From a virus: 64,000 bases of DNA. The notes under the pieces are model-generated. The model saw nothing but the letters and a program-made list of their open reading frames with translations. It was not told the origin of the DNA and did no database searches. Shown piece after piece: positions 1-64,000 of the stretch; the first letter of the stretch is position 1; each line of letters begins with the position of its first letter. The stretch lies in the IMG/VR virus record IMGVR_UViG_3300020157_000005, positions 1-64,000 of that record, one strand, 5' to 3'. A program made the translations under genes and the position numbers.

Positions 1-1774
1 TTTTCATACTTGCTTTTATACTGTCTTTATATTTTTGCTTTTCTACAAATAGTCTTTGTAAATAAGGATCTGTTCTTATAAGTTCTTGTTCTTTTTTAAC
101 CCATGCCTCGTTTGTTTGTTTTAACACATTACCCATAGCATCTACTAGTCTGTCTTGCATACTAATACTGTTAAAATGGTTTTTTGTAACAGGTCCTAGT
201 TGCAATTTAGTCTTACCTGAGAATGCATCTTTCTGTTGATTATATAATTCCTGTACATTGAATATAGCATCATTTATCTCCTTCTCTTTATCTGTTTTAG
301 GACTAGGTATTACTGATTTAAGATGTGGTTTATTATTCTCATCTACATCAAAAGCATCTGCATATTTTCTACCCCATGTGTTGAACATGTAGTCGTTAGT
401 TGAATTAACTATATTCAATGCTTTTTCATCTCTTTGATTTGTAAATTCTGTAGCATTATCTTTTGTTTTAGTATTAGCCCCATATTCACTGGCATGATCT
501 AAACCTTCTGCTTTTCTTTGTTTAGCAGCAGCAGCAGACTCCCATAGTCGTTCATGTCTTTCTGCTATTTTCAATCTTTCCTGTTCTATAGCTATCCTTT
601 GTCGTCCCTGTTCCAGTGTCTCATTCTTATCCTTTCTTTGTTCCGGAGACATACCTTCTAGTTTCACATCATGGTCCCCTGCGTATGAATAGTTCCTGGC
701 AATCATATCATTTAGGCTATCTACATATACTGAGTACTTAAACTTATCCATACTTGACGGATCAGTTTCAAACTCTCTTCTCTTTTTCTCCAGGAAGCTA
801 GGATCTAATAACTTCTTATTATCTTCTAACTTAGCAGTATAGTAGGCTATATCTTTTTGAAGAGACTCTCTATTAGGATCACCAGCAGGAAGTAATCCCA
901 TTTGTAGATTAGCTTCTTGTATAGCTCGTTGCTGTGTTTGTATTTCATTAGTCTTTGTCTTTACAACCAGACTAAGAACTTCTTGGGGAGAAGTTGTTGT
1001 ATACTTGGCATTTATCTCTAATTGCTTTTGATATGCTGGATTGGTCTTTATGAATTCCTGCCACTCTTGTTGTACTTCTATGGGGGATATTTCCATCCAT
1101 TTCTCTATCTTAGCTTCCCATGTTTGTGCAGCTAATTTAATATTAGGTATAGGCTGACCACTTTTTTTATCTATAGGGTTTGTTATATTACCATTCTGAT
1201 CATAATGATAACCTGCATATTGTACAGATATTCTGCTATTAGGTTTTTTGTCTTTAAAGAATTTACCAAAGTCTCCAACAGGATCATGATAACCAAAATA
1301 GTCCTGATTAAACTTTGCCATACCATCAGGGTTCTGTAACCAACTTTGTATCTCTGCTTCTCCATCCTTCTGGTTATATACAGCCTTATTTCCATTAGTT
1401 TCATAGTCGTCTTTCATCTTTTGCATGTATGACTTAGCTTGCATTGTAGATGCGACATTACTTTGTACTCTAGGATCATTAGCTATAGTAGATATGTGCT
1501 TCGATGTAATATTGTTGAGGTGCTGGTCACTCCAGTCTGCTCCATGTTGTTGGTTAAGTTCAGTTGTTATCCCTTCTACAAGATCTCGTAGATGCTTTTT
1601 ATCATCTTCCCTGTATACTGGTAATGAAGCTACCTGTGTGATAGTATTCTCGATTTTCTGTACACCTTTATCGTAGGCTTCTTTTTTCTGTTCAAGTAAT
1701 TTACCATACATTTCCGAGTTGATTTCGGGAACATATGCATTATACTGACGTGGTTGGGATAGATATGAACTCAT
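1..1774 (-). CDS. Large cargo/ejection-type virion protein, N-terminal part
   Basis: The frame starts at ATG 1772-1774 and stays open for about 591 codons to the window edge, so the C-terminus is missing. The protein starts MSSYLSQPRQYNAYVPEI and is hydrophilic, rich in Q, K, E and N, with long stretches that look helical or coiled-coil; no catalytic motif is visible. It is the third of three very large proteins encoded downstream of the tail stabilisation gene. In crAss-like phages this place holds cargo proteins packed in the virion and ejected with the DNA, followed by giant virion RNA polymerase subunits, so it is probably a cargo protein. It could instead be the N-terminal part of an RNA polymerase subunit. 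A promoter-like module lies directly upstream (1807-1870). Confidence 0.8.
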   Translation of the reverse strand, partial: MSSYLSQPRQYNAYVPEINSEMYGKLLEQKKEAYDKGVQKIENTITQVASLPVYREDDKKHLRDLVEGITTELNQQHGADWSDQHLNNITSKHISTIANDPRVQSNVASTMQAKSYMQKMKDDYETNGNKAVYNQKDGEAEIQSWLQNPDGMAKFNQDYFGYHDPVGDFGKFFKDKKPNSRISVQYAGYHYDQNGNITNPIDKKSGQPIPNIKLAAQTWEAKIEKWMEISPIEVQQEWQEFIKTNPAYQKQLEINAKYTTTSPQEVLSLVVKTKTNEIQTQQRAIQEANLQMGLLPAGDPNRESLQKDIAYYTAKLEDNKKLLDPSFLEKKRREFETDPSSMDKFKYSVYVDSLNDMIARNYSYAGDHDVKLEGMSPEQRKDKNETLEQGRQRIAIEQERLKIAERHERLWESAAAAKQRKAEGLDHASEYGANTKTKDNATEFTNQRDEKALNIVNSTNDYMFNTWGRKYADAFDVDENNKPHLKSVIPSPKTDKEKEINDAIFNVQELYNQQKDAFSGKTKLQLGPVTKNHFNSISMQDRLVDAMGNVLKQTNEAWVKKEQELIRTDPYLQRLFVEKQKYKDSIKASMK

Positions 1775-1806
1775 GTTATATGATTAGGTTCACAGACCTC
1801 TCTTTA

Positions 1807-1870
1807 CAAAGGTAGTGAACTTAGTTAGATTGTATATATAGATTACTGGAAATTCCTCACCAGATTAGTT
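1807..1870 (-). promoter_or_regulatory. Putative late promoter module
   Basis: Read on the minus strand, this gap has CTAACTAATC at its upstream end, GAGGAATTTCC, then CTAACTAAGTT (1818-1828) and TACCTTTG (1807-1814). TACCTTTG fits the Bacteroides -7 consensus TAnnTTTG. The gap upstream of 33807 has the same arrangement. It probably starts transcription of the gene beginning at 1774. Its upstream end reaches into the last codons of the 1363-residue gene. Confidence 0.6.
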
Positions 1871-4800
1871 AGCTCTTCCTTTTCTTCTTTTTCTTAGTAT
1901 CTGCTCCACCTATACCGAAGTAGCTAGGACCTCTCATAGCCATCTGACCACCTCCGAATCCACCCATTCCACCACCTGCCATCATCTTACCTCCGTAGTA
2001 GTTATTACCATCATCCTTAGTTACTTTTTTCCAGGTCTCTCCGGTTTTTGGATCTTTCCATGACTTTGTTTCTGTAGTTGATTTATCATTAGCTAGTGAA
2101 CTGATACCATATGGACCATCGTGTGCATATTCGTGATCTGGTGCTATCCTGTGGTAGTTACCATCTTTGTCTTGTATGATATACCCTGTAGCCTTTTCAT
2201 CAGCACCTAACATCCAGTTCTGAGCCCTTCTCTGTGCCTCTTTACTGGATACAGATTGTGCTGCTCCGAATATACGTTCATTGTGTGCTTCTTTAGCAGC
2301 GGCTTGTCTATCCAGTTTCTGTGAGTCCAGTTGTAGGTTCATCGCATCTCTCCTATCCAGTCTTTCTATATTACGACCCCTTATACCACCTTGGTTTTGT
2401 TGGTTGTACTGTAGTTCCTGGGCATCTACCTGTTTCAGTTTCTCTGCCATTTCTCCGGCTATTGCAGCTTGTGCTCCTGGGTTATTAGCAGCGGCTTTCA
2501 TAGCAGGTCCGTATGCCTGTTGTATATCGTTCTTCTGATTCTGAAATGATATAGAGTAGGTATCTTCGAGGTTAGTACGTGCCTGTAGACTCTGTACAGG
2601 GTCTATCTGATCGAATGCACTCATGATCTCCGGTAGGTAGTCAGTTATTCCAGCCCTATTCCGTATTCCCTTATGGGTAGTTGGTCTCTGTGCTGGAGTG
2701 TACTTGTTGAGTTCTGCATTAGGAACCTTCATCATACTACCATCTGGACCAGGTTGTGTATTGAGTTTTTCTCTCTTATTCCAGTCTACTTCAGGTACTG
2801 TAATATGTGGGTTGTCATCACCTACTGGTACTATATACGGAGGATATGCTACACTCATGTAGTCAGGAGGATTAGGTGTCTGTGTATATTTTCCTGCATG
2901 TTCTTTTACATTCCTATACCCAGGTCCCCATAGTGCCAGTTTACCTTCTCCTGGTAACTTAGCATTCTTTCTACCCTGCCCATAGTCTTCAGTGAACATC
3001 TCTGGGTTGCTCTTCCTAAGATCTTCAAATTCTGCTATATCCTGAGCTGTTAGTGGTGTATTGTCACGTTGTGCTGCAGGAACCTTAGCTCCTTTAGCAG
3101 CAAATATCATATCACCGGGTACTGTAGTAGGGCTCTTGGTTATATATGACCGTGGTTTACCACCAGCACTACCGTCATTGGCCCAGTCCTTTCTCATTGT
3201 CATAGGTGCTATATCGTATACAGGTGTTATCTGGCTGTGTTGTGTTGGCATTGCCGGTGTGATCTGTAGTGGTTGATATAATGACCCTCCTGTCCGATAT
3301 ACTTCTTCTGATGTTTGAGGAGATTGTACATCAGTAAATTGAGGTTTAGTTGCGATGTTATACTCTCTAGGATATTGAGGAGTTAGAGTTCGAGGATTTA
3401 TAGGATAACTGGAAGGTTCGCTATAGTGTAAACCTTCTAAAGCACGTATACTCTCACCTCTATCATCAAGTCCTTGTTCATCATCTTTTGTCCATGGAGT
3501 AAACCTCTTCAGTAAAGTTGGGTACTTCACCTGTTCAACATACTCTTGTCTACTTTGAGGTGCTACCATTGAAAGTTTGTCATTCATAGGGCCCCCTGCA
3601 GCCATCTTGACTCCATACTTTGCTGATAGCTTCTGTGCATCCTTCATGTAGTTACCTACTTTCTTAGGGTCCATACCCATCTTCTCAGCTATATCATTCT
3701 GCATATTCATATCGTCCATTACTAGCTGTTTGGCTGTATCTGTCTTCACTTTATTCTGAGCATATATATCTGCCAGCACTTTACCACTGTTAAATGAGGG
3801 ACCTTGATAGTTAGCTCCAGGTTGGTTGGTGTTGAGTAGGTAGTTCACCTTGGTCTGCATTTTATCATTCTTCATCTCTGCCTTGGCTATTATCTCACCC
3901 ACTTCCTTGTGTTTCATGTTGTTACCTACCTTCACTCCCATTTCAGCTAACTTCATAGCAGTCTCAGGTAGTGTACGTAGATTACCCAGTACATGCGGTG
4001 TACCTGTACGTGGTTCATTGGCTAGTATCTCCCCACCTTCAGCTTCTACATGTGTACCATTAGCATATATCTTTTGCCCGGTTTCTCCATTAGCATCTTC
4101 TTCACTGTGCCTATTGCCTAATAACTTGATAGAGTCCGTTGACTGATACTTTGCAGGACCTTGTACATGTATTGGTGTATTACTGAAGCCACCTGCATCC
4201 ATCTTCATGTATCCCCCATTGGCATATTGTTCAGTAGCTCTCATCATAGGGGCTACATACTTATAATGTTCTGCAAAATACTCTGCATCTGCCTCATTAT
4301 TGAACTTCATAGCCTCTTTATCCTTTGAACTCGCTTTACTATTATATTGCAGTCCTTTACCCTTCTGCTGTATGAGAGGTACTGCATATTTGCCCATAGA
4401 TGCCATGTAATGGGTACCTATACTACCTGCTGGTGGCATCTCCTCATTACTCCAGCTTGGTGCCTGTTCTTTACCTGTGAATGTATATGACTGTGGATAG
4501 TTCTGTACCATCCTGTGAGCTGCTGTATTACCCATAGCATCCGCAGTTGCCATTTTAGACTTCATCATACCTGTTCTCCAGTCATCATCCATCGGTCCAC
4601 CATCTGCCATGTGTATACTCTTCACAGGATCATCAAAGTAGGTGTTCCTCTTACCTCTGTTGATACTATCCGGGAACATCTTAGTACCTGTATATGCCTC
4701 TTCACTGGCACCTGATCTAACTGCATCTACAGAGTAACTAGGAGCCGGTGTACCTGTTGATGGTATTTTCTTACCTCTGGCCTTTGCCTTAGCTTCCTCT

Positions 4801-5960
4801 AATGTAGGGAACCCTGTAGCTTTCAGCCCTTGTGCTTGAGATACTGTAGATGCCTGTGGGCTATTGAACCCTGTTCTCTCTGGCATATCTACAACAGGGT
4901 CCTTAGTAGGATACTGTGGTGATACCTTCTGACTACTATGTGCCCTATCAGTGAATGCTCCTACCTGGTTAGCTGCTAATGGGTGTGTACCATGCTCTTC
5001 AGTATAGTATGGAGTACCCTGTGCATTAACCTGTACATCAGTGTACTTCATCTTACTATATCCTGTTGTCTTCTTTCCTACCTTACCTTCATTAGCAGAT
5101 GGTCCGAACTCCTTCTTCACTGTAGGGTCATTGGCACCTTCCTGTTGATACCTGATGATATCACTCTGTGGTATAGCCTGTGTAGGGTTATTCTGATTCC
5201 ATTGATCTAGTGCTGCATTATTGAAGTTACCATGGTTGAGTGCGTCTGTACCGTACTGTGGATTGTTCTGATATTGGTTAGCGTGAAATGCGTTCCACCT
5301 ATCCCAGTCAAGTGGCTGTTGTGGTTGAAACTGGTTAACATACGGCATCTGTATACCATCTGCTGCTTTCTTTCCTTTCTTCATCTTACCACCATTAGCA
5401 TATGCAGCATGACTACCAGTACCCATTGGGTTACTATTGATAGCCATTTGGTATGGGTTAATGTTCTGACGTACTGGAGTAGGTGGAGTTAGTACATTAG
5501 CTAACTGTGCACCAGCAGCCCACATATCACCAGCATTCCTACCAGCCCATTCACCAAACTGTTGAGCTCTCTGTCCAAACTTTGATGGGTTTTTTTGTAT
5601 AGGTTGTACTGCAATATTCTCTGCCGGATTTATGGGAGGGATTGTACCTGGAGGGTTGCCTGGATTCTTCTTACTACCATTTATATCAGTTTGATCTGTT
5701 TCAGGAGCAAACCGTAAATCTCTATGAATATCAGGTGTCATGTATTCACTAGGCCGTTTACGGAGTAGAGGTTTGTTATTGTTGCTAGACTGATCATTTT
5801 TTTCAGTTGTGTCTGGGAGTAATGGCGTACCACTATTTGCTAATGCATACCCATACCTAGCCATTGGGTGAGCCTTGAAGAAGTGCTCCTCAGTTGGGAA
5901 CTTCTTGTAGAATGCTGCCTCTGACTTAACCTTAGCTAACTTCATGAATTTGTGTGTCAT
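1869..5960 (-). CDS. Giant cargo-type virion protein with repeated GG motifs (1363 aa)
   Basis: A 1363-residue hydrophilic protein rich in Q, N, P, G and M. It has no recognisable enzyme motif and appears largely disordered. Short glycine-pair motifs recur along it: ANGGKM near residue 188, ADGGPM near 453, ANGGYM and DAGG near 582, AAGGPM near 788, RTGGSL near 890, and a Gly/Met-rich tail near 1330. The C-terminus is very basic (DTKKKKKRKS). It follows the 969-residue gene by 3 nt and belongs to the late operon. Its position after the stabilisation gene suggests a cargo/ejection protein. The GG motifs could be protease processing sites or short repeated binding elements. Function is inferred from position only. 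Confidence 0.75.
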   Translation of the reverse strand: MTHKFMKLAKVKSEAAFYKKFPTEEHFFKAHPMARYGYALANSGTPLLPDTTEKNDQSSNNNKPLLRKRPSEYMTPDIHRDLRFAPETDQTDINGSKKNPGNPPGTIPPINPAENIAVQPIQKNPSKFGQRAQQFGEWAGRNAGDMWAAGAQLANVLTPPTPVRQNINPYQMAINSNPMGTGSHAAYANGGKMKKGKKAADGIQMPYVNQFQPQQPLDWDRWNAFHANQYQNNPQYGTDALNHGNFNNAALDQWNQNNPTQAIPQSDIIRYQQEGANDPTVKKEFGPSANEGKVGKKTTGYSKMKYTDVQVNAQGTPYYTEEHGTHPLAANQVGAFTDRAHSSQKVSPQYPTKDPVVDMPERTGFNSPQASTVSQAQGLKATGFPTLEEAKAKARGKKIPSTGTPAPSYSVDAVRSGASEEAYTGTKMFPDSINRGKRNTYFDDPVKSIHMADGGPMDDDWRTGMMKSKMATADAMGNTAAHRMVQNYPQSYTFTGKEQAPSWSNEEMPPAGSIGTHYMASMGKYAVPLIQQKGKGLQYNSKASSKDKEAMKFNNEADAEYFAEHYKYVAPMMRATEQYANGGYMKMDAGGFSNTPIHVQGPAKYQSTDSIKLLGNRHSEEDANGETGQKIYANGTHVEAEGGEILANEPRTGTPHVLGNLRTLPETAMKLAEMGVKVGNNMKHKEVGEIIAKAEMKNDKMQTKVNYLLNTNQPGANYQGPSFNSGKVLADIYAQNKVKTDTAKQLVMDDMNMQNDIAEKMGMDPKKVGNYMKDAQKLSAKYGVKMAAGGPMNDKLSMVAPQSRQEYVEQVKYPTLLKRFTPWTKDDEQGLDDRGESIRALEGLHYSEPSSYPINPRTLTPQYPREYNIATKPQFTDVQSPQTSEEVYRTGGSLYQPLQITPAMPTQHSQITPVYDIAPMTMRKDWANDGSAGGKPRSYITKSPTTVPGDMIFAAKGAKVPAAQRDNTPLTAQDIAEFEDLRKSNPEMFTEDYGQGRKNAKLPGEGKLALWGPGYRNVKEHAGKYTQTPNPPDYMSVAYPPYIVPVGDDNPHITVPEVDWNKREKLNTQPGPDGSMMKVPNAELNKYTPAQRPTTHKGIRNRAGITDYLPEIMSAFDQIDPVQSLQARTNLEDTYSISFQNQKNDIQQAYGPAMKAAANNPGAQAAIAGEMAEKLKQVDAQELQYNQQNQGGIRGRNIERLDRRDAMNLQLDSQKLDRQAAAKEAHNERIFGAAQSVSSKEAQRRAQNWMLGADEKATGYIIQDKDGNYHRIAPDHEYAHDGPYGISSLANDKSTTETKSWKDPKTGETWKKVTKDDGNNYYGGKMMAGGGMGGFGGGQMAMRGPSYFGIGGADTKKKKKRKS

Positions 5961-5963
5961 AGT

Positions 5964-8873
5964 CTAATATTTTGATAACCACTTCTTGTTAATTGCTCCA
6001 CCGTATTGTTTCTTAACTGGATTTGCCGATGGTATAATACCTGTATTTTTGTAAAAACTATTAACCTTGTTTATTAAACTGCTCTGTTTTTTCTCATCTT
6101 CTATCCTCTTTTGTCCAGATTTTGAGTACTTCCTAAAAGGGTGTTCGTTATCTTCTCCGCTTCCAGATGTAATGTAACCATTCTTATAGAGACCATATGC
6201 ACCAATAACCCCTAAAGCCCCTGCTTGTACTTTAGCAAGATTCACTAAAGTCTTTCTCATCGCATGTGCCCGTGCTATTCTTTGAGAGAGTTTATACTGT
6301 TCATCTTCAAGAGCATATCTCTTATTCATTGATTCATCGTATGCTTTTCTTTCAGATACAGTATATTTTTCAACTTTACCTTTTCTTATTGCATATTGAG
6401 CATTCAGTTGACTTTTAACATCTAATAGCCGTTTATTCATAATTTCATCTGCGCCATTAAGAATATTTGTGTACTCCTTAAACTTACCCACACTCATAGT
6501 TTTAAGGTCAGAGGTTGAACGCATTGTTTGATGCATTGCCTGTCTCCTTTGTAGTAATGATTTAGTGGAGGGCATATCCTTACTTAAAGCATATAATAAA
6601 GCATCTACTCTATCATCAAAATTACCTAATGTAGATGCGTAGGATGAATTTCCATATGTACCATTTGTTACAACTCTAATACCCGTTGCTTTAGATACTT
6701 CATCAAGTACAGCCTTAGCTTGAGGTTTATTTGCAAGGTGTTCTATGAGTGTTCCTGGACTTCTTACATTTGCCAAACCCCATTCAACTCCATGGTCTTC
6801 CATTATATTCGCTACCTTTGTCGCCTCATCTGCAGTAAACTTTATTTTCCCATCAGTGGCTTTTCTTATACTTAATGTATAGGAGAGAGGGTCTTCTTTA
6901 TTTAAAAGATTATTTATACTAACTTGTTTATGACTGTATACAGCCATACCATGCTGTGAGTCACCGAGGAGAACGTGATTTAATCCAGCCCCCATATTCT
7001 GTCCTCCCTTACCTGGTGCCCAATTCTTTAATGCCTCCTCTATATTATTATCGTTATTAACACTTCTACTCAGTGTAGTTTGGTTCATAAAAAAGTCATT
7101 CAATACAAGTTGCATCCTCTTAGGATCTGCTGCAATATGTTCATTGTTTCCAATGAAGTTCATTGAGTTAAGTATTTTATGATTATTTTCAACATCAGAT
7201 AATTGAGCTGGATCAAATTGGTGACCAATGTTCCCCTTGGAACCAACTAGTTTCTGCATATATTGTTTCTGTGCCTCCAATACTTTATCAGGGTCTGCAA
7301 GATGTATATACTGATCAATCTTTGTTATATGCTTATTTTTAGTACTTTCATAAGCATCCATTATAGTCTTGATTGTAGGATCCGTCTTTGCAATAAGTTC
7401 ATCAGCTGTATACGGAATGTGTAGCGGTTTGTCTGTCTTAATACTATTCCTTGCTGCTTCTGCAAACTCATCTGGAGCAAATTGATGGAATAACTCACTA
7501 GCCCTGTCTCCTGTCGCATAACCATTCTCATCTTGTTCAATTACATTGAAGTCAATTTCTCCAGCTTTACCTAACTTAGAATCTATTGTATGTGTTTGTG
7601 CCAGACCCGTATTCTGAATAAATGGTAACTTATCCTTTACATTCTTATCATAGTTTGTTTTGGATATAAGTACATCATAATCTCCAACCACATGAGGGAG
7701 GTCTGCACTGGCTACACCTTTGGCAGATCCAAACACCTTTCCCCCGGTCAAATTCTCAATGTGATCTACATTACTCTTTACTGTGTTATGATAGTTATTT
7801 TCAATACTTACAGCAGAAATACTCTTATTTTCTGTAGTTACCTCTTTTCCTTTATTTGTAAACTCAGTTACAGTTGAAGGCAGTTCTATTTTAGGAGTTA
7901 CTACTTCTCCTGTCTTGAAGTTTATAATAGGTGTCCCAGTAGTTGGTTTACCAAAAGTTTCATTTGCAAATGCTATCTTCCCATCATCAGTTATACTTGC
8001 TGCCTCTTTAATGGTACTTGCATTACTTATAGCCTTCTCCTTAGCATAAATACTATTATAAAGTGGATTTATACTGTTGCGATTATCTGAAAGCTGGTTA
8101 AGCATACCATCCAGCTTATTTTCCTTTATATTTAATGCATATCGAGCTTTATTTATTTCATCAACTGCTTCCCTATGTTTTTGATACAGGTTCTCAAAGT
8201 CCTTATCTAAACCACTTATCTTGTATGGAGTAGCCGCATCTTTTACAGATTGAGGTATTGCATCAATAGTTTTTTCCCCATATTTTTTTAACCAGTTTGG
8301 TAAAAATGAAGATTTCGCTACCTGAGTACCTTCAGGAAGATATGATGCAGTTTTTGCAGCAATAGCCGCATTTGCTTTTATATAACCTTTTGCTGCAGTT
8401 TTTCCTAAATTGTATAACCCTTCAGCACCTTCAGCAGCAGTACCTGCATCAATTATCTTTTCTATAAATTCATCAGCTCTTTGACCTTTGTTGTCTTCTT
8501 TTGCCCATTTGGTGTATCCTATAGGATTACCTTGATCATCTCTTCCTGCATCCCTGTTCATCTCATGCAATCTTTGTGCATGTTCTTCTTGTCCATATGG
8601 TGTATATACCGGTGCTGGTCCCATATGCTGAGACATAATATATTCTTGTTGTTTCTGTATATCAGCTTGTACAGCTTCATCATCAGCTCTTTTCTGAGTA
8701 TACTTCAATAATGCATCAACTTGTTTCTGGGACATCTTTTGACCAGGTACATTAGCAGTAGTTGTTCCTACAGATATACCTCGTATTGGTTGTGTAGGTA
8801 CAATAGCAGTTTGGTCAGGACTCCATTGGAGCTTGTCACCATCTTTAGCATACTTTGTTAACCACTTTGCCAT
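5964..8873 (-). CDS. Large virion protein with a putative nucleotidyltransferase-fold domain (969 aa)
   Basis: A 969-residue protein lying between the stabilisation gene and another giant cargo-type gene. Residues 230-290 look helical. Around 380-445 the pattern GSAKG (382-386), then DYDVLI (398-403), then EIDFNVI (439-445) matches the nucleotidyltransferase signature: a GS turn, a D-x-D metal pair and a third Asp on a following strand. The fold assignment is my inference. A hydrophobic segment lies near the C-terminus (around 895-920). The protein ends with QYGGAINKKWLSKY, which echoes the GG motifs of its neighbour. Codons are more AT-rich than in the flanking structural genes, suggesting separate ancestry. 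It is probably packaged and ejected; a plain structural role remains possible. Confidence 0.7.
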   Translation of the reverse strand: MAKWLTKYAKDGDKLQWSPDQTAIVPTQPIRGISVGTTTANVPGQKMSQKQVDALLKYTQKRADDEAVQADIQKQQEYIMSQHMGPAPVYTPYGQEEHAQRLHEMNRDAGRDDQGNPIGYTKWAKEDNKGQRADEFIEKIIDAGTAAEGAEGLYNLGKTAAKGYIKANAAIAAKTASYLPEGTQVAKSSFLPNWLKKYGEKTIDAIPQSVKDAATPYKISGLDKDFENLYQKHREAVDEINKARYALNIKENKLDGMLNQLSDNRNSINPLYNSIYAKEKAISNASTIKEAASITDDGKIAFANETFGKPTTGTPIINFKTGEVVTPKIELPSTVTEFTNKGKEVTTENKSISAVSIENNYHNTVKSNVDHIENLTGGKVFGSAKGVASADLPHVVGDYDVLISKTNYDKNVKDKLPFIQNTGLAQTHTIDSKLGKAGEIDFNVIEQDENGYATGDRASELFHQFAPDEFAEAARNSIKTDKPLHIPYTADELIAKTDPTIKTIMDAYESTKNKHITKIDQYIHLADPDKVLEAQKQYMQKLVGSKGNIGHQFDPAQLSDVENNHKILNSMNFIGNNEHIAADPKRMQLVLNDFFMNQTTLSRSVNNDNNIEEALKNWAPGKGGQNMGAGLNHVLLGDSQHGMAVYSHKQVSINNLLNKEDPLSYTLSIRKATDGKIKFTADEATKVANIMEDHGVEWGLANVRSPGTLIEHLANKPQAKAVLDEVSKATGIRVVTNGTYGNSSYASTLGNFDDRVDALLYALSKDMPSTKSLLQRRQAMHQTMRSTSDLKTMSVGKFKEYTNILNGADEIMNKRLLDVKSQLNAQYAIRKGKVEKYTVSERKAYDESMNKRYALEDEQYKLSQRIARAHAMRKTLVNLAKVQAGALGVIGAYGLYKNGYITSGSGEDNEHPFRKYSKSGQKRIEDEKKQSSLINKVNSFYKNTGIIPSANPVKKQYGGAINKKWLSKY

Positions 8874-8889
8874 AGTACGAAGTTACATA

Positions 8890-11800
8890 TTATTTACTAT
8901 CCTGAGTTTGAGTTATTGTGAACCGGCTCAGGAACTTCAGTGAATTGTTGTTATCTAACACTCTCCTCAACTTCATATCCTTGGCCCTTAGCTGGTACTT
9001 CCTAAATGATCGTACACCGTAGTCCAGGTTATTATCTACTAGTACTTTACGACCTTGTGTTGGGTCACATGTAGTCTCCCATATAGGTTGGTTAGTGTCC
9101 TTCACCTTGTCCCAATACATGTTAGTGTTATATATATGGTCTACCTTCTCTACTAATATAGCAGTGTTAGTGGGATTGTATATAGGGTACTGCCGGTATG
9201 TGTATAGGTTATTCTCGTCTTTTGGTACTACTACACAGGTACCGGTATTCTGTTGGTTGTTGTATGCTACTATCTTGTTGAAGTAGACACACCCATCTAA
9301 CTCATTGTACAGTGTTGGTGAGGTGTACTTCAGCACTGTGAGGTAGTCCTGTATACCCTGGAATATCTGGTCATCGTACTTGTATATGAATGGTGCCTCC
9401 AGTATATACGGATACTCTACTCCTCTGAATGTCTGATACAGTACGAATGTGCTGTTGTGATCCCATACATCCGGTGTACCGCTATTATATCCTGCCTGGA
9501 AGTAGTTGGTATGTTCTACATAGTAGTTGGGTATATAGGAGTGCCAGCTAATCCATGAGTTACTGATGAAGGAGAATGACATTGTTAATGACTTGTTACA
9601 GAAGTACTCAGGATCTCCGAGTTGTATTATTATCTTCTCAGTGCTAGTATTTGTAACAGTAGGTGTGGGGCACACAAAGGGTGGTACAATGTCATCCGTT
9701 CTTGGATTCCAACAGATTGTATCTATTGGTTTCACTCTAACGTACTCATAACCTTCAGGACAACATGTAGCAGTACCTGATATACCGGAGTTAACACCAC
9801 ATGATATTGGTAGTATAGCGTCACCTCCTTCATTTGGGTAACATCCTATATACTGTGGAGGGAAATCAGCAGGTGCTAATGTGTAATAATCAGGGCAGCA
9901 TGTTACTACAGGTATACCCGGTGTTGGTGCTGGTGTTGTTTTTGATAATGTGTTATTAATGTAGAAGTTAGTACCATCGTATTGTAACCCTGTACCCGGT
10001 AGTATACTGTAGTCTATCTTAGTGATTAGCAACCTCTTATAGAAGTTATCGTAAGTACCATGTATACCTATACCATTGAAGTTGTTATCAATAGGGTAGT
10101 TAGGAAATGTGTTCAGTATCTGGAATGGTAAGTTATCCTGGAAGTACTTAGAGTTCAGGTATTTAGGTCCTGATAGTTCCTCTACACTGGTTCCTCTCAT
10201 TAATACTATCTTCCCACGTAATACATCAGCCCATACATGCCCTTGTTCAGTATTGAGTAGGAATTTATTCTGTGTACCCAGGAACCCTATATCCGTCTTA
10301 TTGATCTGTACAGGTTGTGAGCCAGAGAATAATGCACCGGTACCGAGTACTGCAGTAATAGATGAGGTATCTACAGTAGCCAGAGCATTGTACATTTCGA
10401 AGTCATTCTGATATCGTACTAGTACTGTCCTACCTTCTAATGTATCTAATGCCTGTAATGTTCCGAACTTCTTAGGGAAATCGAATAGATTACCCGGTCT
10501 ATATACCAGGTAGTTGTTCTTCGTCTCTTCCAGTGAACTTTTATCACTCCATATAGCCCTGTTGTTGTAGTCTATATAACATACCTGATCTGGTGCCCAA
10601 TCTGGACGTAATGTAGTGAATGCTGTCTGCTTATTCTGCCCTGAGTACGTCTTATTGTATGTGTAGGTATTATCGAATGCTATAGGTACATTGGTTTCCT
10701 GTAGCCACTCATCTGGTATACCGGTACCAACATTGGGCCAGAAGTTACCTTCCCTGATATTATATGCCTGTCTCATGGATACATTCACCTCACTCTCACA
10801 ATAATAATTAATGACTCCATATGCATATAGGTACGCCATACCACGTTCATATAGATCAACAGTGCCATAGTTGTTACACTCCAGGTTGGTTATCTTCAGT
10901 CCGAATGACTGGAAGAATACTGACCCGAATAGTTCAGCTACTAACTGCAACATAACCGCCACAAGTGCCAAACCTCCTGTGAGTATGAGTAGTGCTATAT
11001 GACCTGGAGTATTGAACAAGCTACTAAGGTTGGTTAGTCCAGGCCCGAAGGGGTTATCTCCTGCCAGTGTCTCATTATCAGTACTATAGTAGTATATTGG
11101 ATATCCTATATTCCCGGTATTGGTATGTGAGAATGCATCCTGGTTATAGTTGATATCGTATCCATCTGGTCTGTTGACAGTGCTCTTCAGATAGAATGCC
11201 TGTTTGATCTTCAGTGCGAATTGGTTAATGAAGCAATCACCCCCATATACTATAGGTATACTGGTATCGGTTAACCTACCCTGAGTACCTGTATCTACAG
11301 GTTGATATGAGAATATCTCTCCATATTGATCATCTAACTGCCTCTTCAGTGAGCAATAGTATGAAGACACCTCACGAGTGAATGGGTTGGACTGGTTACA
11401 TACTCCAGCTTCTCCTGCAGTTGTACGTGATGTATCCTGTGGTATACCCAGTAATAGTCCGGATGTATTAACCTGTTGATGGGTATATGGCAATACACTG
11501 TTAACGGATATATATACTGACGACTCTCTATCCGTATTATTCAACTGGAATGTATCTCCGAATGTGCTATTGATGCCAGAGTTAACATACCCACCATGTT
11601 GTATGTACCGTATTTTATTACCTACATCATCAGGTATTACTGTGTAGTTATTGTACTGACCCAGACCGTTGTATTGCCATCCATAGTTGAAGTATGGTAC
11701 CAACTTAGTGAGTACCTCCAACATAGCATTGTAGGTGGGTATGAAATTCTGTATATCCAACTTAGGCTGGAAGTGAGTGTTAGTAGTAGTAAGATCCTCA

Positions 11801-13872
11801 GTACCTGTAGTAGTTGAGTTGTTATTCTGTAACTCTATACTAATAGTAGACAAACAAGCAACTGCAAATGATATACCGAGCACTTCCTTGGTTATTATTT
11901 TCTCACCCGCATTATCCTTCACAGGTACGAAGTGGGCAGTACAGTTACCATACTCAGCCGTTTCCAACTTCAGGAAAGAACCCTGTATACCTGCAGATTG
12001 ATAGAAGTGTGTATCAGGTGAATGGAATGTGAACCGGTTACGTTGGAAATCATTCAACCTATTAGCAGCATTGTCACCTGACTTATCCTCTACAGGTTGT
12101 GATGATATGAATGGATCAGGGCGCACATCATTGAATGGGTAATTGGCATAGAAGTAATCCGCACCTTCCTTCTGGTAATGACCACAGTTGAATAACAACC
12201 CCTTAGCTATTATAGACCGGTTAGCACCTCTATCACCTCTCATTATCTTGAACCCTACTATAGCATTCTTCTGTGCCTGTGTAAGGGATGAAGTCGCTAT
12301 AGCATTCTTCAATGAGTCAATATCTACTAGGAACCCTATTGGATATACATTACCTACAGCATCATGTATGTGTGTTACAGTACTATCTGGGAACTTATGG
12401 TGTCGTATAGGTTGATTAGCTAATGGTCCCCATATATTAGTATTAGCAGGGTATACATCAGTGCTCTCCCAATAGGACATGGTACCATGTTCCCACGGCT
12501 TAATACCAGTACATGGATCAGTAGCACCGGGTAAATGGCCTGTGGGTGTTCCTGTGTTATATACCTTCCATCTAGGGAGTACCGGAGATGGGCATGTGCC
12601 TTCCTCTATAGCTACTACATCCTGGTTATATACTACAGGTACTAGATCAGAAGGTATAGCTGCTCTACCTGGTATATGACACCTTGTAGATTGTTTCCCG
12701 TTATTGAATAGTAGACATAACTCAAGTGGATACACTTCATCCCTGAAGTACCCTTCATAGTTAGCGCATACTACTCCATTAGAGTACCCTATCTCCTGTT
12801 GTCCATATGCACCTGCAGGTACTTGTGACGTACCCCATCCTACTACTATCTGTGATGCTATCTGTTGATAACTGATATCCTCTTCCTTCACCAGATCACC
12901 CCATACTAGCACATCATCCACCTGACACAATGTACCAGCTATATCATAGTATTCGAACTGTTCCATAACTTCTGTCATAGTTATAGGAGTATTCACATTA
13001 CTCTGTTCCAGTCCGGTATATGTATGGGTATATGTGCTGGTCTGTATATGATAGGTACCTACATATTCTGGTGTAGTTACAGAGTTGATTGTCTTGATCA
13101 CTACCAGGTTGAAATAGCTATATAACCCTGATGTATCCAGATTACTGATATCTACTTCTATAGCATGATTGGTTAGCAGGTTAGTATCCAATGATGTCTT
13201 CCCTTCCAGGAATATGCGAACAGGGTTAGTGACACTATAGAATCGTGTTAGGCCATTACTACGTACATCAGCATACTGTATACAGAACTGGTAGTCGCCT
13301 TCTATAATATTACCTCCTACAGCTATTCTATTGGTTTTTATATTCGGTATAAGGAATGTAGGTTGTACATTCATCATATTGGTATCTACAGCAGTAGTGC
13401 CAGGGTAGAATGGCAGGTTATTGAGATCAATATACCTACGCACATTATACCTATCTGTGAAGTAGAGTTGTGTACTACAATTAGTGGTCTTTACTTCCGT
13501 CTTGAGTATAGGATGTTGTATAGACCAACCGATAACATCAGAACCAGCAACAGTGTCATCTATTAATATATTGAATGTGCATTGTGTATTAACCACATAT
13601 CCGAACATACTATACCCTGTAGTAGGGTTAGTGAGATAGTAGTAGGTGTTGTTGAGTTGTACTATATTACGTACACCTATTGCCTTATAACCGGTAGGCA
13701 AGGTAATACATGCTATAGACCCCTCTTCATTCTGATAGGTTACCTGTTGTCCATCTATAGCACTATTAATAGCGTTGAGTGCTTCGGTAATATACCCCGC
13801 ACCTATCTCATCAATAACACTATCAGTGTTAAGTCCTGCACGACATTGTATAGGAGTATTGTTAATAGCCAT
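8890..13872 (-). CDS. Tail stabilisation / muzzle-like protein (1660 aa)
   Basis: A 1660-residue beta-rich protein starting MAINNTPIQCRAGLNTDSV. It sits directly after the tail tubular gene and shares one base with it. In crAss-like phages this slot holds the tail stabilisation protein (P22 gp10-like, called the muzzle in the phiCrAss001 virion), which is very large and forms the distal tail. Segments such as LYFTDRYNVRRYIDL and FCIQYADVRSNGLTRFYS suit a beta-propeller-like tail protein. A hydrophobic stretch sits near residues 955-985. Two cysteine modules, CCPDYY near 1324 and CCPEGYEYV near 1370, match the repeats of the 201-residue protein at 18018. The assignment rests on size, order and neighbours. 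Confidence 0.75.
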   Translation of the reverse strand: MAINNTPIQCRAGLNTDSVIDEIGAGYITEALNAINSAIDGQQVTYQNEEGSIACITLPTGYKAIGVRNIVQLNNTYYYLTNPTTGYSMFGYVVNTQCTFNILIDDTVAGSDVIGWSIQHPILKTEVKTTNCSTQLYFTDRYNVRRYIDLNNLPFYPGTTAVDTNMMNVQPTFLIPNIKTNRIAVGGNIIEGDYQFCIQYADVRSNGLTRFYSVTNPVRIFLEGKTSLDTNLLTNHAIEVDISNLDTSGLYSYFNLVVIKTINSVTTPEYVGTYHIQTSTYTHTYTGLEQSNVNTPITMTEVMEQFEYYDIAGTLCQVDDVLVWGDLVKEEDISYQQIASQIVVGWGTSQVPAGAYGQQEIGYSNGVVCANYEGYFRDEVYPLELCLLFNNGKQSTRCHIPGRAAIPSDLVPVVYNQDVVAIEEGTCPSPVLPRWKVYNTGTPTGHLPGATDPCTGIKPWEHGTMSYWESTDVYPANTNIWGPLANQPIRHHKFPDSTVTHIHDAVGNVYPIGFLVDIDSLKNAIATSSLTQAQKNAIVGFKIMRGDRGANRSIIAKGLLFNCGHYQKEGADYFYANYPFNDVRPDPFISSQPVEDKSGDNAANRLNDFQRNRFTFHSPDTHFYQSAGIQGSFLKLETAEYGNCTAHFVPVKDNAGEKIITKEVLGISFAVACLSTISIELQNNNSTTTGTEDLTTTNTHFQPKLDIQNFIPTYNAMLEVLTKLVPYFNYGWQYNGLGQYNNYTVIPDDVGNKIRYIQHGGYVNSGINSTFGDTFQLNNTDRESSVYISVNSVLPYTHQQVNTSGLLLGIPQDTSRTTAGEAGVCNQSNPFTREVSSYYCSLKRQLDDQYGEIFSYQPVDTGTQGRLTDTSIPIVYGGDCFINQFALKIKQAFYLKSTVNRPDGYDINYNQDAFSHTNTGNIGYPIYYYSTDNETLAGDNPFGPGLTNLSSLFNTPGHIALLILTGGLALVAVMLQLVAELFGSVFFQSFGLKITNLECNNYGTVDLYERGMAYLYAYGVINYYCESEVNVSMRQAYNIREGNFWPNVGTGIPDEWLQETNVPIAFDNTYTYNKTYSGQNKQTAFTTLRPDWAPDQVCYIDYNNRAIWSDKSSLEETKNNYLVYRPGNLFDFPKKFGTLQALDTLEGRTVLVRYQNDFEMYNALATVDTSSITAVLGTGALFSGSQPVQINKTDIGFLGTQNKFLLNTEQGHVWADVLRGKIVLMRGTSVEELSGPKYLNSKYFQDNLPFQILNTFPNYPIDNNFNGIGIHGTYDNFYKRLLITKIDYSILPGTGLQYDGTNFYINNTLSKTTPAPTPGIPVVTCCPDYYTLAPADFPPQYIGCYPNEGGDAILPISCGVNSGISGTATCCPEGYEYVRVKPIDTICWNPRTDDIVPPFVCPTPTVTNTSTEKIIIQLGDPEYFCNKSLTMSFSFISNSWISWHSYIPNYYVEHTNYFQAGYNSGTPDVWDHNSTFVLYQTFRGVEYPYILEAPFIYKYDDQIFQGIQDYLTVLKYTSPTLYNELDGCVYFNKIVAYNNQQNTGTCVVVPKDENNLYTYRQYPIYNPTNTAILVEKVDHIYNTNMYWDKVKDTNQPIWETTCDPTQGRKVLVDNNLDYGVRSFRKYQLRAKDMKLRRVLDNNNSLKFLSRFTITQTQDSK

Positions 13873-14819
13873 TACCGGTATCTACCTCTTTGTACCCGTG
13901 TTGTTGGTCCAACCAACAGGAACCTATTGTTACGGTTATATGATCGTATTATGCTCTTTTGAAACTCATAACTATCTCCAGCTATTGCATAGTTCTTAGC
14001 ATTGATGTATGCTGTATCCATTCTACTCTCTGCATCATCCCTCTTAGCTCTTATCTGGTTGAATGTTTCATCAGTGGACTGGTTGAATAACTGCTGATAT
14101 ACCATGAACCGGAGATACTGATACAGGTACTTCTGAAATGGGTCATTATCAGGTATCATATAGTAACCAGTCTCAGGGTCAACTGCTCTTGTAGCATAGT
14201 ATGCCATGTAGATAGTACCAGACTGAAATGAAGTCATCATATGATTACCTATTATATCAAATGTATCTAATGCACTGCTGGATATATTAGGGCAATCTGC
14301 ATGACAACTACCCATTGTTGCGAAGTTACCTGGCTTCAATAGACAACTAACAGAGAATGTAAATGACAGTTGGCTCATTACCTTGTTGGTGACTATATAG
14401 TTATCAGGTACTCCGCATAGTGAAGGGAGATTAACCGGCTGCTGTATATGTGTAGAACATGGATACCCGGGAGTACAACTATTACACTTCTCTACTTCAT
14501 ATGGTGCTACTCTGCAATCAGTCTGATAGTAGAATACATGTGGTGATATGATAGGACCTTTACTATAGGTTGCACACATCCACACCTCTCGTACCTGATA
14601 GAAGTCACAAGGTAGATCACAGCGACCATTCCACATATCCATAACACATGGTTGTATAGGACGGTACGTGTTCTCCATCTTATCAAGGCAATCTGCAGTC
14701 CATATTGGGAATAGAAGGTCATCAATCGAGCCTGTGTTGAAATAGTCCCGCATCTCTTCCTTTACCCTGGAATAGATAGCCTCTGGTGATATATATCGTG
14801 TAGGACTTCCGTTTGTCAT
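13872..14819 (-). CDS. Tail tubular / ring protein (P22 gp4-like)
   Basis: A 315-residue protein between the IHF-like gene and the 1660-residue stabilisation gene, overlapping its upstream neighbour by 4 nt. The beginning (ISPEAIYSRVKEEMRDYF) is helical. The C-terminal part (QLFNQSTDETFNQIRAKRD and on) is also helical, as expected of head-tail adaptors that form a ring below the portal. Several cysteines cluster around CNSCTPGYPCSTH near residues 117-129. Crassvirales carry a P22 gp4-like tubular protein at this place. The identification is by gene order and length. Confidence 0.65.
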   Translation of the reverse strand: MTNGSPTRYISPEAIYSRVKEEMRDYFNTGSIDDLLFPIWTADCLDKMENTYRPIQPCVMDMWNGRCDLPCDFYQVREVWMCATYSKGPIISPHVFYYQTDCRVAPYEVEKCNSCTPGYPCSTHIQQPVNLPSLCGVPDNYIVTNKVMSQLSFTFSVSCLLKPGNFATMGSCHADCPNISSSALDTFDIIGNHMMTSFQSGTIYMAYYATRAVDPETGYYMIPDNDPFQKYLYQYLRFMVYQQLFNQSTDETFNQIRAKRDDAESRMDTAYINAKNYAIAGDSYEFQKSIIRSYNRNNRFLLVGPTTRVQRGRYR

Positions 14820-15337
14820 TTCTTTCTTTTTGCGAATGGTATATACAACTGCTTATACAACTCTCTGTATGGTTCATTATCACTTAGTATATGTTCACTC
14901 AGTAACTTTCTATTAGCCTTCATCATGTCCAGTCTCCATATAGCCTTATGCTTTATCTTGGACATACTCTTTATCCATTTGAAGTTATATCGCCTACCTT
15001 CAGTGTGGTGGTTAGTCCAGTATACCAGGTTGCCTTGTGCCATTGACTCCTTCCAATTAACACCCATTCCCTTTCTGAATGCCACCCCTCTCTTATCTCC
15101 ATTGGTCTTTACACACAATTTGCCTAGTCCATGAGGTAATGTAACCATGTGCCCCGTCTTCAGTATGTGGTCAACATAGTGTGCATTGAGATCTATTATA
15201 CACTGGTTATATTGAACGTATGTTAGTTTCACTCCAGGATTACGTTCCATGAATAGTGCATAACAGTCCTTAGAACCGGTTAGTATATCTCTCTTTGGTC
15301 TACCTCCATGGTACTGTCCAGCGAAGTTGAATGCCAT
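14816..15337 (-). CDS. HU/IHF-like DNA-binding protein
   Basis: A 173-residue basic protein. The segment around residues 57-80, with VDHILKTGHMVTLPHGLGKL, resembles the HU/IHF core in which an amphipathic helix leads to a 'G..V.LP.(F/L)G.(F/L)' beta turn. Crassvirales typically encode one or two IHF-like proteins beside the tail tubular gene. A basic extension follows (RKGMGVNWKESM and FKWIKSMSKIKHKA). It may organise DNA in the capsid or portal channel, or be a virion component; its partner is not visible. It overlaps the tubular gene by 4 nt (ATGA). Confidence 0.65.
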   Translation of the reverse strand: MAFNFAGQYHGGRPKRDILTGSKDCYALFMERNPGVKLTYVQYNQCIIDLNAHYVDHILKTGHMVTLPHGLGKLCVKTNGDKRGVAFRKGMGVNWKESMAQGNLVYWTNHHTEGRRYNFKWIKSMSKIKHKAIWRLDMMKANRKLLSEHILSDNEPYRELYKQLYIPFAKRKK

Positions 15338-15341
15338 ATAT

Positions 15342-16100
15342 TTATTTCGTATTATCTTTTCCTAATGGTGCATTATCATTATCTGCTGACCTCTTGTACC
15401 TATTAGACAATTTCTCTGCCACCGCCTTTATTACAGGATCTATTAGGTATCCAGGGCATTTAAATTCCTGATCATAAGGGTTAGGGGGACAGCATAGGTT
15501 CATATCATTTATAGATACTTCATCAGATGCAGAACAACAACCTATTGCTAATGGGCTATTACAGTAACCTGGATACCACTGTAGGGACTCTGGTACATCC
15601 TCTTCGAAGTATGCTGATATCTTCACCTTCTGTATACTATCACTACCTATGTAGAGGAACCTATTCTGTATCCAGAAGTGTATCTGATTTGTTTTCAACC
15701 CTAGTGACAATGAGTTAACGAACCTATCCGGAGTACTCTCTATAAACCTTCTGGATATTAGGTCAATAGAATATACCCCTTGTATGAGCATCCCAAAGTT
15801 GTTACCTTCGGCTATCTTAGGAAGTTGTACTACAGAGCGTGATATGATGTAATCTGACCGATATCCACAGCACTCTGCTATTGATACCTGCTTCATCTTC
15901 AGACAAGGTAGTACAGTGAATATGTTAGGGGAGTTCCATAGCTTCCTTCTATCAGTGACCTGACGTACATATGCAATGGCTGTAGACTGTAACTCGGATA
16001 GAATGAATCTATCTGATATATTCTGGGTAGTTGCAGAAGACTGGAGTTTAAACTCTCCACGAACAGTAGCTATTGCCTCTTTGTTACTCCTCTTGACCAT
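15342..16100 (-). CDS. Conserved crAss-like virion protein (252 aa), cysteine-rich C-terminal half
   Basis: A 252-residue protein encoded just upstream of the IHF-like gene. The N-terminal two thirds look like a soluble mixed alpha/beta domain. The C-terminal third contains GCCSASDE and LCCPPNPYDQ, cysteine pairs reminiscent of the CCP modules in the tail proteins at 18018 and 8890. A promoter-like module with TAACTTTG ends only 4 nt before its ATG, so the transcript may be leaderless or nearly so. It is probably a tail or neck component by position; no family recognised. Confidence 0.6.
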   Translation of the reverse strand: MVKRSNKEAIATVRGEFKLQSSATTQNISDRFILSELQSTAIAYVRQVTDRRKLWNSPNIFTVLPCLKMKQVSIAECCGYRSDYIISRSVVQLPKIAEGNNFGMLIQGVYSIDLISRRFIESTPDRFVNSLSLGLKTNQIHFWIQNRFLYIGSDSIQKVKISAYFEEDVPESLQWYPGYCNSPLAIGCCSASDEVSINDMNLCCPPNPYDQEFKCPGYLIDPVIKAVAEKLSNRYKRSADNDNAPLGKDNTK

Positions 16101-16104
16101 ATAG

Positions 16105-16160
16105 CAAAGTTATTACAGATTGATATAAGTTGGTTAGGTTATTGGTAGTTTCCCTAACTC
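16105..16160 (-). promoter_or_regulatory. Putative late promoter, nearly leaderless
   Basis: On the minus strand the gap reads GATGAGTTAGGGAAAC, then CCTAACCAACTT, then TAACTTTG (16105-16112), then ATG at 16098-16100. TAACTTTG fits the Bacteroides -7 element TAnnTTTG. The rest matches the modules at 1807 and 33818. A start point about 7 nt past the box would fall at or next to the ATG. Confidence 0.6.
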
Positions 16161-16171
16161 ATCAGGTTAGG

Positions 16172-18016
16172 TTAACTTATTATTATACCAGTTAATGTGC
16201 ACCATACCTCCAGTTGATAGTCCGAATATAACATTACTCCATTAATAAGGGTACCGTATCTCCAGTTAACATAGTATGTGTCTGCAGATTGAGATGCAAA
16301 TGTTGCCTGTGGATTCAATCCTGTAGCTGTCTGATTATCTACTAGTATATCATCACTGTCAAATAGTTGGTACTCGATAGTATCTATAGTAACTAATGAA
16401 GGTTGACTGACAGATATAACACCCGCTACAACTACTGCTGTAAGTGTCTGACAGTTATACCGGATAGCCTCGTATATATTACTATTAGCAACATCGCCTG
16501 AACATACACTATCTATCTGAAACTGGTATACTGTATTATTATCTAGGCTACCTACAGATGTAGTAGTAGCTGCAGTTAGTAATGGGTTAGGTGGTGTGAA
16601 GTTAACACCAGTTATCCATTCTGTGAATCCTCTCTGACGGTATTTAGCTATCTGATAAGAAGCTGTACCACTAGGTACCCAGGAAAGATCGAATGACCCC
16701 ATCCCTAATACTACCAGTAGATCAGATATATTATCACATAGACAACCAGTGCAAAGTTCCTTCAATGCGCAGAACTGTGCTAATAGATCAGGGTCACTGC
16801 TGATATATGAGAATAGGTTAGTAATAAATGAAGTAGGATCAGTTACATTCGGTATAAGCTGTAATTGACTATTATCCGGTGTAGGTGTTGATGTAATAGA
16901 TATACCCCAGTCTCCAGACATTGATGGTATCTTAGCCTCCAGGTAACCTGCAGTAGTATCTGATGCATTCACCTTCACCTTATTATCTACAGGAGTAGTG
17001 ACGGTCATGTTCAACTTATTACCGGTGATAGCCATAGTTATACTACTATCAAGGCTCTCTACCTTCTGATCCAGGAAGTCAGCATCAGCAGTAGTATCAC
17101 CAGATGATAGCATCACTTTGTATAACCCATCCCATGTATCATCTATAGCTACTGATACACCAGCACAACCACCTATAGCTGCTGTAGTAAGCCCTGTACC
17201 AGCAGCAGTAATATAATTAGTATGGACTGCTGAAGCTGATGTAATAAGAGCCTGTATAGTATCCTGTAGATCAGATTGAGGTATAATACATCCCCATGTT
17301 ATAGCACCTGTATCAAATGTTGGTAATGTTGTGCATATGTATGTAGTAATATACCCTACAGTAGTAGCTATAGTATCAGTAGCACCACCACCTACAGTAG
17401 CCAGACAGTTTCCACTGTTGTCGAATGTTCCTATAGCTGCCTGTTTCCCAGATACTGTAGTAGTTAGGCTACCTAAGTAACTGATAAGTGCATTGAATGC
17501 ATTCAATATGTTAGTTGGTGTACTAATAGACAGTGACCCCCATGTGTTACCAGGAGCTGCCAATAGGTTGAGTATACTACCCACTCCAGTATAAGTAGCA
17601 GTAAGTACCTGGTTACGGGTCATTCCACTTGTAATAACTATAGAACCACCACCTGCAGTTACTGAGTATGTAAGAGCCGGTGTCTGTAATGCAGATATAG
17701 CAGCTCCTAATACTACTACATCACCTGCATAGGTAACATTAATGAAGTTGTCCAGGTTGTACTGATCAATGTCAACTATCTTGGAAATACCCTCCACAAA
17801 CTCCTGTATAGTACTAGGTACACCTCCAGTAGTCGTAGTTACTGTATATCCATTATAGGGGCCATAGTTAAACCCACTGAAGTTAGGAGATGGGTTCAGG
17901 TTATTAACAGCAGTGTTGATCTCCCCCAGTATCACATCCAGTGTCTGGTTAGGTGTTACCCCAATGTATGGAAGTGCTAGGCCGGTATATATTACTGTAG
18001 AGGCATTAGTAGGCAT
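16172..18016 (-). CDS. Tail/appendage protein with a fibronectin type III-like domain (614 aa)
   Basis: A 614-residue protein rich in T, S, G, A and V, typical of a beta-rich phage appendage. The region around residues 440-530 resembles an FN3 domain: FDLSWVPSGTASYQIAKYRQRG, then a TTTSVGSLDNNTVYQFQIDSV strand pattern. A second beta-sandwich-like region follows to the C-terminus. The first 430 residues look fibrous and contain phrases such as 'LISYLGSLTTTVSGKQAAIGTF'. It is encoded next to the cysteine-rich and collar-type proteins, so it probably forms part of the tail apparatus or a fibre. Confidence 0.65.
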   Translation of the reverse strand: MPTNASTVIYTGLALPYIGVTPNQTLDVILGEINTAVNNLNPSPNFSGFNYGPYNGYTVTTTTGGVPSTIQEFVEGISKIVDIDQYNLDNFINVTYAGDVVVLGAAISALQTPALTYSVTAGGGSIVITSGMTRNQVLTATYTGVGSILNLLAAPGNTWGSLSISTPTNILNAFNALISYLGSLTTTVSGKQAAIGTFDNSGNCLATVGGGATDTIATTVGYITTYICTTLPTFDTGAITWGCIIPQSDLQDTIQALITSASAVHTNYITAAGTGLTTAAIGGCAGVSVAIDDTWDGLYKVMLSSGDTTADADFLDQKVESLDSSITMAITGNKLNMTVTTPVDNKVKVNASDTTAGYLEAKIPSMSGDWGISITSTPTPDNSQLQLIPNVTDPTSFITNLFSYISSDPDLLAQFCALKELCTGCLCDNISDLLVVLGMGSFDLSWVPSGTASYQIAKYRQRGFTEWITGVNFTPPNPLLTAATTTSVGSLDNNTVYQFQIDSVCSGDVANSNIYEAIRYNCQTLTAVVVAGVISVSQPSLVTIDTIEYQLFDSDDILVDNQTATGLNPQATFASQSADTYYVNWRYGTLINGVMLYSDYQLEVWCTLTGIIIS

Positions 18017-18017
18017 A

Positions 18018-18623
18018 TTACATGTAGTTTAGTAGTAGTAACTTGAATGTTGTATTAGGGTCAGCATATTGTATTGGCATGAATGTAATCATATTGCATG
18101 GTGGAGTTATTGGTGTATCCTCACAACAGTCAGTACATTGTCGTTTAGTGAAATCGTAAGAGAATGATATAGGTATTCCATCACTCGTACATGTACCACA
18201 TTCGAATATTGCAGGTTCCACACAGTTACAATCCAAACAAGGTATAGTAGGCTCATCCCTCTTAGTAGTTGGACTAGAACATAGTCCTGTGAGTGTAACA
18301 TATTGATACCCTGGAGGACAGCATAAACAGGTTACAGTATCTACAGGAGCATCTGGTAATATGCCCCAATTACTATTAACTACTGATACACATTGTCCTA
18401 TGAATGGTGTTATATCAGGGTTGCCTAATGTCAATATAACTCCACCATATCCTACAAATTGACCAGCTCCATTGATGAATGTGTAACCAACAGGGCAACA
18501 TTCTGAAGTAGGACAGGGTATAGCATCTACCTGCTCTCGAATAGAACAACCTGTCTGTGGAGATGGGCAGCATTTCCCACTTCCTACATACTGATAACCT
18601 TCTGGACAACATGTATTAGCCAT
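18018..18623 (-). CDS. Cysteine-rich tail protein with CCPxGY repeats
   Basis: A 201-residue protein dominated by cysteine modules: CCPEGYQYV (from residue 5), CCPSPQ, CCPVGYTF (from about 42), CCPPGYQYV (about 100), then CLDCNC and CGTCTSDG. The repeats are about 40-55 residues apart and resemble small disulfide- or metal-stabilised knobs. The same CCP(E/D)GY module occurs twice in the 1660-residue stabilisation protein, so the two may assemble together or share an exchanged domain. It lies 1 nt from the FN3-like gene downstream. Family unknown; probably a virion surface or tail component. Confidence 0.65.
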   Translation of the reverse strand: MANTCCPEGYQYVGSGKCCPSPQTGCSIREQVDAIPCPTSECCPVGYTFINGAGQFVGYGGVILTLGNPDITPFIGQCVSVVNSNWGILPDAPVDTVTCLCCPPGYQYVTLTGLCSSPTTKRDEPTIPCLDCNCVEPAIFECGTCTSDGIPISFSYDFTKRQCTDCCEDTPITPPCNMITFMPIQYADPNTTFKLLLLNYM

Positions 18624-18625
18624 AG

Positions 18626-19849
18626 TTAGAACATTCGTTGAATATATAATACCCCTGTAGAGGGTTGCATGTTATTATGTGATCCATTACCACCACTGGC
18701 ATATGCTCCTGTTAGTGTGATGCCTGTAGTGCTCCTGGATATGTATGCAGTGACATCCGAAGGTGTCTTGGCTACAAATGGTGCTACTCCCCCTGTGTTA
18801 TTACCAGATACTCCCGGAACTAATGCCCCTGTAGCATCCATCGCATTATTAACTGAACTACCGTTCCTATCCACATGCTGCTGTCTATTGAAGAAGAATG
18901 CATGATCATGGCCTTGATCATTCAATGTACCTCCTAATGGCAATGATGGTATCTCAGCCTGTAACAACGTATGACGAGGTTCACCAACCTGTTGACCAGT
19001 AACGGTGACAGATAACCCAGTAGCATTAGATGGTAATGAACCACCCATACCAATATCAGTACGTCCTACAGGTACCTGGCCCATCATATTCACAGTACCA
19101 TTCTGGCCGTTAGCTATATTCCATCCACACATAGGAGTACCGGATATACCGACTCCTCCAGAGAAATTAGTCACAGGTCCTGCATAAGGGATGATAGCAC
19201 CCACAGGTACAAAGCCATTGAAGGTAAATTGAGTGGATGCTCCTGTACCTGTACGTGTAACACTGGGACCGGATATACCAGAGCATGAGGTTATAGCAGT
19301 TGCCAAAAAGTTACCTATAGTAGTATCAATACCGGTAGTGAATGATGTAACCGTACTATCCAATATATTGAATGCTGACAACAGAGAGCAGAACTCTGTT
19401 ATAAGTTGTTGTAGTACTAGATTAATGAGTGATGAACTATTGACACCGGTTAGACACGCTGTATTATATCCACTGAGTATAGGACCTATCTCGTCCTTTA
19501 TAGTACTGACATCATCATAGAGTGTACATATAGCTGTCCTATAACATTCCAGTAGGCATGGTAGATCAGTACAAGTACCACAGCAAGAGATGCAATCAGC
19601 AAAAAGTGGAGCACAAGAGCCAGTAGTAAGGTTAACAGTAGGCAGTCCTGTAACAGGATCTGTCATAGATATTCCAATTCCATGAGCATAATCAAATATC
19701 TTCTGTAGTATAACAGCATCAACTTCAGACAGATAATCACCAGTACATATACCCAATGCAGGTATAGCAGGTCCAGTGTACTTTACACCAGTATCGGGTA
19801 TTTGTTTTTCGAAGTAGTTACTACAGCTACTATTACATGCATGTCCCAT
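18626..19849 (-). CDS. Collar-type tail fibre protein (407 aa)
   Basis: A 407-residue protein. The N-terminal half looks helical with cysteine clusters (CISCCGTCTDLPCLLEC), probably for attachment or trimerisation. The C-terminal half resembles a phage tail collar domain: GAIIPYAGPVTNFSG, CGWNIANGQNG, then MGQVPVGRTDIGMGG, a metal-binding-like GHDHAF, and the closing SHNNMQPSTGVLYIQRMF. That last phrase is characteristic of T4 gp12/collar-like short fibres ('HNNMQP...YI'). It probably binds the host surface. The gene overlaps the 90-residue gene by one base. Confidence 0.75.
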   Translation of the reverse strand: MGHACNSSCSNYFEKQIPDTGVKYTGPAIPALGICTGDYLSEVDAVILQKIFDYAHGIGISMTDPVTGLPTVNLTTGSCAPLFADCISCCGTCTDLPCLLECYRTAICTLYDDVSTIKDEIGPILSGYNTACLTGVNSSSLINLVLQQLITEFCSLLSAFNILDSTVTSFTTGIDTTIGNFLATAITSCSGISGPSVTRTGTGASTQFTFNGFVPVGAIIPYAGPVTNFSGGVGISGTPMCGWNIANGQNGTVNMMGQVPVGRTDIGMGGSLPSNATGLSVTVTGQQVGEPRHTLLQAEIPSLPLGGTLNDQGHDHAFFFNRQQHVDRNGSSVNNAMDATGALVPGVSGNNTGGVAPFVAKTPSDVTAYISRSTTGITLTGAYASGGNGSHNNMQPSTGVLYIQRMF

Positions 19850-20121
19850 TAGCAGGTTATTTTCTTTATCTTATTAATAATATATAGTATGTACTCATTA
19901 TCCAGGCAATTACATCCCATCAACTTATCTACCAGTATCTCCCTATAGATACACAGTACATCATACTGTGTCATATCTACATAGTTCTGGAACCCATACA
20001 CCTGGTTAGTATATTGCATCTCAGATAGATATAGAATAGTACGGTCAATATCCAGTATCAACTCATTGTACCCTTCATTATCTAGCCGGTTGTCTGTTAG
20101 TATTGGGTTGATTAGATACAT
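19849..20121 (-). CDS. Small conserved tail-region protein (90 aa)
   Basis: A 90-residue protein with a tyrosine- and isoleucine-rich helical sequence (MYLINPILTDNRLDNEGYNE at the start). It lies in the tail gene block and its 5' end overlaps the 54-residue cysteine gene by 44 nt. No motif recognised. It could be a small adaptor or an assembly factor. Confidence 0.55.
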   Translation of the reverse strand: MYLINPILTDNRLDNEGYNELILDIDRTILYLSEMQYTNQVYGFQNYVDMTQYDVLCIYREILVDKLMGCNCLDNEYILYIINKIKKITC

Positions 20122-20242
20122 TGATCGGTTGTCTTAGTTTCTCGTTATGGTTCTTATTGCAGTCTGGACATCTACCCTGTGTCAATTGGCACTTTGGTAA
20201 TGTTCTTGGACAGTCATTGCACTTAGTAGCTCCGCATCCCAT
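20078..20242 (-). CDS. Small cysteine-rich, zinc-ribbon-like protein (54 aa)
   Basis: A 54-residue frame from ATG 20240-20242 to TAA 20078-20080 fills the gap between its neighbours. It reads MGCGATKCNDCPRTLPKC and later GRCPDCNKNHNEKL. Cysteine pairs C-x2-C occur at residues 8-11 and 25-28, with C3 and C18 besides; this would suit a small zinc-binding module. It overlaps the next gene by 44 nt in another frame. It fits the cysteine-rich theme of this block and leaves almost no noncoding space. Confidence 0.6.
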   Translation of the reverse strand: MGCGATKCNDCPRTLPKCQLTQGRCPDCNKNHNEKLRQPINVSNQPNTNRQPAR

Positions 20243-20252
20243 CGTATATAGT

Positions 20253-20852
20253 TTAGCATATGTTACATCCCAGTGGTGCTTTAGGCCATTGGAACCCTTT
20301 GAACTTCTTTCCTATACCATTCAACATAGTATCAGCTCTCTTATATAGTTGCTCTGATAGTGCATAGTTACTATCATTACATGCTGCTACTGAACCATCT
20401 ATGAATAACTTGATCATTCTGAGTTCACCCATATATGTATTCCAATTATGATCATGACATACACATTCGAGGTCTATCTTCAGGAATGCGTGTTGGTACT
20501 TGCACTTTATGTGGTCTATCTTAATGAACTTCTGGTTGATAGTAGTAGCTGTGAATGTCTGACCAGGTGCCGGTGATACTGTGTATACTACAGCATATAT
20601 ACCATCTGGTAGTGGTGTGCAATCCGTATCTCCACAGGTTAACCCAAGATCGGCACATTGGTATACATTCACCTGTCCGGGTGTAAATGCTACTGACAAT
20701 GTAGGATAACTAGGAGGAGTGATCTGCATGTTATAATTAGGAGCTACCGGCAGTGTTGTATAGGTACTGACATCACTAATAGCAATTATCGAACTACTAC
20801 GTAAGTCGATAAGTGACAGCAAGAGGTTAGGAAGTTGTAGTACGTATCCCAT
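20253..20852 (-). CDS. Tail-region structural protein (199 aa)
   Basis: A 199-residue protein starting MGYVLQLPNLLLSLIDLRSS. The middle part is beta-rich and contains PLPDGIYAVVYTVSPAPGQT, reminiscent of an immunoglobulin-like or fibre-adaptor sandwich. The C-terminal part is helical with CKYQHAFLKIDLECVCHDHNW, a cluster of Cys and His. It is encoded 1 nt from the endolysin gene. Family not identified; probably a virion component. Confidence 0.55.
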   Translation of the reverse strand: MGYVLQLPNLLLSLIDLRSSSIIAISDVSTYTTLPVAPNYNMQITPPSYPTLSVAFTPGQVNVYQCADLGLTCGDTDCTPLPDGIYAVVYTVSPAPGQTFTATTINQKFIKIDHIKCKYQHAFLKIDLECVCHDHNWNTYMGELRMIKLFIDGSVAACNDSNYALSEQLYKRADTMLNGIGKKFKGFQWPKAPLGCNIC

Positions 20853-20853
20853 A

Positions 20854-21456
20854 TTAGTTAGTTAATGCGGTGTATATATCTGCAGTATGTTGTATTCTCT
20901 CACTAAGTCCTAGTTCCCCTCCGTTAACATGATGAGTTACTATAGTAACAGTAGCCACATCAACTCCCTTATCACAGAAATGCCATAGGTTATTATGTTG
21001 GAAAAAGAATGCCCCAGATGCTAATTGATAATCAGTAGCTACCAGATCAGGGTTATTCAACAGATCAACCCCAATGTATTCTCCCAATGCCTTATAGTTA
21101 TCATGCCCTGTAAGTTGTAGAGCTCCTCTGCCTCGATACTTCCAACCATCACCACTTACTTCATCTCCATTACCCATCCTATTGGCGTATATCCTATTAG
21201 CTATACGTTCAGGTTGTCTATGATATGAATGAGCATCATTGATATCAGCAAAGTGCTTATGAAACAATGACCATAGAGCGTCACCAGAGTAGTTAAGGTT
21301 CTCTATGAACCTAGTCCAGTTAGCACATTCATGCTGACATTGTCCTAGTAGATGTGATAACCGAAGTGGGCCATCTATATCAAATGGTTCCAATATTCCA
21401 ACTATCTGGTCATATATACTATCTGGTACTACTCCTTGAAGGTTCTCTATATTCAT
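20854..21456 (-). CDS. GH19 chitinase-like endolysin
   Basis: A 200-residue glycoside hydrolase family 19-type lysozyme that should cut the peptidoglycan glycan chain. Diagnostic segments are [12 protein letters not shown] (residues 37-47) with the likely catalytic Glu43, [22 protein letters not shown] (from about 84), and [16 protein letters not shown] (about 106-121). Those are hallmarks of phage GH19 enzymes ('Q..HE..', 'GD...RGRG..Q.TG..NY'). Length is normal for a single-domain enzyme without a binding module. No signal peptide is visible, so it needs a holin or acts from the virion. It lies among capsid and tail genes, so either an endolysin or a virion-associated lysin is possible. Confidence 0.88.
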
Positions 21457-21532
21457 ATTGGTTGTTAATATTAAGAGGGGATAAGGAGTTGTTACCCTAT
21501 CCCCTCTTGGGTTATCCTATGACAGTGGCGTA

Positions 21533-22684
21533 CTATGGTGTAACCTCTGTAGTCGTTGTAGTAGTCGTACTCGATGTAGTGAACGTACTGGATGTTGTAG
21601 GTGTTACTACCTCATTATCCGGTGTACCTAAGAAGGCTGTCAGAATAGCCAGTGTACCTGCTTCTGATGCATCCCCTGCAGGTATAGCCATACATACAGT
21701 CTCATCGTTCCTCATTACTCCTATATCAGCACCATTCCATTGTGGTTGCAGGAACTTGATATAGTACAGATCATAAGCCAGTGCACTGTCAATGTAAGTC
21801 ATGTACTCACCATTGAAGTTCACATTGCTGAATATGTGCTTGTATTCAGACTGATAGCTGAAGAAGTCAAATTCCAACTGCCTAATCTCTGCTGGTGTAT
21901 TGATAGGATATGAAGCCCTCTGGATAATGTTGGTAGTTGCTACTACATTACAGGCATCATCAACTTCATAGTCTGTAGTCAGTTCCGGACCACTGCGAAC
22001 ATATGTCCAGAAGAACATACGATCAAACTGGTAAGGGAAGTTGGTAAGGTCAACCGATGTACCCTGCCCATAAACCTGTAGTGTATTACCAACGATCAAT
22101 ATCACTGTAGAGCTACCAGTACCATCAGTGCCCGCAGTTACGTACTGAGAGAGTATTACATCATCATTGATATTCTGAGCCAACTGTTGCATTACTGCCT
22201 GGTATGCTGCTCCTGAGATATCATCACAAGGGTTACTACCACAGTTACAACATGGTGTTGTTACCAGTACAGAACGTGTCAAACTATTGGCATATGCTGC
22301 TCTAATGTAGAAACTATCCAGACGGAGAGTGATCGACACATCTTGGTTACATCCTACATTGAGGTTAGATATCTGAGTGATCTGTACATTAGCTGACAGG
22401 TTACCGGGAACCTTATACCACTCCAGTACATTACGTGGATATATATCATCACTCCTACGTGTACCTTCATCAGGTGAATATATGTTACGTGCCTGACACA
22501 GGTAGATGTACTTAGCATTACCCACATTAGCCACTGTAGCAGGGGTATTATCCGGAAGGAATATACCAAATTGTCCTGTGGTAGTACCTCCAGAGGCATA
22601 CGTTGTCAGATTCTGTGTAGAACCTGTTGTAGGTAATGTGTTGTTCGTAGGTACAATGAACAAGGTGGTCAGATTGTTATCCAT
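21533..22684 (-). CDS. Capsid-associated/appendage protein with Thr-rich tail (383 aa)
   Basis: A 383-residue protein encoded three genes downstream of the MCP. It is beta-rich at the N-terminus and carries a cysteine cluster CCNCGSNPC near residues 148-156. The last ~25 residues are almost all Thr and Ser (TTSSTFTTSSTTTTTTTEV), a flexible linker-like tail seen in surface-exposed virion proteins. An auxiliary capsid or head-fibre role is plausible from position. Family not recognised. Confidence 0.6.
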   Translation of the reverse strand: MDNNLTTLFIVPTNNTLPTTGSTQNLTTYASGGTTTGQFGIFLPDNTPATVANVGNAKYIYLCQARNIYSPDEGTRRSDDIYPRNVLEWYKVPGNLSANVQITQISNLNVGCNQDVSITLRLDSFYIRAAYANSLTRSVLVTTPCCNCGSNPCDDISGAAYQAVMQQLAQNINDDVILSQYVTAGTDGTGSSTVILIVGNTLQVYGQGTSVDLTNFPYQFDRMFFWTYVRSGPELTTDYEVDDACNVVATTNIIQRASYPINTPAEIRQLEFDFFSYQSEYKHIFSNVNFNGEYMTYIDSALAYDLYYIKFLQPQWNGADIGVMRNDETVCMAIPAGDASEAGTLAILTAFLGTPDNEVVTPTTSSTFTTSSTTTTTTTEVTP

Positions 22685-22716
22685 ATCTATGGTTTTATGT
22701 TGTTGTTATTTATTGG

Positions 22717-23445
22717 TTATTCTGCTTCTTTAGTTCTCATTCTGCTACTCTGTGACTGTTCCTGATTACCTGTAGCATCTGCTATTTCCTCTACAGCTAA
22801 TTCAATCAGCTCATTCTCTAAGTATGCTTCCAGTTCACAATCTACAGTAGTAGACGCTGTGTTATCCAGATGTATATAACCTGCTATATCCATATTTACA
22901 GGGTATCGTAGGTAACTTAGGAACAGGTTAGTGATGTTGAATGTATCTTCATCATCTCCATACACATACAGGGTATCTGCTGATATGGAACCTATTGTCT
23001 CCTGGTACTGGAAGTAGGGTGTGTAATGTGGTGAATTCAGTTTCACCCGAACATCCTCATGTTTTACTATCTCAATAACATCCAGTATATGCTGTTTGCA
23101 ATTTCCTTTATTTGCTATACAGTAACTCTGTATCGGTACTATCATCCTATATTGGAGTGATGATAATGGTACTTTGTAACTATGTAGCAGATCTCCGGGA
23201 ACCTTAGTGAGCCCTACTTCTTCATTAGGTACTACCAATATCTGTAGATCCTGGTATCTCTTAGTGAAGGCATCGAACCCTAACTGGTAGTTATTGTTAG
23301 TATCCAACTTCTTGAGTACCAACTTAGTCTGCGCTATATTAAGAACTTCGATCTTCGTATCATTAGGTATATACTGCCCTCTCAGGTTACTGTTCCTGTT
23401 GAGCTTCATATCTATGTCATTCAACAGTTTTATTATTGGAATCAT
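22717..23445 (-). CDS. Structural protein downstream of the MCP (242 aa)
   Basis: A 242-residue protein starting MIPIIKLLNDIDMKLNRNSN. It is mixed alpha/beta with an acidic Glu-rich C-terminus (ELEAYLENELIELAVEEIAD). It lies between two other capsid-block genes with gaps of 15 and 32 nt. No domain recognised; probably a capsid or neck component. Confidence 0.55.
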   Translation of the reverse strand: MIPIIKLLNDIDMKLNRNSNLRGQYIPNDTKIEVLNIAQTKLVLKKLDTNNNYQLGFDAFTKRYQDLQILVVPNEEVGLTKVPGDLLHSYKVPLSSLQYRMIVPIQSYCIANKGNCKQHILDVIEIVKHEDVRVKLNSPHYTPYFQYQETIGSISADTLYVYGDDEDTFNITNLFLSYLRYPVNMDIAGYIHLDNTASTTVDCELEAYLENELIELAVEEIADATGNQEQSQSSRMRTKEAE

Positions 23446-23460
23446 ATATACCTTACTCTA

Positions 23461-24594
23461 CTATTCTGTTTCTAACTCTGCTTCTCTTTTAGCCTTTTTA
23501 GCATCTCTTGCTTTCTTCAGTGCATCTGGCTTTTCTTCTGTAACTACTGGTTCATCTTCAGGTTCGTAAGATACTTCAGGGTTTATGAACCCTTGTATAG
23601 TACCTTTCATCTTTTTCTTATCAGCCACCTTGATCTCCAGAGCTCTTAACTCCATTGTCATACTGGGTAGTGATAATTTACTTACCATCTCATCCTGGCT
23701 GTTGTATATGAGTTGTTCCCCTTCATATATGAACCCTGACCTCTGTATGTACACTCTGAGTATCAATGCCTCTTTTACAAGGGTCTTAATATGTAATGTA
23801 TCTGCAGATAATGCTGCTATACTGTTGAACAGTGTAACTGCTCTTTGTCCTTGGAACTCTCCGAATGTTACCTGACCACTTCTTATGAAGTTATCCAGCG
23901 CATTGTAGACAATCTGTTCCCGATCATTATCCCCTATAGGTAACCCGATCAACTTAGCAACTTTCTTCCTCTTTTCCAGTGACATCTTACTCATTTCGAT
24001 CACAGCATTATTGGCTGCTCTCTTCTCACTGTAAATAGCTTCTGCTTCTGCTTCTGGATTATCTACATAGAACTGTACAGTTGGTTTACACCGTCCTGCT
24101 TTCCAGTCCTCTATAGATGATGCTATCATACCTGTGTGTTGTATAGCATACCAGTATTCTACCTCTTTAAATGGTGAACCGAAGTTGAACACATTAGCAC
24201 CATCTATTAACTTAATACGTGATGCCACTTCATGTGTATTCATCTTGCCGGTATCAAAGACTCCTGAATAATATGGAGCCCGAGGACCGAGTCCTGTATA
24301 CTCCCTGTTATTAGGATCTGAGAACAACCCTGTGGCTTTTTCTAATCTATCTCGTCTTGCTTTAACAACATCCCTTTCTTGTTCCCGAAGTGCTGGTGAA
24401 GGTATCCTCATTATATAATCAGCATTTTCATCGAGTCCTGTAAGGTACTTTCCATTCATTCCACGTATAGGTGGAAATCCTGCTCCGGTTCCTGGGTGTC
24501 TCATGCTACCTCTTTCTGCGAGTGCATTTTGCATTGACTTCTCTCCCTGCTTTGGTACTATGGGTAGAGGTAAGATTTTAGCTATCTTTGCCAT
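23461..24594 (-). CDS. Capsid-block structural protein (377 aa)
   Basis: A 377-residue protein directly downstream of the MCP gene. Residues 1-80 are Pro/Gly-rich and look extended. The middle is mixed, and the C-terminus is a charged Lys/Glu-rich helix (KPDALKKARDAKKAKREAE). Crassvirales have conserved virion proteins at this place. Identification is only by position. The 5' side has the AACTACAT element common to minus-strand starts, here duplicated and shifted about 12 nt from the ATG. Confidence 0.6.
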   Translation of the reverse strand: MAKIAKILPLPIVPKQGEKSMQNALAERGSMRHPGTGAGFPPIRGMNGKYLTGLDENADYIMRIPSPALREQERDVVKARRDRLEKATGLFSDPNNREYTGLGPRAPYYSGVFDTGKMNTHEVASRIKLIDGANVFNFGSPFKEVEYWYAIQHTGMIASSIEDWKAGRCKPTVQFYVDNPEAEAEAIYSEKRAANNAVIEMSKMSLEKRKKVAKLIGLPIGDNDREQIVYNALDNFIRSGQVTFGEFQGQRAVTLFNSIAALSADTLHIKTLVKEALILRVYIQRSGFIYEGEQLIYNSQDEMVSKLSLPSMTMELRALEIKVADKKKMKGTIQGFINPEVSYEPEDEPVVTEEKPDALKKARDAKKAKREAELETE

Positions 24595-24661
24595 ATAGTT
24601 ACAATATGTAGTTGTATTGGTGGAGGGAGACTTAGGGTGCTCCCTCCTTTACCCTTTATCG

Positions 24662-26218
24662 TTAGAACTGTGGAACCTGTTCGATCAACACTGTCCTTGT
24701 AATATCTTCGATGAATACATCATAACGGTCCTTGAACCACATCTTGTATCCTGGGAACATGTTAGCAGAACTCATACCTTGAGATGCTGCATGACCCATG
24801 TGATGGTAAGTACCATCAATATAACCCCATGTCATGGATGCTGCACCTTTAGGACGTACCTCACGCACATTGTCAGATGCCATTCCACCTTCCTTAGCAG
24901 ATACATCGAATACCATGAATACCGGTGTGCTCTTCTTATTCCTACCGAACTCTGAGTTAGTCTGTGGTAGATCAAGTTCCATCAGGTGACATACTTCAAT
25001 ACGGCCTGTATCCATAGTCACCATAGAATCGAATGCCCAGTTGATAGTCATATGCTGACCACGACCTTCTATGAAACGCTCATCAGCTATGATAGTTAGA
25101 CCTGCCTTCAGTAGATCATCTTTAGCTGCAGTACGGAATACTTCGATACCTGCTTCATTGGTGTACATCTTAACCCTACGGTTCTTCATGTCTTCCCTAC
25201 GATAGAACAGGTCACCGAACACATTACGTATAATGTTCACACTGAATTGTCCGTCATTATACTGCTCCAGGTTACCAAACTGACGCATCTGTGGATATAC
25301 ACCCATTGAGTGCTTGATCAGTTCCTGTGTATTACGATCACGAGATGTACCACCCTGTGACCATATCATCTTGTTAACCTTCATTTCGAGCATCCTCTTA
25401 CGAAGTTCCATCTCGATGAACGGCTCCCATGCTGTTACATATTTCTTCTCACCGTTCTCATTACGTATTGCCTTAGAGTACATGATCAGATCAAGTGGAT
25501 TACCATCCTTATCTGAGCCCATACCGTTAGCAACCTTAGTATCTGCCCATCCTGTAACACTATGTTCAACACCGTTACCAGAGCTAAGTGACTGATACAG
25601 AGTGATCTCATCACCTAGTGAACCCAGACCGGAGAACTTCTCAGTGAATTCACCAGATGCATTATACATGAACTGGAACTCACGACCTTCTACTATCCAT
25701 GTAGGATCTACAGTAGTATAGAGAGGGTTGGTAGTTATCAGTACGAATGTATACAACCATGCTCGTCCATAAGGTAATGGATCTTCCACCACCTTGAACT
25801 GCTGGCCATACATACGGTTGGCTGTTATCACATCGTTAATGAAGAACTCCTTCTTGTCGAATACAAGTTGGAATGTATGCCCATCTATACCTACATTAGT
25901 CTGAGCTGTTGTAGAATCTGGTATTTCAACCAGTGTTGGGAACTGGTAAGGTACAGATACCTTCCATTGCCAGTAGTCAGTAGCCCTATCTATGAAGTAT
26001 GGCTTGGACTTCTGTATCATCTGCAGGAAGTCATTGCTATACAAGGACATCTGAGTGTAGAGGCTTATAATCTTCTTATCATACATTGCTGGCTCTTTCG
26101 AGTGCAACATCTGAATGTGATTACTGTCGGTGAACTTACCGAGTGCTCGTTTGTTCATTGAACTGTATCTGGTTGCAATGAACCCTGAATTCTGGCCAGG
26201 TATCTGTTGTAATGCCAT
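24662..26218 (-). CDS. Major capsid protein
   Basis: A 518-residue protein with the length and beginning typical of crAss-like major capsid proteins (HK97 fold): MALQQIPGQNSGFIATRYSS, then a helical N-arm leading into an alpha/beta core. It sits downstream of TerL, portal and an acidic scaffold-like gene, the usual head order. Hallmarks in the body include VEHSVTGWADTKVANGMGSD and a run of Met/Arg-rich helices around residues 265-300 (FIEMELRKRMLEMKVNKMIW). It forms the icosahedral shell. Confidence comes from order, size and resemblance; the fold itself was not computed. Confidence 0.85.
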   Translation of the reverse strand: MALQQIPGQNSGFIATRYSSMNKRALGKFTDSNHIQMLHSKEPAMYDKKIISLYTQMSLYSNDFLQMIQKSKPYFIDRATDYWQWKVSVPYQFPTLVEIPDSTTAQTNVGIDGHTFQLVFDKKEFFINDVITANRMYGQQFKVVEDPLPYGRAWLYTFVLITTNPLYTTVDPTWIVEGREFQFMYNASGEFTEKFSGLGSLGDEITLYQSLSSGNGVEHSVTGWADTKVANGMGSDKDGNPLDLIMYSKAIRNENGEKKYVTAWEPFIEMELRKRMLEMKVNKMIWSQGGTSRDRNTQELIKHSMGVYPQMRQFGNLEQYNDGQFSVNIIRNVFGDLFYRREDMKNRRVKMYTNEAGIEVFRTAAKDDLLKAGLTIIADERFIEGRGQHMTINWAFDSMVTMDTGRIEVCHLMELDLPQTNSEFGRNKKSTPVFMVFDVSAKEGGMASDNVREVRPKGAASMTWGYIDGTYHHMGHAASQGMSSANMFPGYKMWFKDRYDVFIEDITRTVLIEQVPQF

Positions 26219-26260
26219 TTCTTATGTTTTATAGTTTGTAACTATTATATTATGTATTCT

Positions 26261-27505
26261 CTATTCTACGCTTTTCCAGAAGTCTGTGTCCTCATCTGCA
26301 GTTGCTTTAGTTCCTTTGGAGGACTTAGCACTCTTGCTCTTCACCCAGTTGAACACTTCATTACTCTCTTTTGACACTGCTTTCTTTCCTATTGGTCCGA
26401 AGTCTAACTTCAGTGGTTTACCTGGTTGCCAGTCATCTCCCATAGATCTCCGTATCAGTGCAGCCAACTTCAGCTTCTCTGTATGGTTACCTGGACGGTT
26501 GAGTTCTAGTAGTGCACATTCGTAATCTGTTATCAAATTACCATCTTGCATCTTCCAGGTCTTCTTTTCTACAGTGTCAATGATCTTCGGTATATCTTCC
26601 CGGGTTACTGGTATCCCATCCAGTTCTTGTTTCTTCAGAGCTTCCGTCATTATATTACGAATGTTCTGTGCCTCTTGTTGAACCTGTACTTTCTTTTGTT
26701 CGTTCCTAACCTTAGTCTCTTCCTGCATCCGACTTAGTTTCTGTTCTTCAGTCTTTACCAGTGCTTTGTGGTACCTTGTTGCAGTTGTCTCCAGATCGCT
26801 ATTTAGTTCGAGTTTCTTTAGTTCTTCCTTTATGTCTGAGTCATCCCATCCCTGATTCTTCAGTGATGTCTGGATCACTCTCTTCTGGTTGTCCTCATCT
26901 GTTATGTCCATATCCTTGAATGTGGATACTTCCATGTACTTAAAGAGATACTCCCTGGGGTCTACCCCATCTACAAATATGGCATTGAATGCATCCCGAA
27001 AGTCTTCGCCATGTCTACCGGCAAAGTTATATACCAGTTCTTCAGCTACTCTTCGTTTCTCATCATTGAACTTCTCGATGAACTCATCAGTAGTTTCAGG
27101 TGCTTCCTCTTCATCATCGTACTTATTAAATATTCCTACTTTATATAAGTCCTGTGCGAGTTGGGTTATACCATCCACTTCCTCTGTATCTTCTGCTTCC
27201 TGATCTGTTGCCTTAGAGTCCTTTGTAGGTTTCTTACCCTCTTCACCTTCTATGAATGCTTTATGTTCTTCCTCTTCTTTCAACCTTGCTTCTTCAGCTA
27301 TTCGTTGTGCTTCTGCCTTTTTATCAGCATCTGTTGACCGGTTATCATCTGCTGCTTTATCTGCAGGTGTAGCTGGTTTAATATCTTTAGCCGGAGGTGG
27401 GGTCTTAGAGACTGGCTCATCATTCATGTAGGATTCGAACTCCTTAACATCTGTTTCAGTATCTGTTGCGAAGATATCTTCGTCATCAAAGAAATTGTCT
27501 GCCAT
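26261..27505 (-). CDS. Acidic coiled-coil protein, probable scaffold or head assembly factor
   Basis: A 414-residue protein between portal and MCP. The first 130 residues are extremely acidic (MADNFFDDEDIFATDTETDV; EEEEHKAFIEGEEGKK). The middle is a long charged helix/coiled coil rich in K, E and Q (EEQKLSRMQEETKVRNEQKK). The C-terminus carries SKSAKSSKGTKATADEDTDF. Composition and location match phage scaffolding proteins. No protease triad is visible. The start is preceded by AATACAACTACAT directly abutting the ATG. Confidence 0.65.
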   Translation of the reverse strand: MADNFFDDEDIFATDTETDVKEFESYMNDEPVSKTPPPAKDIKPATPADKAADDNRSTDADKKAEAQRIAEEARLKEEEEHKAFIEGEEGKKPTKDSKATDQEAEDTEEVDGITQLAQDLYKVGIFNKYDDEEEAPETTDEFIEKFNDEKRRVAEELVYNFAGRHGEDFRDAFNAIFVDGVDPREYLFKYMEVSTFKDMDITDEDNQKRVIQTSLKNQGWDDSDIKEELKKLELNSDLETTATRYHKALVKTEEQKLSRMQEETKVRNEQKKVQVQQEAQNIRNIMTEALKKQELDGIPVTREDIPKIIDTVEKKTWKMQDGNLITDYECALLELNRPGNHTEKLKLAALIRRSMGDDWQPGKPLKLDFGPIGKKAVSKESNEVFNWVKSKSAKSSKGTKATADEDTDFWKSVE

Positions 27506-27528
27506 ATGTAGTTGTATTGTTCTTGTTG

Positions 27529-27571
27529 TAAAGTTATTTAACCTTTTTGATTCTACAACTTAGTTAGTTAG
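27529..27571 (-). promoter_or_regulatory. Weak match to the late promoter module
   Basis: On the minus strand the gap contains CTAACTAACTAAGTT (27557-27571), then TAACTTTA (27529-27536), one base off TAnnTTTG. The distance between the two elements is about 20 nt, longer than in the copies at 1807 and 33818. It may drive the scaffold-MCP part of the late operon, or be a degenerate copy. Confidence 0.4.
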
Positions 27572-27610
27572 ATATAGAATGCGGTTTAGGTCATTACGTT
27601 ATATATCTAA

Positions 27611-30277
27611 CTACTTTGATGTTGCTTTCTTCTTCTGTTCCTTGATCTGCTCCCTTGTTATTTTATTGCGATCTTCTTCAAGGTCTAGCTTCCTATCTTT
27701 CCTATTACCATCCTGTTCCTGGTTAGCTTGAGCCATTTCCATTTTCTTCTTTTCCATCTGCATACGTATCTGCTCTATATCCCGTTTGTATATGGATTCT
27801 TGTTGCTTTTGTTGATTAGCCAATATGTCCAGCATATCAGGCTGATCAGTACTCTGAGAGTCTTTTGCTATTTGTATACGCTCTTTCATCTGAGCCACAG
27901 TTATTTCTGTATTAGCCTGTGTGTCTATTTTGTATACCTGTATTTGTATATCATCCTGATGGTGTTGTTCCTCCTGTGCCAGTTCTTTTTCTTTCTGCTG
28001 TTGTTCAGCTTGTTGAGCTTGTTGCTGCATCTGCTGATTTTGTTGAGCCATCTGATCCTGTTTCTCTTTGAGTTTCTTTAGCATGTCCATTTTCTTTCGT
28101 ACAGATGTAGTCTCTAACATCTGTGCCACTTCATAGAATGATACTCCATTTTGTAATGCAGCCTGTGTTAGTTCTTCTACTTTGTTGTAGAACCTTTGAT
28201 CCTCAGCTCTGTTACTCATAAACAACTTGATGTCTCGATTCTTCAATGCACTAGCTGTCTGTATCTTACAGAATACATTACCTCCAGAACTGTCTATGAA
28301 ACTGAGGGTGCTCTCTGGTTTCCTACATTCTATGTACTGTGCTATATCCAGTATGCACTGTAGCTCCATATTCTCCAAGTACTCCTGTTGTACAAAGTAT
28401 GGCTCAGTCTGGGCATAACTCTGTGATACTGCAGTGTTAGTACCTGTAGCTGTTTCTGATGCCTGTATACTACCTAGTCTCTGCTTTGTTAACCCTATAA
28501 GCTCCCAACATTCTGCCTTGATCCATGCCATCAGTTCCATGCGCATTCTCATCTGATCTGAGAGTGTCATATCCACTACAGTCCAGTTGTTGAATGATGA
28601 TGGCTTCTTCAGGTTATCAGGACTATCATCTACCCATATAACACCTTCTTCAATGAACTGATCCATCCACATCTGTTGAGAGTCTGCATAGTCTCCACCT
28701 TTCTGTAATGGTACATGCCTACGAGATGCTAGGAACCCTTTACCTTTCTCCTTCTCTAGTAATCTGTAGAGTTGGTTAGCACACACATTATACAGTGTCT
28801 GCAGTGGTTTCATAAGGTCTACTAACGATACTGATATAGTGTTCTCTATCTCATGTATAACACCTACTATAGGACAGTAGTCTATAATCTCCAGAGGGTT
28901 AACATAGTAGATGTCATCCCCTATCTTTAAACCCTTATACCATTGATTTTCCCATTTCCATTCTATTGACAGTTCTTGGGGATGCATACCGTCTTTATAA
29001 TTATCATCTACCATGACAGACTGCTCTGTACCGTCTTTATCAATATAGGTTAACAGCCCCACTTTCCTTTTGCTTTTCCAGTATGATGTAGTTACTACAA
29101 ACCTATTACCAAATGTACCTACAGATGGTGCAGCATTACCGAGTAAGCCGTTGATATCCTGCCGATTTTCATTACCCATTTCAGCCTCCATACGGTTCCT
29201 TTCATTGAGCACTAACTGATCATAGGGATTGTATTTTATACTCTCTATACCCGTATCATTAGTATACAGGTTACTGAGTCTGGAGTATGGGAAGAAGGCC
29301 ATCATAGCATACTTCCTGAGATGCTCTATCTCATCTTCTGTAAGATCATACTTATCTATAATCTCTGATAGCTCCATGATCTCTATAATACCTGCAGCAT
29401 ATGCATCTTTGATGTACTTCTTATCCGGTGTAGTAAGCCACCATACATTCTTTGGATTTACTTTTTCTGCCTTGAACCCTGTCTTGTCTTTGGTCTCATA
29501 GTTGTGAAAGAACTCCCGATTACAGATAAGTAGGTCACGGAACCCATTCTCAAACATCTCTTTGGTATTAAACTCTACCTTCAGAGCATGTATCATGTTA
29601 GCTGCCCATAACTCACCTTGTGATGAATAGGTACTCATGTACTCTTTCATCTTCTCTTGGGTCATCTGTTCTACCTGCTGTTGCATCTGTTCTGGAGGTA
29701 TCTGTTGTCCCTTTTCCTTCAGATCAGCCATTACCTGCTGGTTCACTTCCTGGAATACATACTGCAGGTACAGTTTAGTATAAAATGACTGTTCCTCCCC
29801 TTGTGATTCAGCATCTACGGCTTTGGGTCTGGATACATCAGGTCTTTTACTTTTCTCTCCTACCATAGAGTTGATAGGAGGATTGAGTATAGGATAGTGT
29901 TGTACATAAGAGGGGAGTTCAACGTCTTTCATTAGTTCATCCATGAATGACATTATAGGACCTTCAGCATAGAAGTCTGCTGGAGTCAATCGCCCTTTTA
30001 TCAATTCATAGTTGCGAACTATCTTACTTACCTGGTTATTGTATTGTGAGAGAGCTACAGTGTAGAAGTAGTCCATATTCACCTTCATCCACCCTTCTGA
30101 CTTCTTAGTGTTCTTACTCACATGTTGTCTAGGCATCGGTAATACATTTCCCTCCTGGTCTACTACATTACCTGTCTTATTAACAGGGAACCCTTCTTCA
30201 ATAAATTGATCGGGGTATACGTTGAGCATTACTTCATAAGGGGCATTGTAATCGACAATATCACGTATTATTGGCAT
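27611..30277 (-). CDS. Portal protein
   Basis: An 888-residue protein encoded 15 nt after TerL, starting MPIIRDIVDYNAPYEVMLNV. Size and position fit the large crAss-like portal that forms the dodecameric DNA entry channel. Helical segments with repeated Met/Gln-rich stretches around residues 190-215 precede the core. A stem/clip-like part follows (MRMRMELMAWIKAECWELIG, near 575). The C-terminal 180 residues form a long Gln- and Lys-rich coiled coil (QMAQQNQQMQQQAQQAEQQQ), like the barrel of P22-type portals. The role follows from order, size and architecture. Confidence 0.82.
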   Translation of the reverse strand: MPIIRDIVDYNAPYEVMLNVYPDQFIEEGFPVNKTGNVVDQEGNVLPMPRQHVSKNTKKSEGWMKVNMDYFYTVALSQYNNQVSKIVRNYELIKGRLTPADFYAEGPIMSFMDELMKDVELPSYVQHYPILNPPINSMVGEKSKRPDVSRPKAVDAESQGEEQSFYTKLYLQYVFQEVNQQVMADLKEKGQQIPPEQMQQQVEQMTQEKMKEYMSTYSSQGELWAANMIHALKVEFNTKEMFENGFRDLLICNREFFHNYETKDKTGFKAEKVNPKNVWWLTTPDKKYIKDAYAAGIIEIMELSEIIDKYDLTEDEIEHLRKYAMMAFFPYSRLSNLYTNDTGIESIKYNPYDQLVLNERNRMEAEMGNENRQDINGLLGNAAPSVGTFGNRFVVTTSYWKSKRKVGLLTYIDKDGTEQSVMVDDNYKDGMHPQELSIEWKWENQWYKGLKIGDDIYYVNPLEIIDYCPIVGVIHEIENTISVSLVDLMKPLQTLYNVCANQLYRLLEKEKGKGFLASRRHVPLQKGGDYADSQQMWMDQFIEEGVIWVDDSPDNLKKPSSFNNWTVVDMTLSDQMRMRMELMAWIKAECWELIGLTKQRLGSIQASETATGTNTAVSQSYAQTEPYFVQQEYLENMELQCILDIAQYIECRKPESTLSFIDSSGGNVFCKIQTASALKNRDIKLFMSNRAEDQRFYNKVEELTQAALQNGVSFYEVAQMLETTSVRKKMDMLKKLKEKQDQMAQQNQQMQQQAQQAEQQQKEKELAQEEQHHQDDIQIQVYKIDTQANTEITVAQMKERIQIAKDSQSTDQPDMLDILANQQKQQESIYKRDIEQIRMQMEKKKMEMAQANQEQDGNRKDRKLDLEEDRNKITREQIKEQKKKATSK

Positions 30278-30292
30278 GTTAATATCTTTTAG

Positions 30293-32362
30293 TTACTTTA
30301 ACAATCTGTGTATAGATAATTTACCTGGAGTATAGTGACCGACTTCCCTCAACATACTATTGCTCCTTCTTTTATTTCTATCAGGTACTTTGAACCTAGG
30401 GTCTTCCTCTTCTACAATCACTTGTATCTGTGCGGCATCCATCTTCCTTGCACATGTTATTGCCAGAGAGTAGGCTATTATTCTATCGAAGTTACCATCT
30501 TTATTCCACTTGATAACTTCCTCTAGTAACATCGGGTCATATATCTTGGATACCCCTAGTATATTTCTCTTTTCCTCTCCTGCAGCATTAACAGCAACTG
30601 CGAAGAACTCCTCCATGTATTGTTTCAGGTTACCGAATGCCATCTCACGTATCTTCAGATTGGCCATACTCATACCCTTTGGTCTCAGCAATGTACTGGA
30701 TGTAGGAGCTACTTCACGTAACCAGTCTGGAGTATCCATCATCCTGTGACTATCCCCCTTGGCTATCATGTACTCTATGAATCCGTATTCATCATTTTCA
30801 CAGAGACATTGAGCATTGTAGTATCGTATTAGTTTCCTTGCAGTTTCATTCCATTGTGTCTTGGTATCTGGTCTGGCTGTATACCATGCTACCGGCATAT
30901 CCTGGAAGCTATCAGCTAATACATCATACATCCTTTTGAATATAACTACAGAACCATTGGAGTCTGAATTCTCTGTAGGTTTCTCATGTCTGAACGGGTC
31001 AGCTCCTGATACATATAATCCATATGGAGGATCTGGTATAGGGTGTTCTATAATGACTACCGGTGCGTCTCTACTCTCATTCGGTTTACCTGGGAATGTT
31101 GATATAGGTAGCTTGGTGGATGTCTTGCTAATTACTTTATCACCCTCATACTCCAAGTCAACATACATACCAATACGTAACCCAGGGAACTGTACCTCTA
31201 GTCTATCTTTTTGTTGTCTGGCTATTTCTGTATTGAAGAAGTTATCAGCAGATGATAGGAAACATTCCTGTGGAGTTAATGGGAAATACATGATCTCCTT
31301 CAGATACTCTGTCTGATCGGGGTCTAATGCCTTCAGTGCTCTATCTGCTTTTATCTTGTCGAGAGCCTTCAACTTATCAGCTACCTGCATAGGAACCTTG
31401 CGTAGTTCCGGGTACTCTCCTTCAGGTATCTTACCTTCTGCTATTAGGTAGTCTGCAAGGTTGCTATCCACCTTACAGTCGTACCTGTATATACCTGATA
31501 TGAATAGACAGGTTCTCTTTCCGGTATCTTGATCTGTAAATGCTAGGAAGTTATTACCATCAGGGTTATAGAAGAACCTTTCAGCATCTGCTCCTTTCTC
31601 AAATGCTCCACCGGTACCTACTATTATCGGAATAGCCCTCCATCCGAACTCTGACATGAATGCCGGTTTAGCAGCAGCAAATGCTTGACCGAATGGAAAC
31701 TTACCGCACTCATCAATTATGAACGACTTGGCTGTTACACCTGCAGGTCCCTCTGTGTTCTGTCCACCGGCTACATTCCTTATTACCAGGAATGACCATA
31801 CTTCATCATCGTTATCCTTTGCTTTGTACCCTAATCGTACCATGGACTTTCTCCAGTCCTTGTCTAACCTAGGTATCTTGATAATATCATGAAGTTCCCT
31901 AATACCGAAGTCGATCTTTTCCTTGATCAAAGTAAGGTCATCATCATTACCACCTACTATAACATTCTGAGAGTTCTTGAACATTGTTCCATTGTAACCA
32001 ATAGTAGATGCTTCAAACTCACTCTTTCCTCCCTGTCTTCCACCTATCTCCATGTACCCCTTCTTCTGACGTTTACACTCCTCGAATGCATCAGCTCTCA
32101 CCCATTCGTTATCCCGGAGATGAGGCAACTGTTCCTGACGTACTATATTCTTATACTCATCTACATAGTTGGTACGTATTTTCCAGTGGTTCAGATGCCA
32201 GTATAACCAACCGGATATATATACCCCATCAACAGTTATACCTCCCAGGCACCGGTTACGTTCTCTATCTCGTAGAGTCTTACGTTCTGGTGTTCCTTTG
32301 GGAGGTATTTGATCAGGTGTTATGTTCCTGAACCAGTCCTTGTATTTTACTTCTTCTATCAT
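30293..32362 (-). CDS. terL: Terminase large subunit (ATPase and nuclease)
   Basis: A 689-residue packaging motor. The ATPase domain has Walker A GGRQGGKS (residues 107-114) and Walker B SFIIDECG (213-220) with the Asp-Glu pair. The coupling region follows (PIIVGTGG, 245-252). The C-terminal RNase H-like nuclease shows YVSGADPF (450-457) with the first catalytic Asp and a later acidic site CENDEYGFIEYM (521-532). It threads DNA into the prohead through the portal encoded next to it. It overlaps the upstream 106-residue gene by one base. Confidence 0.93.
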   Translation of the reverse strand: MIEEVKYKDWFRNITPDQIPPKGTPERKTLRDRERNRCLGGITVDGVYISGWLYWHLNHWKIRTNYVDEYKNIVRQEQLPHLRDNEWVRADAFEECKRQKKGYMEIGGRQGGKSEFEASTIGYNGTMFKNSQNVIVGGNDDDLTLIKEKIDFGIRELHDIIKIPRLDKDWRKSMVRLGYKAKDNDDEVWSFLVIRNVAGGQNTEGPAGVTAKSFIIDECGKFPFGQAFAAAKPAFMSEFGWRAIPIIVGTGGAFEKGADAERFFYNPDGNNFLAFTDQDTGKRTCLFISGIYRYDCKVDSNLADYLIAEGKIPEGEYPELRKVPMQVADKLKALDKIKADRALKALDPDQTEYLKEIMYFPLTPQECFLSSADNFFNTEIARQQKDRLEVQFPGLRIGMYVDLEYEGDKVISKTSTKLPISTFPGKPNESRDAPVVIIEHPIPDPPYGLYVSGADPFRHEKPTENSDSNGSVVIFKRMYDVLADSFQDMPVAWYTARPDTKTQWNETARKLIRYYNAQCLCENDEYGFIEYMIAKGDSHRMMDTPDWLREVAPTSSTLLRPKGMSMANLKIREMAFGNLKQYMEEFFAVAVNAAGEEKRNILGVSKIYDPMLLEEVIKWNKDGNFDRIIAYSLAITCARKMDAAQIQVIVEEEDPRFKVPDRNKRRSNSMLREVGHYTPGKLSIHRLLK

Positions 32363-32682
32363 TAGTCTGACATTGCTTCAGGTATTTCCATTCCTCCTTT
32401 CACTGACTTCTTCTTGATCTCGTCTGCAGCTCTTAGTCTTTCAACTACTTCAGCCATTGCCAGGTACTCCTTTAGTGTGTCCCGGTGTGCTTTCTGAATA
32501 GCCTCTTTAGTCTGCACTGTTGTCATAAATGAACCACCAGTCTTCTTATTCATCTGCATCTCTTTACGATCTACTATAGTCTCGTATGGATTACTAATTA
32601 GCCAGTTCTTCCAAGATGCCAGTTGCTGTTCTGCAAACTCCAACTCTGCTGTAATGTATATGTTTTTCTTTGCTACTGCCAT
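32362..32682 (-). CDS. Small helical protein upstream of TerL (possible small terminase)
   Basis: A 106-residue charged, largely helical protein starting MAVAKKNIYITAELEFAEQQ and containing KEYLAMAEVVERLRAADEIK. It is immediately upstream of TerL and overlaps it by one base, where many phages encode the small terminase subunit. No helix-turn-helix is obvious, so this role is only a suggestion. Confidence 0.6.
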   Translation of the reverse strand: MAVAKKNIYITAELEFAEQQLASWKNWLISNPYETIVDRKEMQMNKKTGGSFMTTVQTKEAIQKAHRDTLKEYLAMAEVVERLRAADEIKKKSVKGGMEIPEAMSD

Positions 32683-32683
32683 A

Positions 32684-33058
32684 TTACTCTGCTTGGTTGT
32701 TCATTAATTTTCTTTTATACTCATCCATATCCTTCTTCAGTTCCGGTGTGAGTTCTACCTCTCCAGATATCTTATTATCTGCTATTGCTACCCATTGAGG
32801 TTTCTCATATGGGAAATGGCTGTCCTTTCCACCCAATGGGCAGGATGCAGATAATGCTCTGGTCTTTAGGTACATGTTACAACCACAGTCCGTACAGAAT
32901 TTGTCTTTTCTTGTTACCTTCAGATTGGTTACATTGGGAGAGTAGTGTGAGCATATATTACAATGTGCTATTCTCTCTGCAGCTATTTTCTCTACCTCTT
33001 CCTTAACCCATATAGAGTTGCCTATTCCTTCTATTAACCCTTTGATATCTAATATCAT
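32684..33058 (-). CDS. Zinc-ribbon protein (124 aa)
   Basis: A 124-residue protein with a multi-cysteine centre: AHCNICSHYSPN (about residues 32-43), then FCTDCGCNMYLKTR (about 54-67), then a later SCPLGGKDSHFPYEKPQW. The paired C-x2-C knuckles suggest zinc binding. The ending (PELKKDMDEYKRKLMNN) is helical. Its partners are unknown. It sits in the pre-terminase cluster; the ATG is preceded by the GTAACTACAT element. Confidence 0.65.
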   Translation of the reverse strand: MILDIKGLIEGIGNSIWVKEEVEKIAAERIAHCNICSHYSPNVTNLKVTRKDKFCTDCGCNMYLKTRALSASCPLGGKDSHFPYEKPQWVAIADNKISGEVELTPELKKDMDEYKRKLMNNQAE

Positions 33059-33064
33059 ATGTAG

Positions 33065-33445
33065 TTACATTTTACTGTTATAGAATGCTATTCTAGCATC
33101 TTCCTGTTTCATACTCCGTTCTAATGCTGCTCTCTTTTGACTGCTCATTGTATCTCTACTGTTATTCCATATGTACTCTAACAGTTTCTTACGATCTATT
33201 GCTGCTGCCAATAACTTGAATACTGCAGTCTTTACTACCTTGAATACACAGAACTTGGTAACCTCTATAGTGCATTTACTTTCCAGTCCATCATACACTA
33301 CTTTCCATTGGTGACTATGTATCTTATCTACTATATCAATGTGCACCCCATTCTTTTTGGATACCGCTTTAACTGCAGCATCGCCTATCTTATCTACAGG
33401 TATACATACTAGTTGGTTGTGGTCGTAATTGGGTCTATAAGACAT
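33065..33445 (-). CDS. Hypothetical protein (126 aa)
   Basis: A 126-residue basic protein starting MSYRPNYDHNQLVCIPVDKI. It is mixed alpha/beta at first and helical in the second half (VVKTAVFKLLAAAIDRKKLL). Its beginning overlaps the end of the winged-helix gene by 37 nt. No family recognised. Confidence 0.55.
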   Translation of the reverse strand: MSYRPNYDHNQLVCIPVDKIGDAAVKAVSKKNGVHIDIVDKIHSHQWKVVYDGLESKCTIEVTKFCVFKVVKTAVFKLLAAAIDRKKLLEYIWNNSRDTMSSQKRAALERSMKQEDARIAFYNSKM

Positions 33446-33807
33446 TTGAATGAGAATATGAATGTGTCTGAATTGTTGAAGTCTGGGACCTTAGCCTTTG
33501 GATTGATACGTACCTTACCTTCTACCTTAGTGAGCATACCTTTCTTCTTCAACTTACCTATAGTGTTATCCATACTAGCCATAGAACCACCATATCTGGT
33601 TAGGTAATCCTTCTTACTCCTTTCTGATGCCACTCCTCCATATATAGATATGTGTGCTAGTAGATTGAGTTCGCCATTGGTCAGAGGTATCTTAGGATGA
33701 AAGGCTGCAAGTAGTGCGTAGTATGCCTTTGCTATATCTCTCCTATCTGTATAAGTTCTCTTATACGGACTGATGGATGCTTCTCCAGTATGTAGTTCCT
33801 TATCCAT
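33409..33807 (-). CDS. Winged-helix protein (132 aa)
   Basis: A 132-residue protein whose middle resembles a winged helix-turn-helix: LTNGELNLLAHISIYGG (helices 1-2), SMASMDNTIGKLKKKGMLTK (recognition helix) and VEGKVRINPKAK (wing). It is the first gene after a strong promoter-like module (33818-33880) and is co-directional with the whole packaging and head block. A transcriptional regulator of late genes is plausible. A small terminase role is also possible, since HTH proteins near TerL often serve it. Frame overlap with the next gene suggests coupled translation. Confidence 0.65.
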   Translation of the reverse strand: MDKELHTGEASISPYKRTYTDRRDIAKAYYALLAAFHPKIPLTNGELNLLAHISIYGGVASERSKKDYLTRYGGSMASMDNTIGKLKKKGMLTKVEGKVRINPKAKVPDFNNSDTFIFSFKCLIDPITTTTN

Positions 33808-33817
33808 GATATTGTAA

Positions 33818-33880
33818 CAAAGGTATACAACTTAGTTAGATTACACAACCTTATATTGACAATTTCCTAACCAAATTAGT
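33818..33880 (-). promoter_or_regulatory. Putative late promoter module
   Basis: On the minus strand: CTAACTAATTTGGTTAGG, GGTTGTGTAAT, CTAACTAAGTT (33829-33839), TACCTTTG (33818-33825). A TTG lies 20 bp upstream of TACCTTTG, matching the Bacteroides -33/-7 arrangement (TTTG, about 20 bp, TAnnTTTG). It is the clearest of the five copies and probably drives the packaging/head operon starting at 33807. Confidence 0.7.
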
Positions 33881-33884
33881 TAGG

Positions 33885-34121
33885 CTAATCGGGTTGGTTA
33901 GCTGTGTATGTTCTAGTCATGTTATCCATATCATCCACATATTGATCTGAATAACTCTCCCCTTCCTGTAATTGAGGGTACACTTCAGTTAGTGTTATTA
34001 TACCTACCATTTGTAATTCCTCTTCAGTAGCTAATCTAGCCCAATTAGATGGGTAACTAAAATCATTCCATCTAAATTGATTATTAGTGACATCTGTGTA
34101 GTCCGGTAATAGATATATCAT
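33885..34121 (-). CDS. Small fibre-operon protein (78 aa)
   Basis: A 78-residue acidic, Tyr- and Asn-rich protein starting MIYLLPDYTDVTNNQFRWND. It lies 6 nt after the 220-residue appendage gene. It may be a fibre chaperone or a short structural subunit. No motif recognised. Confidence 0.5.
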   Translation of the reverse strand: MIYLLPDYTDVTNNQFRWNDFSYPSNWARLATEEELQMVGIITLTEVYPQLQEGESYSDQYVDDMDNMTRTYTANQPD

Positions 34122-34127
34122 ATAAAA

Positions 34128-34790
34128 TTATTTAAAGGTTGCAATACTAGTACCTGCCGCCCCATTTATAGTCCAACTCCAGGTAGGGTTACTAGCTGCG
34201 GCACCACTTTGTATTAAATATGCCATAGCTACGAATATATGATTACCAGCTAAGTTGGTTACATTATCTGTAATAGTAAATCCAGAGTTAATAGATAAAC
34301 CAACAGATACACTACTAAGAGACAGGCCACATACAAGAACTTCCCTACCTACAGAAGGTGTTACACTACCGGTAGCTATTGATCCTGCACCTGCACTATT
34401 AGCTCCATTTTGCTTATCCAGTGGACTGCTAATGGCTCCTCCGAATGCGGCTACACACATAGAAGGGTAATTACCTGTTCTAACATATGTGAATGTATGA
34501 CCGGTACCAACAGTGGGATTACTACAATAATAGAGACTATTAGAAACCGTAGTTGTAGATGAGTCTTTTCTAATTAGTGTCCATGTATTACTTTTGTTAT
34601 CTGTTAAAGTACCAGATGTACCGCTAAGATTTCCCGCATTAACAACTATAAGCGTTGCCCCTGTAGTATCTATCGCAGCTGTGGTTACTGTACTACCACC
34701 AACAGCACCCTGTCCTGTATGTGCAAGCAACGTTATGGTAGGATTACCACCACTACCGTTTAACAAAGGTGTATATCCTAATACCGACAT
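34128..34790 (-). CDS. Beta-sandwich appendage / putative receptor-binding protein
   Basis: A 220-residue Ser/Thr/Gly/Ala-rich protein with regular beta-strand patterning: TLIVVNAGNLSGTSGTLTDN, SNTWTLIRKDSSTTTVSNSL, then GREVLVCGLSLSSVSVGLSI. This pattern occurs in phage and bacterial jelly-roll surface proteins. It abuts the 902-residue fibre gene (one shared base). A tip or adhesin of the tail fibre is likely. Confidence 0.6.
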   Translation of the reverse strand: MSVLGYTPLLNGSGGNPTITLLAHTGQGAVGGSTVTTAAIDTTGATLIVVNAGNLSGTSGTLTDNKSNTWTLIRKDSSTTTVSNSLYYCSNPTVGTGHTFTYVRTGNYPSMCVAAFGGAISSPLDKQNGANSAGAGSIATGSVTPSVGREVLVCGLSLSSVSVGLSINSGFTITDNVTNLAGNHIFVAMAYLIQSGAAASNPTWSWTINGAAGTSIATFK

Positions 34791-37498
34791 TATGCTATAG
34801 CTAATAGTGAACTGATGAGTATTGATATAGATGCTCCAGTTAGATTACCTGATATACCAGAGGTGGTAACGAATGTTGCTGTTCCCAGATTAGCCAGTGT
34901 TGTTGATATCTTGAATGAGTTAGCGTCTACTACAGTAACCCAATATGTTGTATTCAGAGCCGGTGTAGTTGTAGTACCTGCAGAGAACTGTATACGATCT
35001 CCAGTATCCATACCATGTGCTGTCCAGGTGAATACTCCCGGTGTTGCATTGGTACCTGTTATAGTAGAAGATGTCAGATAGATATTAATTATATACGGTA
35101 ACTCATCCTTCGCTCCCTTAGTGGTAGTGAGTGTTGGTACAGTTCCTCCTGCGAATTCATAGCACCAACTATATGCCAATGTACGTGATCCTGTTATATC
35201 CTGCTTCACCAGGAACACTCCAGACTGTCCAGCCACCAGGTTAGTAGGTACTCCGAGTGTTCTGTTACCTCCAAGTATCACCTTGAAATTATTGGATAGT
35301 GAAGCGTCTACAGCAATAGTACTGGCATCTGTGAGTGCATAGAATGATCCCTTCTGTGCCTTGGTCCATGTGTTGGAGTTAGCCAGGTTAATAGAAAGCG
35401 TACCCGTAGTGGTTATAGTACCGCCACTCAATGTACTATCAGTCGCTACAGATGTTACAGTACCTCCAGATCCTGCAGCAGTTAATGTAGTACCAGTAAG
35501 TGTAAGTCCTGTACCTATAGTAATCTCCTGTACGGGTGTGGTAGTAGATGATGACCCTAGTAACTTTGACGTGGTTGATACCGCTTGCATCTTGGCATAG
35601 GTAACCGCATTGTTAGCTATAGCAGCTGCTACTGATCCTGGACCTGATGCTGTTACATCACCTGTAAGAGCAGTAATATAGTTACCAGATGCTTGTTTGC
35701 TATTAAAAGTAGTCCAATCACTTGATGATAATGCACCTCTATTAGTGGCAGATGCAGTTGGTAAGTCAAAAGTATGTGTAGTGCCAGTAGAAGATATTGC
35801 AAAATCTGTACCTGCTGTACCGGTAACCATTGTTTGTACTGCACCTGTAAGACTATTGATTGCAGTAATACCGGTGCCAGCCATGATACCTGACTGTTGA
35901 GTAACGGTTAATATAATTGATGGTACTGATGGAGCAGGAGATACTGCCGAATAAGCAGGTATAGTTACATCTGTATGGTTAGTTGTACTCCACATTAATT
36001 GATAATACTCTCCAGCAACTACACTTAAAACAAAGTTCCAAGAAGCTACTGTATGATAAGGATCTGCAGGACCTTTTCTTTGAGCCAAACCAACTAAAGT
36101 ACCTGTTGCAGGTAAATCAACTCCATTCTTACGTAACCATATCGTTACATCTTCAGTTGCTGTAGATAAATTTTGTAACTGAGCAGAAAATTGTATATTA
36201 TAAATACCTGTATTTGCAAATGTTATTCTTGTGAGATTAGTTCCATCGGTAACAACTGTAACTCCATTAGAAAGATCTACAGTTCTGTAAATCATTGCAT
36301 AAGCTGTATTATTAACAGCAGCAGTTTGTGTAACATTATCTTGCCATGCACCGTAATAACCTAATGGCGTAGCAGCAGTGTTACTTCCCCATTTTAAACC
36401 TATTGTAGTTGTACTGTCAGCTATAAGAATTTGCGTATCAAGTCCTACAGATAATCTTGTGTTTGTTGTACTGTATGTATATAAATCCCCTTTAGTTGTA
36501 AGAGGGGATGTGCCTGAAGCACTAAGTGTACCACTAGAAAGAGTAAGACCGGTACCTACAGTTATTTCTTCCATTATACCAGTACCTGCAGTACTTCTAC
36601 CTACTAGTTTATTAGTAGCCATAGAAGTAGTGATAGTACCTGTAGTAGTAATAGTACCACCTGATATAAGTCCTGCAGTAGCTACAGATGTTACTGTACC
36701 TGTATATGCATCTGCACTGGAAATAGTAAAATTTGGATAAGTGCCGGTTATTGTGGTAGTCCCTCCTTGTGTTAATGATACTACCTGATCTGGTGCGGTG
36801 TTAGTTATAGTAATGGTACCTGAAGTGGTAATAGGATTAGTACCAGATAAAGATATACCAGTGCCATTGGCTAAAGTTACTGAAGTTACTGTACCAGTAC
36901 CTGTTGATATTGCAATATTACCCGCACTATCTGCTGTAGTACCATTAACAGAGATTGGTATAGTATAATTAGTGGAAGCAGTTGCATTTGGAAATTCTAA
37001 TGCAACACCCGTATGTGTTACGTTAGTATTGTATAGATAACTTTCAACTACACCATTGTTTAATCCTAAATATCCAGAAGAATCTAAGTAAGCATATGTT
37101 CCCGTAGCAGCATTTTCTGTACCTACTGCAGAGTTTAGTACTTGACTAAATAACCCTGATAAAGAACCTACAGTAATTGTATTGGTTGTAATAGCCCCTA
37201 TATCAGTTACTTGTTGGAGATTTTGGGAACCGCCTCCTGAACCATTAGCTGCTAATGTTATTCTCCCATATGCATCTACAGTGAGGTTGGTGTTGGTATA
37301 TACACCGGGAGTTAGTGTGCCTATAACTGGCAATGATACTACCACATTGCCGGTAGTGGGAGCTACTGTAACTGTACCATCCGCATTACTGACAGAGTGC
37401 ACAGTACCTACAGGTATCTCAGATGGTAATGAATACTGTCGTACACCGCTGCTGTTAGTAGTTAATATGCTATTAGGTAAGGGAGTCGCACTGGGCAT
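34790..37498 (-). CDS. Tail fibre protein with repeats and a C1q/TNF-like domain (902 aa)
   Basis: A 902-residue fibre protein. Its repeated phrases are typical of trimeric phage fibres: [39 protein letters not shown], and near the C-terminal third [21 protein letters not shown], alternating with [14 protein letters not shown] / [14 protein letters not shown]. The centre (about residues 375-520) looks like a C1q/TNF-like globular domain ([46 protein letters not shown]). The part encoded by about 35690-37250 uses more AT-rich codons than both ends of the gene, as expected of a modular, exchanged host-range gene. It probably contacts host surface glycans. Confidence 0.8.
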
Positions 37499-37507
37499 AG
37501 TGCAAAG

Positions 37508-38266
37508 TTATGGAATCTTATAATACTGTGTGTTATCAGCTGTAGGTGTTAATATACCATTGCCCATATCCCTGGATACCCTGCTATGTGCTATGAAGTT
37601 GTTCTGGTTATCCTGCCCGCTGCCTGACATCTTATATATGTTGTAGTCTCCTTCAGGTGAGCCATTGTCCCCCCAGTTATAGATGAGTGTACCTATGCCG
37701 GTAGGATCAATGAATAACCGGTTACTCTCCAACAATGGGTTCAACCAGTGTTGATGATAACTAACTGATACCGGTGCATAACCCTGTTGTAACAGATAGT
37801 CAGCATCTACGAATATAGAAGGTTCCAGAGTATTCTCAGCAGGAATTACTACCAAGTTACCATGACCATCCCGATATCTGTAGTAGCTCTTCTGTGGCTT
37901 GTATGCTACTGCAAGATGTTGTGATAATCCTCTGATGTATCCATTGTACCCCTCTGTGAGGTGAGTAGGTAGGAAGATATCATCATCGTCACTATGGCAG
38001 ACTACAGTACAGTCTGGATACAACTTCATAGCCAACTTGATAGCGTGGTTGTACTTCTCACCTACTGACTGGAAGTTCATGAGACTGCAGTTGTCTATAT
38101 ACACCCTCTGGTTAGGACGTAACTCTACATCAGCTAACTTCAGAGGCTTCCCTGAGTTGCATATGAACATCACGGACTCTTCCTTCGTGTCCTGATCCAG
38201 GTAACAACGTAGGTTCCTCTGTAGGCATTTGAAACGACCATGGGTACATGTAAGCCATAACAACAT
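37508..38266 (-). CDS. GT-A type glycosyltransferase
   Basis: A 252-residue protein resembling family 2 (GT-A) glycosyltransferases. The N-terminal TCTHGRFKCLQRNLRCYL matches the nucleotide-binding 'T..R...L...L' start. VCHSDDDDIFLP (residues 89-100) matches the metal-binding DxD segment followed by Pro. It is encoded immediately upstream of the 902-residue fibre gene in the same operon. It might glycosylate virion fibres or alter a host surface polysaccharide; the substrate cannot be read from sequence. No membrane helix is visible. Confidence 0.72.
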   Translation of the reverse strand: MLLWLTCTHGRFKCLQRNLRCYLDQDTKEESVMFICNSGKPLKLADVELRPNQRVYIDNCSLMNFQSVGEKYNHAIKLAMKLYPDCTVVCHSDDDDIFLPTHLTEGYNGYIRGLSQHLAVAYKPQKSYYRYRDGHGNLVVIPAENTLEPSIFVDADYLLQQGYAPVSVSYHQHWLNPLLESNRLFIDPTGIGTLIYNWGDNGSPEGDYNIYKMSGSGQDNQNNFIAHSRVSRDMGNGILTPTADNTQYYKIP

Positions 38267-38267
38267 A

Positions 38268-38945
38268 TTAGTTATTTTTTATTAATTTAAGGTAGGATAA
38301 CAGTCTGTGCAATCTGTTCATTTTCGGTACATATGGAGGGATTATAGATTCTACTGTATCTGACAATAGCTCATCATCCTCTTCCGGGAATGTACTCCAC
38401 AACTGCTCATCTTCCATTTCTTCATAAGGGGTACGCGATTCCTCTCGTATTGACCAACCTTTCGTCTGTAGTTCTTTTTTCTTATCTTCTGTGAGGAGAT
38501 TATATTCAGTACCATTAGCTTCTGTGAACTCCTTTGAATTACTATGAACATAGCTTCCCCAACTTAATGGACATAGTGTTATGAAGTTATTGACCCAATC
38601 TACTATATTGACACTATCTATATCACAAGACTTTGAGAATACAACAGATTGCCCATTGGCATTATGGTATCTTTTTGATAATCTGATAGTATCTTCTATT
38701 ACTGAAATCTTTATAGTTTTCACATCTTTGACTATAGATACAGCTATCAATTCATCTACAGTCTTTCTATTGAGTTCTGTTTTTTCTACTCTTTCTTGTT
38801 TTCTTTTATCTTCAGCTTCTTTAGTAATATCTACATATGCTATGTGTATAGTATCTCCTACCTCAGTTATCCGTATAGATGTACTATATACCCCTTTATT
38901 GGTATCCGTAATAGACGGCAGCACTATTTGTAAGTTAGTATTCAT
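38268..38945 (-). CDS. Hypothetical protein (225 aa)
   Basis: A 225-residue protein starting MNTNLQIVLPSITDTNKGVY. It is rich in K, E, S and V; a helical stretch (EAEDKRKQERVEKTELNRKT) is followed by a beta-rich part and a very acidic segment (EEMEDEQLWSTFPEEDDELL). Its end is 1 nt from the glycosyltransferase. Codon use is AT-richer than in its neighbours. No family recognised. Confidence 0.5.
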   Translation of the reverse strand: MNTNLQIVLPSITDTNKGVYSTSIRITEVGDTIHIAYVDITKEAEDKRKQERVEKTELNRKTVDELIAVSIVKDVKTIKISVIEDTIRLSKRYHNANGQSVVFSKSCDIDSVNIVDWVNNFITLCPLSWGSYVHSNSKEFTEANGTEYNLLTEDKKKELQTKGWSIREESRTPYEEMEDEQLWSTFPEEDDELLSDTVESIIPPYVPKMNRLHRLLSYLKLIKNN

Positions 38946-39133
38946 AGTAGTCGTTTCTTATTAGGTCGTAGATATAGTTCCTTCACCTGTGTACTGGGTA
39001 TTCCATATACCTTCAGCAGGTCAACATGTATACAGTCACGCACCTTGGAGAGTCTACTGCTCTTTCCCTTGTAGTGCATGTGTACCTGTCTGCCATCATG
39101 TAGATTGGCTATGAACTCAAATGTATGTGTCAT
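38942..39133 (-). CDS. Hypothetical small basic protein (63 aa)
   Basis: A 63-residue basic protein (MTHTFEFIANLHDGRQVHMH at the start, YLRPNKKRLL at the end). It overlaps both neighbours by 4 nt, indicating translational coupling. No motif recognised. Confidence 0.5.
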   Translation of the reverse strand: MTHTFEFIANLHDGRQVHMHYKGKSSRLSKVRDCIHVDLLKVYGIPSTQVKELYLRPNKKRLL

Positions 39134-39342
39134 CTGTGTAGTTTGTAGAACAGTTTATATGGCTTAGTATACTGCCAGTTAGATTGTGTGCAGATACCTA
39201 TAACTAATCCAAATATAGAGAATCTAATGAACTGATCTCCTTTTCCGATATGACGTAACCGTACCTTGAAGGAGGGCATCCATTCTACTCCACCATCAAT
39301 ATTATTAGCATTGAGTCCGTATATTATCTGAAATCGTGTCAT
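39130..39342 (-). CDS. Hypothetical small protein (70 aa)
   Basis: A 70-residue protein starting MTRFQIIYGLNANNIDGGVE. A hydrophobic stretch FSIFGLVIGICTQ in the second half may be a membrane-associated segment. It overlaps the next gene by 4 nt. Unknown role. Confidence 0.45.
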   Translation of the reverse strand: MTRFQIIYGLNANNIDGGVEWMPSFKVRLRHIGKGDQFIRFSIFGLVIGICTQSNWQYTKPYKLFYKLHR

Positions 39343-39343
39343 A

Positions 39344-39736
39344 TTAGATGTCCTTAGCTACTATTGCCTTCTCCTTGTATATCGTATACTCTACACCATC
39401 TACCATCATCTTAGCATCGAATGTATTAGGGAAGCACCATACAGTGTCGCCCTCATTATAGAGGTTGCCTATCATAGCCGATGATGTTGTAGATAGTTGA
39501 CCTACACTCATTACCAGGCCCTGTACCAGCTTCTGTGGTTCCTGTGCCTTGAGTTGATCCAGTGACTTCTTCACACTATCCGGTAGCAGTATATCCGATC
39601 CCTTCTTCTTGTATACTGCTGTACCATCAGCGAGTTGCTCTATGTCATCCTCACCCATCTCATGGATCAGCAGTACCATAACTCTGTCTCCCATTACCTG
39701 TACCGGGAACTTCTTCTTAGGCTCTTCCTTCTTCAT
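39344..39736 (-). CDS. GroES-like co-chaperonin
   Basis: A 130-residue GroES-fold protein. Matches along the family are in order: VQVMGDRVMVLLI (residues 12-24, 'PLGDRVLVK'), DILLPDS (48-54, 'I.LP'), GLVMSVGQ (73-80, 'G.VVAVG'), EGDTVWCFPNTF (95-106, 'GD.VLF') and VDGVEYTIYKEKAIVA (112-127, the '.Y.I..E.DILA' ending). The region between residues 25 and 47, where GroES has its mobile loop, is GEDDIEQLADGTAVYKKKG. Like T4 gp31, it may replace or modify host GroES so that GroEL folds phage proteins such as the capsid protein. It is encoded near the start of the leftward operon. Confidence 0.8.
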   Translation of the reverse strand: MKKEEPKKKFPVQVMGDRVMVLLIHEMGEDDIEQLADGTAVYKKKGSDILLPDSVKKSLDQLKAQEPQKLVQGLVMSVGQLSTTSSAMIGNLYNEGDTVWCFPNTFDAKMMVDGVEYTIYKEKAIVAKDI

Positions 39737-39751
39737 ATATTGTTAGTTGAT

Positions 39752-40039
39752 TTATCTGTACACTTTATTGTTATGAGTTGGGTATATTGCGAACTTGTTA
39801 GAATGCTTTACATGAATAGTACCTTGTGATGTAACTAGCCTATCGAATGGTACTATTTCATCACTGATTATGAATTTATCATCAGCTACTATAGTGAGCC
39901 CTGAGTCTTTATATTCAGCCATTATAGCTCTACGAAGTCTCTCCATACTGGCCTCCGGAACTTCTATAGTTATATCTTCTCTTTCCTTTTCTGTAAGACA
40001 AAGATCATCAATGAGGTTTCTAATAAATTGCATGTCCAT
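39752..40039 (-). CDS. Hypothetical protein (95 aa)
   Basis: A 95-residue protein with a helical acidic N-terminus (FIRNLIDDLCLTEKEREDIT) and a beta-rich C-terminus. It lies second in the leftward operon, 15 nt before the GroES-like gene. The phrase SGLTIVADDKFIISD loosely recalls AGLTIIADERFIEG of the MCP; this may be chance. Function unknown. Confidence 0.5.
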   Translation of the reverse strand: MDMQFIRNLIDDLCLTEKEREDITIEVPEASMERLRRAIMAEYKDSGLTIVADDKFIISDEIVPFDRLVTSQGTIHVKHSNKFAIYPTHNNKVYR

Positions 40040-40051
40040 ATTGTTAGTTGT

Positions 40052-40336
40052 TTAGTCCATTGTGTGCTCTATCTCCAACTTCTTCTTTTCTTCTGCTATT
40101 TCAGCTCTTCTATCTATATTATGAAACATACCATGAAGGTCTTCCCATAATAGATATTCCTCTTCAGAAAGTTCCTTCCAATTGAATAATTCTTCATAGT
40201 ACGTTGGGTTCTCATCAGCTTCTTTTCTCTTTACAGTATAGGTAATAAATGGATGCTCACGTTGTACTATTTGCACCCAGAATATAGCCCTAGTCTCTTT
40301 ATGTCTGTGTAGCACTTGCACCCAGTAGTACTTCAT
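40052..40336 (-). CDS. Hypothetical protein, first gene of the leftward block (94 aa)
   Basis: A 94-residue protein starting at ATG 40334-40336 (MKYYWVQVLHRHKETRAIFW). I prefer this start over an upstream in-frame one because AATACAACTACAT directly precedes it, as for other minus-strand genes. The rest is acidic and helical (WKELSEEEYLLWEDLHGMFH; AEIAEEKKKLEIEHTMD). A promoter-like module lies 20 nt upstream. Confidence 0.55.
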   Translation of the reverse strand: MKYYWVQVLHRHKETRAIFWVQIVQREHPFITYTVKRKEADENPTYYEELFNWKELSEEEYLLWEDLHGMFHNIDRRAEIAEEKKKLEIEHTMD

Positions 40337-40355
40337 ATGTAGTTGTATTATGAGT

Positions 40356-40382
40356 GCAAGGTACACACAGTTTGGTTAGGTT
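40356..40382 (-). promoter_or_regulatory. Leftward promoter of the divergent junction
   Basis: On the minus strand: ACAACCTAACCAAACTGTGT followed by TACCTTGC (40356-40363), close to the TACCTTTG of the other modules. It would start the leftward operon beginning at 40336. Confidence 0.5.
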
Positions 40383-40423
40383 GTATGTCCTACACCTATA
40401 TTAATGTTATTGTAATAGCTTGT

Positions 40424-40450
40424 ATAACCTAACTATATTGGTTAGCTTTG
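40424..40450 (+). promoter_or_regulatory. Rightward promoter of the divergent junction
   Basis: The plus strand holds CCTAACtatattGGTTAG, an inverted repeat, running into TAGCTTTG (40443-40450), which fits TAnnTTTG. The ATG of the nuclease gene follows only 4 nt later (40455), so the mRNA would be leaderless or nearly so. Confidence 0.55.
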
Positions 40451-40454
40451 CAAT

Positions 40455-41162
40455 ATGGTTGCAATAGTCATTATAATAGTAGCAGGGTTCGTGATATGGG
40501 TATCGAGTAACAGTACTCATGATCACCATGTATATACCCCACCGGTTGCTAAGAAGCCACTATCAGTAGATGAATGGAATAAGTCCGTGATAAAGGCGGG
40601 TATGGGTCATCTGGTGTACAGAGGTCCTGGTGCTGCTGATATACCATTGAACCCTACACCTCAGTTAATTCCTGTAATCCCTTCTACTGATCCCGACAAA
40701 GGAGTATGGTATACTAATGGTATGAAGGGAACAGTGCCTGCAGTATGTATAGCTCAATATGATCTACAGACAGGTAATATGATGACAAAGAAAGAAGCAC
40801 TGGAATGGTATATAGACCCATTGATAGCTGGTAACCCGATATCATCTGCAGAGCAGTTAGTGTCAGATGCTCTCAATGAATTCCCGGTAGAATGGTTTCG
40901 TGAGGTATCCTTCATGGGTATGCCACTACCATCAGGTAAGCATGGTCGAGTTGACTTCTATATACCATCACTGTCATTGGTAATAGAGTATGATGGGGAA
41001 GGGTGGCATAATACTGCAGAGCAATTAACCAGAGATAGAATGAAAGACACCTTCTGCAGTCAATGGGGTCTCACTATGATCAGACTGAATCGGAAGCACT
41101 ACTATCATATGCCCTACACTATATCAGGTATACTGAGTAAGTACGGTATCAGGCGCAGGTAA
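40455..41162 (+). CDS. Membrane-anchored PD-(D/E)XK endonuclease (Vsr/DUF559-like)
   Basis: A 235-residue protein with an N-terminal hydrophobic anchor (VAIVIIIVAGFVIWVSS, residues 2-18), a linker, and a C-terminal nuclease domain. The domain shows SSAEQLVSDAL (about 131), GRVDFYIPSLSLVIEYDGEGWH (about 162-186) and a later GLTMIRLN strand. This is the E...D...ExDG arrangement of Vsr/DUF559-type PD-(D/E)XK nucleases: a nicking-type core with an 'iEyDG..H' centre. It is the first rightward gene, directly behind a promoter, so it is probably expressed at once after entry. It might degrade host or competing DNA at the membrane. A simple housekeeping role in DNA processing is the alternative. Confidence 0.72.
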   Translation: MVAIVIIIVAGFVIWVSSNSTHDHHVYTPPVAKKPLSVDEWNKSVIKAGMGHLVYRGPGAADIPLNPTPQLIPVIPSTDPDKGVWYTNGMKGTVPAVCIAQYDLQTGNMMTKKEALEWYIDPLIAGNPISSAEQLVSDALNEFPVEWFREVSFMGMPLPSGKHGRVDFYIPSLSLVIEYDGEGWHNTAEQLTRDRMKDTFCSQWGLTMIRLNRKHYYHMPYTISGILSKYGIRRR

Positions 41163-41221
41163 TAGTACCACATCATTAGTATCTGTGTATATTAGTACCG
41201 GTATGGGTGTTGGGGAGTTCA

Positions 41222-41440
41222 TTAGTTGTTGACGTGTGGAGTGTTCAGTGGAGTAGCTACGAATATGTGCTCTGTTACAGTAGCATCCTCATGTCCATAG
41301 AACGGGTGTCCCCCAACATACTCATCAGCAAGTTCCTGTGTATCAAACTGCCGAGCACAGTGAGGGTCAAGTGTCCAGCCGATACCATCCCACCAAGCAT
41401 GGGTATCTGTATGTTCGATCATATACGCAATCCTATCCAT
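41222..41440 (-). CDS. Small protein in reverse orientation (72 aa)
   Basis: A 72-residue frame from ATG 41438-41440 on the minus strand: MDRIAYMIEHTDTHAWWDGI at the start and FDTQELADEYVGGHPFYGHE in the middle. The composition (W, H, D, Y in a plausible globular pattern) looks real. No rightward gene fits the same space. It is the only leftward gene within the rightward block. Function unknown. Confidence 0.5.
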   Translation of the reverse strand: MDRIAYMIEHTDTHAWWDGIGWTLDPHCARQFDTQELADEYVGGHPFYGHEDATVTEHIFVATPLNTPHVNN

Positions 41441-41781
41441 AGCACAAAGGTAATACAATATTCCAGATACACAAACACCCCCTGCAGTAAGATACATATA
41501 GGTGTTAAACAACCTACAGGTACTTCCATATAACTATCCCCCTGGTATAGAGACTGCATAAGAAACCCCGGGTACCTATTTATATATTGAATTGCATTAT
41601 ACTCTATCCTATTTTATACTGGGTACTTATACGTGTGTTATATGGGTAACCTGTATATCGGAAATCTTATACGTGTGTTAGTAAGGTAACCAGTCTAGTT
41701 AAACCACCCCGCCTTCACATTTGATATGCCTATACCCCGCCAGTGGTAATAGGAATTCTTAATCTCAAAAAAATATATAAC
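41441..41781. other. Gene-free stretch with a 40-bp-period direct repeat
   Basis: No convincing gene. It contains GGGTACCTAT and GGGTACTTAT, two copies of CTTATACGTGTGTTA (41626-41640 and 41666-41680), and GGTAACC at 41645-41651 and 41685-41691. Both pairs repeat with a 40-bp period. A regulatory or iteron-like role upstream of the gene at 41782 is plausible. Confidence 0.55.
41626..41691 (+). repeat. Direct repeat, 40-bp period
   Basis: Two copies of a 26-nt unit: CTTATACGTGTGTTA, 4 nt, then GGTAACC. The 15-nt part is identical in both copies and the GGTAACC keeps its offset. The unit length of 40 bp is near four helical turns, so two proteins could bind on one face of the DNA. Confidence 0.7.
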
Positions 41782-42108
41782 ATGGCACAAGTAACAATTA
41801 ATGCGCAGGTAATGACAGTAAGGGCTCACAGCTTCGGTGACTCATGCGATTGGTCACTGAACAACTACGCCATCATGGGTAGTAATGGTATGACAGAGCA
41901 GCAGATATGTGCTCACTTGGAAACACATGGCTACCTGATTACTAAGTCAGGTAAGGCGGTGTTCCTTAATGACCCGAATTGGAAACCTATCAATGCACCT
42001 ACAGCTGAAGATGCAAATGCAGTAGCCGTTGCAGCTAAACCTAAGACAGCTGTAACAATACGGCCAATTGCAAGGTTGACTGCTGCTGAAATGGAAGCAG
42101 CTGCATAA
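41782..42108 (+). CDS. Hypothetical protein (108 aa)
   Basis: A 108-residue protein starting MAQVTINAQVMTVRAHSFGD. ATG 41782 is chosen because AAAAAAATATATAAC, a typical A-rich Bacteroidetes leader, precedes it. Residues 30-70 contain MGSNGMTEQQICAHLETHGY, helical with a wing-like continuation. The C-terminus is Ala-rich (AVAVAAKPKTAVTIRPIARL). A strong terminator follows 8 nt after the stop, so it may be highly expressed on its own transcript. No family recognised. Confidence 0.65.
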   Translation: MAQVTINAQVMTVRAHSFGDSCDWSLNNYAIMGSNGMTEQQICAHLETHGYLITKSGKAVFLNDPNWKPINAPTAEDANAVAVAAKPKTAVTIRPIARLTAAEMEAAA

Positions 42109-42116
42109 CCTGCACA

Positions 42117-42143
42117 GGGGGACAGAACATCGTCCCCCTTTTT
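42117..42143 (+). terminator. Rho-independent terminator
   Basis: GGGGGAC (42117-42123), an 8-nt loop, GTCCCCC (42132-42138), then TTTTT (42139-42143). The perfect 7-bp GC-rich stem with a U tract is the clearest terminator in the window. Confidence 0.9.
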
Positions 42144-42177
42144 CCATCTCTTCTCAGCCATTAGAGTAGCATCTTAT

Positions 42178-42253
42178 ATACAGTCAGTTGTAGTTCTAGT
42201 CCAGATGTGAGCAATCACTAAACAGGTGAAGTCCGAACTACAGTTGGCTGTAT
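42178..42253 (+). ncRNA. Structured RNA element with a 19-bp closing helix
   Basis: Bases 42178-42196 pair with 42235-42253 without a mismatch: 19 bp including 3 G-U pairs. The enclosed 38 nt hold a small hairpin GTGA-GCAA-TCAC (42207-42218) with a GNRA tetraloop, and a twice-occurring AGTCC. It lies between a terminator and the gene at 42317, so it could be an independent small RNA or a leader. No known family recognised; paired positions are from hand folding. Confidence 0.6.
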
Positions 42254-42316
42254 TCTTTAATGCATCATAACCTGTTATCCGTTAACAACTATTCATCACA
42301 TCATAATATCAATCAT

Positions 42317-42586
42317 ATGCAGCAGTTCATGTCATGCTCCTGGGATGGAATGTCCCTTATAGCAGAGTTAAAGGAAGGAGAGTATAAGTGCATCAGCAAG
42401 TACTCATCAGGCAACCTGACCCAGATCACTAACAATGGTCAACCTCTTCAATGTCTTCGTAGGGTAGCCTACCATGACACCATCGAGGAGGCTCAGAACC
42501 CAGGTAAGAGGGATCGTATGATAAGAAATGGTCAGATGGAGGACCGTTCCATAATATCAGGCAGACCTATGATATATGACTATTGA
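42317..42586 (+). CDS. Hypothetical protein (89 aa)
   Basis: An 89-residue protein starting MQQFMSCSWDGMSLIAELKE. I place the start at ATG 42317, after an AT-rich leader, rather than at the in-frame ATG 42260, which lies too close to the RNA element. The rest is soluble with VAYHDTIEEAQNPGKRDRMI. No family recognised. Confidence 0.5.
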   Translation: MQQFMSCSWDGMSLIAELKEGEYKCISKYSSGNLTQITNNGQPLQCLRRVAYHDTIEEAQNPGKRDRMIRNGQMEDRSIISGRPMIYDY

Positions 42587-42606
42587 CCATCATCTACAGT
42601 ACATTA

Positions 42607-42642
42607 ATAACCAGTGGGTTACAGTTGTAGCTCATTGGTTAT
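42607..42642 (+). repeat. Perfect 16-bp hairpin with tetraloop
   Basis: Bases 42607-42622 pair with 42627-42642: 16 consecutive pairs including 3 G-U, with loop AGTT. It has no U tract, so it is not a standard terminator. It may be a processed RNA element or an mRNA 3' end stabiliser for the gene ending at 42586. Confidence 0.65.
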
Positions 42643-43074
42643 CTATTACTGTTCATGTGCAGTTATACATAGTGGTTATTCACCTATCTTCAATGGATAA
42701 GGTTTTTCTCCTAGGGTGGAGACAACTTTTTACGTCTGAGAGTATTTTATGCTACCATCTATTAACAATAGTTGGTATGTATAACTGATTTTGAGTGGTG
42801 TATTGAGGGTTAAGGGTAGAATACTATGTCAGTATCGCTGGATATTCCAACATTATTGACCACATATACCAACATATCTGGAAAACCTCGGCCCATCAAT
42901 ATAAGGTCATTGCTGGTTACTGCGTATGTATAGGGTTATAGTAGTAGTGGTATTGGGAGTAGTGTAGGTGTGAGGAGTTAATGGTTAGTTGTTACTGTCT
43001 ACAATGGATTATGTGCTGGTTCGATTCCAGTAGTAGGGTATAGTATTGTTGTTTAATTCATTTATATAGTGTGG

Positions 43075-43089
43075 GCCTACTACAGTGGC
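43075..43089 (+). promoter_or_regulatory. Start-proximal hairpin GCC-u-AC / GU-GGC
   Basis: GCC, a bulged T, AC, a 4-nt loop, GT, GGC. The stem ends 9 nt before ATG 43099. The same stem with another loop precedes the gene at 44775 at the same distance. An upstream CCAGTAGTAGG (43027-43037) can pair with CCTACTAC(ag)TGG instead, so two competing folds are possible. Confidence 0.5.
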
Positions 43090-43098
43090 TGTTATGTT

Positions 43099-43278
43099 AT
43101 GTCATTTAACGAACTTGGTAAAGAAAAAGGAATAGATGAAAGAAAGTTTGAAATACTTACAGACTTATTAGCATCTTTACCTGATGGTTTATTCACAAGC
43201 TGTGATGAGCTTGCAGATTATCTTAGGTTTGCTGCAGATGGTATAGAATCTAAAGATAGATATGCAATGTCAGCTTAA
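43099..43278 (+). CDS. Hypothetical small protein (59 aa)
   Basis: A 59-residue acidic helical protein starting MSFNELGKEKGIDERKFEIL. ATG 43099 is preferred over GTG 43069 because the upstream region forms the conserved hairpin. Codons are more AT-rich than in neighbouring genes (AAAGAAAAAGG and similar), which suggests separate acquisition. Its stop overlaps a hairpin (43277-43335). No family recognised. Confidence 0.55.
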   Translation: MSFNELGKEKGIDERKFEILTDLLASLPDGLFTSCDELADYLRFAADGIESKDRYAMSA

Positions 43279-43341
43279 TAACATAGTGGTAGGCTTTCGG
43301 GCAACCTTAATAGACAGTATCTCTAGCTTGTTATTTTATTT

Positions 43342-43374
43342 CCAGTTGGTAGACCTGTAAAACTGGTATTTTTT
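43342..43374 (+). terminator. Probable intrinsic terminator
   Basis: CCAGTT (43342-43347), inner GGT/ACC, AACTGG (43361-43366), then TATTTTTT. The stem is 6 bp plus inner pairs and a U tract follows directly. A preceding 7-bp helix (43277-43283 with 43329-43335) overlaps the stop codon of the gene at 43099. Confidence 0.65.
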
Positions 43375-43415
43375 ATCTCTTTCTAAAGTAAGGCTACTGT
43401 ACAGCCATTTCATAT

Positions 43416-43619
43416 ATGCAAAAGTATTTACTAATTGATGATAACGGTCAAGGTGTTTGTGTTCTTGATGAAGTAATTGCTTCTTCTGAAGAATCTGCAA
43501 TAGCTCACTTTGATAATAATGGTTGGATGGTAGGTGAAGTAATGACTGAAGTTGACTTTATAACTACCGGTAAGAATGAAGCTGATCTTAATGGTCTTGA
43601 AAGTCAAACTTTTGAGTAA
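43416..43619 (+). CDS. Hypothetical acidic small protein (67 aa)
   Basis: A 67-residue acidic protein: MQKYLLIDDNGQGVCVLDEV, then EESAIAHFDNNGWMVGEVMT. A compact alpha/beta domain is likely. A GGCT...AGCC hairpin ends 9 nt before the ATG, as for two nearby genes. Codon use is AT-rich like that of the 59-residue gene. It lies between a terminator and a further small gene, so it probably has its own promoter. No family recognised. Confidence 0.6.
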   Translation: MQKYLLIDDNGQGVCVLDEVIASSEESAIAHFDNNGWMVGEVMTEVDFITTGKNEADLNGLESQTFE

Positions 43620-43708
43620 ATTATTATATCTATAGTAGAGAATAGTAATCAGCTCGCTACTGACTATAGGTGCTATGTATGGTTAGCTCTAATGCGCCAA
43701 CAGTTATT

Positions 43709-44041
43709 ATGACAAATTCACAGAAGATTGTTGAGATACAGCAGGAAATAGCTGTTATCAAGAGTAAGATGCATGAGTATTATCCTGGTGGTTTATCTTC
43801 AGAAGACCATGAAGATGTATCTGATCGGTATCAGGAGATGCTGGAATACAATGAGTATTGTGATGAGCAGAGGGAGATTATCTCGGCTCTACAGGAAGAT
43901 ATAGTGGCTCTACAGTCATTACATCCTTCACATACTTATAATGATCCGGCTATAGAGGAGATAGAGTGGCCTGTTGTTGATGGTCTCAGGTATGTCTCTG
44001 AAGAAGTTGGCTATGTAGACCAGGATGAAGAGTATAGGTAG
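43709..44041 (+). CDS. Coiled-coil protein (110 aa)
   Basis: A 110-residue acidic, helical protein: MTNSQKIVEIQQEIAVIKSK, then YDEQ-type heptads (EYCDEQREIISALQEDIVAL). ATG 43709 is chosen. In-frame starts at 43670 (GTG) and 43679 would add residues (for example VSSNAPTVI) that look like leader. It is probably a dimeric coiled coil. The stop is 3 nt before a structured RNA element. Function unknown. Confidence 0.55.
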   Translation: MTNSQKIVEIQQEIAVIKSKMHEYYPGGLSSEDHEDVSDRYQEMLEYNEYCDEQREIISALQEDIVALQSLHPSHTYNDPAIEEIEWPVVDGLRYVSEEVGYVDQDEEYR

Positions 44042-44044
44042 AAG

Positions 44045-44167
44045 GTAGTAGTATAGGTAGGTGATGTGGGTGGGGAAGAACTCGGAGGTCAATAATCAAA
44101 TCTGTGACGATCAGGTGCTCCCTGTGACTGTTGATCCATTACCACATCATCTACCTGTAGTTACTAC
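44045..44167 (+). ncRNA. Structured RNA element with a 24-bp closing helix
   Basis: Bases 44045-44069 pair with 44142-44167: 24 pairs with one bulged G (44160) and a few G-U pairs. The enclosed 72 nt include ATCAA/TTGAT, CAGG/CCTG and two copies of CTGTGAC; their fold is unclear. The closing helix is homologous to that at 45784-45943, with compensatory changes. It lies in the leader of the lipoprotein gene at 44238. Confidence 0.65.
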
Positions 44168-44198
44168 TCTCTCTCTTCAGGGTAGTTTATAAGTGTTT

Positions 44199-44210
44199 AA
44201 GTTCACAAAG
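44199..44210 (+). promoter_or_regulatory. TAAGTTCACA motif
   Basis: TAAGTTCACAAAG precedes the lipoprotein ATG (44238); GTTCAC begins 37 nt upstream. Other copies precede genes at 45424, 48128, 48815 and 51119 by 24-27 nt. Confidence 0.45.
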
Positions 44211-44237
44211 TTTTAAAAGCCAGTTATCTGGAGATGT

Positions 44238-44480
44238 ATGAAAAAGTTAGTAGTTCTGTTGATGATAGTATACTTACTGCCAGGTTGTTGTAGATATGAC
44301 TGTGAGGTAGTTAGATGCGTTGTGCAGAAAAAGTATATAGACTCAGGCCCAAAGAGATCTGATGAGTATATAATAGTATGTGATACTTCCAAACAGATAA
44401 GTATTACATATCAACTATATAACTATCTGAGAGTAGGAGATACAGTATATAGAGATAGTAACTGTCATCTAACTCATTAA
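44238..44480 (+). CDS. Small predicted lipoprotein (80 aa)
   Basis: An 80-residue protein with a classic export signal: MKK, a hydrophobic core VVLLMIVYLL, then PGC (Cys17), a lipobox-like LLPGC. The mature part has a further cysteine cluster (CCRYDCEVVRC) and a beta-rich body ending in DTVYRDSNCHLTH. It would be lipidated and anchored to the host cell envelope. Phage lipoproteins often act in superinfection exclusion by masking or blocking receptors (T5 Llp type). This role is inferred from type alone. The leader carries a structured RNA and a GTTCAC motif. Confidence 0.7.
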   Translation: MKKLVVLLMIVYLLPGCCRYDCEVVRCVVQKKYIDSGPKRSDEYIIVCDTSKQISITYQLYNYLRVGDTVYRDSNCHLTH

Positions 44481-44774
44481 GTTCACTTAGGTTACCTTTC
44501 AGCCTTGTCTCTACAGGAAGTAAGTTTGGTCTACAGCAGGGTAATTCCTCGTCTGTAGATATATGTTAATCCTCGATAATGGATGTGTACTTCAGGTATG
44601 CTCCATCAGTGAGTTGATAGAGGCTGTCACAGAGTATCGTGATAACCAGTAGCAGCTCTTCTGTAAATCGTTAGTACCTTACACCTCTATACAACAGTTG
44701 GTTGTGTATGTGTTTTATCTGCAGATTTATTCATTCATATAAGGTGTGTGCCTACCATAAGTGGCTGTTATAGT
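44481..44774. other. 294-nt gap with several hairpins
   Basis: It begins with AGTTCACTTAGG directly after the preceding stop. It then holds TCTACAG/CTGTAGA (44530-44536 with 44553-44559, inner AGG/CCT), AGAG(g)CTG/CAGCTCT and TGTCAC/GTGATA, and an extended hairpin at 44664-44729: TAAATC/GATTTA, ACAC/GTGT, ATACAAC/GTTGT(g)TAT. The hairpin at 44750-44765 lies just before the next ATG. No gene is visible. Confidence 0.55.
44750..44765 (+). promoter_or_regulatory. Start-proximal hairpin GCC-u-AC / GU-GGC
   Basis: GCC, bulged T, AC, loop CATAA, GT, GGC; it ends 9 nt before ATG 44775. The stem and the following CTGTTAT are the same as at 43075, while the loop differs, which argues for a conserved stem. 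Confidence 0.5.
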
Positions 44775-45230
44775 ATGCAAATATTCAGTAATACAACATA
44801 CAAGGTTCAACTGCCAGGTACACAGATGGGTAAATATACTCTCGATGACAAGTATCTGGCACTGGATAATGAGGAGGGACCATTGATGGTAGTGTTAGCC
44901 AGTCATTTCGGTGTTGGTGAGTCTATATCACCTGATGAGCTAGTGATGATACATGATCATAGTGATGATCCTATATCTGGGCCATGGAAACTCTACAGTA
45001 GTAAACAACTGGATAGCAACGAGTTAGTGGATATACTACAGGAATGTATTGGTATGACCATAGAATGCAGCCGTAGAGTAGGTATACTGGGCATTACAGT
45101 AGCATATGAGCCGCATGAACTAGACAAGGTATATGTGATGGACATGAGCACAGGATATGACCGGTGGGAGACATATGCTGATGTAGAGAAAGAACCAGGT
45201 ACATGGGCTATAGAACAAGTAATCAGGTAG
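44775..45230 (+). CDS. Hypothetical protein (151 aa)
   Basis: A 151-residue acidic protein: MQIFSNTTYKVQLPGTQMGK, HDHSDDPISGPWKLYSSKQL in the middle, then ECSRRVGILGITVAYEPHEL. It looks globular alpha/beta. ATG 44775 is preferred over GTG 44748, which lies before the conserved hairpin. The gene is followed by the three-way-junction RNA at 45245. No family recognised. Confidence 0.6.
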   Translation: MQIFSNTTYKVQLPGTQMGKYTLDDKYLALDNEEGPLMVVLASHFGVGESISPDELVMIHDHSDDPISGPWKLYSSKQLDSNELVDILQECIGMTIECSRRVGILGITVAYEPHELDKVYVMDMSTGYDRWETYADVEKEPGTWAIEQVIR

Positions 45231-45244
45231 TAGAGTTAGTTATC

Positions 45245-45374
45245 TGTAGTACCTGTAGTGTCAGCAGTGGTGAGTATGGAGAATTGTACCGCTATAGTAG
45301 TACTCCATATGTGTGGCCGGTAAGGATGCTATAGTCCTTGCCACACATCTGCTGTTGATACTACAGGTACTGTA
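45245..45374 (+). ncRNA. Three-way-junction RNA with potential kissing loops
   Basis: Bases 45245-45270 pair with 45349-45374 in an unbroken 26-bp helix (several G-U). Inside, P2 is 45274-45281 with 45303-45310 (8 bp) and P3 is 45311-45317 with 45340-45346 (7 bp), then a 4-nt bulge and AAGGA/TCCTT (45322-45326 with 45335-45339). The P2 loop has CTATAG at 45292-45297 and the P3 loop has CTATAG at 45329-45334. The hexamer is self-complementary, so the loops can kiss, or two molecules can dimerise. It lies 50 nt before the gene at 45424. No known riboswitch or ribozyme core was recognised. Confidence 0.75.
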
Positions 45375-45397
45375 GTGTAATGTTGTTAGTAATCATT

Positions 45398-45410
45398 AAG
45401 TTCACATTGT
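45398..45410 (+). promoter_or_regulatory. TAAGTTCACA motif
   Basis: TAAGTTCACATTG ends 13 nt before ATG 45424; GTTCAC begins 24 nt upstream of it. Confidence 0.5.
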
Positions 45411-45423
45411 AAATCAAACAGTT

Positions 45424-45690
45424 ATGATAGATAATAGCTATTTCAACAGAAGTGAAAAGTATGAAACAGTCTGCATGTTAGAAAATGGGGAAAAGCGTCT
45501 ATATGATGCGTGTGTAGGTGAAGTATGGTGGAAAGAAAAGCATCCTACAGAAGATATAAAGACTGCATATACAGCAGAACTGTTCGAATATCTGGGGCGT
45601 GGTGTGTTATACAGTGCCAATGGTATAGTACAATCAAATATAACCATGGATAACCCAAGGAATATAGACCACTTCTGGGTAAGGAAATAG
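45424..45690 (+). CDS. Hypothetical protein (88 aa)
   Basis: An 88-residue soluble protein: MIDNSYFNRSEKYETVCMLE at the start, GEVWWKEKHPTEDIKTAYTA in the middle. It has mixed strands and one helix. The leader holds the three-way-junction RNA and the GTTCAC motif, so its expression may depend on them. No family recognised. Confidence 0.6.
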   Translation: MIDNSYFNRSEKYETVCMLENGEKRLYDACVGEVWWKEKHPTEDIKTAYTAELFEYLGRGVLYSANGIVQSNITMDNPRNIDHFWVRK

Positions 45691-45783
45691 GACAGTCAGC
45701 AGTATCTAAGTAGCTCGACAGCATTAAAATGCTCTGTTGGGCAACTCTATAGGGTTTACGTTGATCCTGAAGTAAGTGTGTAA

Positions 45784-45943
45784 TGTAGATAGGTGGTGTG
45801 GAACAGGTCATTATGAAGTACCTGGAGTCAAACCGGAGCAGAAGTCCTCTCAGTGTGAAATGATATATCACTGACAAGGTAAGGTTGTGGGTAATATTGC
45901 AATAACGTAATATCCATGGTTCCATTCACATCATCTATCTGCA
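45784..45943 (+). ncRNA. Structured RNA, four-way-junction-like
   Basis: Bases 45784-45802 pair with 45925-45943 (19 bp). Inside are CAGGT/ACCTG (45804-45808 with 45820-45824), TCAGTG/CACTGA (around 45850-45855 with 45869-45874) and GGTTGTGG/CCATGGTT (around 45883-45890 with 45914-45921), the last closed by ATATT/AATAT. The outer helix is homologous to 44045-44167: 5' strands share 14 of 19 bases and 3' strands 16 of 19, with compensatory A-U to G-C and G-C to A-U changes. Confidence 0.65.
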
Positions 45944-45972
45944 GTATACACATACTACTGATGATACACATA

Positions 45973-46189
45973 CTGTAGATACATTGTGTGCCCTCTCTAT
46001 ACCCTTTACTGTAGATAGTATGGTTACTGCAGGTTAGTATACTGGCTGTAGATAGGTAGCTAATAAGGTAAGAAGGAAAACGCTGTAACTCATTGATAAT
46101 CAATGTGCATTGTTACTGTATCTGTAACAGAGTGTTACTGTTATAGAAACAAATATACGTGCAGATACTTGTTACTGTTATGGAAACAA
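45973..46189 (+). repeat. Iteron-like direct repeats upstream of the initiator-like gene
   Basis: CTGTAGATA occurs at 45973, 46009 and 46046 (spacing 36 and 37). TGTTACTGTTATrGAAACAA occurs at 46133-46152 and 46170-46189 (spacing 37, 19 of 20 identical), and a third partial copy leads into the start at 46222. TGTTAC/GTAACA (46111-46116, 46124-46129) forms a hairpin. The regular period suggests protein binding on one DNA face: an origin or an autoregulatory site. Confidence 0.55.
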
Positions 46190-46221
46190 TGTACCTTCGT
46201 GTGGTAACAAATGCTACAGAT

Positions 46222-46755
46222 ATGGAAACAAATACAACCAAATCAGGACCAAAGATATCAGAATATGATGCAAGTAGTGAGTCACCATATACTGTACAAC
46301 TACAGAGTAAGTATGTACAGCCAAATAGTGAACACAGTGCAGTAGAGATAGATGGTGTTCTACATGGTATATATCCAATAGGAAAGGGTAAGACAATACT
46401 CTCGGACAATGCTATATACAGCAAACTGTTCCGGGGTAATACAGAGGTATTGATGGGGCTCTCAGAACCTGCAGCCAAGATGTTCTACTACATATCGGAG
46501 TTCATAGGAGCCAACAAAGATGAGGTGTGCATACTACAAGAAGATTACTTACAATTCGCAGGATACAAGGCCAAGAGTAGGCTCACATACTATCGAGGTG
46601 TAGAGGGACTACTAAAGGCCAATATCATAGCCAGGAAAACAGGTAGTCAGTCATGCTACTGGATCAATCCCAATGTACTATACAATGGAGATAGAACCAA
46701 GTTGAAGAATACAGTAGTACAGCCACCAAAAGATAAACCATTCAATGGATTCTGA
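46222..46755 (+). CDS. Replication-initiator-like winged-helix protein (177 aa)
   Basis: A 177-residue protein (191 if it starts at ATG 46180). The segment LSEPAAKMFYYISEFIGANKD, then QEDYLQFAGYKAKSRLTYYRG, VEGLLKANIIARKTGSQSCY and WINPNVLYNGDR matches the winged-helix initiator style of plasmid RepL/RepA-like proteins, where the 'YWINP..lfnGdR' ending is characteristic. It may bind the repeats upstream (45973-46189) and start replication or control its own synthesis. ATG 46222 is taken as the start because it follows the last repeat-like ATGGAAACAAA; the earlier ATG is a real alternative. Confidence 0.65.
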   Translation: METNTTKSGPKISEYDASSESPYTVQLQSKYVQPNSEHSAVEIDGVLHGIYPIGKGKTILSDNAIYSKLFRGNTEVLMGLSEPAAKMFYYISEFIGANKDEVCILQEDYLQFAGYKAKSRLTYYRGVEGLLKANIIARKTGSQSCYWINPNVLYNGDRTKLKNTVVQPPKDKPFNGF

Positions 46756-46775
46756 AACACTCAAACAACATAGAT

Positions 46776-47390
46776 ATGATAGTAAGTAAAATAGAGTTCC
46801 CGCAGTTCACAGGTATCAAGTGTACAATGATGCCATTCATACAAGGAGACAGCAAATCTCTACCAGATATATACCAGCCATATGCTGATATCATAGATAA
46901 TATGTATCTCGAGAATGGTGATATAGGCTATCTGACTATAGATGAATCATATGTACTGGCTAATAGCTCACAAAGAGGTTACAATAGTATAGGTATAGAC
47001 CGTAATGTACATATAGAAGTAGGTATACATCAGGATATATATGCATGGGGAGGGGGAGGTACCAGTACAGGTTGGGGTAGAAGTAGGAAAACTCTACTGA
47101 ATAAGAACACCAAAGTATTGATAGCCAATAGTATATCCAATACATGTAGGTTATGGGATAAGCTACACATGAAGCCGACCAATGATGGCGATCTATCTGA
47201 GTATATAACAGAATACCCAATACATGAAGGATTACTGATGAAAGCTGGAGAGGTAGCTAATATTAGTATATTCACACCACATGAATGTGTTAATCAACTA
47301 ATATCAGGTAATAGACAATTCATCAGAATAGTGGGAAACGGTGTAACAGGCAGAGAAGAGTACTTCACAGTCAATCCATTACTACAATAG
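46776..47390 (+). CDS. Hypothetical protein (204 aa)
   Basis: A 204-residue protein: MIVSKIEFPQFTGIKCTMMP, NVHIEVGIHQDIYAWGGGGT, then FTPHECVNQLISGNRQFIRI near the C-terminus. It contains a Gly-rich loop (WGGGGTSTGWG) and scattered His residues. It lies 20 nt after the initiator-like gene and is probably co-transcribed. No family recognised. A beta-rich enzyme fold is possible but not supported by a clear motif. Confidence 0.6.
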   Translation: MIVSKIEFPQFTGIKCTMMPFIQGDSKSLPDIYQPYADIIDNMYLENGDIGYLTIDESYVLANSSQRGYNSIGIDRNVHIEVGIHQDIYAWGGGGTSTGWGRSRKTLLNKNTKVLIANSISNTCRLWDKLHMKPTNDGDLSEYITEYPIHEGLLMKAGEVANISIFTPHECVNQLISGNRQFIRIVGNGVTGREEYFTVNPLLQ

Positions 47391-47402
47391 ACAAAGTGTT
47401 CA

Positions 47403-47488
47403 ATGGATTCGGCAAAGAGTAGTGTAGTAGTTAGTTGTTATTAGTTATTGTTCACACAGTCAAGGTGAAGCACTATAACACGATCCAT
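47403..47488 (+). ncRNA. Nested hairpin in the gap 47391-47555
   Basis: ATGGAT (47403-47408) pairs with ATCCAT (47483-47488), TAGTG (47420-47424) with CACTA (47471-47475), and TTCAC (47451-47455) with GTGAA (47465-47469). The helices are short and separated by loops. The TTCAC lies inside a GTTCACAC motif. Lower confidence than the long-helix elements. Confidence 0.35.
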
Positions 47489-47555
47489 CTACAGATGTAT
47501 TGCTAAAGGTTAGGGTAAATGTAAACCAATTGTTAACAACATCAATCAAAATAAT

Positions 47556-47888
47556 ATGAAGAATAGCATAAATGCAGAAGAGCGATTGAAGGTGTATGAA
47601 AAGGCACTGAAGATATACGAAAACAGATCATGGCCACAAGGATGGTTAGAAGACGTATATAAAGTCGGCACATACAGTCCGGGGTTATGTCAGTCATTAC
47701 GGTGTGTATATACAGGACATGAATGTCTATCAGATGCACACACATTCCCTGATGAAACAAGATGGGAGTTCGAGAGTACACCAAGCTACTTCCCAGAGTT
47801 CCGAAAACACTTCCCGATGTATAAGAGCCTGGAACATGAAGAAAGGATAGAAGTACTGAAGAAGTGTATAGCTGACCTAAAAGCATAA
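47556..47888 (+). CDS. Hypothetical protein (110 aa)
   Basis: A 110-residue protein: MKNSINAEERLKVYEKALKI (helical), then a cysteine-containing middle, then SLEHEERIEVLKKCIADLKA (helical). It resembles a small helical bundle. AACATCAATCAAAATAAT, an A-rich leader, precedes the ATG. The next small gene follows after 4 nt. Confidence 0.6.
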   Translation: MKNSINAEERLKVYEKALKIYENRSWPQGWLEDVYKVGTYSPGLCQSLRCVYTGHECLSDAHTFPDETRWEFESTPSYFPEFRKHFPMYKSLEHEERIEVLKKCIADLKA

Positions 47889-47892
47889 CATT

Positions 47893-48063
47893 ATGGAAAA
47901 CACTGAACCGGTAAAGAAACTGGAAAAGAAGGACAGGATAGTGAAGGTAATACAAGATGCCAGACAGTTACTGGATATAGAGTTCAATGACCGGTTGTAC
48001 CAGGTCAACAGTAACCGGTACCACGATCATCCAGGTATGTATAAGACAATGGATAAGGAATAA
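47893..48063 (+). CDS. Hypothetical small basic protein (56 aa)
   Basis: A 56-residue frame (ATG 47893 to TAA 48061-48063): MENTEPVKKLEKKDRIVKVI, then DARQLLDIEFNDRLYQVNSN. It sits 4 nt after the 110-residue gene and fills the gap before the next GTTCAC motif. Composition and spacing support a real gene. Function unknown. Confidence 0.6.
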   Translation: MENTEPVKKLEKKDRIVKVIQDARQLLDIEFNDRLYQVNSNRYHDHPGMYKTMDKE

Positions 48064-48098
48064 CCAACAGATACAAAGAAGTAAGTACATTGCAAATA

Positions 48099-48110
48099 AA
48101 GTTCACATAA
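48099..48110 (+). promoter_or_regulatory. AAAGTTCACATAA motif
   Basis: AAAGTTCACATAATCAAAAT with ATCAACC following; GTTCAC begins 27 nt before ATG 48128. Nearly the same string precedes the gene at 51119. Confidence 0.55.
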
Positions 48111-48127
48111 TCAAAATCAACCAGAGT

Positions 48128-48328
48128 ATGGAAAACATATCAAAGCAAGTAAGCTACCAGTACAAAGACAGAGAAGGCCACATGTTCAACACAAAGGCTG
48201 ATAAGGAGGCATATCAGGAACTGCAGATGGAACAAAAGCAACTACAGCAGGAAGAGCAGTATAGGGACAATATGGATAAAACACCATCATGGCTGTTCCC
48301 TAGTGAAAATGGTGGGTGGGAATGCTAA
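48128..48328 (+). CDS. Hypothetical Gln-rich small protein (66 aa)
   Basis: A 66-residue protein: MENISKQVSYQYKDREGHMF, then a Gln/Glu-rich helix and the end WLFPSENGGWEC. ATG 48128 is chosen because the GTTCAC motif and a TCAACC leader precede it. A longer frame open to 47987 overlaps the 56-residue gene and is not used. No family recognised. Confidence 0.6.
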   Translation: MENISKQVSYQYKDREGHMFNTKADKEAYQELQMEQKQLQQEEQYRDNMDKTPSWLFPSENGGWEC

Positions 48329-48498
48329 AAGACAATCAGATAAGCAGGAACAGTGGTAGTAAACAGCTATGTGACCAAGTGCACCTCGAAATGTCAATGT
48401 TCTGGTATCCAATCCAGACTGTTCCTGCACATCTACAAACAAATACTAATGAACATCAGCAAGAAACAGCCCATACAACAGAAGGCAGCTACCGGTAG
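48322..48498 (+). CDS. Possible small protein (58 aa)
   Basis: A 58-residue frame whose ATG overlaps the preceding stop codon (ATGCTAA). It starts MLKDNQISRNSGSKQLCDQV. It overlaps the next start by 50 nt in another frame. It fills an otherwise 120-nt gap, but its composition is not distinctive. Confidence 0.3.
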   Translation: MLKDNQISRNSGSKQLCDQVHLEMSMFWYPIQTVPAHLQTNTNEHQQETAHTTEGSYR

Positions 48499-48787
48499 AT
48501 CATATAAGTCTCCGGTAGTTGTCGATTGGACTACATATGAGCTCGATGTATCAGCAACTATCCCGTATGGTAAGAATATCGGTAAGACACTGGGATGGCT
48601 CATACAACATGATACCAGCTACTATGAGTGGTTAGAGAAGGAACAGTTGTTCGGTTCCTGGGGCCTGGTTAAACAGAAGCAACAACAAGTAAAGACACTA
48701 CATACAGAAGTAGGTGATAGATGGATAGAGTTGGTTGAATACAACATACCAACAGCATCGGCTCCTAGTTCTTGGTTATATGAATGA
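48449..48787 (+). CDS. Small protein with a DUF3820/ExoX-C-like domain (112 aa)
   Basis: A 112-residue protein starting MNISKKQPIQQKAATGRSYK. The segment ATIPYGKNIGKTLGWLIQHD followed by TSYYEWLEKEQLFG resembles the short domain of DUF3820 proteins and the C-terminus of exonuclease X-like proteins ('fGKykGkt...l...DpsYi.Wl'). In those it accompanies nucleic-acid enzymes, perhaps as a binding module. Here it stands alone. ATG 48449 is chosen; an in-frame GTG at 48353 would add a cysteine-containing extension (VTKCTSKCQCSG). Confidence 0.6.
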   Translation: MNISKKQPIQQKAATGRSYKSPVVVDWTTYELDVSATIPYGKNIGKTLGWLIQHDTSYYEWLEKEQLFGSWGLVKQKQQQVKTLHTEVGDRWIELVEYNIPTASAPSSWLYE

Positions 48788-48797
48788 GTTCACACAA
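48786..48797 (+). promoter_or_regulatory. GAGTTCACACAA motif
   Basis: It overlaps the previous stop codon; GTTCAC begins 27 nt before ATG 48815, and ATCAACC precedes the start. Confidence 0.5.
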
Positions 48798-48814
48798 ATA
48801 ACAAATCAACCAAT

Positions 48815-49786
48815 ATGGAAAAGACATACAAGAAGAGGAAAATAGAAGCTCTCCGACAACTCATAGAAACAGATAATATCACAGCTGATGAACTATTCCC
48901 TGCTGCTGTACCAGTACCAGTAGAACCTACATGGGTAATCGAGTCATTCACCTGTACAGATGGTAATGCTACGAAATTCAGTAGAGATATAGATGGTGAA
49001 TATGCATCTACATGGACACAGGAACAGATGTTGGGTAAAAAAGTGGCACATGGTATAGCTAGAACAGTAGCCGATGGTTCACTACAGATATACAGTATCA
49101 AAGCTACTCCGGATGCACCGGTTATATCCATATCAGACTGGGTAATAGCAGAGTGTACACATATGGGCAATACACCAATACAGGTAGAAAGGTTCATGGT
49201 CAATGATAAGAACAACCTGTTGATAAAGACCAAGCAGTTCCGTACACATGGTGTGGGTATAGAAAACTGTAAGAAAGTGGGTGCTCCTACAGAGAAGAAA
49301 CTGCTGTTCGTAACAGAGGATGATATAAATGTATACAGAAAGCAACATCCAATACTGTACTGGTTAGAAACGAGTACTGGAGGCACAGGATCTGATGATC
49401 CTGATAGTCTGTACAATCCGAATACAATAAACTACAAATACTGGGCATCTACAAAAAAGAGACAACAGTATATAAGTAGCAGTAAGAAGAAAGCTCCGTT
49501 ATTCGTGACCGAGGATGGTGTAGAGATATACAATGAACACCAGATAACATGGGCTGTATCAGATGTATGGAATACACCGGGAAACAGACAGATAAGTGAA
49601 CCAGCACCTCATAAATACAGCAGACAATGGGAGCTCAATAAACCACCTGTATGGCATCTGTTCAGTACCAAGACAAAAGCTCAGGAGTATATGGATAGTA
49701 AGAAGAGCCCAGAAAAACCAGCACCACTAATGCAGGTATTGTTGACACAGAAAGAGATAAACAAGCTCAAAGAGCTATTAAAGTAA
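48815..49786 (+). CDS. Hypothetical protein with an internal repeat (323 aa)
   Basis: A 323-residue protein: MEKTYKKRKIEALRQLIETD at the start. Residues 30-150 look like a beta-rich domain (WVIESFTCTDGNATKFSRDI). Two related segments follow: LLFVTEDDINVYRKQHPILYW (near 165) and PLFVTEDGVEIYNEHQITWA (near 229). Each is followed by a charged, Ser/Lys-rich part with a 'KTKAQEYMDSKK' or 'STKKRQQYISSSKK' helix. This looks like a duplicated 60-70 residue module. Function unknown; not membrane-bound. Confidence 0.6.
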   Translation: MEKTYKKRKIEALRQLIETDNITADELFPAAVPVPVEPTWVIESFTCTDGNATKFSRDIDGEYASTWTQEQMLGKKVAHGIARTVADGSLQIYSIKATPDAPVISISDWVIAECTHMGNTPIQVERFMVNDKNNLLIKTKQFRTHGVGIENCKKVGAPTEKKLLFVTEDDINVYRKQHPILYWLETSTGGTGSDDPDSLYNPNTINYKYWASTKKRQQYISSSKKKAPLFVTEDGVEIYNEHQITWAVSDVWNTPGNRQISEPAPHKYSRQWELNKPPVWHLFSTKTKAQEYMDSKKSPEKPAPLMQVLLTQKEINKLKELLK

Positions 49787-49815
49787 CACGTATGGTTGAT
49801 ATGTGTGTGAACTGA

Positions 49816-49862
49816 GGAATCATAGGATAGCCGGTGGTAATAAGCCGGTTATCTGTGGTTCT
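49816..49862 (+). ncRNA. 18-bp hairpin in the gap 49787-49908
   Basis: Bases 49816-49834 pair with 49845-49862: 18 pairs, one bulged G (49825), several G-U, loop TGGTAATAAG. No U tract follows, so it is not a typical terminator. It resembles the long G-U-rich helices of the 42-46 kb region. Confidence 0.55.
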
Positions 49863-49908
49863 GATGTAGATACAGGTAGATACCAGGTAAACAAACAAAC
49901 TACAGACA

Positions 49909-50112
49909 ATGGAACGACCCACCATATCAACAGGTGAACTGCATGTATCAGGTACAGGTAGAAAGACAAAGAAAGCAGAACAACAGGAGCTGTTAGATAC
50001 AGCCAATGAACTACTACTGCAGGTAAATGCACAGATGGGTAAGAAAGGAAAGGTATCATGGGATACATACGATAGGATACAACAGTATCTAAACCAACAC
50101 AAACTGATATGA
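49909..50112 (+). CDS. Hypothetical small basic protein (67 aa)
   Basis: A 67-residue protein: MERPTISTGELHVSGTGRKT, then a helical KKAEQQELLDTANELLLQVN. Its stop overlaps the ATG of the next membrane protein (ATGA). It may be a DNA-binding or adaptor protein of the membrane cassette; no motif. Confidence 0.55.
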   Translation: MERPTISTGELHVSGTGRKTKKAEQQELLDTANELLLQVNAQMGKKGKVSWDTYDRIQQYLNQHKLI

Positions 50113-50426
50113 TACACATAGCATTGATAGTAACAATAGTAAATACAATACTGATAACAGTGCTTACCTATAGAGTACTACTACAGAGAAATAATATAGG
50201 CAAGTTAGAGAAACGAGTTGAAGAACAGCAGAAAGGGTACGAGGAACTGTATAAGTGGACAGACACACTGTTCAATGATGAGGATATGAGACGGATAGCA
50301 GATGCTGCGTACATTGCAGGTATGAGAAGAGATGAAACATGGGATGCAGAGAAGTGGATAGCAGAGACGTTCAGTGATCCTACACCGGCAGAATATCCAC
50401 ATACAGGAGAGAAGGACAATTACTAG
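50109..50426 (+). CDS. Membrane-anchored coiled-coil protein (105 aa)
   Basis: A 105-residue protein: MIHIALIVTIVNTILITVLT forms an N-terminal membrane helix, followed by a coiled coil (NNIGKLEKRVEEQQKGYEEL) and an acidic soluble part. Its beginning overlaps the previous stop. The arrangement is that of an inner-membrane spanin-like or cell-envelope accessory protein, although no lysis partner is proven. It is the first of three membrane proteins in a row. Confidence 0.6.
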   Translation: MIHIALIVTIVNTILITVLTYRVLLQRNNIGKLEKRVEEQQKGYEELYKWTDTLFNDEDMRRIADAAYIAGMRRDETWDAEKWIAETFSDPTPAEYPHTGEKDNY

Positions 50427-50448
50427 AACCAATAAATACACAACAGAT

Positions 50449-50679
50449 ATGAACACACAAACAGCAATAACACTGATAGCAATAGCCATATGTGCTACAG
50501 TGACAATCATCTATGCCCTCTACAGGATGTGGGACTGGAAGCATCCGTATGTAGATGAGATAATAGAAAAAGGGAACTATATAAACGATAGGAGTTCAAC
50601 GCCTTCAGGTAGCTGGTATGAAGTAAAACGTACATACAAAAATGGAACAATCACCTATAAAAACATCAAACTGAAATGA
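50449..50679 (+). CDS. Small single-span membrane protein (76 aa)
   Basis: A 76-residue protein from ATG 50449: MNTQTAITLIAIAICATVTI is a membrane helix, followed by YRMWDWKHPYVDEIIEKGNY and a beta-rich end. A longer in-frame start at 50374 overlaps the previous gene and is not used. It overlaps the next start by 4 nt (ATGA). Function unknown. Confidence 0.6.
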   Translation: MNTQTAITLIAIAICATVTIIYALYRMWDWKHPYVDEIIEKGNYINDRSSTPSGSWYEVKRTYKNGTITYKNIKLK

Positions 50680-51080
50680 TACACACAGTACAGATATCGA
50701 ACACAACAGCACTAGTATATACAGTCATAGCAATACTCACAGTAGTATCAGCATATGTATATGGATGTAGTAGGACACGAAGGAAATCAGAGCAAGAAAG
50801 AAATGCTCTCCAGGAAATGATAGTGCAACATGGTCAATTGATACGGGACTGGCAAAGAAGATATGAAGAGGCCAAAAAAGCATGGGTAGATACATTCAGC
50901 AAGTACACAGCTCTCCAGCAAGAAATAGAATGTCACATACATGAAGTACATGAAGAAGCAGAAAAACCGCATGTAGTAACTACAGAAGGATACTGGGATA
51001 AGGAGAGTGAGTTCCTCAATGACGTATACAAGAAACCGACAGACGATACAGATCAAAGGATACCCGGGACAGGGTGTTAG
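50676..51080 (+). CDS. Membrane-anchored coiled-coil protein, spanin-like layout (134 aa)
   Basis: A 134-residue protein: a membrane helix around ALVYTVIAILTVVSAYVYGC (residues 11-30), a basic stop-transfer CSRTRRKSEQ, then a long coiled coil (WQRRYEEAKKAWVDTFSKYT) and a hydrophilic end. This is the layout of i-spanins and other envelope-spanning phage proteins. Function is not proven. Like the gene at 50109, it begins MIH and shares 4 nt with its neighbour. Confidence 0.6.
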   Translation: MIHTVQISNTTALVYTVIAILTVVSAYVYGCSRTRRKSEQERNALQEMIVQHGQLIRDWQRRYEEAKKAWVDTFSKYTALQQEIECHIHEVHEEAEKPHVVTTEGYWDKESEFLNDVYKKPTDDTDQRIPGTGC

Positions 51081-51091
51081 TAATACAATAT

Positions 51092-51104
51092 AAGTTCACA
51101 TAAT
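51092..51104 (+). promoter_or_regulatory. TAAGTTCACATAA motif
   Basis: TAAGTTCACATAATAAATAT and then CAACC; GTTCAC begins 25 nt before ATG 51119. It is almost identical to the copy at 48099. Confidence 0.55.
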
Positions 51105-51118
51105 AAATATCAACCAAA

Positions 51119-51565
51119 ATGAAGAAGTCAATCACAATGGGTGCAGTGCTATGTATAGCCGGAAGTACCCTGGACATGTCAACAATACAGTCCGTTACAC
51201 CAACAACACACAAGAAACCATCTGCAGAGGTAGTAAGTAACTACATAGCGGCAAGGTTCTATAACCCTCAAAAGAGCCAAAAGGACTGGGATAGGTCAGA
51301 AGCCAGGAAGCAGGAGATCATGTCCAATATCAGGTCAATAAGGTGCCAGATAAGGCATAAAGCAAACCTGTTACAGAGAGACCAGACAGCACACAAACTG
51401 TTGGAGACCATAGCATGTACCATGGAGAATAAGACCAGAAACAGGGACCATCAGTTACGTACAAAAAGGGCAAAGGAACTGCATGTACCAGCAAAGTATA
51501 TAGCAGTAGATGTGCTCAGAACAAGGAAAGGAATGCCGGTAATAGATATGTCAACAATAATATAA
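51119..51565 (+). CDS. Hypothetical basic protein (148 aa)
   Basis: A 148-residue basic protein: MKKSITMGAVLCIAGSTLDM is a weakly hydrophobic start but not a clear signal peptide. The rest is Arg/Lys-rich and helical (RKQEIMSNIRSIRCQIRHKA; ENKTRNRDHQLRTKRAKELH), suggesting nucleic-acid binding. The phrase DMSTI occurs at both ends. No family recognised. Confidence 0.55.
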   Translation: MKKSITMGAVLCIAGSTLDMSTIQSVTPTTHKKPSAEVVSNYIAARFYNPQKSQKDWDRSEARKQEIMSNIRSIRCQIRHKANLLQRDQTAHKLLETIACTMENKTRNRDHQLRTKRAKELHVPAKYIAVDVLRTRKGMPVIDMSTII

Positions 51566-51644
51566 TTCATAACCCAACCATATTCAGAGTACCAGGTACA
51601 GTTATCTGGTCTCTGTATGTATGGTTATAAAAGTAACAAATAAT

Positions 51645-51863
51645 ATGAAACACGTTTGGATAAGGAATGGCAAGTTGCAGTTAGTGTTAGTACCTACAGA
51701 TACTGTAGAGATATCACTATTCGAGGAACTATCACAAGCACCTGTAGATATGACCCATCACAGAACACTGCAGGTAGGGTTAGAAGCGGTAAATGACTGT
51801 GTAGTAATCACACATATACCGGTACAGAAAACAACAATAGACAAACAACCAGAACAGCAATAG
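51645..51863 (+). CDS. Hypothetical small protein (72 aa)
   Basis: A 72-residue protein from ATG 51645 (MKHVWIRNGKLQLVLVPTDT). An in-frame ATG at 51621 would add 8 residues; the later one is preferred because AAGTAACAAATA precedes it. It is beta-rich in the first half with a C-terminal KTTIDKQPEQQ. It lies 4 nt upstream of the GHKL-type ATPase gene and is probably co-transcribed. Confidence 0.5.
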   Translation: MKHVWIRNGKLQLVLVPTDTVEISLFEELSQAPVDMTHHRTLQVGLEAVNDCVVITHIPVQKTTIDKQPEQQ

Positions 51864-51867
51864 AGAT

Positions 51868-53193
51868 ATGGAAAATACAACAGGTAAGCAGTGGTTACTC
51901 ATAGAAAACAAGGGTGAGATCGATATCAATGCATTGATACTGATGGGAGGTAGTACTAAAAGAGATAGCGCATCAGCTATAGGGTACTTCGGATCAGGTA
52001 ACAAGTATACAATAGCATTGTTCATGAAGTCCGGTATAGGGTTCCGAATATACAGTGGTGGCCTGGAACTAGTTGTAAGTACAAAAGATGTAAAGTTCCG
52101 GGATAAAGAGTTCCAACAAATACTGATCAATGGTCAGGAAACATCACTCACTACAGATATGGGTCCACAGTGGGATACATGGATGGGTATACGGGAATGG
52201 GTTAGTAATAGTATAGATGAAGGTGAGAGTAATATAGTATCGTGTACAGAAAATCTGCAGACAAGAGAAGGTTACACCCGCATCTATGTAGAACATCATG
52301 AAGAGATAGAAAGTGTTATACAGAACTGGGATAAGTACTTTGCATTCGATAGGTGTGATGATATAGTAAACATACCACAGGGCAAAGTGTTCCCACAAAT
52401 GGATACACAGAAGGAATCGTTACTACTCTACAGGAAAGGTATACAGTGCTACCATATGTCAGCACAGAAGGCACTATATAGCTACGATCTCCCTGCATAT
52501 AAGATAAATGAATCCAGAGTAGTGTCAGACTCCTATGGAGCTAAAGATGATACATGTAAGTTCCTGTGTAAATATGCTACAGAGGATATAGCAGAGAGTA
52601 TACTGTCAAATGCCTTTGCTGGTGATAACAAATACTGGGAAGGTGGGATGGAGTGGTACTACTATGGTAGTAACAGACTGTCACAGGAATGGAGAAAAGC
52701 TATAGGTGATCGGATAATAGTAAACAATGATGCATCAGGGTTCTACATGAAGGAAATGTCAGAACATAAGTACTACAGAGTCTCCCGAGAAATGGCAAAA
52801 GCTATCAAAGGATCATTCGAAGATGTAACAGTCTATGGTATAGGTCAGGATAGTAGCGGAGGGTTGAACTGGAGAAATGTAGAGGAGACCCCAAAGATGC
52901 AATATATGTTGAAGAGGGCTAAAGGTTTCTGTGAAGAAACACAATACGCAGTCAACTATCCCATACAAGTAGTAGAGTTCGATAAGAATGATACACTGGG
53001 ATGTGCTCATGACAATACCATATACATAGCAGCTAAAACATTCGATAAAGGAATGAAAGAGGTTGTAATGACAATAATGGAAGAGAATGAGCACCTACGT
53101 ACAGGTTATGAAGATGAGAGTAGATCATTGCAGACACATCTGTTCCAATGCTGGTTAACGGAAAAAGAAGAGCGTTATGGGGTGTTCCTATAA
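51868..53193 (+). CDS. GHKL-type ATPase with permuted motif order (441 aa)
   Basis: A 441-residue protein. AIGYFGSGNKYTIALFMKSG (residues 37-56) resembles the ATP-lid motif of Hsp90-like GHKL ATPases ('IGQFGVGFYSAYLV'). REWVSNSIDEG (109-119) matches the N-box 'E...NS.DA', with the metal-coordinating Asn and the Asp. In canonical GHKL proteins the N-box comes first; here the order is reversed, so the domain may be circularly permuted. Near the end (404-416) is MEENEHLRTGYED, resembling the 'HE..H...D' segment of C-terminal metal-binding domains found with some HATPases. A DNA-associated or chaperone-like ATPase acting early is plausible; the target is unknown. Confidence 0.6.
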   Translation: MENTTGKQWLLIENKGEIDINALILMGGSTKRDSASAIGYFGSGNKYTIALFMKSGIGFRIYSGGLELVVSTKDVKFRDKEFQQILINGQETSLTTDMGPQWDTWMGIREWVSNSIDEGESNIVSCTENLQTREGYTRIYVEHHEEIESVIQNWDKYFAFDRCDDIVNIPQGKVFPQMDTQKESLLLYRKGIQCYHMSAQKALYSYDLPAYKINESRVVSDSYGAKDDTCKFLCKYATEDIAESILSNAFAGDNKYWEGGMEWYYYGSNRLSQEWRKAIGDRIIVNNDASGFYMKEMSEHKYYRVSREMAKAIKGSFEDVTVYGIGQDSSGGLNWRNVEETPKMQYMLKRAKGFCEETQYAVNYPIQVVEFDKNDTLGCAHDNTIYIAAKTFDKGMKEVVMTIMEENEHLRTGYEDESRSLQTHLFQCWLTEKEERYGVFL

Positions 53194-53204
53194 CAATAAC
53201 AAAA

Positions 53205-53213
53205 GAGAGGAGG
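53205..53213 (+). promoter_or_regulatory. Shine-Dalgarno-like site before the DNA polymerase
   Basis: GAGAGGAGG followed by AATAAAAGGT and ATG 53224; the AGGAGG ends 10 nt before the ATG. It is unusual here: most genes in this window have A-rich leaders without such a sequence. Confidence 0.45.
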
Positions 53214-53223
53214 AATAAAAGGT

Positions 53224-55191
53224 ATGGTATGCACAATAGGCTATGATGACAATGAATATGAACAAGTTACTGTAATCACCTGTCTGGAGTACTTCGAAGA
53301 TCATGAATGGATAGAACTGGATACTGAAACCACAGGACTCTCGTTCATCAATAATGATCTGAAGTGCTTCCAGTTAGGTGATGCAAAGAATCAATATGTA
53401 ATCCATCCAAGACTCCTACAGCAATTCAAGCAGTTGTTAGAGACAAAGGGGCTGATAGCGCATAATATGAAGTTCGATGTGAAGTTCCTGTATAAGGCTG
53501 GCATCTACCCTATTCGTGTATACGATACCTATATAGCAGAATGTGTGCTGAACTGTGGTAATAAATTCCATAGAAAAGCACTAAATGTTGTAGCTAAGAA
53601 ACGGTTAGATGTAGATCTCGATAAATCTATACGAAAAGGTATAGAGAAGAAGGAAATGCAGGGTGAGGTGATACAGTATGCAGCAGATGATGTAAGGTAT
53701 CTACACGATATCCGGGAACACCAGTTGAAGGAAGCTAAGGAAAAAGATCTCATAAGATGCATCAATCTGGAGAATGACTATGTATTGATACTAGCATATA
53801 TAGAGTTCTGTGGTATCAAGCTGGATGTAGGTAAGTGGAAACAGAAGATGGAGAGTGATAAGAAACTGCTATCAGATGCCAGGAAGGTGATGGACCAGTT
53901 GATATTCTCACAGGATATGAAAAAGTATATCAACTACCAGATGGATATGTTCAATCCAGAGCTTACTACAAGGATCAATTGGGACTCTCCAGCACAGGTT
54001 ATCAAGCTCTTCACAGAGTTGGGTATAGATTGTTGGGAAACAGTAAAAGGAGTCAAGAAGCAATCCGCAAGTGCTAAAAGCATAGAGAAGTACCAAGATA
54101 AGTTCCCGTTCATCAAAGACTACCTACACTATAAGGAACTGCAGAAGGTAGATGGTACATATGGGCAGAGTTTCCTGAATCAGGTGCACCCAGTTACCGG
54201 TAGGATATATACACAGTTCACCCAAATAATGGACACTGGTAGAACAAGCTGTGGAGGAAAGAATAAGGAAACCGGTGAAGAGTACATCAATCTGCAGAAT
54301 CTACCAAACAATCAGCAGACCCGAAACTGTTTCGTATCAGATATAGGTAACAGTATAGTAGATGCTGACTACAGTAGTATGGAAATAGTAGTGCTCACGA
54401 ATAAGTCATTGGAACCAGGTCTGTTAGAGTTCTTCGATAATGGGTTCACAGACTTCCACAGCTATAATGCACTGAAGATATATCCGGAATTGAAAGGAAA
54501 AACACCAGATGATGTAAAGAAGAACCACAATGATCTCCGGCAGAATGCAAAAGTAGGAGGGTTCACAGTATCCTTCGGTGGGGTAGGCAAGACAGTAGCA
54601 GACAACCTGAAGATACCATTAGAAGAAGGTGATAGGTTCTATAAACTCTACTTCGAAGCATTTACAGGGCTCAAAGCACATTACAAGAAGTGTGAGGACC
54701 AGGCACTTAGAGATGGATATATACTGATAGATGAAAGGAATAAGAGGAAGTCATACATCCACAATCATGCCAGGTATAAGGAATTGAGTAAAGAGATAGA
54801 TAAGAACTTTTGGGAAAAGTATCGAATGATGAAAGAGGTAGATCCAGGGGATTACCACTTCCTCTTGATGAAGGAGAAAGTTCGTGAGTACTTCAGTATC
54901 AAAGGAGAAATCAGTAGGAAGTCATTCAACTTCCCAATACAGGGCCAAGCAAGTTCAATCTCTAAAATAGCTGGAATATATATAATGAAATGGATAAGGG
55001 ATAATCAATTACTTGGTAAAGTGTTGATAATCAATTTTGTACATGATCAGTATTTGATAGAATGCCCTGAAGAGATGGAACAGGTAGTGAAAGTAGCACT
55101 GGTGAAAGCTATGGAAGATGCAGGAGCTCTCTATCATACACGGGTTCCATTGAGAGCATCTGCAGAGTTAGGAAAATGTTGGTCGCATTAA
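53224..55191 (+). CDS. Family A DNA polymerase with 3'-5' exonuclease
   Basis: A 655-residue replicative polymerase (PolA type). The exonuclease domain has Exo I ELDTETTGL (31-39), Exo II AHNMKFDVKFL (79-89) and Exo III YAADDVRYL (152-160). The polymerase domain has motif A DADYSSMEIVVL (380-391), motif B RQNAKVGGFTVSFGG (439-453; the Lys is kept, while the usual late Tyr is Phe) and motif C VHDQ (606-609), where the catalytic Asp is kept but the normal Glu is Gln. No 5' nuclease domain is present, as expected of phage replicases. It opens the replication block. Confidence 0.92.
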   Translation: MVCTIGYDDNEYEQVTVITCLEYFEDHEWIELDTETTGLSFINNDLKCFQLGDAKNQYVIHPRLLQQFKQLLETKGLIAHNMKFDVKFLYKAGIYPIRVYDTYIAECVLNCGNKFHRKALNVVAKKRLDVDLDKSIRKGIEKKEMQGEVIQYAADDVRYLHDIREHQLKEAKEKDLIRCINLENDYVLILAYIEFCGIKLDVGKWKQKMESDKKLLSDARKVMDQLIFSQDMKKYINYQMDMFNPELTTRINWDSPAQVIKLFTELGIDCWETVKGVKKQSASAKSIEKYQDKFPFIKDYLHYKELQKVDGTYGQSFLNQVHPVTGRIYTQFTQIMDTGRTSCGGKNKETGEEYINLQNLPNNQQTRNCFVSDIGNSIVDADYSSMEIVVLTNKSLEPGLLEFFDNGFTDFHSYNALKIYPELKGKTPDDVKKNHNDLRQNAKVGGFTVSFGGVGKTVADNLKIPLEEGDRFYKLYFEAFTGLKAHYKKCEDQALRDGYILIDERNKRKSYIHNHARYKELSKEIDKNFWEKYRMMKEVDPGDYHFLLMKEKVREYFSIKGEISRKSFNFPIQGQASSISKIAGIYIMKWIRDNQLLGKVLIINFVHDQYLIECPEEMEQVVKVALVKAMEDAGALYHTRVPLRASAELGKCWSH

Positions 55192-55221
55192 ACAAATTGA
55201 TAACAAATAAACAACAAAGTT

Positions 55222-55971
55222 ATGGCAAAGGTGTTAGTACAATTTACAAAGAACTACGATATGTTCGAACTAATGGAAGACAATCGTGATGTAAAAGATG
55301 AAAGGCATATAAGAGAATTAATGGGATCTATGGAACGTAATGGATTCCTACAGAGTAAGGCAATATCAGTAAAAAATAATGGAAGCAAATATATAGTACT
55401 AGACGGTCAACATAGGTTAGAGGCAGCTAAGAGGTTGGAAATAGCTGTATGGTACAATATAGATGATGATATACCGGAAGCAGCCCTACCTGATCTGCAG
55501 ATAGCTAAAAAGTGGTTACCGAAGGACTATCTAAAGCACTTTGTAGTAAATGGTGTGAAGAATTATATAAAGTTACAGGAGATAGCAGAGGTATGCCCTA
55601 AAGTGAGTATGACAACTATTGCATTGTTGTTGGAAGGGTCTTCACAAGGTGATGGTACAAATATTCGGTTCCGTACAGGTACACTGAAGATCACACACTT
55701 GGAAAAAGCGATGAAGACATTACAGTATGCTAATGAGATATACAGCCTATATAAGTATGAATGGTTATATGGTAGAACATTCCTATGTGCATTCATGAAG
55801 ATCATATATACAGACGGGTATAAACAAAAAACACTGCTAGAAAAACTGAAGTACCGCAGTGAAGAGTTCCGACAAATGCTAACTAAAGAAGGGTATGTAA
55901 AGTTGTTCAATGATATATACAACTACAAGACACAAGTACATAACCGGGTGAAATTCGAGTACGGAGAATAA
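55222..55971 (+). CDS. ParB/Srx-like domain protein
   Basis: A 249-residue protein with a ParB N-terminal fold: DVKDERHIRELMGSMERNGF (about 24-42) and VLDGQHRLEAAKRL (59-72), the latter the nucleotide- and phosphate-binding DGxHR box. The C-terminal part is helical (EKLKYRSEEFRQMLTKEGYV). Proteins of this type are common in phage replication regions, acting as DNA-binding CTP-switch or nuclease-like regulators. Which of the two applies here is not clear. It lies 30 nt after the polymerase gene. Confidence 0.75.
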   Translation: MAKVLVQFTKNYDMFELMEDNRDVKDERHIRELMGSMERNGFLQSKAISVKNNGSKYIVLDGQHRLEAAKRLEIAVWYNIDDDIPEAALPDLQIAKKWLPKDYLKHFVVNGVKNYIKLQEIAEVCPKVSMTTIALLLEGSSQGDGTNIRFRTGTLKITHLEKAMKTLQYANEIYSLYKYEWLYGRTFLCAFMKIIYTDGYKQKTLLEKLKYRSEEFRQMLTKEGYVKLFNDIYNYKTQVHNRVKFEYGE

Positions 55972-56002
55972 CAACAGAATAACAGAGAGGAACTTGTAGG
56001 GT

Positions 56003-56380
56003 ATGGCTAAATGTTGTACCTTACAAGCCCTCCCGATAAATCAACAGAAAATGGAAGTACTATGCAACAATGGAGTATTCTCTCCACAGCAGATGGAACT
56101 GTTTAATAGATATGGAATACAGGTACCGGTAGAGAACAATATATACAACATACGTGATGTAATCAAACCAAGTGGAAAAGCTGGTACAGGGTTGTTGCTG
56201 GAAGAGTTAGTTAATCCATTGATACCTCTAATGCACCCAATACTAGGTAAAAAAGTGCCAATGGAGCCTAACTGGAAAATCGAGAGGTTCAGCACACTAT
56301 CAGAAGAACCACTCAGCAGAGAAGATATAGAGAGCATCAAGCAAGAAACCACAGTAAAACAGATAGAGCCATGCAAGTAA
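56003..56380 (+). CDS. Hypothetical protein (125 aa)
   Basis: A 125-residue protein: MAKCCTLQALPINQQKMEVL, then FNRYGIQVPVENNIYNIRDV, and a helical C-terminus. It overlaps the next replication gene by 10 nt. The start is preceded by AGAGAGGAACTTGTAGGGT. It is probably an accessory replication factor by position; no family recognised. Confidence 0.6.
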   Translation: MAKCCTLQALPINQQKMEVLCNNGVFSPQQMELFNRYGIQVPVENNIYNIRDVIKPSGKAGTGLLLEELVNPLIPLMHPILGKKVPMEPNWKIERFSTLSEEPLSREDIESIKQETTVKQIEPCK

Positions 56381-56913
56381 CATCAAAAGAATGGCAGGAT
56401 GTAATGACTTATATCCAAAAGAAACTGCTGGATCAAATAGGTAACGGTGATAGTATTTCACGTATTACGGTTATAGGAGTACTGCAGGATATTACAGCAG
56501 AACAATACTCAGCAGATACAAATGTAGTACGTGGAAAAAGGAAACCAGTACAAATAGATAATGAATATGACCAGAGCTGGAGACTCTTTTGGAACACATG
56601 GCCAAGTACAAAATCAGTTCCGGGTACTCAGTATAGAAGTGGTGCCAAGATGAAGGGAAACGAGCAAGGAATGTACAAGAAGTGGTTAGCTGCTGTAGTA
56701 TCAGATATATCGGTAGAGAGAATGCAATATGCAGCAGAATGTTATCTACAGTGGGCATATACAGAAAGTATTAGTAAAGGCAGAAATGAGCTCGAATATA
56801 GAAATGCAATGGAACCTTGGCTGAATCAGTCATTGTACCTGAACTATGCAGATGTACCTATGCCTCCAGTAACAAAGCAACAAATACAATACCAGAATTC
56901 CACAGATCAATGA
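56371..56913 (+). CDS. Putative helicase-loader / replication initiation protein (180 aa)
   Basis: A 180-residue protein directly upstream of the DnaB-like helicase, with overlapping ATGA. The middle phrase SWRLFWNTWPSTKSVPGTQY followed by a helical MKGNEQGMYKKWLAAVVSDI has the 'W..WP...' core seen in phage primosomal and O-protein-like initiators. The end is Pro/Gln-rich and looks disordered. It may load the helicase. The assignment rests on position and pattern. Confidence 0.55.
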   Translation: MQVTSKEWQDVMTYIQKKLLDQIGNGDSISRITVIGVLQDITAEQYSADTNVVRGKRKPVQIDNEYDQSWRLFWNTWPSTKSVPGTQYRSGAKMKGNEQGMYKKWLAAVVSDISVERMQYAAECYLQWAYTESISKGRNELEYRNAMEPWLNQSLYLNYADVPMPPVTKQQIQYQNSTDQ

Positions 56914-58073
56914 GTAGCAACTACAAGAAACTGAAAGCAGAGGTAGAGAAAGGTATCACAGGTAAGAACCAAGGTATACCACTATCACTGAAGAAGATGG
57001 GTAAGTATCTCTCTATCAGACAGGCTGTGTACACGCTATTGGGGGGTAACTCAGGTACCGGTAAAACTGCATATGCTGATAGTGTGTATGTACTGGAACC
57101 TTATATGTGGTATCTGCAGAACAAGGATAATACACATCTTAATGTAGAGTGGGTATATAGATCAATGGAAAGACCCTTACTACAGAAGTTAGCCAAGTGG
57201 TCGTGCTACAAGATATGGAGAGATGATGGTATACTGATAACACCTGCAAAGTTAATGGGTTGGACAGAAGACAAGCTCACAGAACAAGAAAAGTACCTGT
57301 TTGATAAATGTGAGGAGTTCTTCGAGACTATGCAGGATAGCAAGATCATCACAATCATAGAAGGACAGGATAACCCACGAGGTATCTGGAAGCAGTTAGA
57401 GGAATATGCATTAGCCAGGGGAAAATACGAACAGAAAAGTGAGTATGAGAAAATATATCACCCAAACAATCCAGATCTGATAGTAGTACCGGTTATAGAC
57501 CATGCTGGTAAATGCAAGATGGAGACTGTAGATGGTATCAAGAGCAGAAAAGGAACTACAGATAAGTTGAGCGAGTACATGTCTATATGCAGAGATCTGT
57601 TTAAGATGAGTCCTGTAGTTATTAGTCAATTTAACAGATCTATCAAATCAGAGATATTCAGTAAACAATCAGATCCGGAACCTACCATGGATTCGTTCAA
57701 AGAGACAGGTAATTTGTATGAAGATTGTGATGTAGCTCTCAGTCTGTTTAACCCATACAAGTTCAAAGTAATGGATCATATGGGATATGACATACCAAAG
57801 ATGGTAGATAACAAGACAGGTGCCAACTACTTCCGTTCACTGAAGATGATCAAGAACCAGGGAGAAGATGACATAAGATGGGCATTAGCATTCAATGGGG
57901 CTATTGGCCAATGGATCGATTTACCTAGAGCTAGTGAAATTAACGAAAATGTATATGACAAGGTAAAAAGCCTAGAATGGTTCATGATAGATAAACCTGA
58001 ATTTCAAAAGTCTTTTGCAGGTTTTGGTAGGACACATATAGATGAACAAATCAAACAAGCAGTAACAGAATGA
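56910..58073 (+). CDS. DnaB-like replicative helicase
   Basis: A 387-residue RecA-fold protein with Walker A GGNSGTGKT (45-53). The Walker B region is PVVISQFNRSI (near 240-250), and the following ETGNLYEDCDVALSLFNPYK (near 265-284) matches the DnaB C-terminal motif. It lacks the DnaB N-terminal domain, so it is a short helicase core of the kind found in phages. ATG 56910 overlaps the stop of the loader-like gene; a frame opening at 56817 is not used. It should unwind DNA with the primase encoded at 61758. Confidence 0.78.
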   Translation: MSSNYKKLKAEVEKGITGKNQGIPLSLKKMGKYLSIRQAVYTLLGGNSGTGKTAYADSVYVLEPYMWYLQNKDNTHLNVEWVYRSMERPLLQKLAKWSCYKIWRDDGILITPAKLMGWTEDKLTEQEKYLFDKCEEFFETMQDSKIITIIEGQDNPRGIWKQLEEYALARGKYEQKSEYEKIYHPNNPDLIVVPVIDHAGKCKMETVDGIKSRKGTTDKLSEYMSICRDLFKMSPVVISQFNRSIKSEIFSKQSDPEPTMDSFKETGNLYEDCDVALSLFNPYKFKVMDHMGYDIPKMVDNKTGANYFRSLKMIKNQGEDDIRWALAFNGAIGQWIDLPRASEINENVYDKVKSLEWFMIDKPEFQKSFAGFGRTHIDEQIKQAVTE

Positions 58074-58333
58074 CAGCAGAAATAGATAGTGTATGGAACT
58101 TCATAGAGAAATATTACCCAGATTACTCCAGTAGCAATGAAATAGCAACAGCTAATGATATAGATCAGATACTGACAGAACCAGATAATGAATGGAGTGA
58201 AGGGGCAACTCGGATATGGGAAGGATATGAGAGTGATCTGGCAGCAATTGCAATACTGCAGGATGAAGTGATGTGCTGTGTATACAAGAAAGCTATACAA
58301 GGATACATAGACAGTAAAACAGAGCAGATATGA
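58070..58333 (+). CDS. Hypothetical acidic protein (87 aa)
   Basis: An 87-residue acidic helical protein: MTAEIDSVWNFIEKYYPDYS, then LAAIAILQDEVMCCVYKKAI. It overlaps both neighbours by 4 nt (ATGA), so translation is coupled to the helicase and the next gene. No family recognised. Confidence 0.6.
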   Translation: MTAEIDSVWNFIEKYYPDYSSSNEIATANDIDQILTEPDNEWSEGATRIWEGYESDLAAIAILQDEVMCCVYKKAIQGYIDSKTEQI

Positions 58334-58536
58334 CAGAACAAGAAATAGAAGCAGCCTGTTGGGCTCATATACAGCAAGCAGAGAACTGGATGACTCCCGA
58401 ACTCTCTGATGGGTACAACGAGAATGAGGTATATAGAGCATGGAAAGCCGGATACAAAGCTGCACAGGAAGAGTATGAGCTAGATGCAGAACGATGGAAA
58501 ACATTCATAGCCATTACAGACAAGAAGAACAAGTAA
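58330..58536 (+). CDS. Hypothetical helical small protein (68 aa)
   Basis: A 68-residue protein: MTEQEIEAACWAHIQQAENW, then YRAWKAGYKAAQEEYELDAE. It is a likely helical hairpin. It overlaps the previous stop by 4 nt. Function unknown. Confidence 0.6.
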   Translation: MTEQEIEAACWAHIQQAENWMTPELSDGYNENEVYRAWKAGYKAAQEEYELDAERWKTFIAITDKKNK

Positions 58537-58553
58537 CCAATAGAACACAACAT

Positions 58554-59387
58554 ATGGAAGAAGACAAGAAGAAAGGTATAGTGTTACCTACAGCACCAAG
58601 GAAAGCAACTGCAGTGAATGCAAGGTCAATGACCCTATATGGGAAGAGTAAAGTAGGGAAGACCACTGCATTGTCAGCTCTCCAGAATTGCCTTATTATT
58701 GACACAGAAAATGGAAGTGCCTTCATCAACGGTATAGTGATGCAGGTACCAGAGACACTAGGACCAGTAGGAAGGTTCAAGTGGTTGAAAGAACTGGCAG
58801 CAGAGATCAAAGCACAGGGTAGGCCATATGACTATGTAGCCATAGATACATTCAGCCAGTTGGACATAGACAGCGAATGGGTAGGTACCTGGAACTACAT
58901 GAACAGTGTAGCCGGTAAGAACTTCAACCGAGTATGTGATGCAGATGGGAAAGTGATCAAAGATCCCATCACACAGAAGACCACAATGCTGAAACCTACA
59001 GATCAGGAGTATGAAAGTGTATTGACCCTTGGGCAGGGTTACGGCTACAGGTATTCTAGGGATGCCATCATGGATATATTCAACACACTGAAGGATCTAG
59101 GCAAGATATGTACGATATTCGTGTGCCATGTAGCAGATAAAATGATAGCAGAGAAGAATGGTGAACAGGTAATGATCAAAGATCTCGCCCTCACAGGAAA
59201 AGTCAGGGACATGATCCCTAGGCTCTGTGATGCCATAGGTAATGTGTGGAATGAGAACGGGAAGATGATGGTGTCATTCGTAGGTAATAGTGACAAGATA
59301 GGTGGTATGAGAGCTACTCATCTGTTAGGATATACAGGAGAATTAGACTGGAGCAAGGTGTTCATTAAAGAAGAAACAAATAAATAA
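58554..59387 (+). CDS. RecA-like ATPase, Sak4-type recombinase
   Basis: A 277-residue P-loop ATPase: GKSKVGKTT (30-38) is the Walker A, and PYDYVAIDTF (91-100) the Walker B with a following Ser. The LIIDTENGS strand after Walker A (47-55) fits phage Sak4/AAA_24 proteins, minimal RecA-fold single-strand annealing recombinases. Length is normal. It is encoded upstream of a putative ssDNA-binding protein, the usual pairing. ATG 58554 is chosen; an in-frame codon at 58494 lies within the previous gene. Confidence 0.78.
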   Translation: MEEDKKKGIVLPTAPRKATAVNARSMTLYGKSKVGKTTALSALQNCLIIDTENGSAFINGIVMQVPETLGPVGRFKWLKELAAEIKAQGRPYDYVAIDTFSQLDIDSEWVGTWNYMNSVAGKNFNRVCDADGKVIKDPITQKTTMLKPTDQEYESVLTLGQGYGYRYSRDAIMDIFNTLKDLGKICTIFVCHVADKMIAEKNGEQVMIKDLALTGKVRDMIPRLCDAIGNVWNENGKMMVSFVGNSDKIGGMRATHLLGYTGELDWSKVFIKEETNK

Positions 59388-59414
59388 CAACTAAACAAAT
59401 AAAAAACAACGACA

Positions 59415-60371
59415 ATGGTCATTAAGCCGAGTGAAAGAAAACCAGGTACAGGTACATCAGAGAAATTGATAGGTATCTTCAAAGGAGAGTTAGTGAAGGT
59501 GAATCCGACACTACAGGAAAAGAAAGAAATGTATGGATGGGCTGATAAAGCCGATGAAAAAGAAATCGCATACACTGGGGAAAAGGATGGTAAAGACTGG
59601 TCCCGTCTCTGCTTCGTGTTCTTAGATGAAATAACGAAAAAGTATGTGGAATATGGGTTGTTCATCAGTGATGAGTTGGCAGAGTTCGAGAAAGATGGTA
59701 TAACAAAAAAATGGTATGTGAACCAATGGGGCCAGACACAACTGGTGGATGATGAAAAGAACCTGTTCAAGTCGTTCACCCATATACAGAAACAGAATGA
59801 AGATACAAAGGAGTGGGAAGATGTGATCGGAGAGAATGGAGAACCGGTGAAACTGATATATCGTCAGGCACATAAAGGTGAGACAGCGTTATACAGTCTG
59901 TTGAGGAACCTGGTAACACAGTCATGGTTCGAAGCAGATGCTGATACATCGTTATTCATTAAGCCTCAGCATTTAATGAGAGGTGCTGTTAAGGATATCA
60001 CATCACTGATAGGTACAGACAGTTTCCAACCGGTAGTAGGTATGGTGTATGTAGAAGCCAAGGATACAGACAATGGTGTGCAGTATACAAACAACTGTGT
60101 AGATGGTGCATGGATGCCAGGATGGAAGATCAAGGATGCTAATATCAACAGTGCAAGTAACAGTTGGAGTAAGTTCGAGATAGCTCCTAAAGGTAAAGGT
60201 AGCTATAAACTGAAGGATATGTACAACTATTATCAATCGGTAAAGCGTTGTAAATATATGTGGGAACTACAACCACTACATGTGTTCCAAGCTGACAAGT
60301 TCCAAGCCGCAGGTAACCAAACATTCGTACCAGCAGAGAATACAACAGAAGTAACTAACCTCGACTACTAA
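59415..60371 (+). CDS. Putative single-stranded DNA-binding protein (318 aa)
   Basis: A 318-residue soluble protein next to the Sak4-like ATPase. The start is MVIKPSERKPGTGTSEKLIG, followed by strands (LIGIFKGELVKVNPTLQE; WSRLCFVFLDEITKKYVEY) suggesting an OB-fold-like body. The C-terminus (PAENTTEVTNLDY) is hydrophilic, with only two acidic residues in the last ten. In phage recombination modules this position holds the SSB partner. Assignment is by neighbourhood and pattern. Confidence 0.55.
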   Translation: MVIKPSERKPGTGTSEKLIGIFKGELVKVNPTLQEKKEMYGWADKADEKEIAYTGEKDGKDWSRLCFVFLDEITKKYVEYGLFISDELAEFEKDGITKKWYVNQWGQTQLVDDEKNLFKSFTHIQKQNEDTKEWEDVIGENGEPVKLIYRQAHKGETALYSLLRNLVTQSWFEADADTSLFIKPQHLMRGAVKDITSLIGTDSFQPVVGMVYVEAKDTDNGVQYTNNCVDGAWMPGWKIKDANINSASNSWSKFEIAPKGKGSYKLKDMYNYYQSVKRCKYMWELQPLHVFQADKFQAAGNQTFVPAENTTEVTNLDY

Positions 60372-60395
60372 ACAAATAAAACAACAGATAGAAAT

Positions 60396-61016
60396 ATGCG
60401 CAATAAAATAGAGTATGTAGGTTACAGTAAGAATGTGATAGATAATGTGACCAGTAATGTAGTACTGCATGGTGATGATATCAATGAAGAAGTATTACAA
60501 AAAGTTTGTAATCTCTGGAGTACTGGTAAAGAATTGAAAGTGATAGTGAGCTACCTGGACCGAGAGAACAAGTGTACTGGTGAGGAGGGTGAATATATAG
60601 TAGAGCAGTTAGAGGTGTATGAGAAGAGCCTGAAAGATGCACCAATGACAAAGACGGAAGTAGCAGAGACACTCACAGCAATGGTAAATAGTGCACCTGT
60701 AATACGTGAAGTACCTAGTACAAACATAGCAGCTATTCTACCAGGGTTTGCAACAGAACCTGGTACACCTGCACCTATAGAGAAAAAAGGTAGAAAACAA
60801 ACACCTGCAGTAAGAACAACAGGTAAGGTAGATGCAAAGTCTCTGATAGAGAAAATGCAGGAACAGATAGAGTTGATCCGGTACATAGACAGTACAGTGG
60901 ATATGGATAATGAACCAGGGCAGTTATCGAAGGCTGCTAGGGATATACTCATCCAGTATCGGAAAGATGTAGACAAAGCCAAGGAAACAGCAGTACAATC
61001 AATACAACAGCTATGA
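60396..61016 (+). CDS. Hypothetical protein (206 aa)
   Basis: A 206-residue protein. Residues 1-85 form an acidic alpha/beta domain (LHGDDINEEVLQKVCNLWST). A Pro/Ala-rich linker with a basic patch KKGRKQTPAVRTTGKV follows (about 130-145), then a C-terminal helix (SLIEKMQEQIELIRYIDSTV). It overlaps the next gene by 4 nt. No family recognised; the basic linker suggests a nucleic-acid or protein scaffold role. Confidence 0.6.
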   Translation: MRNKIEYVGYSKNVIDNVTSNVVLHGDDINEEVLQKVCNLWSTGKELKVIVSYLDRENKCTGEEGEYIVEQLEVYEKSLKDAPMTKTEVAETLTAMVNSAPVIREVPSTNIAAILPGFATEPGTPAPIEKKGRKQTPAVRTTGKVDAKSLIEKMQEQIELIRYIDSTVDMDNEPGQLSKAARDILIQYRKDVDKAKETAVQSIQQL

Positions 61017-61219
61017 AAATAGAAACCAAGTACAATATCGGAGATACCGTATGGTTCATGGATGGAAGTAAGCCAATATCAGATACAGTGACAAACTGGG
61101 CCATAGAAGGTAACCACGGTGGGAAAGTGCTAGAATACTACTATATGCCAAAATCATTCAATTCAGTGCCTGTAGATAAGTTATACAGTACAAAGGAACA
61201 GCTAATACAAGCACTATGA
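61013..61219 (+). CDS. Hypothetical small protein (68 aa)
   Basis: A 68-residue beta-rich protein: MKIETKYNIGDTVWFMDGSK, then VPVDKLYSTKEQLIQAL. It resembles small SH3-like barrel phage proteins ('y.iGd.Vw......'). It overlaps both neighbours by 4 nt. The function is unknown. Confidence 0.6.
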   Translation: MKIETKYNIGDTVWFMDGSKPISDTVTNWAIEGNHGGKVLEYYYMPKSFNSVPVDKLYSTKEQLIQAL

Positions 61220-61410
61220 CAGACAAAGCATTGATAGTGTTCGGCAATATCACATTCGAGGAGAATCCGAATAGGGCACTGATACATGAAGTAGAACAAA
61301 CACTGATAGTATCTAGGTACATAGCGGCAAAGGTGGCAGATGATCTGTGCAATGAATGGGCTGGATGGATAATACCCTCACAGTACACCGGAGAAATAGT
61401 GTGGGAATAG
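61216..61410 (+). CDS. Hypothetical small protein (64 aa)
   Basis: A 64-residue protein: MTDKALIVFGNITFEENPNR, then a helix (SRYIAAKVADDLCNEWAGWI). It overlaps the previous gene by 4 nt. No family recognised. Confidence 0.55.
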   Translation: MTDKALIVFGNITFEENPNRALIHEVEQTLIVSRYIAAKVADDLCNEWAGWIIPSQYTGEIVWE

Positions 61411-61439
61411 GTAACAACACAACCAGACAAGATACAGGA

Positions 61440-61538
61440 ATGGGTAACAGGGCTATAGGCTCTCTACTCGTTTCTGTAGGTGTCTGGATAACAAAACAAC
61501 AGATAGAATGGAACAAGGAAACGAATGGATGGAAATAG
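61440..61538 (+). CDS. Possible mini-membrane protein (32 aa)
   Basis: A 32-residue frame: MGNRAIGSLLVSVGVWITKQ, then a hydrophilic end. It has a hydrophobic core and overlaps the next start by 31 nt. It fills an otherwise 97-nt gap but is too short for strong support. Confidence 0.3.
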   Translation: MGNRAIGSLLVSVGVWITKQQIEWNKETNGWK

Positions 61539-61810
61539 ATGTACAAGGGTTATCTCAATTGTTGGCTAAAGATGCATGGGAAACCGAAACAAGGCTCAAA
61601 CCGGATGAAGACCTCTACAACATAAACAGTGTAAGAGACCCGATAACAGGTGAACTAACAGTAGTGAAAGAGGTAAATGACCATTGGAGCAGCCAATACT
61701 GGGGGTTAGTAGAGCAGTATCGGTTACTAATAGTTCAACACGCAAAACCTACAGAAGATGGTAATCAAGCCCAAACAACCGCAGATAGACCTGAAGGAAT
61801 TAATCAGTAA
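61508..61810 (+). CDS. Hypothetical protein (100 aa)
   Basis: A 100-residue acidic helical protein: MEQGNEWMEIDVQGLSQLLA, then LKPDEDLYNINSVRDPITGE. Its end overlaps the primase start by 53 nt. It is probably translated with the primase; no motif recognised. Confidence 0.55.
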   Translation: MEQGNEWMEIDVQGLSQLLAKDAWETETRLKPDEDLYNINSVRDPITGELTVVKEVNDHWSSQYWGLVEQYRLLIVQHAKPTEDGNQAQTTADRPEGINQ

Positions 61811-62762
61811 TAGGTTAAGTGAGTATGACATATATAGGCAAATAATCGGCAATGAGTTCCGCATGAATATGTCCATGAAGAGTCCGTTACCAGGTCATAA
61901 GCATGGTGATAGGTCAGGGTCATTCTCTATAGGTGCATCTACATCAGGTAGGTTGATATGGAGGGACTACAGCCTGGATATGAAGGGTGGGGCTATAGAC
62001 CTGGTACAAGCTATATATGGGCTCACATATCCGGAGGCTCTACAGAAGGTGTGCAGTGACTTTGGGTTGTTGGTAAGTGATGGTATACAGTATAAGAAGA
62101 TCATCAGCAGCTATGTACAACCGGTTATAGAGAAACATGACACCATCATCCATGTAAAGGCTGGTAAGTGGACCAAGAAGGCACTATCATACTGGGAAGC
62201 ATATGGTATAGATCAGCAGCAGTTACAACAGGAGGAGATATACAATGTGGATGAATGGTACCTGAACCGTATGAGGATAGAAAGGAGGGATGGTGAAAAT
62301 GTGTTCGCATACAGGTTCCCAGGTGATCTGTTCAAGATATATATGCCGGATAGAACCAGAGATGAAGGTAGATGGAAGACGAATGTACCATGTGCTACTG
62401 TAGAAGGGTTAGATAGATTGAATGGGGACAAGAAGGTGTTGATAACTAAGTCACGAAAAGATAGGATATGTCTACAGCAGATAGTGCCATATACAGTGTT
62501 AAACGTGCAAAACGAAGGGTCTAGCTGTTTTACAGAAGAGTTTAGAAAGCAACTAGAACATAGAGAAATTATCGTTATGTATGACAACGATCCACCGGGA
62601 GTTACCAACTGCAAGAAAATATGTGATGCATATGGGTATCAGTATGTAAATGTTCCCAGACATCTACTACAGGAAGGCGTGAAAGATGCAGCAGATTGGG
62701 TAGCCAGTACAGGTAGCTATGAGCAGTTACAGGAGTTCATGAAAAGCAAACAGATAATATAG
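61758..62762 (+). CDS. DnaG-type primase with TOPRIM domain
   Basis: A 334-residue primase. The N-terminal half holds the DnaG-like sequence HGDRSGSFSIGASTSGRLIW, then YSLDMKGGAIDLVQAIYGLT, as in the 'GDi..lvq' region after the zinc domain; the zinc-binding cysteines themselves are not seen. The TOPRIM core is VLITKSRKDRICLQQI (near 232-247) and REIIVMYDNDPPG (269-281) with the metal-binding Asp-x-Asp. It makes RNA primers for the helicase at 56910. ATG 61758 is used although it overlaps the previous gene by 53 nt. Confidence 0.8.
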   Translation: MVIKPKQPQIDLKELISNRLSEYDIYRQIIGNEFRMNMSMKSPLPGHKHGDRSGSFSIGASTSGRLIWRDYSLDMKGGAIDLVQAIYGLTYPEALQKVCSDFGLLVSDGIQYKKIISSYVQPVIEKHDTIIHVKAGKWTKKALSYWEAYGIDQQQLQQEEIYNVDEWYLNRMRIERRDGENVFAYRFPGDLFKIYMPDRTRDEGRWKTNVPCATVEGLDRLNGDKKVLITKSRKDRICLQQIVPYTVLNVQNEGSSCFTEEFRKQLEHREIIVMYDNDPPGVTNCKKICDAYGYQYVNVPRHLLQEGVKDAADWVASTGSYEQLQEFMKSKQII

Positions 62763-62769
62763 ATACACA

Positions 62770-62955
62770 ATGAAAGAGACAAAGACTTACTACATCGGTT
62801 GGAACAGGTATGAAGGAAAAGCAATATCATACAGCACACAGGAACATGCAGAAAAATCTGGTAACTACTGGAAACAGATAAACAGTACCAGTTACAGGGA
62901 AGCGAAAGAACAGTTCCTGGAGGATGTTCGGGAGAATCACAGTGAAATGGAATAG
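62770..62955 (+). CDS. Hypothetical small protein (61 aa)
   Basis: A 61-residue protein: MKETKTYYIGWNRYEGKAIS, helical at the end (YREAKEQFLEDVRENHSEME). It lies 7 nt after the primase. No motif recognised. Confidence 0.55.
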   Translation: MKETKTYYIGWNRYEGKAISYSTQEHAEKSGNYWKQINSTSYREAKEQFLEDVRENHSEME

Positions 62956-62958
62956 TAT

Positions 62959-63144
62959 ATGGAAAAGACAATATGGGTATGTGGCATGTGTGGTAGCCAG
63001 AATGTAGAAGAGCGAGTATGGGTCAATATGAACACCGGTGATTGCAATATAGGAGAAGCAGAGTTCGAAGATACATGGTGTGTAGATTGTGACAAGAATA
63101 CAAATGTAGAAGATATCAATGACTACAAAACTACAGAGAAATGA
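62959..63144 (+). CDS. Zinc-ribbon small protein (61 aa)
   Basis: A 61-residue protein with two cysteine knuckles: VCGMCGSQNVE (residues 7-17) and WCVDCDKNTNV (40-50). The two C-x2-C pairs about 30 residues apart make a zinc ribbon, common in small phage nucleic-acid-binding proteins. It overlaps the next gene by 4 nt. Confidence 0.7.
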   Translation: MEKTIWVCGMCGSQNVEERVWVNMNTGDCNIGEAEFEDTWCVDCDKNTNVEDINDYKTTEK

Positions 63145-63395
63145 TACAAGCAACTATAGCAGATATAATGCGAGTACTGGATATACAGAGATCAGCAATT
63201 ACTACAGGGCTCCTGTACAAGCTGAGGGGCAACTGCACATACCAGGACACAGAAGGGGTAGAAGATATGTACAGTATATCAGTAGAAGAGAGAATAGGAG
63301 CACAACTAGATGAGTATGAGCAGAAAGAGTTGTCGGAGATACTGGGGCTATGTGATATACATATGTGCAGCTACTTCAGGATCACTGATATATAA
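63141..63395 (+). CDS. Hypothetical protein (84 aa)
   Basis: An 84-residue protein: MIQATIADIMRVLDIQRSAI followed by TTGLLYKLRGNCTYQDTEGV. It looks helical and possibly HTH-like at the N-terminus, but no clear family. It overlaps the zinc-ribbon gene by 4 nt. Confidence 0.55.
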   Translation: MIQATIADIMRVLDIQRSAITTGLLYKLRGNCTYQDTEGVEDMYSISVEERIGAQLDEYEQKELSEILGLCDIHMCSYFRITDI

Positions 63396-63417
63396 CCAAA
63401 CAAAATAGTAAAGAATC

Positions 63418-64000
63418 ATGGAACAACATACAGTAATAGAGAGTGGAGAAATGAATACAGTGGAGTACACCAGTATACAGGAAAAGGTGTTCGAGCTGCT
63501 ATACAATGGGAAACTGGCATGGTCAGTCAACAAGGAGCAGTTGTACACAGAAGATGGTACAATAGCACCTACAGCATTTGCAACTAGAAGGAGTGACAAT
63601 GGTGATGTGTTAGGTATAGTGGGTGGTAGGTATGCGATACTGCAGAATCAGCAGTTAGCACAGGAGTTTATACAAGCTAGTGAAGGGTTCGGGTTGACAG
63701 AGATAGCAGGTACATCAGTGAATGGTGGCAGGAAGGTGGTTATACGGGCCAAGATAGGCAGTATACAGATAGGTACAGATACAGTACACAGGTATATCAC
63801 AGTATCGAATACACATGATGGCACTGGTCAAGTTCGTTTGGGGATGTACAATAAGGTATTAGTCTGCAGTAATGGCCTAATGAGGGAGATTAGCAGCAAT
63901 GAACTAGCCAAGGTGAAGCACACTACCAATGCCAGTGAGAAGATGAACTGGTACATTAGGAACATACCACAGGTGCTAGAAGCAGAAAGGCAGATGATGG
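63418..64000 (+). CDS. DUF932-type protein, N-terminal part
   Basis: The frame opens at ATG 63418 and runs to the window edge (194 codons). Phrases such as TFATRRSDNGDVLGIVGGRY (with 'PTAFATRRSD' and 'YAILQNQ'), LVCSNGLMREISS and MYNKVLVCSNG match the phage/plasmid DUF932 family. The function of this family is not established; it is common in phage and plasmid replication or anti-restriction neighbourhoods. The C-terminus is missing. Confidence 0.75.
   Translation, partial: MEQHTVIESGEMNTVEYTSIQEKVFELLYNGKLAWSVNKEQLYTEDGTIAPTAFATRRSDNGDVLGIVGGRYAILQNQQLAQEFIQASEGFGLTEIAGTSVNGGRKVVIRAKIGSIQIGTDTVHRYITVSNTHDGTGQVRLGMYNKVLVCSNGLMREISSNELAKVKHTTNASEKMNWYIRNIPQVLEAERQMM

Follow-up and report, generated by a model that had tools for sequence, protein, structure and literature searches.

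An early intergenic spacer of a crAss-like phage carries a long, very stable stem-loop at a joint where a close relative has retained the stem, replaced the tip, and carries different genes on both sides. Our leading reading, held tentatively, is that of an intercistronic mRNA stem-loop of early transcripts, acting in processing or end-protection at the joints of exchanged genes. The working part would be the long double-stranded stem and not the tip, and the element would be one of a small set of stem-loops in early spacers, where relatives exchange genes. If transcribed, the stem may be read as double-stranded RNA and undergo RNase III-type cleavage; alternatively, the intact stem could protect mRNA ends. 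In either case, the outcome would be that the expression of neighboring gene cassettes is kept separate. To our knowledge, the literature says little about the way in which crAss-like phages separate and process their early transcripts, and long sense-strand stem-loops at exchangeable joints offer concrete sites at which to seek mRNA processing. They also suggest that a stable phage RNA structure can be maintained through replacement of its sequence and tip.

The window, as the term is used here, is the first 64,000 bases of IMG/VR virus record IMGVR_UViG_3300020157_000005, which has 65,768 bases in full. The record belongs to a crAss-like phage. Among the genes of the window are those for a large terminase, a portal and a major head protein, and the terminase and polymerase find their matches in crAss-like phages, crAss001 and the cr-series genomes among them. 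Of the annotated records, that of Leptolyngbya phage Lbo-JY46 comes nearest (TerL 37%, polymerase 46%). Genes up to ~40.3 kb, the structural ones, lie on the minus strand, and those beyond, the early and replication genes, on the plus strand. The element occupies the spacer at 45231–45423, flanked by two plus-strand ORFs (Table 1). A two-row alignment of TerL, used for scanning, located a second record, IMGVR_UViG_3300021079_000001 (G004; 111,400 bp), with TerL 93% to that of the window and roughly 70–97% nucleotide identity across long alignable stretches. Protein relatives of the two flanking ORFs were found neither in G004 nor in 24 further records. A DNA similarity search of phage and plasmid collections gave chance matches only, and records L002 and L003 have a single gene in common with the window and no comparable spacer.

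Table 1. Coordinates of the element, its parts and nearby features in the window, with their state in the relative G004.
Feature	Position	Strand	Remarks
Spacer stem-loop, 19-bp helix	42178–42253	+	Unrelated 18-bp stem-loop there in G004, flanks identical
Spacer stem-loop, 18 pairs in a row and about 26 in all	44052–44159	+	Helix lost in G004
Conserved module, hairpin and T-rich tail	44681–44749	+	94% in G004
Upstream ORF, 160 aa	44748–45230	+	No relative found; missing beside the G004 copy
Closing stem, 5′ arm	45239–45270	+	45245–45268 identical (24/24) in G004
Whole element, closing stem and two-hairpin tip	45245–45374	+	G004 homolog at C1:104571-104460 (−)
Hairpin 1	45274–45310	+	CTATAG 45292–45297 in loop; G004 keeps only a short TGGA/TCCA stem
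Hairpin 2	45311–45346	+	CTATAG 45329–45334 in loop; gone in G004
Closing stem, 3′ arm	45349–45381	+	45349–45369 about 90% identical in G004
Leader TTAAGTTCACATTGTAAATCAAACAGTT	45396–45423	+	Before the next ATG; contains the word AGTTCACA, recurring before other early genes
Downstream ORF, 88 aa	45424–45690	+	No relative found; missing beside the G004 copy
Spacer stem-loop, 19-bp helix	45784–45943	+	3′ arm resembles that of 44052–44159

The closing helix comprises 26 contiguous pairs (45245–45270 with 45349–45374), exactly the unbroken helix that the initial annotation had described. It grows to 27 bp by addition of the pair 45244/45375 and, when folded in its context (45239–45381), reaches 32 bp, interrupted by a single bulge at 45376. 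Within it, hairpin 1 pairs 45274–45281 with 45303–45310, and hairpin 2 pairs 45311–45317 with 45340–45346 and 45322–45327 with 45334–45339. The 130-mer has a computed minimum free energy of −64.6 kcal/mol, whereas its shuffles average −37.8 (z −8.0; 0 of 200 as low). Among 6388 segments of 140 nt scanned over both strands, the element is the most structured stretch of the window (z −6.4), the next-best other place reaching z −4.2. G-U pairs make up about a quarter of the stem, and because of them the antisense strand folds more weakly (−51.3, z −5.6). The G-U pairs and the sense-biased fold therefore point to a plus-strand RNA rather than a DNA palindrome, and the element most likely acts as sense-strand RNA; a DNA inverted repeat or cruciform was ruled out as the main reading, since the G-U pairs worsen the antisense fold. 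The main stem has no U-run and was rejected as an intrinsic terminator; a scan places a weak terminator-like hairpin, with a weak consensus match, at 45358–45378 inside the 3′ arm. That arm is almost self-complementary over 45361–45376 (ACTACAG GTA CTGTAGT) and could form an alternative small hairpin. No Rfam family matches in the window at gathering or relaxed thresholds; the best sub-threshold scores are 15.7–18.5 bits against cut-offs of 50–100, riboswitches and hammerheads included, in line with the earlier remark that its junction core and loops recall no known member of either group.

Only one homolog of the element was found, in G004, on the minus strand, which is the early sense strand of that phage. 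Its alignment keeps 24 of the 26 closing-stem pairs; seven stem pairs are changed, five of which still pair through G-U and two of which do not. Stem pairing is 96% as aligned and no higher than 51% once the register is shifted, and the homolog folds at z −5.1 in sense versus −1.1 in antisense. Judged from two sequences, the closing stem is conserved as retention, short of proven covariation: the initial annotation had looked to relatives for covarying helices, and what G004 offers is the retained stem with no double compensatory change, that is, no pair altered on both sides. The tip is variable, the G004 copy being without hairpin 2, the CTATAG loops, the three-way junction and most of hairpin 1, and the two phages have different genes on both sides of the element. 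A covariance model built from the window and G004 copies gave only weak matches (E 0.03–0.8) in ~37 further crAss-like records, so that the search once proposed among crAss-like relatives yielded no convincing homolog there. Pattern matches in L195 and L235 lie inside coding regions of unrelated phages and were discarded as chance. No homolog of the element was found in Lbo-JY46, whose early spacers fold only moderately (z −0.4 to −2.4).

With spacers set mechanically from ATG ORFs of at least 60 aa, the window has four helices of at least 18 contiguous bp (42178–42253, 44052–44159, 45244–45375 and 45784–45943), all on the sense strand and all in early spacers; there are none on the antisense strand and none in late spacers, with a shuffle expectation of 0.04. 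G004 has four such helices, three of them on the sense strand of its early region, where the early set as counted takes in long stretches without ATG ORFs of at least 60 aa. Two spacers can be compared closely. At 42109–42317, an intrinsic terminator and flank are identical in both phages, but the stem-loops that come next, 19 bp in the window (z −3.6) and 18 bp in G004 (z −4.4), are unrelated; behind an identical flank, therefore, the long stem is kept and its sequence is not. At 44042–44237, the flanks in G004 are near-identical and the 5′ arm is kept, with the interior and the 3′ arm replaced; the helix is lost, and a stem is therefore dispensable at some spacers. A separate role for the 5′ arms is possible. 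As far as the two genomes indicate, long stems at early spacers are usually, not always, kept. A stronger proposition would be that the early spacers of this crAss-like lineage each require a long dsRNA stem-loop of free sequence, with entire stem-loops, or only the tips, exchanged for unrelated ones where relatives have near-identical flanks. We hold this to be doubtful; if true, it would define a class of phage RNA elements conserved in position and replaceable in sequence, and the swapping could perhaps be driven by an arms race with RNA-targeting defense.

For a processing or end-protecting stem-loop, a close likeness is to the RNase III sites of T7-like phages, which place a dsRNA stem, two to three turns long, on the sense strand between early genes. 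The stem-loops described here are likewise long, imperfect, on the sense strand and in early intercistronic spacers, and the stem of the element supplies at least about two turns of dsRNA (26–32 bp in the window, 24 of 26 pairs in G004). They differ from the T7 hairpins in that unrelated sequences replace stem-loops between close relatives, and in that cleavage is here something we infer.

The initial annotation had instead proposed a three-way-junction RNA in which the two CUAUAG loops would kiss intramolecularly or join two molecules. Both hairpins do display CTATAG in their loops, as it had claimed (45292–45297 and 45329–45334), and two GCUAUAGU strands have a pairing energy of about −7.8 kcal/mol. 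However, the first copy is open only in part: it lies in a loosely folded 21-nt loop, and in many structures some of its bases are paired (unpaired probabilities 0.25–0.75); the final G of the second is paired (unpaired probability 0.03). CTATAG is also common in the genome (53 copies versus 41.5 expected), and a repeated palindromic hexamer arises in 2.2% of interior shuffles and 2% of 78-nt tiles; the matching loops are therefore no more than a mild coincidence. The annotation had staked its reading on covarying loop hexamers in relatives, and G004 has neither CTATAG, although its closing stem is present. With the junction, hairpin 2 and both loops missing in the nearest relative, the kissing-loop reading therefore fails the refuting condition that the annotation itself had set, and we consider it very improbable; what stands of the junction claim is a strand-specific phage RNA element. 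Striking loop motifs of this kind are a warning against assigning function before a relative is checked. The same comparison bears on two known RNAs. Like the window copy of the element, the pRNA of phi29 measures ~120–130 nt and combines a long closing helix with a three-way junction and a pair of complementary loops; unlike the pRNA, however, the element has loops and a junction that are not conserved in G004, lies among early genes, and belongs to a phage with a large terminase. With purine riboswitches the element shares three helices and a possible loop-loop contact, but its core and loops are not conserved in G004 and no Rfam match was obtained. A riboswitch-like cis-regulatory leader of the downstream gene is the least probable of the readings weighed here: the element does lie 43 nt upstream of an ATG preceded by a recurring leader motif, but the downstream gene is a different one in G004, the junction core is not conserved, and no Rfam riboswitch matches.

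More weight attaches to the promoter early stem-loop (PeSL) cassettes of T4-type phages, reportedly treated in Arbiol 2010 and Comeau 2014. Such cassettes are documented in T4-type phages (PMC4503421), and a haloarchaeal virus has been proposed to carry them as well (PMC3950731). The likenesses are stem-loops at many early gene junctions (here the four long helices of the early spacers) and the shuffling of neighboring genes (here the differing flanks in G004). In contrast to PeSLs, the element has a much longer stem, and the cassettes here share no sequence except two similar arms. No promoter was identified in the element; sigma-70-like sites are at chance level, and the AGTTCACA leader motif is perhaps a promoter or leader element. 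A PeSL-like mobile joint would be selected for DNA-level recombination, its conserved spacers allowing unrelated early genes to be shuffled, and the stem-loop would be incidental or a terminator. Short spacer modules are indeed 94–100% identical between the phages while neighboring genes are swapped: the 69-nt module at 44681–44749 adjoins the target stem directly in G004 and is separated from it by one gene in the window, and modules at 45701–45783 (96%) and 47418–47463 (46/46) stand beside different genes in G004. Yet the G-U pairs and sense-biased fold indicate RNA, each genome has one copy of the element, and interiors are replaced, not conserved; we regard a mobile joint of this kind as rather improbable. 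A free-standing small RNA made or processed from the spacer, such as a decoy for a host dsRNA-binding or defense protein with a fast-evolving tip, would suit the very stable fold, the independence of the element's position from its flanking genes, and the replacement of the tip over a kept stem. However, neither a promoter nor a terminator of its own was recognized in the element (promoter-like sites are no more frequent than chance would give, and the single terminator-like match, on the 3′ arm, has a weak consensus), and stems over 20 bp are normally cut by RNase III; such an RNA seems to us quite unlikely.

Several smaller observations concern the leaders and spacers of the same region. The word AGTTCACA occurs at window positions 44200, 45399, 48787 and 51093, about 24–37 nt upstream of early-gene ATGs and with an A-rich leader after it; it is perhaps a phage promoter or leader element. 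Similar leaders of the form GTGTGnGCCTAC...AGTGGCTGTTAT stand at 43069–43100 and 44745–44776, before different genes. A T-arm-like CTGGTTCGATTCCAG lies at 43018–43035, within spacer sequence that G004 matches at 90% identity; tRNA prediction returned nothing there in the window or G004. In Lbo-JY46 (L004), positions 6916–7308 hold a tandem array of about five hairpins with differing stems, a type of array not found in the window or the other scanned genomes. In this array the 5′ strand is followed by the constant word ACAGCAAA and the 3′ strand by the constant word TGATAA, and one unit carries a T-arm-like stretch.
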